Assembly (NCBI GenBank): GCA_000827205.1 | Contig: KN832556.1 | Location: 1,697,272 to 1,761,271, forward strand | Length of the DNA stretch: 64,000 nucleotides | Reading direction: 5' to 3' | DNA from: Plicaturopsis crispa FD-325 SS-3 | Lineage: Eukaryota > Basidiomycota > Agaricomycetes > Amylocorticiales > Amylocorticiaceae | Shown: one piece after another, positions 1 through 64,000 of the stretch | Position numbering within the stretch: position 1 is the stretch's first letter | How the letters are laid out: each line of letters opens with the position of its first letter | Made by a program: the position numbers and the translations under genes | The notes under the pieces: model-generated | Told to the model about the DNA's origin: nothing | What the model saw: only the letters and a program-made list of their open reading frames with translations | The model's database searches: none

Positions 1-248
1 ACATACGATATCGATATCATCCTGTTTCAATGGACCAAATCCTCGGGCGCAAACCTCATAACGGGTGTGGGTTTTACTCCAGCCAGCTAGCCAGCTGCCG
101 GCAGATGCAAAGGGGTATGATTGGGACGGATCGTATACAGCACTTTTAAAGTCTGTCGGTAGACTTTAGGGGAGGGTGTGTGAGCGCCCGCGGACGTGCG
201 CTTTTGAGAGGGGGGAACCTGTGGCTGCTGGAGCCGCCACAGCTGGAG

Positions 249-657
249 TCACGTGACCACACCGTAGTCTACACGCGTCTTCCTGTATCGTAGTCCACAT
301 CTCACCCATATCGATCGTATTCGCCCAGACCCGCCCGGACATCCCCAGCGTTCAGCCAACGCTTTGTGTGCCTCTGCGAGGATGTCCCGATACAGCATCG
401 TCGGAAAGCGAGCCTGCAAGTCCGATTCGACAGATCCAAAGGCCTTCAAGGCATCTGCGCGAGACCAGTGCGTAGGTAAAATGGGGAGGAGACCGTTGTA
501 GATACCGGTCTCCCAGTCCTACACGTTGAGCGGTCTTATCAGTTTATCAGTGAGACCGACGAGAAGAATGGCGACTAATACTTACGACGAGAGTACCGTA
601 GACATCGAATATGATAGCCTTGTGGTCTGTAAGCTTCCCAGCGTGTTGGCGTGACAT
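249..657 (-). pseudogene. Haloacid dehalogenase type II (HAD) 5' fragment, probably broken
   Basis: Exon 657-586 encodes a start followed by the HAD motif I block IIFDVYGTLV, with the nucleophile Asp in place. A GTAAGT donor and a TAG acceptor lead to an exon starting at 518 that continues with DWETGIYNGLLPIL and FPTMLYRDILAEAHKALAER, the cap region of L-2-haloacid dehalogenases. After AERWG, near 343-348, the expected continuation (AGLGEYDRYG) lies in another frame, so a one-base shift is likely. Motifs II and III are not found before the window edge, although a short HAD-like stretch, GPLKQDDIDIV, may lie at 1-40. The family hydrolyses haloacids or phosphorylated small molecules. I infer a decaying gene, but an unusual intron cannot be excluded. 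Confidence 0.5.
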
Positions 658-1383
658 TGGAAACCAAGATACAGTAGCAGCGTAAGGCGAAGAGACAGTG
701 AATTTGAATCTTACTTTGCGGCTGCCGGCACTGTGTTAAACGCAAAAGATTGGATAGTCATGACTCGCACGAAGCGTCACGGGCCCGATATCGATAAAGC
801 TACGACTGTTGGTCGTCTATCGAGGAGAAACTGCAAACGGTTTGGTCAAGTGCTGTATTAATCCTCGGCAGGCAGGACACGGATCGAAGCAGATAAGAAA
901 TGTCTGTGAAAGGCAGTTCGTTTTTTACCTCTGAGGCAATAGGATACTCAGCTTAGACATTTTCTTCCGGAGTCGCGACCTCCATGAACGACAAGGATCG
1001 TGGAAACTGTAACACAGCAACAGCACGAATAGCAGGCACGTTGAAACCGCTGCAGGACATTGCTCAACGGTAGCAAGCTCGAAGGGCCGTCGAAGAGGAA
1101 TTCCAGTGCTGCCCGCGTCGCCGTTGTACAGTATCACCGCAGAGTCAAGCTGTGTACACGATCCGTCTAGAAGAGAAGACAAGCGAATACTCAGAAAAAT
1201 GATATATGAGAATAAAGAGACAAAGAGAGATGGACGCAGGCTGAGGATGTCGGACGGCGCGTCGAAAACGCGTCCTTGCTATTCGTCGGAAGCAGATCGG
1301 AGCTCGGAATATAAATCCAGTGCTGCTTGCCCTGCTTTACAACGATGCTCTGCAACGCCCATTCGCAAGGACCGGCGGTGCCC
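658..1383. other. Divergent intergenic region
   Basis: This is the shared 5' region of the HAD fragment (- strand) and the CRAL-TRIO gene (+ strand). Open frames here show no recognisable protein, and I see no repeat or RNA gene. Confidence 0.4.
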
Positions 1384-2961
1384 ATGGACATTCGCTCGCT
1401 GCTGCAGGCCAACTGCGAGCTCCTATTGGAACAATACGAAGCTAATCTAGAGACTTTACTCGGGCTGCAGGCAACACTAATCGACGATATACTCCCCACC
1501 GTCGAGGTCGAATTAGAGCTCGATGCGCGGGTCGTAGACTGGGCAAAGGAATGGCTCGAGGATACCGGTAAGTGCATTCCGTTCTGAGCAGCATTACAGG
1601 ACGCGAGTCTCACGGTGTATGTTAGGATCTATCTTCCAGTTAAGCAAGGTACGGAGTGAGCGGACAGTATCAGTTGCGGAATGCTCACATGCCAGTCCAG
1701 CGTCAAAGCTTTACGAAATCTCTGGCCATGGAGGCCATCCGAAAGAATCTATTATGGCGCATCAATGACTTGCAGCCCGCCTTATCCGAGCCAGCCTCCA
1801 ATATAATACATTGTCTACCGACGTCTATCCGCGATCCCTACGGACGTCCCATACTTGTCATTAGGGCTTCCGACTTCGGTTCTGGTGTGGGGGATCCGAA
1901 AGCTCTCCTACTAGCTACTTTTGAACGCCTCCGTATACTCCTCAAGGGTTTAAGTGACGAGGGCGAATGGACAACTCATGGCACGCGACCACCACCACCT
2001 GTTCTGCAGTATGTCGTTTTATTAGATCTAAAGGGCGTTTCGGTTCAGAGCATTGTATGTGTGGGCCCGTATTCGTGTCACTCGATATGGCGGCTGAATA
2101 TCTTTGTGTGGTTCTTAGAATATCGATGCATTGACTTGGACTGTCCGAGAGGCCATACCCCGATTTCCGGGAATGTTAGCGGCAGGCAAGTGGTGCAGCA
2201 GCTCTATGAGTGTCGAAGGTCTTACGTTGTGCTTATCCAGTTTTCATGATAAATTACACTTGGGCCCATGCGGGAATGTGGGCAGTTGTAAAGTAAGTTC
2301 GTCGAGCATCGTCTCTCCACTTGTAATTTACCTGCCGAAGCTTACCGACGCGTTCAGGCGAGTGTTACCGACTTCCGCGCTCTCGCGAGTTCTCTTTCCT
2401 ACAAATAAGGAGCTGTTCGATTATTTTACAGTAAATGCGCTTCCTCGAGGTGAGGGTGGTTCTTTGCTATTCGCCCTATATTAAATGCTTACGTTCATGT
2501 GCGCAGATTACGGTGGAGATATCCCCTCACTCGAGCATCTAGAGGACCCACTACGGCCCGCTGACCGGCGTCCGTCTGCTACTGGGCAGACGTCGCCAGA
2601 GCTGGAGCCATCCAACCTGCTGACGGACGTTCTTCCCGCACCGCAGCGTCACGTTCAAGAACCTACACCCCCTCCCCAGGCTGCCCCCTCCATATCCGCC
2701 ACCTCGGCTCTCAACCCTTTCTTTGGATACCCCGTGACACTGTCCTCGTCCCCATCTGGTGGTGTACCAGCGCTGCACCACGGCCGGCGGCGTAAACGCG
2801 ATCTGCTGCGCACCCTGGCGCTCCTGTGGTGGATGCGCTACGGAGCGTACATGCGCGCTGCTCTGTGGGTCGTGTTCGCTGGTCTCGCGGTCAAGATATG
2901 GACGAAGCGTTTAGCAAGGTTTCCGAACACGTTGATAACATGGAGACCAGGGCGTCATTAA
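1384..2961 (+). CDS. CRAL-TRIO (Sec14-like) lipid-binding protein with C-terminal membrane anchor
   Basis: The six exons 1384-1567, 1657-2054, 2119-2185, 2241-2292, 2358-2449 and 2507-2961 join in frame to about 415 residues. The start at 1384 has a good context; an in-frame ATG at 1345 would add 13 residues. The CRAL-TRIO lipid pocket runs from DPYGRPILVIRASDF through VLQYVVLLDLKGVSV and YTWAHAGMWAVVK to the classic end LPRDYGGDIPSLEHL. CRAL-TRIO proteins bind or exchange phosphatidylinositol or other lipids. A proline-rich linker follows, then a basic stretch and one hydrophobic helix (AALWVVFAGLAVKIW) about 20 residues from the end, suggesting a tail anchor. The third intron begins with GC rather than GT. 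The function is by family; the anchor is inferred from hydrophobicity. Confidence 0.85.
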
Positions 2962-3557
2962 GGAGGAGTTGATTAATTTATTGCGTTTGGTTATCAGATG
3001 TCAATTAACGCGCATGGTGGGAGACTGTATTGCATGCAATGACGGGCGACATCTTCTGACAAGCCATTTCGTGGCAGTGGAGTACGTATGGCTACCGGCG
3101 ACATCTTTCCCCTAGAAGAGATGGCCTTGTGCTTGCTCGACGTGCACGCTGAAGACATCAATGTATCATAACGGCATGGACATCGGCGAGATGGTCTAAA
3201 AGTCACCTCACAACGAGAATACCAGGTCTTCAGATGTTGGGCATTGAGACGTGTCGAATACCCCCCATCCCCTATACGCCGCCGAGACGAATGTGATATG
3301 TATGAGGACATCCAACTTCATGTGCCGTTGCGCAAATCTTCCTCGTGAAAACGGGCCGTTCCAGGCTTCGGATAGGCCCGACGACAACGGCTGGCGCAGT
3401 CGTTGGCACCGGCAACGTCTCGGCTCTAACCCTGTACGGACAGAAGGGCGCGCTTGAGTTTCTGCTGCCAATCACTGGCCACGAGATAGCCACGGCGGAT
3501 GGTATACATTGCAGTTTAAGGTATATGCGTCTATCTTTGCACATGTCCGGGGGGCGT
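2962..3557. other. Convergent intergenic region
   Basis: This lies between the 3' ends of the CRAL-TRIO gene and PPG1. Several open frames exist on both strands, but none resembles a known protein or has convincing splice structure. Confidence 0.35.
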
Positions 3558-4904
3558 CTACAAGAAATATTCTGGGAGCTGTTTGTAGCGAAACAAGGTG
3601 TAAATGAGAAGGAGCTAGAGGGTATAGTGTAAAAGCGACGTACCTTTCCACCTCCATTCTGGTTGTTCTGCTGTCCCGGGCCGTCGCGTTCGTTCTCCGG
3701 AGCTGCCTCGAAGACGTTGAAATACATGCCACCACCGGGTGACACCTCCAATATACTTGCGGAGTTCCCGCACCGATAGCAATAATTCGGAGCGGACCAT
3801 ACCGTCGATAGGTGTTTCTCGAAGAGCGAGGCGTATCCTTCCATGCATAGCTGGTGTGCACGAAGGATATGCGACATCTTGTTTGTTTCCAGAAACTTGT
3901 GGACGACGCCGGAACCAAATGTGTACCCAGCGCCCCTGCATGGAAGCCATCATGTGAGCTACCGGCGAACATGCGAGAAGAGGAGGGTGGTGTTACCGTG
4001 GAGAAATCGCAAAGTCTTCTTTTTCGGGATCTGGATCGGACCACACCAGGTCGGCCATCGGGCCATCATGCGGTATTTCTGTGATAGGGTGAGCGCCGTT
4101 AGAAAGACTGCCGCGAAAAGTATAGTCACCTCGAAAGCGGTCCACAACTTTGATTTGGTCAATTGAGTGTATAGAGGGAGAAAGACCTGCAAAGTATCCC
4201 TTCAGATTAGGCTCACTAAAATACAGAGTTGGCGGATCGCACGTACCGCCATGGACACAGAATATCCGGTCGTCTATTACGACGGAGAGTGTCAAGTAGT
4301 CAAACATGTCCATGAAGTATGTCCACACGTGTGATGAACCGTACTTGCGGAAGCATTCTGTGTAAAACCCGTAGCTCTACGGGATGGGTTATGATAAGAC
4401 CATCGTGCGTGCACGAGAGACAGTACGGCGACCGACTTGAGTGACCGCTCTCGACTCGTGGTTCCCTCTAATGAGCTGTACGCGGTCCGGCCACCTGAGC
4501 TTCAGACACATCAAGAGCGATATGGTTTCGACACTGAATAGTCCTCTATCGACGTAGTCACCTGTGCGTAACTCTTAGCCTTTGCAAATGATGGGTGACG
4601 AGTGGTATGCGCACCAAGGAAGAGATAATTGGTATGTGGAGCGTATCCACCTATCCGGAATATTTCTATGAGATCATAGAATTGCCTGGCCTCTATGATA
4701 AGCTCGAGCTTAGGAGTCTATGCATACTACGACTCACCCGTGAATATCCCCGACAACGGTCACCGGTGCGCTGACGTGCACGACATTGGACTCTCTCATG
4801 AGCACCTCCTTCGTCTTCTCGCATATTTCGCGCAGCAGGGCCTCGTGTAACAGTTGTTTCCGTAGTAATTGCTCGATGCAGGCGTCAAGGTCAAAGGGAG
4901 CCAT
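3558..4904 (-). CDS. PPG1: PP2A-like serine/threonine phosphatase PPG1
   Basis: The protein starts [17 protein letters not shown] at 4904 and carries the full metallophosphatase signature: GDIHG, GDYVDRG and RGNHESR, then FCVHGGLSPS, and [12 protein letters not shown] near the end. These motifs hold the two metals that hydrolyse phosphoserine and phosphothreonine. The blocks TPVTVVGD-like, [13 protein letters not shown] and [15 protein letters not shown] match the PPG1 branch rather than PP2A, PP4 or PP6. In yeast PPG1 acts in glycogen control and in the Far complex. The gene has at least six short introns. The last exon, 3578-3558, encodes LPEYFL, keeping the terminal leucine that is methylated in PP2A-type enzymes. 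A helical open frame upstream (about 4900-5119) could be 5' UTR or a separate exon. Confidence 0.9.
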
Positions 4905-6253
4905 GGAGGAAACAAGCAAGAAAGTATTTTGTGAAGCTGTGTCTGACTTGCGCCGCCGCAATGGAAGTCGCCATGTGGCGCGAACTCGGGCGGTGTTTGG
5001 CTCAGCTTGGCAACAGCCTCCCGTTCAGCGATCGTCCGAACTTGCTCCTCCAAAATACGCCACTCCCGCCACTTTTGCTTCCGCCGCCAGAAAATCTCGC
5101 CTTTTTTCTTTGCAGGCAATGCAATGTGGATCTACAAGCAGAATTAGAGCACGATTTCTCTCCTGGTGCTTTGAAGTTTCACAGGAATCCCGCATGGTGC
5201 CCACAAAAACCCATGATCTCCAGCCCAGGTTGTCGCGGATCGAGACCCTTTCCCCGAATATACGAAGACTCTCACACCAATTTGCTTTCAGTCGCGATCG
5301 TATCCGAAATTCTAAATAACGCTGGAGTAGGTATTTGTGGTAGGTGACGCGCCTGGGCGCAGACTCTCATGCCTCTCTGACGCTGTTCCGAGCATTTTAC
5401 AGGCGATATGGCATCCCCTTTGAAAGGTACTCCATCAAGCTAATTCAAACGTGCGAAAAGGCACTTTCTCATGTTCTCCCCGTGACTTAGGTTGTTGTCA
5501 GTGGCAATCAAGCTGCCGTCGTGGTATACGGCGTCGTTCCTGCAAACTACCGATCAGAGACAGCGGCTGAGCCGTGTGGCATCCGCGATTACTTGCATTG
5601 CCACATTTGCTACAACATGGTATCTACGACAGGCACGCACCGGATTTTATCATTTTTACCTTTTCGAAAGACCAGTGCACCGCACCGCCTGAGACATTCA
5701 GCGATATCGTCGCCCCATCGCAGGGACTACGGGCCTCGGAGTTGCATGAACCGTGACACTGACAGCTTTCGTAAAATCCACGGTGTCGCTGTCGTTGACA
5801 TCGAACGCCCCAAGTTGGACTGCGAGAGCTCTAGCGTTGGTTCCCCTCGGGTCGCTAATGCTTGCGCGCGGAACTCGCGGTGTTACAATCTCCGAGAAGA
5901 CGGCTGACGGCTGTGGAAGCAGCGTAGAAGCTTTTCTCGCGCGCCCTCATAGCCAAACACTGTCGACCCGGACTTTTCCATCCTCTACTCGCATTTTTCA
6001 AGAATATGTGCTGTCCAGTAGATCGGCTCACGGGCTGCTTGCGTATCGTTTGGAGACCTGTCATCTCATCTCTAGATCGGACGATGTAATATCGGGCTCG
6101 ACATCGATACAGCTCTACGTCAAATTATACCCCGGGAGACAGGAGGAGGGCGTGCCTCTCCCCCATCGGCACCGAGTCCTTTATAAAGTACCTATATATA
6201 CCTGGGCATCCGGATTATTGCATCTCACCTCCAAATCCCCTCATCCGCCCGCC
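4905..6253. other. Divergent intergenic region, possible unassigned exons
   Basis: This is the 5' region of PPG1 (- strand) and the C2H2 gene (+ strand). On the - strand, about 5128-4900, a lysine- and arginine-rich helical frame (WRRKQKWREWRILEEQ) follows a good acceptor at 5131-5133, but I cannot build a full gene or name it. On the + strand, frames at 5340-5900 have plausible splice signals but no recognisable product. Confidence 0.3.
6182..6187 (+). promoter_or_regulatory. TATA box of the C2H2 gene
   Basis: A TATAAA lies 67-72 bp before the ATG at 6254. A second TATATA run follows at about 6194-6199. Confidence 0.5.
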
Positions 6254-7093
6254 ATGTATCCTACAAGCTCCAACTCGCAATCCCAATCCTCGGAGTATGT
6301 ACAGAGCTCTCACCGACGGTCATCGAGCCATTCCGCCTCGCACACAGCATCCTCTGGGGTTTATCCAGTGCATCATAGCCAAGCTACATACGATCCATCC
6401 GTAGCCCAGGTGTATCCATACCCAGGTATGCTCTCCGTCTCTTTTCAAATGCAATCAGTCATCGATTGAAGTTTTGTGCCTTCTCTAGGTGATACCCTGC
6501 ATGCGCACTCGTTCGCCGCTGCCCCGACCTCGCAGGCCGCGTATCATCCGTCGCTGAGCGCACACCGCCGCCCCACGCAGCCGCAGCCTAACTACTCGCT
6601 CGCGCAACCCCCTTCCACGACCGACCCATTTTTTCCCCAGTACACTCCCAGCTACGTCATTCCCGACACACAGCCTAATTTCTTCGTCCCGACGCCGTCC
6701 CAAACGGCCCAAAATTACATGGACCAGCCCCTCGCTCCTCCATCGCGTCCTCGCCAACCATCCAATCCCTATCAGTCGAATTCCTCGTCGAAGTACACCC
6801 CGCGCAACGCCCCACTTGTAGGCCCCGCATACGGGTCGCTGAGCCCCCAATTATCCCCGTCGTCCGATCTCCATTCCCCCACCGTTTCGTCACCTACAGG
6901 CGAGCGGTACGTCTGCCAGCACTGCGGGACGACCTTCTCGCGATCGCACGACAGGAGACGCCATTACGAGACCCACCATATGCCATCGCCGGCCGTGCAC
7001 CGATGCCCCCACTGCGTGAAGGATTTTAGCCGCGGGGACTCCCTCAAGAGGCACATCGACAATGGCTGTGAGGAGGCGCCGCGGAAGTCGTAA
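6254..7093 (+). CDS. Two-finger C2H2 zinc-finger transcription factor
   Basis: Exons 6254-6425 and 6489-7093 give 258 residues. The first 190 residues are low complexity, rich in Ser, Pro, Gln and Tyr, and resemble a fungal activation region. Two zinc fingers close the protein. The first is C-X2-C-X12-H-X3-H (CQHCGTTFSRSHDRRRHYET). The second is CPHCVKDFSRGDSLKRH, followed by NGC, so its last ligand is Cys instead of His. The pair should bind DNA in the nucleus. Only nine residues follow the second finger. The target genes cannot be read from the sequence, and no close named orthologue is recognised. Confidence 0.85.
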
Positions 7094-8940
7094 TATGATT
7101 AACTAGGGTGAGGGGCTTTCGTCCACCCTCTGCTCGAAATATTCCAGTATATTGTATCATGGTCCTATCTCACATTTCTTGATCCCTCCGCGACATCATT
7201 ACTGTAGTACTTATAATAACCGTACATTAGATGCCGGAGGCTGCCTGCTTTGCACATACATCTACACCCATGTATAACTACGTTCGAAAGCTCAGCTCAA
7301 TCTATCTCGTAACCGGTGAACGATGGCTCCCAGCCAGCAACACAATTCCATGGAATTGACAAGGTTTATCACAGGCTTTTTCTCCACCACGATGGAACAT
7401 GGCGATCGTACCGTTGACCCACGGTCGGCGGAACAGCGATCTAATTATCTCTGGTCCTGGGATACGTCCGCGGCGCATGGAGGGCTCGAAGGTTACTCGC
7501 TACCTTGGGAATGTCACATCTCCTGCGCGTCTGCGTCGCCGACGGCATTGCCAATATAAGATTTTTAGGCGTTAAGAAATCGATCACGCAGTGGCGCACT
7601 CCACGCATCTGCACGGTCATGTTCTGCACTGCGATGTTTCTGCGGCCGCAACTCGAGTAGGTGGAAGGCGGACTCGCTGCATTGCTGGCCGGATGACTCG
7701 GGAAACAGCCGTGGCCTGCCTACTTCATTGCACGTCGCACTAGAGTAAATGATAAAGCATGCAACCACGTAGGAAATAATTTTAAACTCACCGCAAGGCT
7801 GAAACGTCGAAACGCATCTGCCTCTTTGCAGTCCGAAACTACCATCATGCATTTAGCCACTTCGAGAGCAGAGCACAAGCTCGAATGGACGATGTGCAAC
7901 CAGCAGCGATGCTAGCTCTATGCTAGCAATTTTCCGTTACAAGGCGACCCGAGTAGTTTTGATCGTCGTCTATACGGACATCATTTAGCAGTTATGTCCG
8001 AGAGGTCAACTATGAACATGGCCGATCGGGTTCTCGAAGCGGAATTAAAAGCTCTCCCCTCTGCATGGCCGCGGGGAAGCCGAGCCATGACAGCAAGCCC
8101 TGCGAAGGCTGTTTCGAAGCCAAGAAGCGGATTTATTCCTGTTACACGACATCGTGAGGTTCAAGCAGATGGCCTGCAGAAATGTTTTTGTGCGCGCCAG
8201 GACGCGAGGGAAGTACGACCGCTAGCCCATCGCAAAGACATGATCTGCTGGATTAATTAAATATCAGCTTTCAGCCTCAAATCGTCGGGGATATACGACC
8301 CGGGAATAAAGGCAGGGAGCACGGGGCTGAGGCGCATGATAATAGGCGACACTAACACGCGCTATGTGCATATGCATGCCGCGAGACGTCTGCAAATGCC
8401 AGTCAAGGGCGAAGTCGGCTGTGAATCTACTAGAAAGAAGCTAACATCAGTCACATAAGAACGTCGTAGGAGAACATTGCATACCTGAGCTTGTGCGAGA
8501 TGGACCGGTCACCCCATCTCAATGTCTTTCCTAAGAAAGGCCAACACGAGCCTTGGAGACACATGCCTCCGAAACGAAGGCAATATTTAATATCGCTGGA
8601 CGCGGAGCTTGGATGCTATACCACGCATGCATGCGCGGCAGAATTGCATGCGGGAACGACGCGCAGATCTTGAATTCTGCAATGAAGTACGCATCTGACA
8701 GGAGATGCAAAAAACGTCAACGCTGTGGTGACGCTGAGGGGTCGAAAGGCCACCACATTGCTTTCGTAAGTACAGAAATGGGAGTCGCACGTTCAGCCAG
8801 GACTGACTATCATCACGAGTAATGGGAGACGATCGTCCGTATGTGATACCACAGAAACAAGTCAATGTTACATCTAAAACAAGATACACAGCATGAATCA
8901 GCGTCAAGCACTAAACCGGCGACTTTCCATACCGCATACA
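7094..8940. other. 1.8 kb intergenic region
   Basis: This is convergent between the C2H2 gene and CWC24. Short open frames on both strands have no recognisable domains, no paralogue in the window and no clear splice pattern. I see no tRNA or transposon. Confidence 0.35.
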
Positions 8941-10046
8941 TCAGTCGGAATCGTCCTCTCCGCCAAGGCCTTCAATTTTAACATCACCACCTTGGGCATC
9001 ATCGTCTCCATCGCCATCGCCATCACCCTTGGCCGCCGCTTTGTCTTTCCGCTTCTTCTCTATTTTCTCGATAATCTTGTCTGCGCGGTTGAAGATTCCA
9101 CCCGTCGGCGCTCCACATGCTAAACACTTTGGCGTCCGAGCAAAGCGCTTTATTGCGCATGCGGAACAGAAGTAGTGACCACAGCGGGTGACAATGGGGT
9201 CGGTGTAGTGCTTGCGGCATATTAAGCATGCGAATGGAACGTCCTCATCGTCCGAGTCCGAGTCCGAATCCGAATCGTTGGCTTGCTTTTGCGGATTGGC
9301 AGCTAGTTTGTCCAATTGCCAGCCGGCGAGGTCTACAGACGTTGACCGTTAGAGAAGAGGTAGCGACTGAACAGAGAGATGACTTACAGGTTCCACGATC
9401 GTGCAAGAACTTGCAAGTATCACCGAATCCACAATATCCCGTCTCTGCAGTACGAAGTCAGTATCTCCACGAAAGGTAAGTGAATAGAGGGCGCACCTTT
9501 ATAGTCTTTGCAGACGTCTGGTTGGTAGTCGACAATAGTCACGGTTCGTATCGTGTCTGTATTCCGCTGTGGGCCAACTCGCATAGCTTTCGGAACATCC
9601 TTGCTCTTCTGCAGATGACTCCGGTACGCCTTTTGCCCTCTATACTGCCCATCATCCGGACCCTCCTCCTCACTCTCCTCGCCTCGGTCCGCTTTCTCTT
9701 TCTTCTGCCGCTTTAGAAGTAGCTCCTCTGCCTCATCGCCAGCGAGGATATCCAGTGCGTAGTCCCTATTAGACCCAGAAGCTGCCCACTTCATATCTGG
9801 ACCGTCATTCTTCTCGGGTTCGTCGTCATCTTGTCGCTGGGAGCGCGTGCGTTTTGATCCTGCGCTCAGGAGGTTTCCAGCCGCTTTTCGAGACGGCAAT
9901 ACTACTTGGGATTTAGAAGACGATGGCGTAGCAGTGGGTGTCGCAGTTGCCGGAGGAGACGGAGAACGGGCGCGTGTGCGACTGGTCGTCGGTCGGGCTT
10001 TACTTTTCTTGAAGAACGGGACTGTTGGGGCGTCAGCGGCCGACAT
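8941..10046 (-). CDS. CWC24: Pre-mRNA splicing factor CWC24 (CCCH plus RING)
   Basis: Three exons join in frame from the ATG at 10046. The N-terminal half is acidic and basic low complexity (PTVPFFKKSKARP, then KRTRSQ). A CCCH zinc finger follows: C-X8-C-X5-C-X3-H from [20 protein letters not shown], split by an intron after CKDYK. Next come LAGWQLDKL, an acidic Ser/Asp run, and a C3HC4 RING (CLICRKHYTDPI, CGHYFCSAC, CLAC). This order defines CWC24 in yeast and RNF113A in animals, a factor that contacts the 5' splice site before the first catalytic step and has a RING of the E3 ligase type. The C-terminal tail has a run of Gly-Asp repeats. The gene is divergent from the first esterase. Confidence 0.93.
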
Positions 10047-10705
10047 TGCGGTATTTCAGAGAGCAAAGACTAGCAAAATGCGAGATGTATAGTCGACGTA
10101 CAACTTCAAGCGGAATTGCACAAGAATTGCCCTCGGTGTTCGTGAGATCCACACGCTGACAAAGCAGAGTCTGCGACCTTTTTGCCTCCGTTTCATTTCG
10201 CCTCTTGCCTCTTGCGCTTTATTCGAGTCTCTCTTCCCGCTCAACGCGATCTGCGTACTATGATAGCTGCAACGCTGTGACACTAAGATCGCTATCTCGG
10301 ACTTGTCGGAACTGCACATCTGCGCTGGTGACAATTCAGGCCTTCAGTGCTCACGTTGAGCTCGAGAAGCTCTCCGTCGAACCTGTGACGGATCGACCCT
10401 GATCACGATGGTTAAGAAATCGAACAGGTTGAGGCGGATATTTGCAGTCTGCCAGCGGCCTTGGCCCACCTGCGTTGCAAAGATAACAATGGCCGTTGTG
10501 CCCGTGACATCTAGGGCAAGATATCGGTGAAATACACATGAGCTGCAACGTCCGCGTCGACCGATCTGCTCTGACAATCATACATAATTGACCCACTGCG
10601 AATGGCTAGCCATGCCTAGTACGCGCACTCTTTCAAGTAAGCACATGTCTTTTTTGCGGTATAAATGCCTCTGACATCGTACTGACACCCTCTCTCACTT
10701 TCCAG
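10047..10705. other. Divergent promoter region CWC24 / esterase 1
   Basis: No gene is recognised. A Cys-rich open frame on the - strand (about 10,596-10,351, containing CPRCHGHNGHCYLC) is intriguing but lacks other support. Confidence 0.3.
10660..10666 (+). promoter_or_regulatory. TATA box of esterase 1
   Basis: TATAAAT lies about 46 bp before the ATG. The paralogous gene has the same box at nearly the same distance. Confidence 0.6.
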
Positions 10706-11895
10706 ATGAGTCTCCTCCGTGCTATATGCTTTGCGAGCTCCCTGTTTCTCTGTGTTCGTATCGCCACCGCCGTAGGTGTGAAGCCGAACCAAATAAAAGA
10801 CCTGGTCACTTTTGGCGACTCGTACACAGATGCCGTGAACACAGCTGATGGTGGTCAAGCCTGGCCAACATACGCTGCTGGCTACGGGAACTTTACCCTC
10901 CACCCATTTGCCCGTTCGGGCGCGACGTGCTCCAACAACCTGACGTACAGACCATTCCCCAGTCTGTACGAAAGTCAGTTGCCGCTCTACTTCGCTGAGA
11001 AGGCGAACGGGACGTTCAGGGTCGACGAAGATAAAACTATCTACACGCTTTGGATCGGCACAAATGACGTTGGCGTGAACTCGCTTCTTGTGGGACAAGG
11101 CAAGGCCGGAGTGACTGTAGTGGATACTTCCAGCTGCGCGGTGAGCTGGGTGAAGACAATATACGACAGCGGTGGCCGTAATTTTTTGTTTCAAAACGTG
11201 AGTTGAGATACCTTTGTATGGAGTTACATTTATTGAATATGGTACGCGTGCCCTAGATGATTCCTCTCGAGCACACCATCTTGTACTCGAACGAGTCCTA
11301 CTTCAACGTGTAAATCTCTCCGGTCTCCTTCATTACTCATCTAGCATGACGTTTATACCCATTTCTAGGTACTGGTCGGACCCGAGAAATTCCACCGCTT
11401 GGAGTGTCTCCATGCGAGAGCTCACGCAAACTGGAAACGCCATTGCAAAATTGCTGCTCCAGGCTCTTGCACCGACTCTACCGGGAGCTCATATCGGTAA
11501 GCTACAAACTTCTGGCCCTTACGAATATAATACTTATTTGTCATGATGTTTCACCAGGCCTGTTCAACTCAAACGGTCTCTTCCAGGACATGATTGATCA
11601 TCCTGCAAACTGTAAGCCATTGGCAGTCGAGACTTATGCAGAGCAAAATCCGATCTCACCGCATTTAGATTTAAACGGGACGGCTCCATTGAACGTCACC
11701 GGCGCTGTAAAGTCGTGCGTTTATCCCGAACATGGGACAAGCGGGGTGTGCACAACAGCCACTGGGACCGACAGGGATAGTTTCCTGTGGTACGACGAAC
11801 TCCATCCCTCGGAGCAGTCGGACAGAATTGTGGCAAGGGAAATTACAAAGGCTATTCAGGGGAAGGATAGCAAATGGACGACTTGGTTTTCTTAG
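10706..11895 (+). CDS. Secreted carbohydrate esterase family 16 (GDSL/SGNH) acetylesterase 1
   Basis: Exons 10706-11197, 11257-11309, 11369-11496, 11558-11611 and 11669-11895 give 317 residues. Residues 1-22 (MSLLRAICFASSLFLCVRIA...) form a signal peptide, so the enzyme is probably secreted. SGNH blocks are present: FGDSYTD with the nucleophile Ser, the oxyanion Gly in SGATCSNN, the Asn in GTNDVG, and the catalytic Asp/His in DELHP near the C terminus. CE16 enzymes remove acetyl groups from hemicellulose fragments, which fits a plant-wall degrader. N-glycosylation sequons are common. The gene is in tandem with a second copy. Confidence 0.9.
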
Positions 11896-12364
11896 TTTGT
11901 TCTTAGAATATGTCCACCTTCCAGGCATATAACTGAAACCATTTGACAGAAGGCATTGCGCGATTCTTGTGTGAATCTGCGCAAGAAGTAGACATCACGA
12001 ACGAGCGGGGCGCAAATAGCCAGTACCAATCGATACCGTGACGCGGTCACGATGGCTCGGAGAACGACCGTGCGATTGACTGGACTTCATCTGCCACGTC
12101 CGCTGTCTCAACCAGACTGACTGGGCAGCGGTACCTCAAGACCTTACTGGCAATCTGCCGGCATCTCGGGGAAATGTGCGATGCTGAACTTACCATGTAA
12201 TGAACGCGTTCTTCGGAGCATATCTACTGGTACGTCCTTCTGTCTTGTATCATCTTTACAACCTCGGACGGCGAAACGCGTGTCAATCCTCTGCTTACTC
12301 TTGCTCTCTTCGCAGCTATAAATCAACGTCCAACTGCGAGCATCCCTCTCCCAAATTTGACGAG
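11896..12364. other. Spacer between tandem esterases
   Basis: This holds the 3' end of copy 1 and the promoter of copy 2. No coding signal is seen. Confidence 0.5.
12317..12323 (+). promoter_or_regulatory. TATA box of esterase 2
   Basis: TATAAAT lies about 48 bp before the ATG at 12365, matching the arrangement of copy 1. Confidence 0.6.
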
Positions 12365-13538
12365 ATGAGCGTACTCTATAGTCTCCTTTTGACAGGCGCC
12401 CTCTTTGTGTCGCGCGGCGCGACAGCCCTGGGTGTCCAGCCGAGCCAGATAAAAAACCTCGTCACCTTTGGCGATTCATACACGGACGTCACAGGCAAAC
12501 CCGCCGACTACGGCACCCCCTGGCCCATCTACGCCGCCGACTACGGGAACTTCAGCCTCTATCCATATGCCCGCTCGGGCGCGACGTGCTCCAACAACCT
12601 GACCTTCCGTCCATACCCGAGCTTGTTCGAGAGCCAGCTGCCTCAGTATTTTTCGGACAGAGCGGATGGGGCGTTCCAAGTGAACGAAGACGAGACGGTG
12701 TACACACTTTGGATCGGCACGAATGACCTCGGGGTCAACTCTCTTATTGTGGGTCAGGGGACACCGGGTGTGACTGTGGTGAACACTTCGAGCTGTGCCG
12801 TCAACTGGGTGAAGACGCTGTACGATAATGGGGCACGCAACTTTTTGTTCCAAAATGTGAGTCGATATGCAACGTGGATAGTTCGACGATTGACATTATT
12901 ATCAGATGGTCCCCCTTGAGCACGCTATATTGTACTCGAACCAGTCATATCTCAACAAGTATGCGTTGCTATACACACTGTTGTCTTTAAAGTTTACCAA
13001 ACATGTTCCCCAGATATTGGTTTGATCCAAAGAATTCCACCGCTTGGAGTGTCTCTATGAGAGAGATGACGCAAACTGGAAATGCCCTCTCAAAGTTGCT
13101 GCTACAGGTGTTGGCGCCGACTCTGCCTGGCGCCCACGTCGGTAAGATATTCTCTCTCAATTCCGTCGCAAGGCACACTTCTTACATCATTCCTCGTAGG
13201 CCTCTTCAATTCAAACGGGCTTTTCCAAGACATAATCGACCACCCTGCGAACTGTAAGCCTCTTTCCCAGCCTCATACTTCACCAAAAATACTCAACTGA
13301 GCTGCACTCAGATTTGAATGGAACTGCACCGCTGAACACTACGGGAGCGATAGACGCGTGCGTCTATACCGAGGCCGGAACAGTCCAATCCTGCACAATA
13401 GCTACGGGGACCGACAAGGATAGTTTCCTGTGGTATGACGAGCTCCATCCTGCGGAGCAGCCGAACAGGATTGTGGCGAGAGAAATCGCTAAAGCCGCTG
13501 GGGGGGAAGGAAGCGATTGGGCGACCTGGTTGTCGTGA
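12365..13538 (+). CDS. Secreted carbohydrate esterase family 16 (GDSL/SGNH) acetylesterase 2
   Basis: Exons 12365-12856, 12906-12958, 13014-13141, 13200-13253 and 13312-13538 have exactly the lengths of copy 1 (492, 53, 128, 54 and 227 bp) and give 317 residues. A signal peptide (MSVLYSLLLTGALFVSRGA) precedes the block LVTFGDSYTD. Gly of SGATCSNN, Asn of GTNDLG and Asp/His of DELHP complete the SGNH site. Copy-specific differences are spread through the protein, so both copies appear functional and of moderate age. The introns have diverged in sequence although the junctions are fixed. Confidence 0.9.
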
Positions 13539-14855
13539 TCTGGTGAACCCGCAATGAAATGGTGTCTTGTACTCATAAAATATGATGCTTGTTGCCAGTC
13601 AGGGATATGATGCTAAATGCGTACAGTTAACGGATGCTTTCACTTAGACTCCCTGGCGATCCTTCAAATTAGCCACCACAAGTTTCATCAAATCATCGGC
13701 AAAGTACTCAGTACGATCCTGTGGCTGCTTAGTCAGATTATCGCGAGCGGTAGTGCTCAGCGCTCAGCGCCACCAACTGCCAGTGCTCATTAACATTGCT
13801 TTCCCCGCATGTCGAAAACAAGGCATCATCGCAGCATCGTGTTCATTTTGCGCAAGATGGCGCAAGCACAGAAAATGGTTAAATACCACAGGGCAGATGT
13901 TACGTGTTCCATTCTGCTCTCTTGCATAATATCGTCGCACTCGCTTTGTTGCACAATGTCCTAGACCGTCTTCGCTGCCCGTTCTTGGCTACATACTATA
14001 ACACCGTGGCAGTATAGCATGGCATCCCGGGACCAATCCACGATAGAGCAAGTCGGTACAGGACGTATATATGCTGCTCAGTCTTCCGGCTCTTGGAGTG
14101 TCGATGCGTGCGTGGCGTGTATGCATACCTGGGCTGCCTCGACTGCGTCAATACGTCCGGGCAACATCCTGGAAAGAGGTTTGCCTCCGTCTGGACTCTG
14201 CATATCCCCGTTGGGCACCCGGGCACATGCTGAACGTTCGCTGAACACCAGCGGCGTTCAACCGCGTCCCAGCTGCGTGCCGTGCTGACGCGGCCGGTGC
14301 CCTGCAATGCGGTCGATAACAGCTATAAATGCACAAAGTTCTAGTAAGCGGCACACCTTCTTGTCTTCGTGAGTGATAAATCCTGTCCGCTGACGGTGCG
14401 CTGACGAATGCTTTCACTATCAATAGCAGCATGAACAATGGATAGCTAATTCACCGGCGTTTGCGGGGGTGGAGTGCACCGCCGTGTCCATGGTGTGAGA
14501 CCCATTGCCAGGCGATGCGCTGACAGAGGGTTGCCAAATGCCAGTAAGTCGCGAGCCCGGGGGATAATGAAAAAAAGGTGAAGCATTTGGGAGAGTCGAT
14601 ATATGTGATACAATTTCGTCGGCAGTCTAAAGCATACACTAAACTGCGTCCTTCTACCCGTCGATAACCCTGTACACATGGACTGGAACCAAGAGAAGGC
14701 AAAGATGGGGGGCCGTAACGGGAGGAAATCAAGAAAAGTGCAGGGCAGCATACAACATATCTGCAGATGCAGCGCGCAGAATAAATTTTAGAAAGAGGAA
14801 AATAAGAGTGAGCGGGTCAATAATGAGAAGGGATGAGTGAAAAATGGCCGCAGCG
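13539..14855. other. 1.3 kb intergenic region with orphan TATA box
   Basis: No convincing gene is seen. A TATAAAT at 14324-14330 has the same form as the esterase boxes but is not followed by a recognisable coding start. Confidence 0.35.
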
Positions 14856-15773
14856 TTAAGCCCTGTCCGCATCGTCCCGCCCTCGCTTCGATCCCGCCGT
14901 GGCGGTTTGGCTGCTTGATCCTGGCGCATTCTGGGGCGCAGAGCCCGTGACTCCGACGACCAAGCCCTTCAGCCACCCGTTCTCTCTCCGCAGGCCCTCG
15001 CACTCCCGCTCCAGCTCACCGACCTTCCCCTCCAAGTCCTTCGCGCGCTTCTCCAGCGCCATCTCCCGCTCCTTCTTCTTCAGCCTGAAACGCGCGGACG
15101 CAGCGGTGTTGCGCCGACGCTTGTCCTCCGCGGCGGACAGGGGCGTGCCGTTGCTGCCACCCACGTCGTCGCCCGCCACGGAGTCCATGGTGGACGAGAC
15201 GGAGGACTTGCGCGTGCGTGTGCGCTTTGGCGCGGGGAACGAGCCGGAGCCCTCCTCCTCGGCGGGACGGACGTTGTACGATTTTTCGACGGATTCGGCG
15301 GTGAAGCCTGATACACCCGGGGGCGGGGGCTGCATGGCGAGGAGCTGTGCGAGGGAGGGGACGGTGTGCTGCTGCTGGGGCGAGACCAGGAACGGGTCGA
15401 GCCCGAACCCGGCCAGGAAGTGCGAGATGTCGAATGCGGGCTGCTGCTGGTGCTGCTGCGAAGCGTTGTGGTCGTTGGAGGAGGACTCCGTCGTGCCGGT
15501 TACGACGTTATCGTGGCTTTCGTGCTCTGCGCTACCCTCAGTAGGCATTCCGGCATCGTCCTCCTCGTCGCCGTCTGCATGTGCCCGCTCTTTCGTGCCG
15601 CGGTCCTTGCTGTGTATCAGCGGTTCATCGGACTCGAATGCGAGGTTCGTCCATAGGTCGAGCTGTGCGCTGAGGTCAGGATAAGGTGGTGCGGATAGCA
15701 AGTCCTGAGCAGGATTGAGAGATTGTGGTGGGTTCTGGTGGACGATATTGAGGCCCTGTAGGTTGGGAGCCAT
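14856..15773 (-). CDS. bZIP transcription factor, Cys3/MetR-like class
   Basis: A single exon of 305 residues starting MAPNLQGLNIVHQNPP at 15773. The N-terminal two thirds are low complexity, with acidic and Gln-rich stretches typical of activation regions. The basic region (KRRRNTAASARFRLKKKERE) is followed by a leucine zipper with leucines spaced exactly seven apart (DLEGKVGELERECEGLRREN, then GWL). NTAASARFR is characteristic of the fungal Cys3/MetR/Zip1 group, which controls sulphur assimilation. The class is read from the basic region only, so the regulatory target is inference. It probably binds DNA as a dimer in the nucleus. Confidence 0.85.
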   Translation of the reverse strand: MAPNLQGLNIVHQNPPQSLNPAQDLLSAPPYPDLSAQLDLWTNLAFESDEPLIHSKDRGTKERAHADGDEEDDAGMPTEGSAEHESHDNVVTGTTESSSNDHNASQQHQQQPAFDISHFLAGFGLDPFLVSPQQQHTVPSLAQLLAMQPPPPGVSGFTAESVEKSYNVRPAEEEGSGSFPAPKRTRTRKSSVSSTMDSVAGDDVGGSNGTPLSAAEDKRRRNTAASARFRLKKKEREMALEKRAKDLEGKVGELERECEGLRRENGWLKGLVVGVTGSAPQNAPGSSSQTATAGSKRGRDDADRA

Positions 15774-16616
15774 TGCTATGTGCACTCTGTAGGTTTATTT
15801 CTTCGTCGTCTTCGGTATGGTTTGAAGGAAAAACGGCGGCGAGGGTGTATAGGGCGTCGACGGTGGTGATGGGAAGGAAGAGAAAAGAGCAGAGACGTTT
15901 AGCCGACTTTGCCAGCGCTGTAGATTAGATCACGCATGACTGTGTCTTGCCGTAAATCCCGTTCCTGGCAAAAATGAATTCGCTGACAAATTCACACAAA
16001 ATATTCGGCACTCGGACCTGCCGCCTTTCTTGGCAATTTTCCCGGCACTCTCTCGCAGGACAGAAAACGCGGCAGGCGGTACACAGCGCACAGGAGGCAT
16101 CGTCTAGCAGACAGCATACGCTGCATGTTTCGTTCGAGATCCGACCGAACGCTGGACGTGTGATAGAACGCACAAAACAGCAACACAATTATGTATACCT
16201 TGGGCACTAGTACTGAACTGGAAGTCGCTATGATCTCCGAAATGGCGCAATAGCTCGGCTAGCTAGACCACACGCTCCGTATCGATTGCCGCCCTCCAAA
16301 CTCCATGTCGGGAATTCCGAGAACCTTACGCGGACGTCGGGAGAAAGGCGGAAGGGGCACTGCAACGACCGACAGGAGGAGCAGTTGGAGCGAAAGCCTC
16401 GACCAGCGCGCATATTGCGGGAAATGAATGAGTCATTAAAAATGTTTTGATCATTGAAAAGCCCCTATCCGAAAATGGCAACAAGTTGTTCGAAGCGACG
16501 GCGAGCTGGAGATACAGAAGGCAGCATGCAGGAAAACATGGGAAAAATGGATGCCAGAAATAACGAGGGAACACGAAAGTCCTTCTACCAATCGCCGAGC
16601 TCAATCAAGGTCTCCG
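15774..16616. other. Intergenic region
   Basis: This is the upstream region of the bZIP gene and the downstream region of the HMG gene. Nothing is recognised on either strand. Confidence 0.4.
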
Positions 16617-17595
16617 TTAGACGTTCTCCGGAGTATGCTCCATGGACGCAGGCGCGCGCTGGGCCCAGTGGTAGCTGAACAGAGGCTTGCAAAGCAGTGC
16701 ATCGCGGCCCATCACCGACAAAGAGCTTGCCCCCTTGACATGATCCTCCCACGCGTCTTGGAAGTCAAGCAGGTCCTTCTCGTCGAAGCCCGAGTCAGCC
16801 ATATCCACGAAGCCTCCGTCGGTGTCCACGTGAAGGATGTCTGGAAAAGCCGCATGGCCGTGTGGGTCGTAGAGATTGGCGTGTGTGTTCTGTAGCGGGC
16901 GTACAGACTGTCGGTCATGTTGTTCCGCGTTCGTCATGATTTGATGATCGTGATAGTCGCCCCCTAGGGGTTCTTCGAAGCCATCGGACTGGAGGTCATC
17001 GTAGCTCTCCGATGAATCCTGTCAAATAATGGTCAGCGTTTTCCACCGTATGGTAGAAGTTGCCAGAACTCACATCATCGTCTTCAGACTCGAGGTCTGG
17101 GGTGTGGCGAACAGGACTGTCGGCTCGATACGCCAGATTCTCAGGCAGAGTAGTCGGCAGAGTCCAGACTATAGGGTACTCGGGATCAGGATACGAGGGC
17201 GGAGGAGCCCCAGGTCCAGAAAGATATTGCGGTGGCGCAGGAATCGGCGGAGCAAAACTAGCATCTGGGCAGTACGGACGATGCGCCTTATCAAAGTCCT
17301 TGATAAACACCGGCGCGCGCGGCTTCCGGCCCTTGAACCTCGGCCTGAACTTGTAGTCGGGATACTTGGCGCGGTGCTCGGCTTCCGACCTCTTCGCCTG
17401 CTCTTCGAAGCGCAGGCGCGTCTCGTCGTCGACGGCGCGCCACATGGGGCCGATGATCTGCGAGAGGCGCGCTTGGGTGTTGCGGAGGTGCTGGCCGGAG
17501 GCGTGGAGGCGTTGGACGGTGGCTGCGCGGAAGAGGATCCAAGAATTGGGTGGGCGCGGGATGCGAGGGGCTGAGTGCTTTTTGACGCGGGCCAT
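16617..17595 (-). CDS. HMG-box transcription factor
   Basis: Exons 17595-17074 and 17018-16617 give 307 residues. The HMG box starts close to the N terminus: RIPRPPNSWILFRAA, then LSQIIGPMWRAV, then RLRFEEQAKRSEAEHRAKYP. This is the sequence-specific MATA/SOX-like type, which bends DNA through the minor groove. The box ends in a basic patch (KFRPRFKGRKPRAP) that may act as nuclear signal. The remainder is Pro-, Asp- and Ser-rich. In basidiomycetes such proteins include mating and pheromone-response regulators (Prf1, pcc1). The single box is consistent with that role but does not prove it. Confidence 0.85.
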
Positions 17596-18485
17596 GGTGG
17601 GATGGGGAGTGGGCTGGATCGTGACAAAGTAGGGCGCAAGAGAACGGTGGAGGAGGGCGAGAACTTGAAGGCGTCGTTACAAAATTGTTGGCCATTCGAT
17701 GCATTTTAAAGGCTAGGGCGAGGGATCGCTTTGACGCGAACGAGCAAGGGGATACGACCAGACGTCCAAAGGGGGGCCTGTACTTGACTGAGCCCAAGCA
17801 CGGCCGAAAACAACGCTTTGGCCTCCTCGGAAAGACCATCGCCAAAAACTGGTGCCAAAGACTGCGTTGCGGTAGCACATAAGCAATACGGACAGTCAAC
17901 CTTCGAGGAACCGACTTTGATTTTGTTCAGCCAGCGCTTTGAAATCCAAAGCGCTGCGCCGTGAGTCGCGAGTGAGTTGTTGCGATAGTGCCAAAGCGCC
18001 CAAGTTCAACGGGCAACTGCACCACGCGCCGTGGCAGCGTAGTTTGATATCCTAAGGTGTGAGGACGTTCGAAAGCGTAAGCGGACGGTTCTCCAGCAGT
18101 CATATATCGTGCAGGGGTGGCTGCTTGATGCCATTTCTTTTGAGCAATAGAGTGCATCTGGCAGACGCGCAGGGAATGTAGTGGTGCGGGTACCCTAGCG
18201 CTAGTTGCAGAGTTTGCTCTTCGAGGAGAGCACTGTCAAAGCTCCTCCAGAATCAGTCGTACCCCCATCGCCATCTGGTCTAGTATAGGTCATAGTAGGA
18301 GGAACAGATATTCGGACAGATGACAGAAAGTTGGAAAGACAAAAGATATCGTCGGCAACTCGATCTAAGATGAAGTGCATATTCCCACGATCGTTTCCCT
18401 TCGGCGCTGCTGCTGTAACGATCACATTTATTAGTTCAATTCACTTACAGCTTGCAGCCATTGCTAACTCTTGTAGACCGCTCGT
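17596..18485. other. Divergent intergenic region HMG / LysM genes
   Basis: No coding region is supported. An upstream non-coding exon of the LysM gene is possible here. Confidence 0.35.
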
Positions 18486-19642
18486 ATGCCCATAGAAACT
18501 GTTTCAAATAACAGCCCAATTTTTGAAACTGATCCTGCATTTAACCCTTTTGCCCAGTTCGACATTCGTACCGACGAGCAGGCCTCGCAACCTGACATCG
18601 ACCACCACCCGGGATGGCACACTCGTTCATACTCGCATGCGGAATGGATGGACCGCTCGCCTCCAAAGACTACTCGACCGGGATTCAAGCGGACTGCATC
18701 GGAAGGCGTGACGGAATGGGAGCACCCACTAGCTGGTCTGGACGCCGATGACGACTCGGAGGGCAGCTCGCACCCGAACATCGACCGAATTCCATCCTAC
18801 GCTTCGCCTTTGCAGTCGGTGTCGGATCCTGCAGATGTGGGCCATGATTCAAACTTGGGCGTCGATTTTACCGCGGAAGGAGGAAGCGCGGACACGGAGA
18901 AAACAGTGTTGGTTCACGTCGTCAGTACATTCTCGTTCACTAGCACGGCATGTTCTGATCACGCGAGGGTTTGTAGATATCGCCACACGACTCCCTTGCT
19001 GGCGTGTCCTTGAAATATAACATCTCCCCGGCTGCACTTCGTCGTGCAAACCATCTCTGGACGTCCGACTCCATTCACCTCCGCAGCGTCCTCTACATTC
19101 CAATCCCCGACGGTCGTTCTCCTATTCCCCAAGCTGATACCAATGGACATACCCAACCACACAATGAGACAATTCGCCGTATACCCGCATCTCAGCTTTC
19201 ATTCTTCCCTCCTCCCACAAAACCACAGCCTATTCCTCCGCCTGTACCCCCGCAACTGCCGCATTCATCTTCACCAGTTTCGAGACCGAGCGCATTTTCT
19301 ACCATGATAACATCCACGCGTGACATCATTGCTTCCCGACTCTCCCTAGACTCCTCGCGCTCGGAGGGAAGCGATGAGCACGAGCTCACCAACATCGACG
19401 TCCGTCGACCTACGTCGATGGATGCAGAGTTTCCACATAGAGATACTATAACCTCTCGACGTAATGGAGCGCACCACAGGAGCATAACGGACGGTGCACT
19501 GTACGAGCCGTCACCACAGCCACCACCACCTCCGAAAGACATTCCTCCTTCGCCACAGAAGTCCGTCCGCACGCGCCAGCTAGAGCCGTCTCCACGCATG
19601 ACGCTACCTGCGCTCCGTTCAGGGCCGACTATACAGCCATAA
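18486..19642 (+). CDS. Intracellular LysM-domain protein
   Basis: Exons 18486-18920 and 18977-19642 give 366 residues. One LysM motif spans the intron: LVHVISPHDSLAGVSLKYNI, then SPAALRRANHLWTSDSIHLR and VLYIPI. LysM folds bind N-acetylglucosamine polymers when exported, but this protein starts without a signal peptide and begins with about 140 acidic, Ser-rich residues. It therefore resembles the cytoplasmic LYSMD group rather than secreted chitin effectors. The C-terminal part is Pro- and Ser-rich with a polyproline run (QPPPPPKDIPPSP). The role is unknown. A missing upstream exon that carries a signal peptide is possible but I see none. Confidence 0.75.
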
Positions 19643-20005
19643 CTGTCTTGTCGTTCCTATGTCGCATATGCTTCAAAGCAACTGTGACGCTCCAATCGCC
19701 CGCATCACGGTATGGCCTCGGCAATGTATCACGATGCATCATCGTCATACCTTGTACAGGGAACCCCTCCGGTCGTTAACCGTATTTATGCGCATTCGAA
19801 TGTGCGATTGGTAGATTAATACACGTGCGGCGTCAACCCGACCTGGACACATTCGGAGGGCATCATGCGCTGCCCGACTATAGTCGGAGTACGCTCTCCT
19901 TAGAGATGCAGTCGCTTATCCAGAGGGGCATGCTCTCCGGGATCCCCTTCGCCGCTAGCGCACCTGGTCGGACGTATATCAGACCTTGCGTTTGCGCCTA
20001 CACTG

Positions 20006-20325
20006 CCCCCCCCCCCCCCCCCCCGCCAGTGCACTCTGTACAACGTGTACCAGAATCGACTACACCTTCATCCCACCCAACTTCTGTAGTATCTGACGTT
20101 TTTCTGACTTGATACCTACAATATATTAAGGTGTGCACCAATATCCCGGCTTATCCATCCCTTAACTGACGCATTTTCGAGCAGATAATTGCATGATAAC
20201 ATGTACTGGGGCACAATGGCAATACATACTGCCTCTCGCATATGGTGTGTAAGCCCAAACCGGCGTGTACGGTCATGTTAGCGCGAAGGGCTACTTGAAA
20301 GGGCGTTCACTATGGTAGTCGACAT
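20006..20325 (+). repeat. 320 bp direct repeat, copy A (left of gap)
   Basis: It begins with a run of 19 C and ends at the first N. Read base by base, it is identical to 20633-20952. Confidence 0.95.
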
Positions 20326-20632
20326 NNNNNNNNNNNNNNNNNNNNNNNNNNNNNNNNNNNNNNNNNNNNNNNNNNNNNNNNNNNNNNNNNNNNNNNNNNN
20401 NNNNNNNNNNNNNNNNNNNNNNNNNNNNNNNNNNNNNNNNNNNNNNNNNNNNNNNNNNNNNNNNNNNNNNNNNNNNNNNNNNNNNNNNNNNNNNNNNNNN
20501 NNNNNNNNNNNNNNNNNNNNNNNNNNNNNNNNNNNNNNNNNNNNNNNNNNNNNNNNNNNNNNNNNNNNNNNNNNNNNNNNNNNNNNNNNNNNNNNNNNNN
20601 NNNNNNNNNNNNNNNNNNNNNNNNNNNNNNNN
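20326..20632. other. Assembly gap (307 N)
   Basis: An unbroken run of N. Its flanks are the two copies of the same 320 bp, so it is most likely a scaffolding artefact at a poly-C tract. Confidence 0.97.
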
Positions 20633-20952
20633 CCCCCCCCCCCCCCCCCCCGCCAGTGCACTCTGTACAACGTGTACCAGAATCGACTACACCTTCATCC
20701 CACCCAACTTCTGTAGTATCTGACGTTTTTCTGACTTGATACCTACAATATATTAAGGTGTGCACCAATATCCCGGCTTATCCATCCCTTAACTGACGCA
20801 TTTTCGAGCAGATAATTGCATGATAACATGTACTGGGGCACAATGGCAATACATACTGCCTCTCGCATATGGTGTGTAAGCCCAAACCGGCGTGTACGGT
20901 CATGTTAGCGCGAAGGGCTACTTGAAAGGGCGTTCACTATGGTAGTCGACAT
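20633..20952 (+). repeat. 320 bp direct repeat, copy B (right of gap)
   Basis: Identical to 20006-20325, including the length of the C run. The sequence continues uniquely from 20953. Confidence 0.95.
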
Positions 20953-21132
20953 ATGGAGGGCGCATAACCCTTTGCTACTCTGACAGCTGACAGGTTTCTC
21001 CCGAATATGTCATCTGACAGGCATGTGAAGAACGCGTCGCGCCGCTTAAATCTTATTCACCAAAACTGGCAACCTGCCTGCAACGGTCCAAACCTGCTTA
21101 ATTGACCTTGCCACCAGCACCCAACGCATCCG

Positions 21133-22355
21133 ATGCCTTGTGAGTTCGTCAACATTTTATGCTCTAAGTCGATACTCACCGCGATTGCCAGGTATCCGCA
21201 ATGCACGAGACGCTGGGCTTTCGCGCATCGCGAATGTGTCCCAGACTGTCGCTCATAATTCCGTCGTAGAAAAGCCCCAGTACAGGAACCCGTTCGGCAA
21301 GACTGACACTCGGGTAGTGGACCAACCCCAGTCCGACCACGACCGCACATTTCAGAATGCGCTCGAGATGGCGAACGACGTGGGGCGGTTCAAGCGCGTC
21401 GCCGTTAGTCTCACGCTGCATTATTCCTAATTTCTTCAGATCTGAGTTTTACCTTTCTGGTTCATGCAGGAAACGCTTGACGTCCTTGTAGGCAAGCACC
21501 TAGACGCACGGTATCCCATGCGGAAACAGTCGCGCGCATCCAACGAGGGCTTTGAGAGAGAGGTCTTTCGAAACACGCATCGTCTATGGAACTAAACTTA
21601 TATTATGGACAAGGTGTGCGATACGTATCCAGGTCTATTCAACACCCCTGCGCGCTTCGATGGTATGCTGGCATACGTGAGGTACCTTCTAGCCAAGCGG
21701 GCGCGGGGATACGGCAAGTTGCTCATGCAACGTCGCGAGCTGAGTGAAGAGGACATTAGAATGGTGGGCATCGTGTTTCAAGCTCTCTAACTGAGTAGCG
21801 CTGATGACTTGGTCTTTACAGGCAGCGAAGAGCTCCGTCCGCCCGACTTTCATACCTCAGAACGTCGCCAACAAAACCAACTACTCTGCCGATGTGGGCC
21901 GCTCCCTTGCGCGGCCAACGCCTATCGCCCGCCCAAGCTTACAGAGGGCGAAGACCTCCGTCGGCCTGCCTTTGAGACCTCACAACGTCGCTGGAAAAAA
22001 CAATCACTCTACCTCTGTGGGCTACTGCCTCAAGCAAGCCACACCCATCGTCCGCCCAGACACACCAGAGGATGACCCACTCCAACCGCGCCCACCCGCC
22101 GCCGCAGACGCCGCACTGCATCACTTCCTCTCCTCCTCCCCCGGCCCCCCTATGCTTCACCTCCTCCCGCGCATGCGGCGGCTTGGCTTCACCAACGCTG
22201 CGACCATCCGCAGCGTCGCGCTCTGGCGGTCGGGGCGGCGGGGGCATTTTTTGAACAAGCTGGTTGCGAGTGGTGGGGCGAACTTGACGGAGATGGAGAT
22301 GCTAAGGGCGCTGTGGGAGCGGGTGCGGGATGGGAGGATCGTGTTGCGTGATTGA
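21133..22355 (+). CDS. Uncharacterised protein, short paralogue of the convergent pair
   Basis: Exons 21133-21139, 21192-21403, 21470-21562, 21614-21763 and 21822-22355 join in frame to 331 residues. The N-terminal part (ALEMANDVGRFKR, ETLDVLVGKHLDARYP, then PARFDGMLAYVRYLL) aligns with the gene at 22619-25188, and the third exon is 93 bp in both. A variable middle contains two related blocks (RPTFIPQNVANK, then LPLRPHNVAGK). The C-terminal helical region (MRRLGFTNAATIRSVALW) parallels a SAM-like end in the paralogue. The ATG plus four bases forms a tiny first exon. I recognise no named family; a scaffold or interaction role is only a guess from the SAM-like tail. Confidence 0.65.
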
Positions 22356-22618
22356 TTGTGCGGGGGGCTGGAGTTGCTTCTGCGATGTCTCGGGGAGGGT
22401 GAGATCGCTGTCACCTAAGAGATACTCTAGGTTAGATCTCAACGAATCCGCACGAGATGAATGCATGAGTGGTGATATCAATTATGGATTAAAGATAGGA
22501 CGTCCAAGAAATACACTGTACCCCAACTGTACCCTTCTTGATAATATATACAGCACTCCACTCACAGGCCAAGCAATACAGCAGTACTGGTGGCACAAAC
22601 CTCAGTGCACACCCAACC

Positions 22619-25188
22619 TCAAGCCCCTACCGTCTTCAACCTCTGCAGCCCCGTGAACACCGCCTCCACCTCTCCGCCGTCCGTAAACACCCACCCCTCT
22701 CGCCACCGCTCTAGCATCCCCTTCAACTCGCACGCGTCCATGCGCGCGAGCCCCCGCAGATCCGTCGCCGTGCGCACTCCGGCGTCGAGCAGCGCGGGCC
22801 GCAGCTGGGGCCGCCCGATGTTAGCTAAAAAGTCGCGTATTGGGCAGGGCGGTTCGGACGCCTGGGGTATCTGGTCGAATTGGCCGATCCCGGGGTGTTC
22901 GGGGACGGGGGAGCCCCCGTAGAATGGATTTTTATCGTTATACGGGACGCCCATGGACAAAATCGAGGAAGCACGCAATTGATAGTTGGGTGTGTCGTCG
23001 TTATAGTGGCGCGAGGTCCCCTCGTCAAACGATTCGGGGGCGGGAGTGCCGTCGTTGAAAGAGTCCGCGTCGTTAAGCGGCACGAGTATGGAGACGATCG
23101 AGGAAGCGCGCGAGTAAGGGTTGGGTTCGTCAGATTGATCATGGTCTTGGGTCCCTTCGTCAAACGGATCGTCTAGGTCGCGCTCCTTGTATGTGGGCAA
23201 CGTTGAGGAAGCGCGCAAGTGGGGGCTGGGTGCGTGGTCAGAGTGATCGTGGTATTGGGTCCCCTCGTCAGACGAATCGACTAGTTCGCGCTCCTCGTAC
23301 GTGGACAGCGATGATGAAGCGAAGGAGTGGGGGTTGACAGGAGGGGCTGCCTGGTAGGATTGGCGTGGGCCTAGAAGAGGCGTTCCCTGGCTGGAGTCAT
23401 CATTCCATTGACGATATCGCGGGCGCGGGCGCGGTCGAGTCTTAGGATCTGTCAATGGCTCGCGTGTAGACACCTCCGATGAAGGACCATCGTTCTCCTT
23501 CTCATTTCTCTTGCGTTTCTGCGACGACTACTTGACAATCAGCATCCGAGAGAACAGCGCTTATGACGCCAGCGTCGAGAAATGCGTACCCGTCCCGCTT
23601 CCGCGCGCGAAGTGACCTCTGCAGGCTCTTTCGTTGCCGACTTTACTCGCCGTCCGTATCTCGAGATATATGGAATGGCCTCAGACAGTTCCGGGGTCTG
23701 CGATATATGTTAAACGTCGAATGGATGTTGGTCGCGCATGTGGACACACCCATGTAGTCTTCTCGGGATATGACTTCGAGCTGCCGGAAGGTAGCGTGCG
23801 ATCCTGCTGCAAAGTGCACCCATCTGTAAGTGGGCCGCTTTCATTAGAGGATGTGCGTAGGGAACGGACCTCTGAAGCATTAATATCGGCGTCCACCAGA
23901 GTTCTCTGCGAGTCAAAGTCGATTGGAGGGGTCGCAGTGGTGTTCTGCGCCGAGTCGATATCCTCTTGGGACAGCACATCGTCCTGCAAAGGCTCAGGCA
24001 TATCATCGTAGGATAGCTCGAGCACATCATCCTGCAGCGGCTCTGGCACATCATCCTGTAGTGGCTCAGACGCATCACCCTGCGAGGTCTCAGCCTGCAA
24101 TATATCGAGCATATCATCCCTTGACAAGCCCAACGACAGCTCCACGACGCTCAGCTCGCGCTTGGGTGCCGGCAGCGACAGGGTATCCGCCGCCACCTGA
24201 AGCGCGTTCGCACCACAGTAGTCAAAATCAACGTATTGGTACGTGGTGTGGTGCTCGGAGCGGGTGGCGTACATTGGACTGCGAGGTCGGGGATCGGGCT
24301 GCCATAGATAACACGTGAACAACGGGTCATGTAGACGAGAATGAAAGCCTCTTGAGAGACGGGGACATACACTAGAGGAACGAGAGCGAGGTCGCTTGAG
24401 AAGAGCATGACGTGCGAGGCTCAGTGCCTTCAGGTGCCGCACGTTCGCGCGCCTGACGGGCTCGAGCACGGGTATGAGGCTGTACTTGGGCCTGCAATCG
24501 ATTTTTAGGAGGTATTCGGGATAGTGGATAAAATAGTTTCCGGGGTCTTCCGCATCTTCGAGCGGAGTGGGTGGACGCGGAGGTAAAGGGTCGTCGATGC
24601 CTCTGGGATCGTCGTCGATGCCACTAGGATCGTCGTCGATGCCACTAGGACCGTCGCCCGACTTGCGGCGCCGGATGCGCTTGCGCCACTCGGGCGTGAA
24701 ATGGTGGTCGAGGTACGTGTGCAGGTGGGCTACAATCTCCGGGTCGGTGCGGAAGCGGATGTCTAGTGTAGTGGCGGCCTGGGCAAGAAGAAAAGTAGCA
24801 GTCACAGTGAGTAGTAAATTCGGCACCAGCACTGAAGGCGTACCTCGTCCTCGATGTTCCTCCACGTGAGCGTGTTCTGCCTGTGTGGGGAGACATCGCG
24901 GTCGAAATATTTTTGCCCGATCTCACGGAGTACGCGCTATTATGAGTAGCGAATAACGCGTCAGAGCTATAAACGCGTGCATAGTCGAACAAAAGTACCT
25001 TTATGTGCTCAAACCGCTCGGGGTCGTCACCTAAGCCGAGGCTGTCGCGAAACAATCGCGCTGTCCAGTGACTGGGACTGAACGGCGTTGAGAGGCCGCG
25101 CGCGGTCTGCTTAGCTATCGCGAGAGGAGCTGTGAGTCTATGTCTGCTTTCTCGAAAAACGAAACTAACCTGAAGATACTCTGGGCAT
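22619..25188 (-). CDS. Uncharacterised protein, long paralogue with repeat-rich middle and SAM-like C terminus
   Basis: Exons 25188-25170, 25129-24999, 24936-24844, 24778-23750, 23697-23590 and 23518-22619 join in phase to 759 residues. The N-terminal domain (ERFEHIKRVLREIGQKYF, RNTLTWRNIEDE-like, PEIVAHLHTYLDHHFTPEW) matches the convergent neighbour. The middle is acidic and carries several tandem repeats: GIDDDPS three times, EPLQDDV-type units, and four imperfect units of about 35-40 residues with RASS and DEGT cores. The last 80 residues (LANIGRPQLRPALLDAGVRT, then DLRGLARMDACELKGML) look like a SAM-type helical bundle. No function is recognised. Splice junctions are supported by frame and by the shared exon length with the paralogue. 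Confidence 0.65.
24590..24655 (-). repeat. 21 bp tandem repeat inside the long paralogue
   Basis: About three in-frame units encode GIDDDPS-like heptads. Slight sequence decay between units suggests slippage expansion. Confidence 0.7.
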
Positions 25189-26107
25189 GGCGGTGGGGAA
25201 GAAGAGACCCGCACGAAAGCAAGTACACGGCCGTGTGTTTTTAGGGGATCCGTGGACCGAAATTGGCAAAGAACATTCAGCGAACGGATGACATTTGACA
25301 TCTACGCGTCGCGTCCATCACGTGTGCCTGTTCTTGAGTCGCCGTCGACGAAGAACCTGGCGATGGGATGGCCGGACAATTGGCAAATCTGTCATGTATG
25401 GGAACGTGGCCCACTTGTAGCCTGACAGTCGAGAGTTCTGCATGGATTTCAGCATACTTAGTCGAAGCCGCACACATATGTACTAGTACTCTGTGGCATA
25501 CGTAGGCATACTTTAGCACATCGTCGTGGGGCATTCAAGTCGAGTAGAATTGGATCTGAAGACAAATAAGCATTACGGTGAGCATGTCTACGATCTTGAA
25601 CTCAAATGCCACTCACCACCATAAAATATGTTCCCCACTTGTTTGCCCTGGAGTGATAAACACTCGCGTCGCTGGAGCTGTGTAGAGGCGGCGGCGTCGT
25701 ATGCGATGGTGTAAACCACATGCCAACGGGGGAACGTACTTATCTACCAAGCCAGCCAAATAGCACCAAACATCCCTACAGCCTCCGCGCCTCCCGACAC
25801 TCGCCCGACGTCCAACTGTAAGTAACTCCAGACTCAGTTCAGCAACGACTTATCCTCCCAGCATACAGCGATTGTCTTTATTCGCAAGTGTATGAAATAA
25901 TTGCACAAGACACAAGTCGAAGTGCAACTCGATAGGCGCCGCCTTGTGGTACCGACCCACGTGGTTTTCCCCGGACCGTGGAGTGCTCATATTGCTCACC
26001 AATCGCCCTCTGCTCGCACTTACTTATATTATCTGGCAGCGGCACCGCCCTGCGACTTGTTTCCTGCCACCATTTCCTCTCACATCTACCGTCTATCCAG
26101 CCGCAGA
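25189..26107. other. Divergent intergenic region
   Basis: This separates the long paralogue from NPY1. No gene is recognised; the open frame at 25,277-25,534 on the - strand has no recognisable homology. Confidence 0.35.
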
Positions 26108-27761
26108 ATGGGCGAAACGTGAGTGCTATCACTTTATCTGCACCTCGATTAACACATCGCCGCGCGCAGATTCACCAATTTCCTAGGCGGTTCGCCGCTG
26201 AACCGACTGTCCTGGCTCAGGCCGTCCCACTCCTTCCTGAACGCAGTCATAGTCTCTCCGGCGACGCGCTGGATCCTCTTCAACGCCGGCCAGCCGCTCC
26301 TCGCTACCCACCCGGAGACGCGCAAGCGATCCCTCGCCCAGCTCACCACCGACGACGTCCGCCCCCTGCTCGGCCCCGCCCCGTTCTTCGGACAGACCAA
26401 CGACGAATCGGCCGTCGCAGAGCCCAACGTGCCCGTGCTCGAAGCATCGCGGCATCGTGGCGCGCCCGTCGTCTTCCTCGGCCTCCAGGAGCCGCAGGAC
26501 GGCACCGCCGCCGCACTGCCCTCGTCCGATTTCGCCGACCCACACGCCGCCGTTGCGAACCTCAGCGGCACGCCGTTCTTCTCGCTCGATGTCGCCGGGT
26601 GGGCGGAGGAGGAGACGGTCGACGCGGTGCTGAAGGCGTCCAGTGCAGCGAAGGAGGGGCAGGAGCTGGCGTGGACGGAGGCGAGGGGCGCGATGACCGG
26701 CTTGGATGCGTTCACGGCGGGCGTGTTTGCGAATGCGAGGAGTCTGGTGGACTGGAACTCGCGTAATAAGGTGTGTGGTAGCGTTTTATTTGCTTTCGCT
26801 AACCCTGATATCGGTGCAGTTCTGCCCAGCGTGTGGTACGCCGACCTACTCGATGTGGGCGGGCTGGAAGATCGCGTGCAGATCCCTCCTCCCATGGGCT
26901 GACAACACCGGACGGAAACCGTGTCCCACCGAGTGCGTCGTGTCTTCCTTTGTCTCGTTATTCATACTAACAATGCATCCAGACGCGGCCTGCACAACTT
27001 CACCCACCCCCGGACCGACCCCGTCGTGATCATGGTCGCCGTCGACGACGCCACCGACAAGATCCTCCTCGGACGGAACGTGCGTGCCCCTCCCCCCCTC
27101 CTCCCCTCCACACTGACCCGATTACCACCCACAGAAAAAGTTCCCAGGCAAATTCTACAGCGCGCTCGCGGGCTTCATGGAGCCCGGCGAGTCGTTCGAG
27201 GACGCCGTGAAGCGCGAGATGTGGGAAGAGGCTGGCGTGAAGGTATGGGATATCCGATACCATAGCGGACAGCCTTGGGTAAGTCGGACGCGCATCGATG
27301 TAGTGTGTGCAGTTGCTGATGGGCAAAGGAAAGCCGTATCCCGCGAACTTGATGGTGGGATTCTACGCGCGCGCGGACCCGTCGCAGCCTGTGCGCGTCG
27401 ATCTCGATAATGAGCTTGAAGGTGCGTACCCTTGTTGCATCGAAACTTGTCGCTCGCGCTGACTCTTGCGTGCACAGATGCGCAGTGGTTTACGCGCGCG
27501 GAGGTGCTGAAGGTCTTGAACCACAAGTCCGGCACGAACTTTACGCGTAAAGACTACAAGACGATGGAGGAGATCACGGAGGGGCGTTCCAACACCGTCG
27601 CAAACGCGTCTCAGCGTGAAGAAATTGCTGCTAAGGCGGCGGCGGAGGACGAGCCGCCGTTCAGGGTGCCGCCTCTGACTGCGATTGCGGGCGTGCTTAT
27701 CCGCGACTGGGCAGAGGGGAAGATTGGGTTTGGACCGAATGTACAGAAGGGGAATCTGTAG
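26108..27761 (+). CDS. NPY1: NADH pyrophosphatase (Nudix hydrolase, NUDT12/NPY1 type)
   Basis: An 11 bp first exon (26108-26118) is followed by exons from 26168 onward. The N-terminal half is the family's poorly conserved domain. A zinc-ribbon remnant follows: FCPACGTPTYSMWAGWK keeps the first Cys pair. Then come GLHNFTHPRTDPVVIMVAV and the Nudix box, GFMEPGESFEDAVKREMWEE with AGV following. The diagnostic NADH pyrophosphatase signature GQPWPYPANLMVGFYA comes after the box. The enzyme cleaves NADH to AMP and NMNH and also processes NAD-capped RNA. No peroxisomal SKL tail is present (it ends VQKGNL). Confidence 0.93.
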
Positions 27762-28938
27762 AATAAATGGATAGATGTTTTAGATTTTCGACTATGCGAG
27801 GCTCAGTCGCGTCTACGCGGCGGGTCGCACGTGGAAGGAGTGGCGCGGATTTATTGGTATCGTCCAGGGTGCCGCGGATTTTATCCTTCTGGGTCTACCA
27901 ATGTGACAAAATCACTTCCATTCGCGAGAAATATACGAAGGCCCATCCGCTTCTGACCGATGGCACTTTCGTTCCAAGTTGGGAACAAACGAATGTCTCT
28001 TCTCGGAGCCGCAACGAGGCTTCCTGTTCGACGTGGATCCCTGCCTGACAGATGCGGGCTCACATCCAAGACTAGATCGTGTCTCATTATGCGTCCTAGT
28101 TTGTTCTACTTGCATTGTCCTTCCCGGCCTGATTTCCCTGAACGCTGATGAGCCCCCCGTATTATTTTTGATCTCTTCTAGCGCTCTTATTCCTTTTTTT
28201 AAAAACCATTTCCCGGGTCATGTCAGACATGCCGTCGCCGTGGCTCCCGCATGTTCCGGGCGCGGTGCGCGTCGGACCATGCCAATGCGGTGTGTATCTG
28301 CTCATGAATGCGTGGTATGTGTGTCCCTATATTGCTGGTATTCTTGTTTACCTCACGCCGTGATCGTGTTCATTTAGAACGTACTTTGTTCCTTCGATTT
28401 CGCCGTCAAGGTTCCCCCGCGACGCCCCCCTTGAACTTTCCTTTTAAATCTATCGGTCCATGTAATTTCGCCCACCGGCCAGGCAATTATGTGGGCCCTT
28501 TTTGCCTCTGCCTATCCAAGCGTGTCTGACGTGCACGCGATAAGTTATGTGTGCCAGGTGGAGTGCTACTCGACAAGGCCGTGTTTCGAGACACCGTCCG
28601 CTCTTTGAGGTTTCCTCTTTCGGCACACGGTCTCGCATTGACCGAGCTGCCCTTACCCTTAATTATGAGCTCAAGGCGTCCTCGAGACGAACAATGCAGG
28701 CGGAAGAGGGGGGGAAGGGATAAATGAAGGCAGACGTGCGTCCGGCGCACTGGGTTCATGTGTGATCCTGATATATAAGACCGAGAGCCCGGGGTTTTTG
28801 CCCTTCTGGTTCCCCTTGACGCGATAATTGCATGTCCCTCGGTACGTTCGCCCTTTTGCCAGCGTTCTCCGTTTTAGGTTTCTCGGGCTGCATCACAGTT
28901 CAGCTAATGCCAAAACTTTATTTTTCACCGTTGCGTAG
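27762..28938. other. 1.2 kb intergenic region
   Basis: No coding region is recognised. Its right end holds a TATA box and a likely 5' UTR for the next small gene. Confidence 0.35.
28772..28779 (+). promoter_or_regulatory. TATA box of the small gene at 28939
   Basis: TATATAAG lies about 160 bp before the ATG. A GTACGT donor at 28842 and a TAG acceptor directly before the ATG suggest a 5' UTR intron. Confidence 0.4.
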
Positions 28939-29151
28939 ATGACCTCCGATGCTCGCCCGCCCGACGCCCGCCACAGACGTAGTCCGCGCCAGCCCGCACA
29001 GCGGGACCTGTCCCCCGCCCAATCCATCGCCGAGGCGTGGAAGCGCGAGTCCGAAGAAAACCAAGAAAAATGGCGGCAGGCCGAGGCGAAGGTGAAGCAG
29101 CGCTATGAGACACGGTCTGGTCGCAAGAAAGGCCTGGGGACAAAGCTGTAG
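28939..29151 (+). CDS. Small hypothetical protein (70 aa), charged helix
   Basis: A 70-residue frame begins MTSDARPPDARHRR. Its second half is a predicted charged helix (SIAEAWKRESEENQEKWRQ) ending in a basic tail (GRKKGLGTKL). There is a TATA box and a probable UTR intron upstream. No family is recognised. The composition looks protein-like rather than random, but the only support is context. Confidence 0.4.
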   Translation: MTSDARPPDARHRRSPRQPAQRDLSPAQSIAEAWKRESEENQEKWRQAEAKVKQRYETRSGRKKGLGTKL

Positions 29152-29423
29152 GTGCTGCAACATTCGTAGGTCCCGTTCCCCCACGTATCGCTGTTTGTGC
29201 GGTCTTGCTCATCTGATGAAGGCAGCGCCCCCGGCGAACAACTAGAGAGCAGGGAACGTTTGACATTCTTGTATATGTATTTGTGCAATGTATAGTGCAA
29301 CAGCAATCTTGGGGGTCGATGATCAGTGTACAACAGGCCAAAACGAAACGATACGATTCTGTACAGAGTGAATGGATGATACAATAATGATAACAACAAT
29401 AGCGACGCTCCAATGTCATCCCG

Positions 29424-31499
29424 TCATGAGCCACCTGCACCCTCCGCAGCATCGTCACCCTCCTCTGACTCGAAAGGCTCCTCGTCGAGGTCATCGTAGC
29501 TTTCGTCCTCTTCCTCCATTGCGGCCTCCGCTTCCGCCTGAGACTGTGCAGCAGCAGCGGCACTGGCAATCGCCTCTTCCAGCATCTTTGTCTGCTCGTC
29601 CGACAAGCCGTATAGAGAAAGCGCAGGTGTTGGCGATGCCTCAGGTGGATGGCCGTCCGGAGCTTCAAAGGTATGGTCCGGGACAACGTCCATGCCATGG
29701 CTACCGGATCCTGATTCAGGTGGTGGTGGATAGAGAATCGATGGATCGGAGCTTTGTGCGGGCGGTGGATCCGACTGTTGCGGCTGGGAGGATCCAAAGG
29801 GTAGATTCTGCACTTGCGCACGGGCAATGACGCTTGCGAGGGTAGCTTGGCCGCCGGTAAGATCTATGTGAGGCTGTTGCGAAGAGGACTGCGCAGCAGG
29901 AGCTCCCAGTACGCCGGTGACATGAGCCTGTAGCAGGCCATGCAGGCTCACTACCGCCATCTGCGCCTCCGAGATAATCTCCGGGTTGATCTCGCCCTCC
30001 TCAATGCCGACCTCTCCGCCGCCATGAACATTACTCGTCCCACTCTCGCCAGGGTACCCCAGAGCACCGCCCATCTCACTTTGGATCGCTGCGAGGCCAT
30101 TCCACATTTTCACGCGGCGGCCCTCCTTCACAGCCTCCTCCTTTTCCTCAGTGTGCAGCTCTACTTCCAATATCTCGGACGCAACGCACACTACGCCCCT
30201 CTCGCCCCGTGTCCTCGCGCTGTTTTTGTGACGTTTAATGGCGTCCCGGCGCGAGAACATCTTTTCGCAGCCACGGCACTTCCACGCGGTTTTGTCGTGC
30301 AGCTTCGCGTGGCGTTTCAGGTCGTGATTGCGAGCAAAAGACGCGGGACATGTCGTACACCGGTACGGACGGTGCAGCGCGTGCATGCGTTGGTGGGAAC
30401 GGAGTGAGTACAGGCGAGAAAACGTTTTGGGGCAGGAGGACACGAGGCAGGGATAGACGGCAGTACCGATGTCGGTGATCTGATTGGACACGGCTTGCGG
30501 CCACGGGTCTGCGGGATGTGGTGGGTATATCGGTGTGGAAGGGGGTATATTGGGCGGCTGAAAGCCTGGTGCGGAAGCTATTTGTATACCGCTGAGGACA
30601 CCAATGACCTGGATGAGACCGCTGATCTCTTGCAGGACGTTCATTTCTGGACCGCCCCGCGCCGATGAGGTGACCGCAAACAAGAATACTTGGTGCAGAG
30701 GCATTTGTATGGAGGAAATGACTGAAGAATCCAGCATTCGGTCCCCGGTCATGCGCGTCGTGCTAAGCGTATGCGTAATAGCACGGACCGCCTCCGTGAT
30801 CTGCATGTGCAGGTCATACTGAGGATAGAAAGGGCGTTTCGCGGGTCGCTCCTCTCCGTGTTGATGCCACTCGTCACCAGGCTCGTCGCGTTTCCGCTTA
30901 CCCTTGTCGAGTTGCATCGCGGACGCGTTCGAGTGTCGCAGTGTAGCAAAAAGCGTATCTGAGCGGGCGAGAGTGACGAGAATATGGCTGAGGGGTTTCG
31001 CGACCTCTTTGGAGACAGTTCCGACGGCAGCAGAGCGCGTCAACATGTCTAGAACACTGATGTTCTGTGAGTCTGGTATAATCGCAGACGCAAGAGTAGA
31101 CCTAGCAAGAGGATCCTTGTCCGTATACGCGAGAATGCTTTTCATCGTAGCTATCGCTGCCTCCTCCTTTCTATTTGCAAGGCTTTGCGCATGGACTGGT
31201 GCAGCAGGAGGTGGAATAGGGACAGTATGCGGCTGGGCAGGCGGCGGCGGCTCTGCGGGCAGAGGATTAGGTATTGCAGCACGGTCGGCTTGAGCTTTGC
31301 TGATATCAGCCCATAGCTGGTCCCCCAACCGACGCGCTATTTCCTCAGCCTCTGCATCTGCCTCGTCGATGTCCTCTTCGTCTTCGTCGTAATCCCCGTC
31401 GCCATCCTCGTCCCAGTCTTCCGTTCCATCTATGGGTGGCTGCGGCATCTCTGCGGCAGGTAAATGTGTGTCATAGTGTGTAACAGCGCCGTCGTTCAT
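29424..31499 (-). CDS. Three-finger C2H2 zinc-finger protein, 691 aa
   Basis: A single uninterrupted exon from the ATG at 31499 is unusual here, where most genes are split. An acidic N terminus (DWDEDGDGDYDEDEEDIDEA) and a helical region precede three C2H2 fingers in the middle: CLVSSCPKTFSRLYSLRSH, CTTCPASFARNHDLKRH, and CRGCEKMFSRRDAIKRH. Linker spacing is canonical for the first two. The C-terminal half has a Pro/Ser/Gln-rich stretch and an acidic end. It is presumably a nuclear DNA-binding regulator; I do not recognise a named orthologue. It is divergent from the carrier gene across only 219 bp, so the two may share control elements. Confidence 0.85.
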   Translation of the reverse strand: MNDGAVTHYDTHLPAAEMPQPPIDGTEDWDEDGDGDYDEDEEDIDEADAEAEEIARRLGDQLWADISKAQADRAAIPNPLPAEPPPPAQPHTVPIPPPAAPVHAQSLANRKEEAAIATMKSILAYTDKDPLARSTLASAIIPDSQNISVLDMLTRSAAVGTVSKEVAKPLSHILVTLARSDTLFATLRHSNASAMQLDKGKRKRDEPGDEWHQHGEERPAKRPFYPQYDLHMQITEAVRAITHTLSTTRMTGDRMLDSSVISSIQMPLHQVFLFAVTSSARGGPEMNVLQEISGLIQVIGVLSGIQIASAPGFQPPNIPPSTPIYPPHPADPWPQAVSNQITDIGTAVYPCLVSSCPKTFSRLYSLRSHQRMHALHRPYRCTTCPASFARNHDLKRHAKLHDKTAWKCRGCEKMFSRRDAIKRHKNSARTRGERGVVCVASEILEVELHTEEKEEAVKEGRRVKMWNGLAAIQSEMGGALGYPGESGTSNVHGGGEVGIEEGEINPEIISEAQMAVVSLHGLLQAHVTGVLGAPAAQSSSQQPHIDLTGGQATLASVIARAQVQNLPFGSSQPQQSDPPPAQSSDPSILYPPPPESGSGSHGMDVVPDHTFEAPDGHPPEASPTPALSLYGLSDEQTKMLEEAIASAAAAAQSQAEAEAAMEEEDESYDDLDEEPFESEEGDDAAEGAGGS

Positions 31500-31718
31500 G
31501 CTCTCCTGGACGTTTCAAGAGAAAGAAAAGCTGGCCAGGTCGACGGCCGTGTTCAAAGTGTGCAATGGCTGCAAAAGCGCGGGTTGAAGATGAAAGCGGA
31601 AGAAATATCTGGGATCTGAGATCGATCACTCTAATCAAATTGGGAACTCGCCAAATCCAAGCAAGCTGCAGACGTTTGACTTTTTTCGAGACTTTCACCT
31701 TCACGTCGCCAGCTCTCA

Positions 31719-32958
31719 ATGTCGAAAACGGTAAAGGATCTAACTGCGGGGACTGCAGGGGGCATTGCCCAGGTGAGTGGCCAGATTCTGTGAACCTGAA
31801 CGAGCGTCTCACCGTGTCTATCGCGCGTTCAAGGTCCTGGTCGGCCAACCGTTCGATATTGTCAAAGTGGTGAGAATTCGCAGTCTTGACGCGTAATATG
31901 ACGACCCGACGCGCTGATCCTGTCTCTCAAGCGCATGCAAACGTCTGCTAAGGGGACGTACACAGGCATGGTGGGCTGCGCGGCTGGGATCCTGAAGAAC
32001 GAAGGTCCCCTGGCGTTCTACAAGGCATGCTGTGCCACAATGCACCATCAATGCGGGAGACTTACACTTCACCATCCTTAGGGCACTCTTACGCCTCTGC
32101 TTGGTATTGGAGTCTGCGTCTCGATTCAGTTTGGCGCACTGGAGTACTCAAAACGATATTTTGCCGCCCGGAATTTGGAGCAAGGACGGGGCGGTCCAGG
32201 GGGTCTTTCGTTAGGCGCTGGTCAGCTTGTCGCAGCTGGAGTCTTTGCTGGACTAGCCAATGGCGTTGTCTCGGGCCCCGTAGAGCATATCCGTATCCGT
32301 AAGCCCCATTTGGCTCGATTGTTTTGGCGCAATCGTGAAGTCTTGTTCAGGTATGCAAACGCAGTCGCCAACAAACCCTACATATGCGGGTCCGTTCGAT
32401 GCAATCAAGAAGATATACTCTGCCCATGGAATTTCTGGGATATACAAGGGCCAGGCTGTCACGCTATTGCGTGAAGCCGCGGGGTATGGAATATATTTCA
32501 TGGTCTACGAAAAACTCGTACAGAGGGAGATGGCCGTCAAAGGCATAAAACGGGAACAGCTGAGCGCGGTAAACGCTGTGCTTTACGGCGCTACCTCTGG
32601 ATACGCCGTGCGTTTCTCTAGCTCTTTCCTTCCCTGCGAAAACTCATAAACGAATATCATCTCTAGCTTTGGGCAATCATATACCCCATAGACATGATAA
32701 AATCCCGCATGCAGACCGATGGTTTCTCGCCGTCAACCGGCCAGAAATACAAGTCAACTCTGGACTGTGTTCGCAAAACATGGAGGACAGAGGGCATTGG
32801 AGCATTCACCCGTGGATTGGGGCCGACACTTATTCGGTACGAATCTCACTAGTAGTACTTCCGAGAGCCGTTTACTAATGTTTCTTAGGTCGCCCTTTGC
32901 GAATGGCGCTACGTTCCTCGGGTTTGAGATGGCCAACCGGCTGCTCAATTCATTTTGA
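31719..32958 (+). CDS. Mitochondrial carrier (SLC25), YMC1/YMC2-like
   Basis: The protein starts MSKTVKDLTAGTAGGIAQ. Three carrier repeats each show the PX[DE]XX[KR] signature: GQPFDIVKVRMQ, GPVEHIRIRLQ and YPIDMIKSRMQ, giving six membrane helices in the inner mitochondrial membrane. The first repeat and the stretch NGATFLGFEMANRLL resemble yeast YMC1/YMC2 organic-acid or amino-acid carriers. At least five short introns are present. The one at 32025-32081 starts GC instead of GT and ends AG. Substrate specificity cannot be read directly. Confidence 0.87.
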
Positions 32959-33294
32959 CACATATGTGTAGAGGGATATATTTAATGCTATAATGGATAA
33001 TGGATACATTGCTGGTTATCATGAAGCAAATCTGCTTGCGACAAACCGTGCATTTGCTGGCGGTACATAAATGATAATTCACTATTCTGCTCTTTAATTC
33101 GCCGGCCTAAGGGCAGGGATACCTTGCCGAGATGAACCATCTACACGAAACCATGGGCGCATAAGCAAACGTCTGCGTATTTACTATCACCCAATGTCAA
33201 CGCCAACAGCTTGAAGAATCGCAAAAAAGAATGGACATTTACAAGGACAGTAGGCGTCAATCGACGACAGAAGGCGACGACCCTTGCTCTACTG
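32959..33294. other. Convergent intergenic region
   Basis: This lies between the carrier and small gene SA. Nothing else is seen. Confidence 0.4.
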
Positions 33295-34071
33295 CTAGTC
33301 AAGACTCAACAGACTATCCTGACTGTAGTTGCTCGGCAAAGGCGAAATCACAAGATAGTCGCCCGGTGCGTCGTGCTTGGACTCCGATTCTGCAAACTCG
33401 GCCCCCTGCTGTCCAATACGATACAAGGCGTCCTCGACAGCTAATGTCGGTGGGATCAATCTGATGAGCGGCAGGATGACTTGCTTTATTTCTCACCTGC
33501 TTTGAAATTATGGGCATCTTGCGCACCGAGTGGCGGCATTTGAAACGGAACTTCGATAGGACTGTTGACCGTCGCCTGCTTGCACCGCTCGGTAAGGGTT
33601 CGTGCTCTTGCGGCAGTCGACGTGCTCTAAGTGATATTCAGTCGGGTGTTGACACAGTACAATGGTAAGGTTATGAGTCACTACAGCGAGAACATAGAAA
33701 TCACGGATTTCTTCTGCCAGGGCGCGCGCAAGACGGTTTAAAGATGGATTTATATAGAAATGATTGTGAGCACCGCGTATCTCTTGTTGTCTCGTCAGCT
33801 CTGCTCTTCGCCTGTGAAGCATTCAGCGTAACATATGAGCCTGCTATACAGAGTGCTAGACTACTCACTCGTGGTACTCGTCCATCAAGTCTGCCAGCTC
33901 GGTATCCTTAAAGTCCTTGCACGCATAAATAATCGAGAGGGCCTCGTTAAGGTCGTGCTCCGCTTTCTCTTGTATGCTAGCCGTGGTTTTGTGTCGCAGA
34001 CAGACCACTAGAGCCGGGAGGCCTTTGATAATAGAACCTGCCGCTATGGCCAATACTTCTAGGCCAGACAT
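33295..34071 (-). CDS. Small kinase-cluster protein SA (HeLo-like N terminus)
   Basis: Exons 34071-33869, 33811-33682, 33626-33497 and 33440-33295 join in frame to 202 residues. It starts MSGLEVLAIAAGSIIKGLPA, then a helical stretch with LNEALSIIYACKDF. Exon 2 ends IRDFYVLAV; exon 3 begins STSTAARARTLTERCKQA. The same exon plan and these anchor motifs recur in two other small genes at 42100-42791 and 45850-46676. The hydrophobic MSGLE start resembles fungal HeLo-like or STAND N-terminal domains, but this is a resemblance only. No catalytic motif is seen. It lies divergent to kinase K1. Confidence 0.7.
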
Positions 34072-34737
34072 AAGGGTACAGGGCAAATATCTTGGGAGAG
34101 ATAAAATATAGGTAAGAGTGGAATGGCACTGCTGTTGCTTAAACGCACCTTTCCCGTGACAGCTCTTATACGGTGGTACGGAGGAAGCCATGTCGATTCC
34201 GTCTATCCGATATTGGAACAAACGACGAATGCCATTGTGACAATTGCTCTAGGTGATATAAGCTTCAAGAATCATATAGAAGATATAACGTACATCTGGT
34301 CCAGCAACCGCTTTTGAAACCCTCACAAGGAGCCTGGGAGGACCTACACGGACCCACTGGCAAGATTTGTTGTCAGTAACTGCTACTTGTGCGATGTTGT
34401 TGTTCTCCGAGATGAAATTCGAACGAACGAAGCTTCGAGCTCCCGTTACTTACAAGGAAATTTTTCCACCGCAGCATGAGCGCGGAGAGAGACGGCGAAC
34501 GAACTAGGAAACGAGGAACGGTGCCAGACGCGCTTGGAGGTAAGTTGTGTACTTGCACAGCGCGGAGATGGCCGGGCATTGCGCTGAGTTCGAAATTGTT
34601 GTTGTCCTCGACGCGTTGTGGAAATTTAGAAGGCACTGACTTGTTCAGACGTCCAGGATGCTGGCTGCTCTCTTCAATGCCACCCCCATCCCTGGTCCTT
34701 TCTATTTCCTACAGCTATCTGCCCCCGATAGTCCTCC
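34072..34737. other. Divergent promoter region SA / K1
   Basis: About 670 bp between the two starts. No other gene is supported. Confidence 0.4.
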
Positions 34738-36055
34738 ATGTCCAAGCCTCCTGTGCAGCCGTCACCGACTTCGGACGTCGTCGTAGGGGGGATAGCCAAA
34801 CGAGAGCGTTTTTGGGTTCAGCATTACACTTGGCTTGAAGAGCGCGGGTACAGGCTGCGGAAACGATTCGCACCGGACTGGATTCCATCGTGGCTAGAGA
34901 CGAACAAACTGTTAGATTATTTCGAGGATAGCAGGAGTGTATTCGTGCGTGTCCCGTTATCCACTACCTCTCAGTTATCTCATCTCCCTACTACAGACAC
35001 CCCAGATCTGTGACGCCACCCGAATTTCGGACGGCGCTTTCGTCAGCTTGAAGAAGCTGAGCAAATCAGTCCATCCGTTCGAAGTCGACATTGGTCGCTA
35101 TTTCACATCTGAGCCGCTTGCGTCAGACCCGAGGAATCATTGTGCTCCATTCATCGAGGTCCTGCAAGTTCCAGACGACGATGATTTGGCCGTCGTAGTA
35201 ATGCCTCTCCTGCGGTATTACGACAATCCTCGCTTCGACACGTTCGGCGAGGCGGTTGATTTCTTCCAGCAAGTAATCGAGGTAAGCGTACTATACAATT
35301 CGAAGCATTTCATTTTCTCAGAATGATCACCCCGCCGCCAGGGGCTGCAATTTATGCACGAGCACCACGTCGCTCATCGGTAGGTGGTAAACTGTAGCCA
35401 AAATATAATCGTACTAAATATTCGTTACAGAGACATCAAGTGGAATAACGTGATGATGGATGCCACTCCACTCTATCCAATTCCGTATCACCCGTACACC
35501 TTATCCATGAGGCGTGATTACACAGGCCCTGCGAAGCACCGGACTCGTACGCAACACCCTGTCAAGTATTATTTCATCGACTTCGGCATTTCTCGACGGT
35601 ACAATCCAGCTGACGGCCCACCGCTTGAAGACCCAATATGGGGTGGCGACAAAACCGTCCCAGAATTTCACAAGGCACTCGACCCTTGCGACCCCTTTCC
35701 CACCGATATCTATTATCTCGGCAACATGATTCGACAGGGCTTCTTGATTGTACGTGGCTTCCACTTGTTGAGCGTGCGATCCTGCTTAACAGACAAACAG
35801 GAGAGATACGGCTTCGACTTCATGAGGCCACTCATTGAGGACATGGTACAGGACGACCCTTCCAAGCGTCCTCAGATCGACGAGGTTGCGTCAAGGTTCC
35901 AGGCGATCCGCGCGTCTCTCAGTAACTGGAAGCTTCGGTCGAGGATCGTGAAAAAGGGTGATGATCCCCTCGATTTTCCGCTTCGCGTAGTTCGTCACTG
36001 GGCGAGACGTATTTCCTTCATCTTGCGACGCGTTCCGGCTGTTCCTTCTGTATAG
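34738..36055 (+). CDS. Agaricomycete-type protein kinase K1
   Basis: Exons 34738-34944, 34997-35281, 35342-35379, 35431-35749 and 35801-36055 give 367 residues. The N terminus (ERFWVQHYTWLEERGYRLR, FAPDWIPSW) lacks a normal glycine loop. The catalytic Lys sits in FVSLKKLSK, the hinge in VVVMPLLR, the loop in HRDIKWNNVMMD, the metal-binding Asp in FIDFGISRRY, an APE-like TVPEF, and the helix-F Asp in PTDIYYLGNMI. An intron splits the HRD arginine codon. Key residues are intact, so it is probably an active kinase. The family is expanded in mushroom-forming fungi; substrate and role are unknown. Confidence 0.9.
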
Positions 36056-36698
36056 TCCTGCGTCAACTTCTCCAGTGTGGTATGTCACTAATCTCCTTGC
36101 TGTGTTGTTCTTTTGTTCTGCTGTCGTTAGCACAATACCTATTGCATCTTTTCTTTCATGCTTGCTTGTTTTGTCTTTGTCTGCACGAGGACATCGCTAG
36201 CTGCTCATCCCACTCCGGTGTGTAGGGTCTGAATGGCTCTATTGTACTTCAGCGCACGAGGTGAGTAACAGCGCTACCCGTCCCAAAGCTTTCCCATCGA
36301 GTACTGATAGACGCTATCTTGTTTTGAGGCCTTGTTGCCCGTGTAAGTATATGTTCGGCCACGGCAATGCCCGTCTACGTGCGTCTGCACTCTTTTTATT
36401 GTTTTTCGTCTATTCACTATCCACGGCTTGCAGATTTCTTGTGGCTGTAACCAGGGTACTGCTGTTGTTATGCTAGGGCGTGCCCGCCACAAATCCAGTG
36501 TCGGAACTCCGCGTGACACGGCTCGTTCTTTGGTGGCGAATACGCACTATCGAACTATCTTCTAATAGTCCGTATCCTCGGCAGATGCTTCCAGCGACAG
36601 CTGCCATATTCTCAACAGGTCAACGTACGCTCTCCCGCATTTCGAGTCATCGCCCACACGTCCACCCGAATTTGCCTCACGCCCTCCCTCTTTTCCCG
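36056..36698. other. K1-K2 spacer
   Basis: A short spacer without other genes. The 80 bp before K2 are pyrimidine-rich, as are those before the other kinases. Confidence 0.4.
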
Positions 36699-38019
36699 AT
36701 GTCCAAATCTACAATGCAGGTGTCACCAACTTCCGACGTACTATATGGCGGGATCAACAGTAGAGAGCACTTTTGGGTCAAGCATTATACTTGGCTCGAA
36801 AGTCGCGGATACAGGCTACGACCTCGTTACGCACCCGATTGGGTACCCTCCTGGTGGGGAACTGACGAATTGGCTGATCTATTCGAAGACGGCAAAACTA
36901 TCTTCGTGCGTGGCACATTTTCACCCATCTTCCGCTGAGCTGACTTGCGAGTTCGACTTGGTTAGACGGGGCGTATCTGCGACGCTACCCGCATTTCGGA
37001 CAGCTCATTTGTCATCTTGAAGAAGATCAGCATATCGTCCCACCTTTACGAGGTCGACATCGGGCGTTTCTTGTCGTCCGAACCTCTCGCGTCAGACCCG
37101 GCCAACCACTGCGTGCAGCTCATTGAGGTCCTTCAAGTTCCAGACGATGACGATCTCGTCCTACTCGTTATGCCTCTCCTGCGCTACTGCGATAATCCAC
37201 GTTTTGACACCTTCGGGGAAACCATCGACTTCCTACAGCAGATTATCGAGGTAACTCGATCCACTACCGGAGGGACAGAGTCATATTGAAATGTTACTAT
37301 CTCAGGGCTTACAGTTCATGCACAAACACCATGTCGCTCACAGGTACGCGTATAACTCATGCAACAGTTCGGCCGTATTGAGACCTCGTACGCAGAGACA
37401 TCAACAAGCTCAATATCATGATGGATGCCACTCCACTATATCCGGTGCCCTATCACCCATTTGCCATCTCAACGAAGCGAGACTACAGTGGCAGAGCAAA
37501 GCATTACACTCGCACACAGCGACCTGTAAGATACTGCATCATCGACTTCGGCATTTCTCGTTGCTACAACCCGGAGGACGGGCCGCCACTGGAGGACCCG
37601 ATATACGGTGGTGACAAGACCGTGCCAGAATTCGAAAAGTCACTGGATCCTTGCGACCCGTTTCCGACCGACGTCTACTACCTCGGGAACACAATGAGGC
37701 AGCGTTTTCTGATTGTGCGTTTGCCACACTTGTGTTTATTATATTTTACTTACAACGTACCTAGGAGCGATACGGCTTCGATTTTCTCAGGCCTCTCGTT
37801 GAGACCATGGTCCAGGACGATCCTGCGAAGCGGCCGCATATGGATGAAGTTGCTAGCCGATTTACCGCAATCCGCGAGTCACTCAGCGATTGGAAGCTCA
37901 GGTCCCGGGTCCTGAACAAAGGGGACTCACATCTGGACATTCCTTATCGTGTGGTGCGCCATTGGATAAGGCGAATCGGACTTGTCTTGCGACGTGTCCC
38001 GGCCGTTCCATCTGTGTAA
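36699..38019 (+). CDS. Agaricomycete-type protein kinase K2
   Basis: Exons 36699-36905, 36966-37250, 37306-37343, 37396-37714 and 37765-38019 have the same lengths as K1 and give 367 residues. The N terminus is MSKSTMQVSPTSDVLYGG. The catalytic Lys is in FVILKKISI, and the loop reads HRDINKLNIMMD, so the Lys two residues after the Asp is replaced by Asn while Asp and the metal-binding Asn remain. IDFGISR and PTDVYYLGN are kept. The gene is a tandem duplicate of the neighbouring kinases. Confidence 0.9.
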
Positions 38020-40063
38020 TCGGATGGCCATGTGTTATGTGGTATACTGTAATATCCGCATCTTGCTTTCTTGCCCTATTTGCGTTAACGTTCTCTAGCA
38101 TACCCAGTGTACCAAATCTTAAGTTTCTATCGGCGAACTATCCCATGTTGTCCTTCGAGTCCCGCTTCCAGTTGAGATGCATATCGTCAGTAGCATGGTT
38201 ATCCCCTGTCATTGTCTTGTTTCAGGTGTTCTACAATCTCACCGCTACCACCAAACCCATCAGAGTGTATCTCCGACGATGGTGAGTCTGTATTGTACTC
38301 ACTTAACGGGAGAGCTCCTTGAACTCGAACCACCATCTGGTTGGGTTTTTCCCACGCCTTTGGCAGGGCAAGGAGGGGTGCAGTGCACACGCACAGCGAG
38401 GTCCAAACGACGCTCACAACCTCTGCCTGCATCTCAAGTCGACAGCTCCCGTCGCAACCGCCAGAATTCGCTGCCTGCGTCGCAGCACCCCGACGTTCGG
38501 GCGTTGACAGGTCCCAACGACCGGTTGACTCAACCTGCCACGTCACGGCTCGACAGGGATCAAACATCCCTCTTGGGCCACCCACTTCGTTCGACACCAC
38601 TCTCCTTGTCAGCACACACGACAGCGGGGCCTGCTCGAGGGACGCGGAAGCGAATGTTAGGGCACGCGGGCAAACCAGGCCTGCTCGGCGATGCAGTCTT
38701 CGCGCGTACACTTTTCTTTTCTTTTCCCCAATCCCTGTGCGACAGCACTTCCGCCTTTCTACCCCCCGACCGCCGCCGTCTCCCGACAGGCTCTCTGTCG
38801 TTGTTGTCACTGTTCAGCCACGGATCCTTATCACCATCGTCCTCATCATTTCCGGTCCCTCCCGACTACACTCATCACCGACACCTTCGCCAACATGTCA
38901 GTGCTCGCCCAGTCCCTCACATGCGAAGCCCACCACCCAAGGACCTTAGTATCGAAGCCGAGGAACTCCACCGAGGCAAGCCGGGAGGCGTGTGCTCTGG
39001 AAGTCAGCCACCCGTACCGTAATCCGGGAGACGTAGGGGCTCCCGTAGGATCGGGCATGTGATCGAATACTCGCATTAGCAGCAACCCGACACCTGGCGC
39101 AGTAAGTGGCGGTGAGGCCTGGTCACCCTCTTGCTCTCGCCTGTCAAACTGGTGTAGCGTTGACTGGAGGATTGGAGGTCTACGGTTTTGGGTCAGGTGG
39201 AGAGGTTCAGCTTTTGGTTAGGTTTGTTGGAGGTTTGGTTTTCGTTTTTCAATATGGCTTTACGGTTTTCTGCTTGACTTGGGACCCCGTATGAATTTCC
39301 CCGTTCAAACCCCCCCGTTCATCTATGCATTCCTCGATACTTATGGCAGATTTTACCGTCTACATACTTTTTTCTTTGGTGTTCTATCTCCCAGTAGTAC
39401 ACTACCGCGTCTTAGCTCGTTTGTTGGCTTGCAGCGGTATATAAAATCTGATTTCATCATCATCATCATCAACTCACTTAACGGCCAGCCTTTGCAAAGC
39501 TCAGGTGCTCCTTTTCTTCCAGTCCTCTCACGCGGTTCTCCCCCCATGATCTCACGAGTGTCGTCCTGCACAACTTCGTATTGTCTATAAGTACAACAAA
39601 CAATACGGCTTCCAATTGTGTGGCAATTGTTCTTGGTTTGCCGTACGTACAGCTTCCGCTGTCTGCCGTCTATCAAGTTCAACCATGCGCACAACAACAT
39701 TCAAGTTGCTCGGGGCTCGCGAAAGATGCAAAACAATTTAGGTACGTCTTCATCGAGTTCCTCCCGGAGTCGCATTCACAAATTTGCGATTCTAGTCATT
39801 GGATGATCGGTACTCTCAAGAACAAGGTGTGTTTCCTGCCTAAGCGTACAGCTGGCATGCTGACCGCGGCCTAGGAAATGTGTAGAATGTGCCTTCCGCC
39901 ACATTAGCATGTTACGCTGAGTCTGGATGCATAGGCTTTTGTACGCCCGGAAACAAGACAGTGGCTTCCATATTCCCTTTAAAGCTTCCTAGGACAAATG
40001 TGCAGCATACGTTGTTCTCTACACCCCCGCCGCCGTCCCTCTCTAATTTCTCTCGATAAAGTC
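38020..40063. other. K2-K3 spacer enlarged by an insertion
   Basis: The first 270 bp resemble the region after K3, and the middle holds a probable retroposon. A frame near 39,740-39,830 (YVFIEFLPESHSQICDSS) is unexplained. Confidence 0.35.
38310..39472 (+). mobile_element. Putative non-LTR retroposon (SINE- or truncated LINE-like), about 1.16 kb
   Basis: The segment is bounded by a perfect 13 bp direct repeat (ACTCACTTAACGG at 38297-38309 and 39473-39485) that looks like a target-site duplication. Its right end is a short CAT repeat (39456-39470), as in elements primed on simple 3' tails. It interrupts a spacer that is otherwise related to the K3 spacer. No reverse transcriptase is visible. 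The family is unknown and the call rests on the ends only. Confidence 0.4.
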
Positions 40064-41410
40064 ATGCTCGCTCCGAAAATCCCCATATCAAAACCTGTCG
40101 TGCAGTCACCGACGGACGATATGGTCCCTGGCGGAATCAATGGCAAAGAACATTTCTGGGTCAAGCACTACACATGGCTCGAAAGCTGCGGCTATAAACT
40201 ACGACATCGTTACGCACCAGAATGGGTTCCTTCCTGGTTGGGAACTAATGAGTACTACCAAGTATGCGAGGACTCAAAATCTATTTTCGTAAGTGCCACA
40301 TTTCTGACATCAATCAATGTACCGCACTGCTGAATTGCCTGGCTAGACAGAGCGCATCTGCGATGCTACTCGCATCGCGGATGGGTCCTTTGTTAGCATG
40401 AAGAAAATCAGCAAGTCATACCATCCGTACGAAGTAGATATCGGGCAGTTTTTATCGTCAGAGCCGCTCGCTTCTGACCCGACCAATCACTGTGTGCCCT
40501 TTATCGAGGTCCTTCAAGTCCCGGACGACGAAGATTTGGTTCTACTCGTAATGCCCCTTCTGCGGCAATACAACAATCCTCGCTTCGATACGTTTGGGGA
40601 GACCATCGAGTTTTTACAACAGATCATTGAGGTAAGTAGATGATCTACTAGTATCAGAGGTAAATTGCTCGCTGAGCGTCATACAAGGGGTTAAAATTCA
40701 TGCATAAACATCACGTCGCGCACAGGTATGTCCGCGGATCACATATATAAGTTCGTGTCGAGTAACAGCGCGCATAACAGAGACATTAATCAGACCAACG
40801 TCATGATGGATGCTGCACCGCTCTATCCGGTACCCTATCACCCGTTCGCTATATTGATGAAGCGGGACTACAGCGGATGGGCGAAACATCTCACTCGTAC
40901 GCAGCGGCCTGTCAAATACTACCTCATCGATTTCGGTATATCTCGTCGGTATGACCCGAAGGATGGGGCGCCATTGGAGGATCCAATATACGGTGGCGAC
41001 AAGTCTGTCCCCGAGTTTGCTAGGTCATTGGACCCATGCGACCCATTTCCGACTGACGTTTATTATCTCGGGAACATGATTAGGAGACATTTTCTGGTCG
41101 TACGTCTGTCGAATCGGCTATTTTGATTCACTGCAATGACTGACTGCATTTGTAGGAGAGATACGGTTTTGACTTTCTGAGGCCTCTCGTAGAGGACATG
41201 GTCCATGATGACCCTTCTAAGCGGCCGCAAATGGACGAAGTCCTCAGCCGATTTACTGCGATCCGCAAATCGCTGAGCGACTCGAAGCTAAGGTCCAGGG
41301 TCGTCAATATGAAGGACGATCCTTTCGATACCCCTTATCGTGTGGTTCGCCATTGGATCCGGCGGATCTCTTTCATCTTGCGACGTGTTCCGGCCGTTCC
41401 GTCTGTATAA
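40064..41410 (+). CDS. Agaricomycete-type protein kinase K3
   Basis: Exons 40064-40288, 40347-40631, 40688-40725, 40781-41099 and 41156-41410 give 373 residues. Exon 1 is 18 bp longer than in K1; all others match. It starts MLAPKIPISKPVVQSP; the catalytic Lys is in FVSMKKISK. The loop is HRDINQTNVMMD, again with Asn in place of the usual Lys. LIDFGISRRYDP, TVPEF replaced by SVPEF, and PTDVYYLGNMI are present. The C-terminal FILRRVPAVPSV is shared with K1 and K2. Confidence 0.9.
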
Positions 41411-42099
41411 TCGGATGCTATCAATTATATGGTATACCTGCTATCTTCGTGCCTTGCTATCTTGCTTTTTGCGTTAACGTCGTCTACCCAGTATACGCAA
41501 CTCTGGAATTATACAATTTAATGAGTACTCACCAATCGTCTCGCATGCGGGCGCCCCCCGAGTCCTACAATTTGAGATATGCAGCTGTCAATATTCGGTC
41601 GACCGGACCCTCCGAGTCGATTTGACAATGAAAGTCATTAGTTCCTTTCTTCCGTTCAATCGTACGGCACTGAGGTCTCCCGCGCGTGCTCTCCTGTCCC
41701 CATCAAACCATATCATCAACCATGGTGAGTCCTTCTGTGCCACGCCTACGACATACCTACGCTCGGACGAGGACTTCGCTGGCTCTGATCAAAACCGGTG
41801 TTTCGCTATGCTGTCCCATATCACCCTTACGAGAAACCGTTGCGCTCGTGTTCTGCCCTGTCAATACGTTTGTTCGACTCGCTCACTGAACTTCAGCTTG
41901 AGGTGTTTCGAGGCTTCAGATTCAGCGTTGTCGGGTGATGTCGAACAGTCAAACACATCGGTTAACCACTACGAGTACAACATGCGCTGCATGCAATGCG
42001 TGGTAGTCTAAATTGCTACAGCTAGGACCGTTAATGATCACTGATACTACTCGACGATTGCCGGGCCCCAGCGCAACCAGAAGATACTCCCGCGGCGCG
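41411..42099. other. Convergent region K3 / SB
   Basis: The part at about 41,560-41,730 resembles the region after K2. It contains an ATG directly followed by a GTGAGT donor, but no downstream exon can be assigned. Confidence 0.35.
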
Positions 42100-42791
42100 T
42101 CATAAGTCGGATTCCAGTGCTGTACTAACCTGAGGCTCACTAATATGAGCTAGCCCATTCTCAACAGCTGAAGGTGCGTGTCAGAATGTTCTTATGCGCT
42201 GATAAAGACACCGTTGTTGCTTACCTGTTCTGACAGTAGAGTATATGTCTTGCTCGAGGGCTTGTCGTATGGTCAAGGGAGGTCGGGTAGCATCGTCGGC
42301 CTCTGTGCACTTGCTAGCGAGAGATCTCGCCAGTATTGCATTTGACGTAGTCTAAGACAGGCATGAGGTGACCGTGTAAAACACCTGAAGAATCGTTGCT
42401 TACCATGGCTAGCAAGTAAAATCGCTTAACATCGTCGCGTATTTTTCTCCTTTGGATAGTAAAGACAGGGTCCACGTAAAAGACACTGCGCTCACTACAA
42501 TATTTTGACTGCTTCATCAGCTTACAACGATGACTGTGTCGCAGACCGTAATGAGCAGGAGAACTTGGTCATATTGAGCATCACTTACAGATTATATTTT
42601 TTGACAAGGAACTTTAGCTCATCCTCCGTCAACACTGTGTGGCATGCCTCGAGTATTGACAGGCCCTCTGTAGGCTTTTCTTCTACCTTGGTGAGTGACT
42701 GACATGTAGCCCTCTCTCGGAAGAAGACAACAACGTCAGGCGCATCGTCGGCGACCGCGCTTACAATGCCCAGAAATTTGATACCAGACAT
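42100..42791 (-). CDS. Small kinase-cluster protein SB
   Basis: Exons 42791-42589, 42533-42404, 42351-42225 and 42167-42100 join to 175 residues. Exons 1 and 2 are 203 and 130 bp, exactly as in SA. It starts MSGIKFLGIVSAVADDAPDV; exon 1 includes EGLSILEACHTV. Exon 2 ends VKRFYLLAM, exon 3 begins TTSNAILARSLASKC, and exon 4 begins AVENGLAHI against AVEDALYRI in SA. The protein is strongly diverged from SA outside these anchors, and its C terminus is shorter. No enzymatic motif or signal peptide is visible. Confidence 0.65.
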
Positions 42792-44168
42792 GAATTGAAG
42801 GTGGAGAGTTTGACTATGGAGTTCGGGTGAGATACGAAGGGGTGTCTAGGGCTCTTGATGATGGAACGCACCAATTGCTCCTGATATAAGTTTAAAGAAC
42901 GCATAATCTACGAGACCGTAGAGTCACCGTAAGTGAAACAAAAAAACATGCCGATAGCCAAGTTACACTGTTGTAAAGAATACCAGTAAGTGCTTCACTC
43001 TATAACCACAAAGAGAACAAGAGGCTAGTATCGAAGGGGTTCCACAGACTCACTTCTGGTGTGAGCTGCCCGTACGGTAGTAGAGCACTGGGATTCGAGG
43101 CAGAGGCTGTTTGACCGGTTGTTATCGCAGAAGCAGTTTGTGCGGACAATCTCGCGGCGTAAATTCAAGCTTCAAAGTTGGCTTGGTGAGACAGACGGCG
43201 AAACAGATGGACAAAACCCGCCATGACAGTCGGTTTTGTGCAGTGCAATTGTCATGCTGTCATGCAGGTCCATTAACGCGGCGGTGAGCCGAGTCCGAGA
43301 CTCCGAGTTGTGTATGCTCGCGGAGTCTGAATTGTTGTTGTCCTCGTCGCTCGAAAAATAGCCAAGGTCCAACGGATTTTTGCGGCGTACGTTCAACAAC
43401 GTTCAAGACAAGAACGGGAAACACGATGTCTTTCTTCAGCTGTACCGTCGCTCTCGTCCTGTTCTAGTTGCGCATCTTAGCCCTGTCGGTTTCGGTGGCC
43501 TCCTACCTACTTGTGGATCACGTTTGCTCCACACTGGGACATCGCCGGCAGTCCCCTCAGCTCTCGTGCTCAATGACTGTGTCTTTTGCAGATTCTGATT
43601 CTGTACTGTCTCTCACGCGTTTTTCTGTCGCCTCAATCAAAGGTTCGGCGTCTGACGTCCATTATTCATTCAACGGGTTTCGATGCAGTCCACGAAGCAT
43701 TTGGTGCTCTCGAGCACCGCTCCCTTGACACCGTGCCTCGACACTGTTGCCCAGTCGACCGTACATTATTGTCAAGGCCCTTTATTCCTGCTTATCCTGT
43801 CTGCTATTGTCCAGAGTCGTTGGTGGGAGACCGCTGGGGAGAGAAGCGTATCGGTACGCATGTGCTTCTACTGAGTTGTTCTTCATTCACTAACCATCCG
43901 CAGATGCTGTGCTATACAAAGCGTACATTGTGTTCGCCGCCGCGATACAGATACAGATAACGGTGTGCTAGAGCGTGCCTCGGCAGGGACTTGGCTCGAT
44001 ATTTCGTGGCGAGTCGCACCGCCAAACCTGCCCTTAAAGGGCCCTCGCTGGTTCTAAATGAGAGCCTTGTTGTCCCCGCGTGCTCTCGACAGGTCAGGCC
44101 TTCAGGATCTGCACTCGTGCTCTCGTCGCGTTCACATTTTCCTCAGCCGCGCTTTCCCCCTTTGCCCA
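42792..44168. other. Divergent region SB / K4
   Basis: 1.4 kb between the two starts. A frame on the - strand at about 43,140-43,034 (AARLSAQTASAITTGQTAS) faintly resembles exon 3 of the SA family and could be a relic. No complete gene is supported. Confidence 0.3.
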
Positions 44169-45521
44169 ATGTCGAAATCCGCCATGCAACCCTCGCCGAC
44201 TGCCGACATAGTCCCGGGCGGAATCAATGGCAGAGAACATTTTTGGGTCAAGCACTATACTTGGCTTGAAGATTGTGGCTACAAGCTACGTCCCCGTTAT
44301 GCACCGGACTGGATCCCTTCGTGGATAGGCACCAATAAGCTGCTCGATTTGTTCGAGGATGGTAAAACTATATTCGTACGTGCCAAATCTTTCCGGTATC
44401 AATTGCTGTATCTCAGCGCTGAATCGGATTGATACGCATGGCCAGACTGAACGAATCTGTGATGCTATTCGGATCGCGGATGGTTCGTTCGTGAGCTTGA
44501 AAAAAATCCGCAGATCGTCTCATCCGTACGAAGTAGAAATCGGGCAGTTTTTGTCGTCGGCGCCTCTCGTGTCTGACCCGACCAATCACTGTGTGCCTCT
44601 CATTGACGTTCTCGAAGTTCCAGACGACGAGGACGTGGTTATACTCGTAATGCCTCTCCTGCGATACTACGACAATCCACGTTTCGACACTTTCGGAGAG
44701 ACAATTGAATTCTTACGGCAGATTCTTGAGGTGAGTGCCTAAACTACTGTACAGGGGATACAACAGGCATGCTTAGCCAGTACTCCTCTCAGGGTCTACA
44801 TTTCATGCACAAACACCGCGTTGCGCACCGGTAAGTTCACATGACCGATGCTAGAGGAGCAGGTCGAACATACTAATAGCGCGTATGCAGAGACATCCAT
44901 AAGCTGAACGTTATGATGGATGCCACTCCGCTATATCCGGTGCCCTACCACCCCTTCGATCTCTCGATGAAACGCGACTACAGCGGAACTGCGAAGCATT
45001 TTACGCGCACACAACGCCCAGTCAAATACTATATCATTGATTTCGGTATATCTCGTCGGTACAAGCCGGAAGATGGGCCGCCGCTGGAGGACCCGATATA
45101 CGGTGGCGACAAGACTGTTCCCGAGTTTCAAAAATCACTGGACCCGTGCGACCCATTTCCAACCGACATTTATTATCTCGGGAACATGATTCGGGAGCAC
45201 TTTCTAAACGTATGTCCTCCCTTTGACTCTGCTTGATAAATCGGAATTTGCTGACCGTGCCGGTAGGAAAGGTACGGCTTCGATTTTTTGAAGCCGCTTG
45301 TCGAGGACATGGTGCAGGATGACCCTTCCATGCGACCACAAATGGACGAGGTGCTCAGTCGGTTTACCGCGATCCGCGAGTCACTGGGCAGCTGGAAGCT
45401 CAGGTCCAGGGTCGTCAACAGAAGGGATCATCCTTTGGACACTCCGTATCGCGGGTTTTGCCATTGGATGAGACGAATAAATTTCATTGCGCGACGTGTT
45501 CCTGCTATTAATTCCGTATGA
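44169..45521 (+). CDS. Agaricomycete-type protein kinase K4
   Basis: Exons 44169-44375, 44446-44730, 44793-44830, 44891-45209 and 45267-45521 match the K1 lengths and give 367 residues. It starts MSKSAMQPSPTADIVPGG. The catalytic Lys is in FVSLKKIRR. The loop is HRDIHKLNVMMD, with His at the position of the usual Lys. IIDFGISRRYKPEDGPPLED, TVPEF and PTDIYYLGNMI follow. The C-terminal end differs slightly (RRVPAINSV). Confidence 0.9.
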
Positions 45522-45849
45522 TAACTACATGTACGTAGGCCACCGTGACAAACATATCTCATTCAACTGCAGGTCCTTTCTTGCTTGGTTTGTAGCGTCG
45601 GTATTCAGCTATCCAGCCGCTCCATCATGGCGCCAGATTCGCGATATCACGGACTTACTGTCGCAGTGTCATATCTACTCCTGTAAGTGTCTCGTCGTAG
45701 CAATAATACAGGCCTCGTATCATAAATAGTACCGATCTACGGAAAGTGCGTGCTTGCCAGAACTACATGCGTATAAATATGCACCATTCACAGAAGAGTC
45801 CAAATCCCTTGAGGTGCCTCGAGCAATCCTCGAGGATGGACGGAGCCAC
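45522..45849. other. Convergent region K4 / SC
   Basis: Short spacer; nothing recognised. Confidence 0.4.
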
Positions 45850-46676
45850 CTAATCCTCACCCAATGACAGCATCACTCTATTGCTGCCATCTTCTCCCCT
45901 CACAGGAGCAACGAAAGGCACCCTAGAAGCTAGTGACTGAAGAAGTGAGATTTTGATGATTGATCAAGGATGTGAGTGCTGCGTACCTTCACCTATACCG
46001 TTGTGATTGCTCACAGCGGTACCGGACGAGGAGGGGGATACGGTGTCGTCGAGAACCTCGTCGTTAACCTCGAGAGTCACAGTGTCGTTGACAGCCAGTA
46101 GATTTAGAGAGAAATGGATATGTATGGGAACGTGGGAGTCCACGAAGGCAGCGCTAGACAAGCCAGCTTGTTTTGATTTTATCATGGCTCTAGCCCGCGC
46201 GGCGTTCGATCTCGTCTAAGGTGCGTGATTAGTGCAAGAACGTCTTTGTCACGGGGAACTCGATAGACAATGTCAGTACTTACCAGGGTGACTTTGTAGA
46301 ATTTAGCAGTATCGTTAGCCAAAGCATGCGCCTTGTAGCATAGCACGGGATTCAGAGAGCGGAAAGGACCGCGGGTGCGAATTTCCTGTCCGAGTCGCGT
46401 GAGTGTGTCCCCTCGCCTGAGTTTTTAGTCAGCATGCGGCGTTCCGAAAGAGCGTAAGTGACGCGCAACGTGCATTTCGTACTCTGCCAAGAGCTCATCC
46501 AAATCACCATGTTCCATATCTTCTCGCACTGTCTCAAGAAGAGCCAACGCGCTGCAAAGCTTTCTTTCTCCACGCTTGTGCTGGCCCGCAGCGGTGTGTT
46601 TCGATAGAAAGCCTACGACTTCAGGAGTCGCGTGAATGATTCCCATAGCTAGACCAATTGCTTCTGCACCCGACAT
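45850..46676 (-). CDS. Small kinase-cluster protein SC (HeLo-like N terminus)
   Basis: Exons 46676-46483, 46416-46284, 46215-46015 and 45936-45850 join to 204 residues. It starts MSGAEAIGLAMGIIHATPEV, the most HeLo-like of the three, and continues CSALALLETV. Exon 2 ends AKFYKVTL; exon 3 begins TRSNAARARAMIKSKQAG, close to STSTAARART in SA, and is lengthened by an acidic stretch (NDTVTLEVNDEVLDDTVSP). The tail VMLSLGED parallels SLLSLD of SA. Frame and phase agree at all three junctions. Function is unknown. Confidence 0.65.
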
Positions 46677-47458
46677 TGCGACGAAAAACGTGGAAGGGTG
46701 AGGCACCGAAAGACAAGCTGAGAGCAACAGAAAATCCAGTTTGAAATGAGACATACTTTGCGGCGCGTTTTTTTATAAGGCACGCACACGCGCGTGTATG
46801 GAGGCCGTTCCAACTCAAAGGCTCTAGAACGGTACGAGGATCATTGGGCGCTACTTTAACTCGGCGGGACGTACGGTGTCCAACACATTCAGCAACTGGC
46901 ATTGTACCCAGTGCCCACGGAGACCCCATCGAGAGCGGGAGATAGCAGGGCGCCTAGTATGACTGCTCAGGAAAATAGATGGAGGACGTGAGGCTGCCGT
47001 GAAAAGAGTCTATTTCCCCGCAAAGTCCCTGCCTGCAGCTTGCAACGAGGACGTCGAGTCTCGACGGGGATTCATGCAAGTTTAGCACAAGGACAGCTTC
47101 CCGCTCCCAAATGTGTGAACGAGCGAATTTACCTTGCGCAGTGCCGCGGAGCCAACTTGCGGAGATTAAAGCGGCATCCGGATGGACCGGGTTCAATATC
47201 AATCCTCGGACGTCCTGAAGTTGTCCTGAAGGGTTTCCTCTTCATCCAGACGTCCAGATACCACCATGGGAAGGTGCAGAATCGACCACTCTAGCCTCAA
47301 TCTAGTATTAACTACTTACCGAGCCTACTTATTTCAGAATGGCTCTCCTATATTGCCCTTCGTCATCCACTAGTTCTCTGACTTTGACACTACACCGTGA
47401 CGGGAGAACGAGAGCTTCTACCAACTGGCAGTAGCTTTTGAAACAGCGTCGTTCGCCC
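46677..47458. other. Divergent region SC / K5
   Basis: No other gene is recognised. Confidence 0.4.
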
Positions 47459-48795
47459 ATGTCTCACACTCCCATGCAGCCTTCGCCGTCGAAGGATATA
47501 ACTCCAGGCGGAATTGACAAACGAGAACTCTTCTGGGTCCACCATTACACTTGGCTTGCGCAGTGCGGCTATGAGCTGCGGCCTCGCTATTCACCGGACT
47601 GGATTCCCTCCTGGCTAGGGAAAAACAAATTACTGGATTTCTTCGAAGACGGCCAAAGCATCTCCGTGCGTATCACGCTCCTAGGGATCACGGCTACAGC
47701 CTGACGCACGCGCGACGGCTCGGTGGTAGACGGCCAGCATCTGCGATGCGACGCGCGTCACCAGCACGGGAAAGACCTTCGTGAGTCTGAAGAAGATACG
47801 GAAGTCGGTCCATCCGTACGAGGCCGAGATAGGGCAATTTCTGTCGAGTGACCCTCTGTCCCAAGACCCCACGAACCACTGCGTCCCTTTCCTTGACGTC
47901 CTACAAGTCCCAGATGACGATGATATCCTCATCATTGTGATGCCTCTCCTGCGGGACTATGACAATCCACGGTTCGATACTATCGGAGAGGCGGTAGATT
48001 TCCTTACGCAAGTTATTGAGGTAAGGCAATGCCATTTCCTCCTCTCCTGATTCTGAATATATGCTCAGGGAGTGCATTTCATGCACAAACACCACGTTGC
48101 CCATCGGTACGTTACCTGCCGCCACACGTCGACTCGTAGCTCTAACCCTCGTCTAGAGATCTTAAGTATAACAACGTAATGATGGACGCGACGCCGCTCT
48201 ATCCCATCCCGTACCATCCGTACGACACCGCGATGCGGCGTGACTACACTGGGCTTGCGAAACACTATACGCGGACCCAACGCCCCGTGAAGTACTACAT
48301 AATTGACTTTGGCATTTCACGCCGATATAACCCCGCCGATGGGCCGCCGCTGGAGTATCCGATATGGGGCGGGGATAAGACCGTCCCAGAGTTCCAAACG
48401 TCGCTGGACGCTTGCGACCCATTTCCCACCGATGTCTATTATCTGGGAAACATGATCCGCGATGAATTCATCAACGTGCGTCCTTTCTCCAAGCTCGATG
48501 GTGTTTCCGCAATTTACACCGTTGTGCGCAGAAACGGTATGGCTTCGAGTTCATGCGGCCCCTGGTGGCGGACATGGTCGCGGTCGATCCGGCGAAGCGC
48601 CCGCGTATGGACGAGGTGGTGGCGCGTTTCGAGGCTATCCGCCGCTCGCTCAGCTGGTGGAAGCTGCGTGGGAGGGTCGCGAACAGGGATGACTCTGCTC
48701 TGGCAGCGCCGTACCGCATGGCAGCCCACTGGACACGACGTGTATCCTACATCATCCAGCGCATTCCGTCTGTTCCCTCTGTGCGCGTGCGTTGA
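47459..48795 (+). CDS. Agaricomycete-type protein kinase K5
   Basis: Exons 47459-47665, 47730-48020, 48069-48106, 48157-48475 and 48532-48795 give 372 residues. It starts MSHTPMQPSPSKDITPGG. Exon 2 has two extra codons before FVSLKKIRK. The loop is HRDLKYNNVMMD, with the standard Lys, as in K1. IIDFGISRRYNP and TVPEF are kept; DPIWGG and PYHPYDTAMRRDYTG link it to K1 rather than to K2-K4. The C terminus extends beyond PSVPSV by VRVR. The third base choices in exon 5 are more GC-rich than in the other copies. Confidence 0.9.
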
Positions 48796-49062
48796 ATCGG
48801 CTTTAGGGTTACTAGGATATTTATGCGGACCGCACCTTCCAACGCCGACTACAAAAAATATGTACCTAGCTACCATTTGAATAAATGTGAGTCGTATTCA
48901 GGAAAAGGAATTTCAGTGTAGCGAGGTATTTTTGCAAATTGACGGTCTGAATAAAACTCTGCATTGTGAGTGGGGATATTTACGGGCGTCTAGCGGAAGC
49001 ATATGAAAGCATCGAAAACAAACTTATAGCGATAGCAGGTGACAAAGTTTCCATATTCCGGC

Positions 49063-49739
49063 TCACAGAAGGCTCCGGATGATTCCGTCTCCGCTCACCA
49101 ATATACACGCTCCCCCGTAGATGGTGCGGTCTGCGAGCCCGTTTTCCTTGATATACGAAATGACAGCCTCGTCTTCGGCGCCTGGCTGAAGCCATAGAGC
49201 GGGAACATCTAGAGCTTTCGCCTGGGCCAGAATTCCCAACGTCACCTACACGAGCATGATGTATCAGAATTAACTGCGGACCGGGAGGGAAGAAATGAAC
49301 ACTCACTTTCGGGGACGTTATTATGCTTATCGACGTTTCGGATGGCGAGGGAAGATCAGAGACAGCCCGCACCGTTGCAAGGCCCTCGAGCTCATCTTCC
49401 TTCTAAGGTTCGTGTGAGTGATTCGACACGCTAAGTGAGATCACAGAGAGACGCAGTACGGGATGTACGGGAGTCACATCCTTGTCCCGCGCCTGATACC
49501 ACTGGAGTACCTGCAGTTGTACTGGCGTCAGCGAGTACTGGACAATGAAAGTCAAATTTAAGATAGACCTTTGTGCCGAACTTCGACTGGTCTTTCGACG
49601 CCCCTACTACTGCGAACTTAGGCGCTGAGAGAAAGAGTTTCTCGCGTTCGATTTCCGTAGACATTCTCCGGGATATTCCACGAAATAGAGAGGGACGAAA
49701 GGGCGAAATGAAGCGTCTGCTGGCAAAGAAACTGCTCAT
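49063..49739 (-). CDS. CoA-binding domain protein (YccU-like), possibly mitochondrial
   Basis: The start MSSFFASRRFISPFRPSLFR is rich in Arg and Ser without acids, as in mitochondrial presequences. The Rossmann core follows: KFAVVGASKDQSKFGTKV, DELEGLATVRAVSDLPSP, SISIITSPKVTLGIL, PALWLQPGAEDEAV and YGGACILVSGDG at the end. This is the CoA_binding_2 family related to the N-terminal part of succinyl-CoA synthetase, whose role is not settled. At least three short introns are needed. The gene is divergent from the cysteine synthase over 340 bp. Confidence 0.85.
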
Positions 49740-50079
49740 GCGAGTGTTAGCGATAAGAATGTTTTGTACTCGGTGGAGGTGCTGCTCCCCACTTGTGCTC
49801 GAGCTTGAAGCTGCAAGTCGACATACCGGTTAACTATGACGTAATATTCGATTGCTTCGGCCCACGAGGCTCGCCAGCTTCATTTCATTTCTCAGTGCGC
49901 TTTTCGAACGCGTACTACATCTACTAACTATAAACCTTTGAAGCCTTTAAAGTTTCCCCTGAGATTTAACGGGTTGATCGTATGTCTCTTGATGGTGTGG
50001 TCGCTGTATACTTACTTACATTGTGTTTTCTCTCAAGGTGCTTTACTTACGATCAAGGCTTGCCTGCCTGTAATTCGCG
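49740..50079. other. Divergent promoter region
   Basis: Shared by the CoA-binding gene and the cysteine synthase gene. No TATA box is obvious. Confidence 0.4.
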
Positions 50080-52435
50080 ATGACTTTCTCTTGGGTTCAG
50101 CATCTCCATTTACCATCATGGCTTCGGCTTCCAACACCTGCCACTGCTCGACATATATTCTACGGGATCTTGCTCGGGTTCTCCCTCTCCCTTACCTCGA
50201 CTTCGCTCGCTTTGCTCTACCAGGAGCGAAGACGAAAACGCATCGAGGCACAGTTCGAACCGCGGCCGATCGAACTACGGAGCGATGAAATCATACGAGG
50301 ACTGTCTGGTCTTATAGGTATGCGTCTTTGTTGCCAGAATTTACACGATTAATTCAGTATTAATACTATGCGGCAGGAAATACCCCATTGGTGAGAATCA
50401 ACTCGTTAAGCGACGCCCTAGGTGTAGAGATTCTGGGGAAAGCAGAGGTATTTTGGAAGCGTGTATGTCCCCGCTCAGCGCCATGCCTATTGAACGGTTT
50501 TCAGTTTTTGAATCCCGGAGGAAGCGTCAAAGACCGTGTTGCCTTGCGAAGTGAGAACTGCGTGCATCCTCATGTCGGTGGACCGAATTTCCGTGATGCT
50601 GAGAATACGTGCAAATGCCAGTGATCGATGACGCGGAACGTCAGGGCTTGCTACATCCATACACTGGCTCTCGTATATTCGAGGGCACCGTAGGGTCTAC
50701 GGGCATTTCAATTGCTACCATAGCTCGTGCCCGGTAAGCATTTTCTTCCTGTATCGCACTTTCGTGTTGCCCATCAGATGTTTCATATCGAATCTAGGGG
50801 ATATGATACTAGTGAGCTTGGCAGGCTGTACTTGAAGGATGAATTCTGCTGATGTATCTTTGAACGAATAGCTATCATCATGCCAGATGATGTAGCAGAA
50901 GAAAAGGTCAAAGCACTAAAAGCACTCGGTGCTGACGTCGAGCGCGTCCGACCCACTAGTATAGTCGACAAGAAACAGGTTCATAGCTCTCTGCTTCACC
51001 TACGTAAATGTCGCGCTGATGTCTCATTATTTCGTTACGCAGTATGTGGTACGTGGTTTTATACCATATTTTCTCGTACAACGGTGCAACCAGTCCCCTA
51101 GAACCTAGCCCGAAAATACGCTGCTGCGTTCGGCTGCTCGGACCTCGTCGACAGTGCGTCCAATCCGACGGAGGGAAACCACATGTTGAAGACCCTCGAG
51201 GACAGTGTCGTGGTGACCACTACTGCATCTCATGTCGAGCCTGAAACGCCAGAGCAAGAGGACGAACTCACTCGGAACCCGCGAGGATTTTTCGCGGATC
51301 AGTTCGAGGTAGATATCTCCATGAACCATGATAAACGAACGCGTGTGCTGAGGCTCACATAGAACAGGAGCAATTTTGATGCTCATTTTGACGGGACGGG
51401 CCCTGAGATATGGAGACAGACGAATGGCAATGTCGATGCCTTCGTTGCCGGAGCAGGTACAAGATACTACGATGTCGCAGAGCTGGCGTATTGACTTTTT
51501 CCTTTCCAAGGTACGGGAGGAACAATTGCTGGCACGGGGCAATACATCAAGTCTATGAACGAGGACGTCATCGTTGCCCTAGCCGATCCACAGGGCAGCG
51601 GATTGTACAACAAGGTCCTTACGCTGCGTTCTCGAGGCTAAGTAGTTGACTCAATCGCATTGATCAGGTAAAACACGGAGTCCTGTTTGACCGAAAGGAA
51701 AGCGAAGGAACGAAAAGGAGACACCAAGTCGACACTGTTGTCGAGGGCATGTAAGCGAACATACACCTGTTCGCTTCCTCCTAGCTTGACCCGTACATCT
51801 CCCCAGCGGGATCAACAGAATCACGACTAACATCGAGCTCGCTCTGCCAATCATCGACGACGCATTTCGGTAAATATCTTCTACCACTCTTTGAAGCCAT
51901 AGTTACGGCGAGCAAGGGTCTGACAACGGCTTCAGGATAACGGACGCGGAGGCCGTGAGCATGTCGCGCTATCTCGTGCACCATGACGGGCTGTTCCTCG
52001 GGTCGAGCAGTGCGTGCAATCTTCTCGCGTGCGTCAAGCTCGCACGCAAGATGAAATGGGAGAACTCTGGCCGAAGCATTGTCACGATTCTGTGAGTCTC
52101 GCCCCACGTACCCAGTTCTCAGTATCGCTGATATTGGGCGCAAAAGTTGTGACTCGGGGAATCGGCACTATTCCAAGGTACGTCGGGACATGATTAGTCT
52201 GCGTCAAGTTGGCGACTGACAGTTGTAATTCTGCTTTAGTTCTGGTCGGTTTTTGTGCTTAATGGATATGGCGTGCAACGCTCACAATTTCTGCAGGAAC
52301 GACGATTACCTGCGTGCCGCGAAGATCCCCATCGACCGCACGATAGTCGAAGACTTGCTGAGCGCGCTGACATCCCAGGACTCGTCGGCGGAGACTTCAG
52401 CGCCTATATCTCGCGCGGCGTCACTTATATTCTAA
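50080..52435 (+). CDS. Membrane-anchored mitochondrial cysteine synthase (MCY1/Cys12-like)
   Basis: The N terminus has one transmembrane segment (IFYGILLGFSLSLTSTSLAL) followed by a basic stretch, as in yeast MCY1. The PLP enzyme starts with GNTPLVRINSLSD. FLNPGGSVKDRVAL carries the Schiff-base Lys, and the phosphate loop is GTGGTIAGTG. Other family blocks are GTVGSTGISIATIARARGY, IIIMPDDVAEEKV and GLFLGSSSACN. It should form cysteine from O-acetylserine and sulphide, although the fold type II family is catalytically diverse. Roughly ten short introns break the frame. It ends in a Ser-rich tail (SAETSAPISRAASLIF). Confidence 0.88.
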
Positions 52436-52851
52436 CTGACATTTATTATAAAATATATCGAGGTTGGATGCGTGTTGTGTATGGTAGATGGATAGATGAA
52501 TGGATGCTGGCGGGATGGTGATGATGATGATGATGATGATGATAATGCTAGAATACAAATGCGAACAGGTAGAGAATACAAAGAATACACCAAAAAGTTG
52601 ATGGTGAATATATCAGGGCGGACGCCACTGAGACAGATGGGGATTCGAGGTGGTCGACGAAGCCGAGACGGAGGGCTGCATGGGAGCTGCGTTTGTCATG
52701 GAGCTACTAGCAAAATTCGATTGCACCGGCGGTCGTAGCTGTCCGACGTCCTTCACCGGAGAGGCGTTCACTGATGGTGGGTTGGACTGCGTTCTGAAAA
52801 GTCATACAGCCATGTTTAGTTGAAGAACGACAGCATTGAGTGTGTGATGAC
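52436..52851. other. Convergent intergenic region with microsatellite
   Basis: The 3' regions of the cysteine synthase and ADA2 genes. It contains a pure GAT repeat and nothing else recognisable. Confidence 0.4.
52520..52543 (+). repeat. GAT microsatellite, eight units
   Basis: Eight perfect GAT units are followed by an imperfect AATG. Confidence 0.95.
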
Positions 52852-55030
52852 TTACTTCGCATCCGCAGCTGCATGCTGTGGCTCCGAAACGATCTTGAGG
52901 AACCCCGCCTGGACAAGGAAGTCCCACACTCTGCTGGTCTTGTTCACGTCAATCTTGACGAGATCGCGAGCCTCGCGACGACGGAGCTTGCCCCCGCGTC
53001 GTGCGTACTCCCGCACCAACGTCTCTTTGATGACGAGATAAGGTTTGGGCAAGATCCGAAGCTGCGAGCAAAGAGTTTGCTCGGCCGGTGTGAGGAGATG
53101 GAGGGAGGGGCTGTTAGCAAGATTGAGGGGCGCAGCTGCCGTCGTATAAGTAAGTGACCGTAATATTCAAAGCGCGAACATTGAGACATACGTGTTTTGC
53201 GCACGGGTAGACTTGCACCCGCAGCATTTGGAGTGCCGGCTAGTTTCGGTGTAAGCTCACGGTCATGGCTTCTTCTGCCTTCCGGCTCTGCGAGACTACC
53301 ACGGCGTTCGACAGACTGGCGCCCATTTGCGAGTCGTGCGCCAGACCTGTCTGTGGTAAATTCCCGAGGAAGATTAGCTTTGGCTTGTATCTACGGCGAG
53401 CAAGGTTAGCGTTGAAGCCAGTACTTGAGCAAGGTCCCTTACCCGTCTGTGAGCATCAACCTCGTATTTTTCGATGTCAGCTGCAGAGGTAAGGCCCATC
53501 CGCCGATAGTGCTGCAGTTCCTGGATTCTCTTTCGCAGCATCGCCTCGTCTACAAGTCGTAATGAGCAAAGATAGGATGGGTTTAGTGGCGTGCGACTCA
53601 CAGAGCATGTCTGTAGTGAAGACCTCGAAGTCTTCCGCGGTCTGCAAGCGCGCAAACGGCCGCAGGCGATGAACGATATCTTTCTCGTCCTTGGGACGCT
53701 TCTTCTCAGCGGCTTGCATCTGGGTAAACAGATGAGAGCGTGTCCCGACGGGGAGAAATGTGCATGTACCTTTTTATACTCCAGTAAGCCGCGGTCGAAC
53801 ATGATCGCCTTGTTCTCTGCCCGCTTTTCTAACCGTTGGGAATACATCTCGAGCAGCGTTAGCTTGAACGAAAGCGAGTCTTCCGTCTCGTACGGTGGTG
53901 GGTGCGAAACCTCCTCAATCTCGTTCTCCTCTTCAGCAGATCCATTGTCCTCCGACTTCATCCGCACATCCTGTTTGGCTTCGTCAGGAGCGGGATGATG
54001 GCCATTCACGACTCCATTGGTCAGCCCGTTTGGAGGCGGAGAGACATGGCCATTGGTCGGCTGTTTGACCCCTGATCGTTCCTCGAGCCAACGCTCCCGC
54101 GCACGGACGTCCTGGTCATTCTCATCTTCAGGGATTTCGTCGCCGCCCCATGCGTGGCATACGCCAAACTCAAGGTCTTTCACCAGGTCCTCTGCTTCGT
54201 TGTCTAGTTCGTGCTCGAATTCCAGTCGCCCTGGAAGGAAGGTGGCAATCTCGTGGACGCCTGGTGCTGATGTCGGAGCGACCTTCGGCGCGGGCGGAGC
54301 TGTCGTGTTCATTTTCGATATTCGTCTCCGCTTTCTCTCGTGAAATTCACTGGGGTCTATGTTAAATTGCAAGTCCATTCTCTAAAGGAATGCTTGTTAG
54401 CGTCGAGGATGGACGCAGATGGGACATGTACTGACGGGTAATGGCCAGTGCGGGGAGTTGACGTAGACGGAATTGTAGTGTTCCTCAACTTCCTCCTTGG
54501 TACGCGTGCCAACGTGCTCTGCAATTGCTTGCCAATTGCCCAGTCCTTGAGAGGATATGCCCTCGAGCAGTAATAGCTCTCTGATTTGAGGTTAGCCAAC
54601 ATGCTCGAGGCATGCCATGAGCACGAAGAACTCACTCATCAGCGCCCCAATCCTCAGAGAAGATGGGATAAGAATGAAGTTCCTGAAGGTATAAGGGTGA
54701 TTGGTTCAGACCTGCAGGTAGCTGGAATCAATGATGTACTAACCACAACGCGGTACGCGTGCCCTCGCTTATGTTTCGCAAACTCCTTTCCAGCGCAAAA
54801 GCATCCAGGGCAAATATCCACTCCGTCACCCGGCTCACAAATGGGGTCTGCACATTTGATGCGAATGGAATGCGTCAAGTCACAATTGCACGCGTCGCAC
54901 TGGATCTGAAGCCCCGGCTCATTCACGGCTATACACGATTGTTCATAAGTGATCGAGAATGGATTATTGAACGCGACGTACTTTGTATCTCGTCTGGCTG
55001 GTGTTGCCGTTTCCTATGGGTGACCGTCAT
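52852..55030 (-). CDS. ADA2: SAGA/ADA transcriptional adaptor ADA2
   Basis: The domain order is exactly that of ADA2. A ZZ zinc finger comes first (QIQCDACNCDLTHSIRIKCA, CPGCFCAGKEFAKHKRGHAY), then a SANT domain (SEDWGADEELLLLEGISSQG, NWQAIAEHVG, TKEEVEEHY), then the ADA2 core (MDLQFNIDPSEFHERKRRRI), and a C-terminal SWIRM (LLTPAEQTLCSQLRI-like, LVIKETLVREYARRGGKLRR, VNKTSRVWDFLVQAGFL). ADA2 stimulates the GCN5 histone acetyltransferase. The start at 55030 lies in a short exon ending PDEIQ. Many short introns are present. It is divergent from CTR9. Confidence 0.93.
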
Positions 55031-55577
55031 TTCGCCTAGTGCCTAGCCTCTTCCCCAGCCGCTTTCAGAACGCGATGCGCAGCCTCGTCCTCGCGTACGC
55101 CAATGTGTCAAATGGTAATCTGTCGTGTCTACCTGCGATCGCCGTCCTACAAACTTGGATTATCTTGTCTCGTGCGGCGTCTCGTTTCGGATGCTTCGAA
55201 TGTCTCGAGATCGATTAAGAGCTCCAAATTCAATGGGTAAACCAAGGAAAACGATTATGTTGGCAAACGGAGCAGTGAAACAGCGGAGGTTCCTGAGATT
55301 AGCACAAAGAAATAGAGCAGAATGACGCCAGGACTTGGAGTCGACGCCGACGAGGCAGGAGGAGAATATTTGGCGTAGTTTGGCTTCAGCTTCCGAATTC
55401 CGTGTCGCCTTCTGTCTCAGCCACAATTTATCGACGCGGTGTTCTACCGCGACCGTATACAGTCTTATACTTGAGCCTTGGTTGCTCCGTTTCGTCTTTT
55501 ATCTTGTTACTTTTGGTCTGGGCTCTCATCTGGTCTCAACTATCACGCGCTGTTCTGCCTAGCTGAACGTCTTCTGC
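55031..55577. other. Divergent promoter ADA2 / CTR9
   Basis: A 547 bp region between two transcription-complex genes. No other coding signal is convincing. Confidence 0.45.
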
Positions 55578-58500
55578 ATGGACCGAACACCGTCACCGCC
55601 GCCTACGCGGTCTTTTGACGTTGAGCTCACAGGCCAAGAAGTCATCACGATCGACCTCGACAACCTTGATCGCAACCCAAGCGACGTTATAGATGTCCTG
55701 AAGGACGGGAGGTGCAAGGTCTGGGTGTGGACGAAACTAGCTGCAGAATATTGGAGGAAGGGTTGGCTCGAAGCCGCGGAAAATATTGCCAAGGCTGCAA
55801 TAGAATGTACGTTTACTTGTGCACCTCCAATGATTTCAGTTCTGAATACATGCACTAGCTTTCAAGGCAGATGAGTCAATAATGTCTCTGCCGCCGGTAT
55901 ACTCTTTGCTCGCCAATATCCAAATCGCACACGCGCGCCAGGCGCCCAAAATTATCTTGTCTGACGCCCGTTCGTATCAGCTAATTTCATCCCTACCCTA
56001 CGTGTAATTAATTGCTTTGGGACTGCTCAGGCGAGGACATTCTTACCGGCTCGAAAACCAAGGAGGAATACATCCGAGAGGCCGCTCAGCATCTGAACAG
56101 TAGTGACAAGGCTGCAGCTGACACTGGCACCGTTTACGGGGACCAGCAACTGTCGTTCTTAACCAGAGGTAATGCTTGTCGACGGCTTATCTGTACCATA
56201 TGCTGATATGCATCATTCCCAGGAATACAGCAAATGGCAACCCGGTCAATGGACGATGCTCTCCGGACATTCGAAGGTGTCCTGTTGGAGAAACCCACAA
56301 ATCTCGTTGCACTCTTAGGAAAGGTGCGTGATCCATGTGCTCTGAGTTCCGCCTTGTCTAACTAGTCGCAGGCTAGAATTCTATACGCTAAGCGACAATA
56401 TCCTCAAGCCCTCAAAATATTCCAGGACGTCCTGAGATATCGACCAAATTGCTTGCCCGACCCGCGTATCGGTATTGGCCTCTGCTTGTGGTCTATGGAC
56501 CATAAAGCCAAGGCGAAAGCAGCATGGCAGCGTAGTATGGAAGTCGTAAGTGCCGAGCTTGACGTTTCTGCTCAAAAACTGAGCTTACTGTGATCATAGA
56601 ACCCATCGGAATGGCCTGCGCAGCTCTTGCTTGCACTAGAGGCAATAAATGCAAGCAAAGCTGAGAACCTGACTGAAGAGGAGCGCGCGCATTCTTACAT
56701 TGCGGGAACGAAACTTCTGGAAAAGGCGTTCAAGGCCAACAATCACAGTGCGGCGGCAGCGAACGCCTTGTGCGAGCTCTTCCTACGCAAGGGGACGCAC
56801 AAACGGGTATGTATCTTCGTCGCGTAAGTATGTTCTGAGCTAAACTATCACGCAGGCCTTGAAACTTGCGGAACGAACTATTCAGTTTGCGGACACGTTG
56901 ACTGTTCTGACGGAAGGCTATCTACGAGCCGGTCGAGTGTCGCATGCGGAAGGCTCGGTAACGCTGGCCACCAAATATTACCTCGAAGGGACCAAAGGCC
57001 AGCCGAAGCATATCCTTGGTGCAATTGGATTAGCCCAAATGCAGATGAAGAATGGTAACTCACTCAATTCTAAGGCTCGTATATACTGATTCCATATTTG
57101 TAGACGAAATGGCGGCAGCTATCCACACCCTCGACACCCTCCTGCAAAGTCCGAATCCCCAGCGTTCTTTAGAAGCAAGTGTCATGCTTGCTTCTCTACG
57201 TGCCCATCCTCGACCCGGTGTCTCGAGCTCCGATGCCGCACAAGAGCGCCTCCGAGCTCGCGAACTATTCGAACGGGCAAGTAAAACGCTCGAGCTTGAG
57301 GAATCTACGAGCCGCACCAACGGACATAATGGTACGCAAAAACTCAGCCGGCCGTCCCGTAGCATCGGGGAGGACATCGATATGCTTGTGGAAATCGCTC
57401 GCTTATGGCAGGGCGACGATCTCGCTCGCATGGGGAAGTATCTGCAGGAGGCGCTCAGGATCAGCCAGTCGACTGGCCAGGTCGACCCTCGATTATTGAA
57501 TAACCTGGGCGCGCTCAAGCACCTGGATGGGCGTCTCGACGAGGCTCAAGCCATGTACGAGAACGCTCTGACTAGCGCAGCCAGCCTTGGCCCCGAGATT
57601 GGCGAAGGCATGTCGACGTCCATCTTGTATAACCTCGCGAGGGTGTACGAGGACCACGGCGAGGACGTGATGGCCAAGGAAGCATACGATAAACTCCTCG
57701 CCCGGCATCCCGAGTATGTTGACGGTATGTCTTCTCATTGTGCATGTCTCTTAGCGGTCCTAACGACATCTACCAAATTAGCTAAAATCCGCCAGGCGCA
57801 CATGCTGTCAGACCTAAACCGCCATAACGAAGCCCACGAACTCTTGAAGCAGTCCCTCGCTTCTCAAAACAACAACCTCAACCTCCGCGCCTTCTACACC
57901 TACTTCCTCATCCAAACCAATCTCCCGAAGCCTGCAAAGGACTTCGTCTTTGCGACACTGAAAGACCATGACAAACACGACGTATACTCGCTGTGTGCCG
58001 CCGGTTGGATTATGTACCACCAATCTCGGGAGAGTCGTGACACCAGCTCGAAGGGCGCGGAGGAGCGGAGACGAGGATTCCAACGATCTGCGGAGTTCTA
58101 CGAGAAGGCCCTCCATCTGGACCCACTTTGCGCCTTCGCTGCACAGGGACTCGCGATCGTTACGGCGGAAGATACCCTAGGCGGCACATCGAATGCTGGG
58201 CAGGACGAGGGGCAGAAACGGATGAAGAATGCTCGCGAGGCTCTGGATGTCTTTGGGAAAATCCGGGAGTCTCTCAATGACGGGAGCGTATACTTCAACA
58301 TGGGCCATTGTTATTATGCCAGGGATGAGTTCGACAGGGCCATCGAGAGTGTGAGCGCTGTCATTTCTCCTCTGCTTTTTTGGGGTGCTGACCGTAGTGC
58401 CTGGCATTAGTACGAAACCGCGTCCGAGAGATTCTACCACGGTCATAATCCTTCTGTTCTGCTCTGTTTATGTCGGTCATGGTATGCGAAAGCAAACAAA

Positions 58501-59617
58501 GATCAGTCTTTCACTGCCATGAATACAGCACTGCGATATGCCCAACAGGTACGCATTTATCCCAAGTTTTATTCTGGTTTCAAACCGCTCACGGATATCG
58601 CTAAGGCTCTCCATATCCAACCAAACGATAAGGCGACCGTGTACAACATTGCCATGATCCAACAGAAAGCCGCCGAGATGCTTTTCAGCGTGAAGCCTTC
58701 TAAGCGCACACTGAAGGACATGCAGCGTGCCATTGAGCAAGCTGGTCATGCGCAGAAGTGAGTTGAAACTGCTTGATCGCGTACTGTGTGTGCTGAAGTG
58801 ACTTTTCGTAAGACTCTTTGCATCGCTAGCAGCGGACAAGGCTCCACTGGTTCCATACAACCGCGAAATTGCCGACCAACGGCGAAAGTACGGTGACAGC
58901 ATGTTACGGAGGGGAGAGGAACATCTTGCCACGCAACGGCAATTTGAAGCGGAGGCACAAGCCAAGCTCGAGGACGCCCGGCAGAAGAGGCGGGAAGAAC
59001 GAGAAAGGCAGGAAGCTTTGGAGGTAAGGCCTCTCACCGGATGGTCTACTAGCCCCTCTGACTCTTTATGGTATATAGAAAGCGAAGGAGGAGGAGCTCC
59101 GTATACAGGCTGAGAAGCTGGCGGAGGAGCGACGGATAGCCCGGGAGCAGGCCTTGGAGTGGACACGCGAGGTCAAGATGGAGAGCGATGAAGAGCGCGA
59201 GCGCAAGACGAGGAAGCCTGCGCGAAAAGTCAAGGCGGAGAACGGCAGCGGTGATGAGGCTGGCGAGCCGAAGAAAAAGCGCCGGGGCAAACTGAAGAAG
59301 AACAACGAGTTGGAGGACGACGAAGAGGCCGCATTATTCAGTGACGAAGAAGATGAGAAGCCTACCAAAAAGGTTCGTCTAAGGGTCTCATCTAACGTCG
59401 ACTTTCCGGCTGACATATAATACTCTTAAAGCGTGGAGGCAAGAAGCGCGTCATCCGCGACGACGAGGATGAGGAAGCTGTTGGTGCACCTCGAAAGAAA
59501 CAATTGTAAGCCCTGACATCGTTTCGAGATGCCCCATTAACACTGACCGGCGGCCTTCATTTTATCTTCAGCAAAAGCAAAGAGATGCTCTCGGACACTG
59601 ACGATGAGATGTCATGA
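55578..59617 (+). CDS. CTR9: Paf1 complex subunit CTR9 (TPR protein)
   Basis: It starts MDRTPSPPPTRSFDVELTGQ, then a string of tetratricopeptide repeats: KLAAEYWRKGWLEAAENIAK, RILYAKRQYPQALKIFQDVL, LLNNLGALKHLDGRLDEAQA, and YFNMGHCYYARDEFDRAIE. The blocks VYSLLANIQIAHARQAPKII and PEYVDG-like are characteristic of CTR9. It scaffolds the Paf1 complex on elongating RNA polymerase II. The C-terminal third is a charged coiled coil (QKRREERERQEALE) followed by a lysine- and acid-rich tail ending SKEMLSDTDDEMS. More than ten short introns are used; the last joins KKQF. Confidence 0.93.
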
Positions 59618-60231
59618 CATCGCTTTCATATTTCTATCTCATGACATGTTTTGTATGATACTCGCTACTCTTCATACTGCTATCGCTTATATGTACTCTT
59701 CCAATGTAATATCGATCCCATATCCCTTCACGAGCAAGACCGTTTCCGTCATCCGCATCGTTATTGCCTCCGTCGCCAAGATCATAGTCGCCCGACTGTA
59801 CACCCGGACTCGACACACCTAGTACTGTTGTCATCAACACTTTTCACCTCGGGTACTCAACTCTGTATTCACGATATTTGCGGGCCACCACCTCCCTGTC
59901 AGTGTCAGGAAGGATCCGGACTCATTGAAAAAGTTGACTGAAAAGTCGGTTAACTGGTACCCGGGCTTGGCTGAGAAGGCATTTTGTCATCTATGACTGG
60001 CTTACTACGAACGCCCGACCATCGAAACTTCACGAACGGTCTAGAGGAACGAGTCTGCAAGTCTGCAACCTACAACTGCGCACAATCGTGGATGTCTCGC
60101 TGCCAAATCAATCCATACGCGCGCACCCACCTCCGGTCGCTCCAATAAGCGGTCCGAGCAGCAGCCGAGGCATAAAGGTATGCTGGAAACCAGAGTCGCT
60201 GTAAGTCTTCACCTTCATCTTCTCTACCACC
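59618..60231. other. Intergenic region
   Basis: Downstream of CTR9 and upstream of the reductase. Nothing is recognised. Confidence 0.4.
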
Positions 60232-61676
60232 ATGTCGCCCGTCCAGAACCGCCGTCTCATTTACAACAGCCATCCCACTGGCAATATCATTGCGGGCGAA
60301 ACGACCAAGCTCGTATCCGATACTATCGATCTCGATACCGTACCCCTTAATGGCGGATTTCTCCTCAAAACGCTGGCCCTAAGCAGCGATCCGTACCTCC
60401 GCGCCCGTATGCGTGAGCCTGAGATCCAGGGCTACTCGCCGGCTTTCCCATTACACCAACCGTACGTCGTCTGGATGTCAAACACTCCTTCTGTGCTGAT
60501 GGTTTCCTCAGACTTACGAACTTTGGCATCGGAAAGGTCCTCCGTAGCGAGGACGAGAACTACAAACCGGGCGACTACCTCTACGGCTACCCAAGTACGC
60601 CCCTTTTGTTGATCTATCTAAGACCCTGACTGAAAAAATGCCGTAGCTTTCGAGGAATATATTGTGACAAACGCAAAAGGCTCAGCGACGGGGTGGACCA
60701 AGTTGCAGAAACACAAGAAGGCCCCTTGGTCGGTGTATCTCGGTGCCCTTGGCATGCCTGGTGCGTCTATGCGACTGTGCAAGTCATCCAATTTTCTCGG
60801 TACTGAAATGACGTCATCGTGAATAGGCCAGACCGCGTACTTTGGCTGGAAAAAGTTCATCGAGGAGAAAGCCAAAACTGTATGTCGCACCATCCTGCTC
60901 GGATGATGCCCACTGACGGCTCCTGTCTTACTAGAGCAAGGCACTTTTCATAAGCGGTGGTGCCGGCCCTGTCGGAACGTGCGTCTACCTCAACCTCCTG
61001 TACATTGCTATGCATTCAACTTGGTACTTATAGCTTCGTCATCGAATATGCGAAAATCCGTGCACCGCATTTGAAGGTCATAGCTTCAGCAGGGTCCGCC
61101 GAAAAGGTTGAGATCATGAAAGCTGCCGGCGCGGATGTCGCGTTCAACTATAAAACGGAGAACACGCGCGAGGTTCTCAAGAAGGAGGGGCCGATTGATA
61201 TGTGCGCAGTTTGTATTCGCCGCGTGGAGTTTCCGTCTGACATAGCACCTCACAGATATTGGGACAACGTAGCCGGCCCAACATTGGACGACGCGATTGT
61301 GAACATGGCGAAACATGGACTTGTCATCGCATGCGGTTCCATTAGCGGATACAATGGTGAACCTGCCCCCGTCAAGGTACATTTCAAACAACACTCTTTC
61401 CCTCTTCCAGACATGCACCTCATGAACTCATACAATGTCCGACAGGAATTCGGCCAAGTGTTCGGGCGCGAAATCACGATTCATGGCCTGCTATGGGCCA
61501 GCCACATCGACCTGCTGGGAGACTTCTACGCGGAAATTCCCCCTCTTTTCGAGCAAGGCAAGATCACCACGAAGGAGCATCGGTTCCAGGGCATTGAGAA
61601 AGCGGAAGAGGCGCTGCAATCTGTGCAGACTGGTGCCAACACTGGCAAAGCGGTCATTATGGTTGCAGATGATTAA
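60232..61676 (+). CDS. MDR-superfamily NADP-dependent alkenal/enone reductase
   Basis: It starts MSPVQNRRLIYNSHPTGNII. The N-terminal GroES-like part (LSSDPYLRARMREPE, LTNFGIGKVLRSEDENYKPG) lacks the zinc-binding Cys set. The Rossmann part has LGMPGQTAYFGWKKF, then SGGAGPVG, SAEKVEIMKAAGADVAFNYK and VAGPTLDDAIVNM. This pattern matches the leukotriene B4 dehydrogenase / 2-alkenal reductase group, which reduces activated double bonds with NADPH. A glycine-rich loop and HGLLWASH near the end support it. About six short introns are needed. Confidence 0.87.
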
Positions 61677-62118
61677 ATGATCATTGCGCTGCGTGTCCGA
61701 CTGGTCTTGTGAGAGAACATGTAGCATCACCAAAGCAAAATGTACTTGTAAAACTTTGAAAATCCTATTTGGCATCATCCCATTTCTTTACTGTCCCTCT
61801 TAATACTATCTACACTGGTGCCCCTCGCCTTATGACATGACGCTCAAATGACGACCGTAATGAGTGAAGCGGGACGGAGAGAGTCTTTCTATATATGGCA
61901 ATCGACGTGGTTCAATTCATTTTGTGCTGTTCTCTTCGCAAGTTGCAATGACCAGCCTCGTCTGGTTTCGGTCGCAGTTCAAGATTTAACTGAGAAGTGG
62001 TATGAGTGCTCATCTACCTGTGTGAACTACGACTGATAGCAGGCACTATCATTTGGATACTCCAGATTTTTAACCTGCTGCTGGCCGCGTGCACACTGCA
62101 TTCAACGCATCTCGCGCC
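61677..62118. other. Intergenic region
   Basis: No gene is recognised. Confidence 0.4.
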
Positions 62119-63032
62119 ATGGCCCCCAAATCCCGTGCACGCTGCCAGATATGCTCTGAAAAAGAGTCTAAATACACCTGCTCCAAGTGCATGGTACTGT
62201 AGTGAGCCTACTGAGACACCCTCTCCTGCGTCTAACGTCTACCATTGACTCGTGATTTTACAAGTTGCTCCGTACCTTGCTACAAGATCCACAAAGGTCC
62301 GTCACTTCCGTATTCTTGTCATTTAGATTACTTACTGTGACGAAGATTCATCATGTACCCCGAGCCAAGCACTATCATCTGGCTCTGGGTCCGGAAATAC
62401 CCTCCTCGAGAGCGATACCTGTGAACCGCCCGAACCACGCGAAACAGAACAAGGTGTTTTCATTCCTCCCTTGCAATGAAAAATAGTCTAACACCTCGAA
62501 GGTGGAAGCACTCCACTCCCTGAAGACCGCCCAGCCATAGATGAAGAAATCCCGGAGCCACGGCCGCTCAGATCACTAGCATCCCTGAAATGGCCGTATG
62601 TGCCTGAGGAGTCCGCATATCCAGACCCTCTCAAACGGGATGATCCAAAACCACTCAAAATACACCAGTATGAATCGATAGGTCCGTTTCCGTGCTCTCT
62701 CTCCATGCTCACGTGCGCAGACTGAGTCGTACGTGTCCGCCGTTCCAGCTACCTCGCCCGCGATCCGCGCGGCGCTCGCATCCAATCCGCAGCTTCCTGC
62801 AATCCTGTCGTCCATCGACAGACTGCGCGGGCCCGACCGCGAAGAAGCGCTGCAGCGTGCTCTAGGCGTCTCTCCCCCAGACGCTTCCGATCGGTACAGG
62901 GGCAGGACAGAGGCGTTTGTCCAAACTGACGAAGATAAGAAAGCACTAAGGGGGCTCGCAGAGGCTGTAGAGGCTGCTGTGAGAGGTGGGAAACAGGACG
63001 TACTCGGGTTAGATTGGGATGAGGGGGAGTGA
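62119..63032 (+). CDS. HIT-type zinc-finger protein, ZNHIT3/HIT1-like
   Basis: Exons 62119-62201, 62265-62296, 62346-62453, 62502-62681 and 62749-63032 give 228 residues. The zf-HIT module is at the start: CQICSEKESKYTCSKC, then MVLYCSVPCYKIHK, with the tyrosine codon split by the first intron. A central block reads LKWPYVPEESAYPDPLKRDD, and the C-terminal helical part contains LPAILSSIDRLRGPDREEAL, typical of ZNHIT3. Such proteins (yeast Hit1) help assemble box C/D snoRNP particles. The stop lies 78 bp from the REX1 stop, with which it converges. Confidence 0.85.
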
Positions 63033-63110
63033 TGTAGTCATAATTCACGAGCTTTGGTTCCGATGGGACACTTGACATTGCAGTCGCAATGGGCATCATG
63101 AAAATGTAAC

Positions 63111-64000
63111 TCATTTGATACTAAGGAACAACAAGCCCCGTTTGGCCTTCTCAACCTCCTCCTCTAGTTCCCGTGCATCGACGCTAGTCCACCAATTATC
63201 CCGCCCAATGTCCTCCGGCGTCTTTCCGCTGCGCAACGAGGTCTCAAAGGCAGATTTACGCGCATTTAGCATCGCCATGCGCCGCGGGTCGGAATGACCG
63301 GTGAAGATGAGAAGCGCGGTACGCGGCGGCAGCGATGCATGCAGCGCCTTCAGGTGCGTATTAAGTGCACTGACGACAGGGGCAATCGTCGAGGCAGGAA
63401 CTTCAGCCGGCTCTGCAATGAGTGTGGGTTCGGAGTCCATATTCGACTTTGGCGTAGTCCCTTCATACGGAAGTCAGTTCCTAATAGATGATGGCTTTTT
63501 CGACGGACTCACATCCCATGGTATTTGCTAACGACGTGAAGCGACCGAATGTGAATTCGTGTCCAGGGATGACCTGCAGCAAGCCGGCGAGCACCTCTTC
63601 GTCGGTCGTGCAGGCTACGTTTGTCTGTGCCTTCGAGCCGTGCATGACTGCAGGGTTCCCGTGGTCGACGACCGCACAGCGTGTGCTGCCGACCTTTCCG
63701 AACTTTACTGACCGCCCTATCCGCTCGAATATCGACTCGTAATCCATCTTGAATTCGCCGAACCCGGGTCCTATGAGATTTTCCGTAAGAATGCATGCCC
63801 ACATTGAGATAGAGGAAATGGAAACGGACCGCGTTCAACTTTCTTCTTTAGCAGGTCCAGACATGCGCGCGCGTCCTCCTCGGGGTCATGTCCGCCCTCT
63901 CCGCGCATCTGGATTTCCCGTCCGCACCATTTCTTGGTGAGCCATGCGAGACCAGGTTTCAACGGCCGCCCACGGGGATGGTGATATATTAGCGCAGTGT
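63111..64000 (-). CDS. REX1: RNA exonuclease REX1 (DEDDh family), C-terminal part
   Basis: The gene enters from the right edge reading TALIYHHPRGRPLKPGLAWL, then KKWCGREIQ and GGHDPEEDARACLDLLKKK, the third exonuclease block with the catalytic His and Asp of REX1/REXO1 enzymes. The next exon begins GPGFGEFKMDYESIFERIG. A family-specific tail follows, with VVDHGNPAVMHG and LLIFTGHSDPRRMAMLNARK, ending LLFLSIK. These enzymes trim the 3' ends of 5S rRNA, tRNA and snoRNA. The N-terminal half, including the first DEDD block, lies outside the window. Confidence 0.88.

Follow-up and report, generated by a model that had tools for sequence, protein, structure and literature searches.

Small four-exon genes head to head with protein kinase genes in Plicaturopsis crispa

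Three small genes on the minus strand of a 64,000-nucleotide window of Plicaturopsis crispa FD-325 SS-3 DNA (assembly GCA_000827205.1, contig KN832556.1, positions 1,697,272–1,761,271 of the forward strand) are confirmed, by analysis of their sequences, as spliceable four-exon genes that are homologous to one another. The original prediction described these genes, SA, SB and SC, as woven into a kinase array; they do lie in the array, but each also stands head to head with a single kinase, and this pairing, missed in the earlier reading, is what is new here. We somewhat favour the view that a two-gene module recurs in this genome, of which SA, SB and SC supply the small member; its two genes are hereafter called S and K.

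Structure and kinship of the window S genes

Coordinates of the S and K genes are positions within the 64-kb window.

SA: 33295–34071, minus strand; exons 34071–33869, 33811–33682, 33626–33497 and 33440–33295; 202 residues, with a hydrophobic N-terminal stretch
SB: 42100–42791, minus strand; exons 42791–42589, 42533–42404, 42351–42225 and 42167–42100; 175 residues
SC: 45850–46676, minus strand; exons 46676–46483, 46416–46284, 46215–45987 and 45929–45850; 211 residues, last acceptor uncertain

As predicted, each gene has four short exons that read through in an open frame when spliced, and the nine introns (52–68 bp) are all of the GT–AG type, with phases 2, 0 and 1 in every gene. The exon lengths are 203/130/130/146 bp in SA, 203/130/127/68 bp in SB and 194/133/229/80 bp in SC, the match of 203 and 130 bp being confined to SA and SB as originally claimed. 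The common MSG start is present in all three proteins, exon 2 ends in FYVLAV (SA), FYLLAM (SB) or FYKVTL (SC), and the AARAR-like opening described for exon 3 takes the form A-x-x-A-R in all three. The claim of related C-termini holds only in part: exon 4 begins with AVE[DN] in both SA and SB but not in SC, and the likeness is weak. Two splice sites are less than ideal, namely the donor of SA intron 2 (GTGACT), which is poor, and the last acceptor of SC, which could be either 45930 or 45937, the latter giving a shorter tail.

With one donor weak and one acceptor ambiguous, the gene models might be taken for chance open frames, a reading that we consider extremely improbable. Against it, the joined proteins are homologous, with local alignment scores of 182, 152 and 95 compared with shuffled means of about 30 (z = 28, 24 and 14 for the three pairings, 500 shuffles each), as expected of the real gene family originally proposed. 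In addition, exon 1 of SA, searched against the 33.2-Mb genome at E ≤ 10, has at least three matches, SA itself, SB (E = 0.05) and SC (E = 0.13), all within the array, and exon 1 of SC finds the same three places among the matches listed; these counts are lower bounds, as only the best candidates were scored. A scan using ATG, exon lengths, phases and splice signals, with protein similarity left unused, returns ATGs at 34071, 42791 and 46676 and no others in the window, and none in each of ten Markov-random windows; its limits are fitted, because the scan was written once the genes were known.

Head-to-head layout with kinase genes

The kinase genes of the array and the regions that three of them share with an S gene are as follows.

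K1: 34738–36055, plus strand; paired head to head with SA; five exons, with the catalytic K, RD..N and DFG in place
K2: 36699–38019, plus strand; tandem neighbour of K1; no S gene found for it
K3: 40064–41410, plus strand; no S gene found upstream
K4: 44169–45521, plus strand; head to head with SB
K5: 47459–48795, plus strand; head to head with SC
SA–K1 shared upstream region: 34072–34737, 666 bp
SB–K4 shared upstream region: 42792–44168, 1377 bp
SC–K5 shared upstream region: 46677–47458, 782 bp

The catalytic Lys, the HRD-type Asp, the Asn and the DFG motif are present in all five window kinases, which apparently are intact. K1 matches PF00069 with 35.8 bits (cut-off 31.7) and K2, with 30.7 bits, falls just below; a Pfam scan of both returns PF00069 and a weak PF07714, and nothing else. 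A kinase from contig 8, entered without its small exon, gives no PF00069 match. The PADLOC matches of K1 (28 families, the best being the kinase-bearing mads_6 component at E = 7e-11) were set aside as reflecting the general kinase fold.

The head-to-head layout occurs at four genome sites, the window and contigs 6, 8 and 2 (C6, C8 and C2). Eleven of the 13 kinase-adjacent S genes are arranged in this way (window, 3/3; C6, 1/1; C8, 3/3; C2, 4/6), and the remaining two likewise point away from a kinase, with a run of N (an assembly gap) in between. The start-to-start gap is 580–782 bp in ten of the 11 pairs, the exception being SB–K4 with 1377 bp. Because the layout repeats at four places, we suggest that the S and K proteins work as a pair. 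Across the four sites 25 kinases were counted, and for 14 of them no head-to-head S gene could be found; no S gene was found beside kinases that are more distant and lie on other contigs. The S/K loci bear clear signs of local tandem duplication.

The upstream regions that S and K share in C2 are 74–77% identical, whereas the S exons reach 57–70% and shuffled sequence gives a baseline of 59%; in C8 these regions are 65–66% identical, little over that baseline (which was taken from C2). A promoter word common to all sites was sought among the 11 upstream regions, and no k-mer stands clearly above random: the best 7-mers occur in six of the 11 (null mean 5.7) and the best 9-mers in four (null mean 3.0, maximum 4).

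Where they could be modelled, the small genes at C6, C8 and C2 resemble those of the window in architecture, and their exon 3 begins with a similar T/S-rich stretch. When exon 1 of a C2 S gene is searched against the genome at E ≤ 10, the best nine of 17 matches all fall in C2 or C8 kinase loci (all E ≤ 5.5e-10, the query included), and eight matches to S relatives without a kinase lie on C26, C14 and C5. No kinase of the K family was found at these kinase-free relatives (L034–L039), nor was a repeated partner gene found along the C26 array. Because of these relatives and the 14 kinases without S, S and K are not strictly interdependent.

The homology of the window S genes to those of C2 and C8 rests on architecture, junction and position, because full-length similarity is not significant (best z = 3.6, with 23 of 24 comparisons below 3). 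Alignment of the two profiles by hhalign gives a probability of 0.7% (E = 0.077), and profiles of the window S proteins did not recover the distant S genes; in the ranking of spliced candidates, the C8 and C2 genes are among the top 26 listed, at chance scores (≤2.0 bits, E ≥ 2), and they were picked from it by eye, by their shared start. Phases 2, 0 and 1 fit all eight modelled C2/C8 S genes, although the phases were imposed in the search and a ninth gene was left out; for four of the eight (L019, L020, L025a and L026) the second-ranked splice model, closer to the paralogues, was used. Applied to 251,137 other bases, the architecture scan returns nine ATGs at eight places, of which seven are S-family genes and one lies inside a kinase, and it missed at least four of the 13 S genes (L019, L022, L023 and that of C6). 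Phases 2 and 0 are thus recovered by architecture alone in the three window genes and seven others. Over the residues that flank intron 2 (12 on its exon 2 side and 14 on its exon 3 side, used together), the true register ranks first of 121 offsets when the window is compared with C8, C2 and C6; for these comparisons the exon 3 side by itself ranks it 2, 2 and 1, and the exon 2 side by itself 14, 1 and 13. C6 ranks second against C8, but only 15th against C2. The C6 gene was modelled by eye, and its first intron is uncertain because the peptide used ends exon 1 earlier than the 218-bp exon proposed in the ranking of spliced candidates.

Domain searches, rates of change and competing interpretations

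In line with the original prediction, no enzyme or domain is recognised in the S proteins, for which Pfam, NCBIfam, PADLOC and PDB hold no convincing match. The suggested relation to HeLo-like or STAND domains found no profile support. HeLo families give no match at E up to 10 to SA–SC, eight C2/C8 members, the C6 gene or two C5/C26 relatives (the last two read by eye and possibly including intron-coded residues), a Pfam result limited by the HMMER filters, which discard most weak matches; PF14479 and PF17111 have no match at E ≤ 1 across the whole genome, searched exon by exon. Because that search sees single exons and both models are built mostly from other fungi, the HeLo idea is weakened rather than excluded. 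Searches of Pfam and PDB return no MLKL for S either. Rop-like and PomA-like PDB matches (E = 0.16–0.6) and a PADLOC match of SA to AbiEi (E = 0.014) were dismissed as chance helical matches. The most hydrophobic 19-residue stretch begins at residues 6–11 in all 12 kinase-linked S proteins measured, with mean hydropathy of 1.55–2.32 that is moderate in SB (1.57) and SC (1.55), a measure that by itself does not reveal a helix.

At the protein level, S changes about 2–5 times faster than K, which bears out the rapid evolution predicted for the family. Where dS is finite, dN/dS is about 0.03–0.14 for K and 0.08–0.42 for S, ratios that are rough because dS is near saturation. The identities of S and K in C2 do not clearly track each other, and a co-divergence of r = 0.65 over ten within-cluster comparisons is not taken as support because it hangs on one close C8 pair.

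We propose that S is a small, probably mostly helical protein whose hydrophobic N-terminal stretch would place it at a membrane, and that K, a predicted protein kinase with its catalytic residues in place, is read divergently from the upstream stretch that it shares with S. That the genes lie head to head at a nearly constant distance suggests that the two are made together, and K may bind or phosphorylate S and so set its activity. Such a module would be present at four sites and amplified locally, with K probably under purifying selection and S apparently diverging fast, as would fit a partner-specific part or a recognition contest.

It is rather unlikely, in our judgement, that S and K are mere neighbours, copied together by tandem and segmental duplication and sharing a promoter by accident. 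The evident tandem duplication, the occurrence of kinases, and of S relatives, that lack the other partner, and the unclear co-divergence in C2 would all suit such an account; yet the layout is kept although the kinase groups (window, C8 and C2) average only 39–55% identity to one another and the window S proteins are nearly unalignable with the others, the spacing holds near 0.6 kb, and the C2 upstream region is more conserved than the S exons. A pair in which S is poison and K antidote, or a meiotic driver, would also consist of two linked genes in amplifying clusters, one of them small and fast-changing, but the many K copies with no adjoining S make this very improbable.

Two further readings are versions of the module itself, and the odds we give them overlap with its own for that reason. 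S could be no more than a membrane anchor or scaffold, localising the kinase for developmental or nutrient signalling, with no recognition contest, a possibility that we consider less likely than not: it predicts the same anatomy and agrees with the low dN/dS of both genes, whereas a scaffold would not usually change so much faster than its kinase or vary so in copy number. That S is instead a membrane-killing helical bundle restrained or fired by K, a split counterpart of RIPK3–MLKL in self/non-self recognition or defence, seems unlikely. The hydrophobic stretch near the N terminus of all 12 S proteins, the active-site residues retained by the adjacent kinase and the fast change of S are consistent with such an effector, as are the two-gene clusters of pore-former and controller in fungi (PMC10197012) and the pore-forming-type domains, hundreds of them, that are reported to stand alone in Basidiomycota with no known controller (PMC9815663); against it stand the failure of S to match HeLo, HeLo-like or MLKL in Pfam or PDB, the two HeLo families unmatched across the genome, and the merely moderate N-terminal hydropathy of SB and SC. 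The fuller proposal, that S/K pairs form a bipartite necroptosis-like system in which a solo membrane-piercing helical S is run by an active K, the two being encoded head to head and amplified in sets, is quite doubtful.

Relation to known systems and implications

FunK1 is a kinase family expanded in Agaricomycetes. The FslK kinases are likewise Agaricomycete-expanded, with recent species-specific duplications, and no partner gene is described for them in the available part of that report (PMC3937382); the Pfam scan assigns K1 and K2 only to PF00069 and, weakly, to PF07714. Like S and K, the fungal het-S/nwd2 and gasdermin/protease clusters place a small candidate membrane-acting protein beside a larger possible controller (PMC10197012, PMC12881547), although that controller is an NLR or a protease, whereas the neighbour of S is a kinase and S has no HeLo match. 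HeLo and HeLo-like proteins carry an N-terminal helix with transmembrane propensity (PMC10197012). RIPK3–MLKL of animal necroptosis joins a kinase to a helical, membrane-directed partner (PMC12881547), as may hold for S, but no kinase-like domain and no sequence match was found in S. The BaMLKL proteins are, like S, small proteins that stand alone in Basidiomycota, and PMC9815663 reports no known controller for them.

Architecture, we note, can bring out likely members of a gene family once protein similarity has faded. In mushroom genomes, kinase families are expanded and small proteins without domains are numerous; the S/K unit joins the two and hands each orphan a testable partner. If S is membrane-active, the controller of the hundreds of lone Basidiomycota pore-forming-type domains (PMC9815663) would become directly testable. 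If the necroptosis-like reading is true, S/K would be the equivalent, under a kinase, of the het-S/nwd2 clusters run by an NLR, and would provide a controller for some of the MLKL-like proteins reported to stand alone in Basidiomycota.

Small genes facing kinase genes

Each of the three small four-exon genes of the window (S genes; SA, SB and SC) lies on the minus strand and faces one of the plus-strand kinase genes K1 to K5, the distances being measured from start codon to start codon:

SA, 33295–34071, − strand, small four-exon gene; head to head with kinase K1, 666 bp
SB, 42100–42791, − strand, small four-exon gene; head to head with kinase K4, 1377 bp
SC, 45850–46676, − strand, small four-exon gene; head to head with kinase K5, 782 bp

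The splicing put forward in the original prediction holds: all nine introns are GT–AG and 52–68 bp long, their phases are 2, 0 and 1 in every gene, and the joined exons encode proteins of 202 (SA), 175 (SB) and 211 (SC) amino acids. The three are also related to one another, as had been claimed, the alignments of the joined proteins far exceeding those of shuffled sequences (z 28, 24 and 14). A genome search (33.2 Mb, 49 contigs; the window is C3:1697272–1761271) with exon 1 of SA yields three matches at E ≤ 10, namely SA itself, SB (E 0.05) and SC (E 0.13), and exon 1 of SC finds the same three places. As far as such a single-exon search, in which only the best candidates were scored, can see, the SA/SB/SC-type family is therefore confined to this array.

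The kinase genes K1 to K5 each run from a start codon through five exons to a stop codon, and are 66–79% identical in pairs across 350–352 codons. All five keep the catalytic lysine, the RD..N loop and the DFG motif. Against the Pfam family PF00069 (cut-off 31.7 bits), K1 scores 35.8 bits and K2 30.7 bits, and a relative on contig C8, with a small exon left out of the query, gives no match. For K2 and K3, the search turned up no S gene. A basidiomycete, probably from the Agaricomycetes, is suggested by the short introns together with several STE3 pheromone-receptor genes (18 exon-level matches on C19 and C21). We note that gene order around window positions 20326–20632 is uncertain because of a run of 307 N.

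S genes at other kinase loci

Searched at E ≤ 1, one kinase exon gives 30 genome matches, in groups on C6, C7, C8, C2 and other contigs, and 17 stretches around kinase matches were fetched for the S-gene search. A profile of the window S genes gives chance scores for spliced candidates in these stretches, except for the window genes themselves. Among the 26 top candidates listed, seven, all on C8 and C2, share a like start (MSLG..F..AGA or near it), and tblastn with kinase exons places kinases beside them on the opposite strand. A profile of the seven exon 1 peptides matches nine such exons, including two not seen before. One such exon 1 has 17 genome matches at E ≤ 10, of which the nine best (E ≤ 5.5e-10) all fall within the C2 and C8 kinase loci and the eight weaker ones (E 6e-4 to 0.2) lie on C26 (six), C14 and C5. 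On C6, a divergent small gene, modelled by eye and uncertain in its first intron, lies by a kinase sharing 67% identity with K4 across the exon used as query; its phase-0 intron 2 is followed by QTSNSIKAERL.

There are 13 S genes in all (window 3, C6 1, C8 3, C2 6). Eleven stand head to head with a kinase, at a start-to-start gap of 580–782 bp in ten pairs, SB–K4 being the eleventh; the remaining two have the like orientation to a kinase, with N runs (2,833 and 562 bases) in between. Counted by the second exon, the same four sites hold 25 kinases (window 5, C6 1, C8 4, C2 15). For 14 of them no head-to-head S gene was found: nine lie behind another kinase in the same direction, two face an S gene across a gap, and three do neither.

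The C2 array (C2:112000–168500, stretches L022–L027) has 15 second-exon matches plus fragments, and some of its kinases look decayed at DFG (DFR, DYR, or lost). Two near-identical kinases ~9 kb apart (L025 4517–5850 and L026 3510–4843) reflect either recent duplication or assembly redundancy. A lone window-type kinase missing part of the activation segment lies at L028 4281–5598 (C3:1419 kb), where no S gene was found beside it, and more distant kinases form small tandem groups in L029 (C10), L021 (C7) and L032–L033 (C16); no S genes were found beside the more distant kinases of L021 and L028–L033. The S relatives on C26 form a tandem array (L034–L037; 60000–89700 and 100000–109900), with 16 clustered open frames, of which several pair up as two exons of one gene, and those on C14 and C5 (L038, L039) are single copies with nearly identical exon 1. 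They carry a clear N-terminal hydrophobic stretch. Neither a kinase of the K family, in the six stretches fetched (L034–L039), nor another repeated partner gene was found near them.

Relatedness across sites and rates of change

The S genes of different sites are likely homologous, a reading favoured by intron phases and exon lengths, by the register of the intron 2 junction, and by a scan for gene architecture. Protein alignment of window with C2/C8 S genes (z ≤ 3.6 in 24 comparisons) allows no such claim alone, and comparison of their profiles gives E 0.077 and a probability of 0.7%, the sole aligned stretch falling exactly across intron 2. Phases 2, 0 and 1 with like exon lengths fit all eight C2/C8 S genes modelled, the phases having been imposed in the search and the second-ranked splice model carried forward for four; exon 1 is 215–227 bp, exon 2 124–145 bp, and exon 3 109–133 bp in the best-scoring models but 337 bp in one. 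With the proteins aligned at the intron 2 junction, taking 12 residues before it and 14 beyond, the correct register comes first among 121 when the window is compared with C8, C2 and C6 (z 3.1, 4.1 and 3.8). In the same order, it ranks 2, 2 and 1 if just the exon 3 side is used, and 14, 1 and 13 with just the exon 2 side; C6 ranks 2 against C8 and 15 against C2. Exon 3 opens with STSTAARAR, TTSNAILAR and TRSNAARAR in the window, TTSQEARME on C8, and TTSQEQRKR, TKSQYERER, SKSDRERE, SKTDEERE or SQSDQKRA on C2. After exon 3, the C8 genes (L018, L019, L020) have an apparent conserved tail (~LPVF...GPxxRP...GEM), not seen in the window S genes, and the C2 genes a different long open stretch.

The scan used gene structure alone: an ATG-initiated exon 1 of 188–232 bp ending in phase 2, an intron of 48–71 bp with a branch-like motif, an exon 2 of 124–150 bp that ends in phase 0, another intron of the same kind, and then 120 bp open. 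Its limits were fitted after the genes were known, so its weight rests on how few other places match. On the minus strand of the window it returns the ATGs at 34071, 42791 and 46676, which are SA, SB and SC, and there are zero candidates on the plus strand or in 10 Markov-random 64-kb windows. Across 251,137 bases of other fetched stretches it returns nine ATGs, which fall at eight places: six are C2/C8 S genes, one is a C26 relative and one lies within a kinase. It overlooks the S genes of L019, L022 and L023, the gene on C6 and the majority of the relatives on C26.

The fast evolution proposed for the family is supported by matched pairs, in which S changes ~2–5 times faster than K by amino-acid changing distance, the ratios being rough because synonymous sites are near saturation. 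These distances are 0.68–0.95 for S versus 0.12–0.25 for K in the window, 0.26–0.59 versus 0.11–0.23 on C2, and 0.17–0.23 versus 0.06–0.08 on C8 for the three S-bearing kinases (one compared over 160 codons only); in comparisons with the C8 kinase that lacks an S, the K distance is 0.15–0.17. The common upstream region of C2 is 74–77% identical over its length in three comparisons (shuffled baseline 59%), against 57–70% for S exons, 59–70% for S introns, 61–72% for K introns (shuffled intron baseline 57%) and 70–87% for K exons. On C8 the upstream region is 65–66% identical, slightly above a baseline borrowed from C2. Across 10 within-site comparisons S identity rises with K identity (r 0.65), a correlation that depends on a single close pair from C8; on C2, the S genes most alike are not those paired with the most similar kinases.

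A putative two-gene module

In all 12 kinase-linked S proteins measured, the most hydrophobic 19-residue stretch starts at residues 6–11, with a mean hydropathy of 1.55–2.32 (SB and SC at the low end) versus 0.97–1.26 for window kinase segments. S may have an N-terminal helix that seeks the membrane, with further helices and a variable tail after it. For S, no convincing match emerges from Pfam, PDB, NCBIfam or PADLOC, in keeping with the original prediction of no known domain.

The modest version of a module of S and K would make S a plain scaffold, and the bold version a kinase-controlled, membrane-piercing effector. The bold version draws on fungal pore-formers kept by their controllers in two-gene clusters, as described in parts of PMC10197012, and on the hundreds of lone pore-forming-type domains of Basidiomycota whose controller is unknown, according to section 28 of PMC9815663. 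Against it, the HeLo-like relation that had been suggested for the N terminus finds no direct sequence support, nor does one to MLKL. Such a pair of kinase and small gene is absent from the titles and abstract openings surveyed, among them few subscription papers or preprints, which hints weakly at novelty.

The layout and spacing of the pairs, the kept kinase residues, the faster change of S and the conserved C2 upstream region are direct observations, and the reading with the strongest support is a two-gene module, comparable to fungal two-gene effector–controller or signalling clusters, in which a single upstream region would drive the joint production of S and K, S would sit at a membrane, and K would act on S by contact and phosphorylation.
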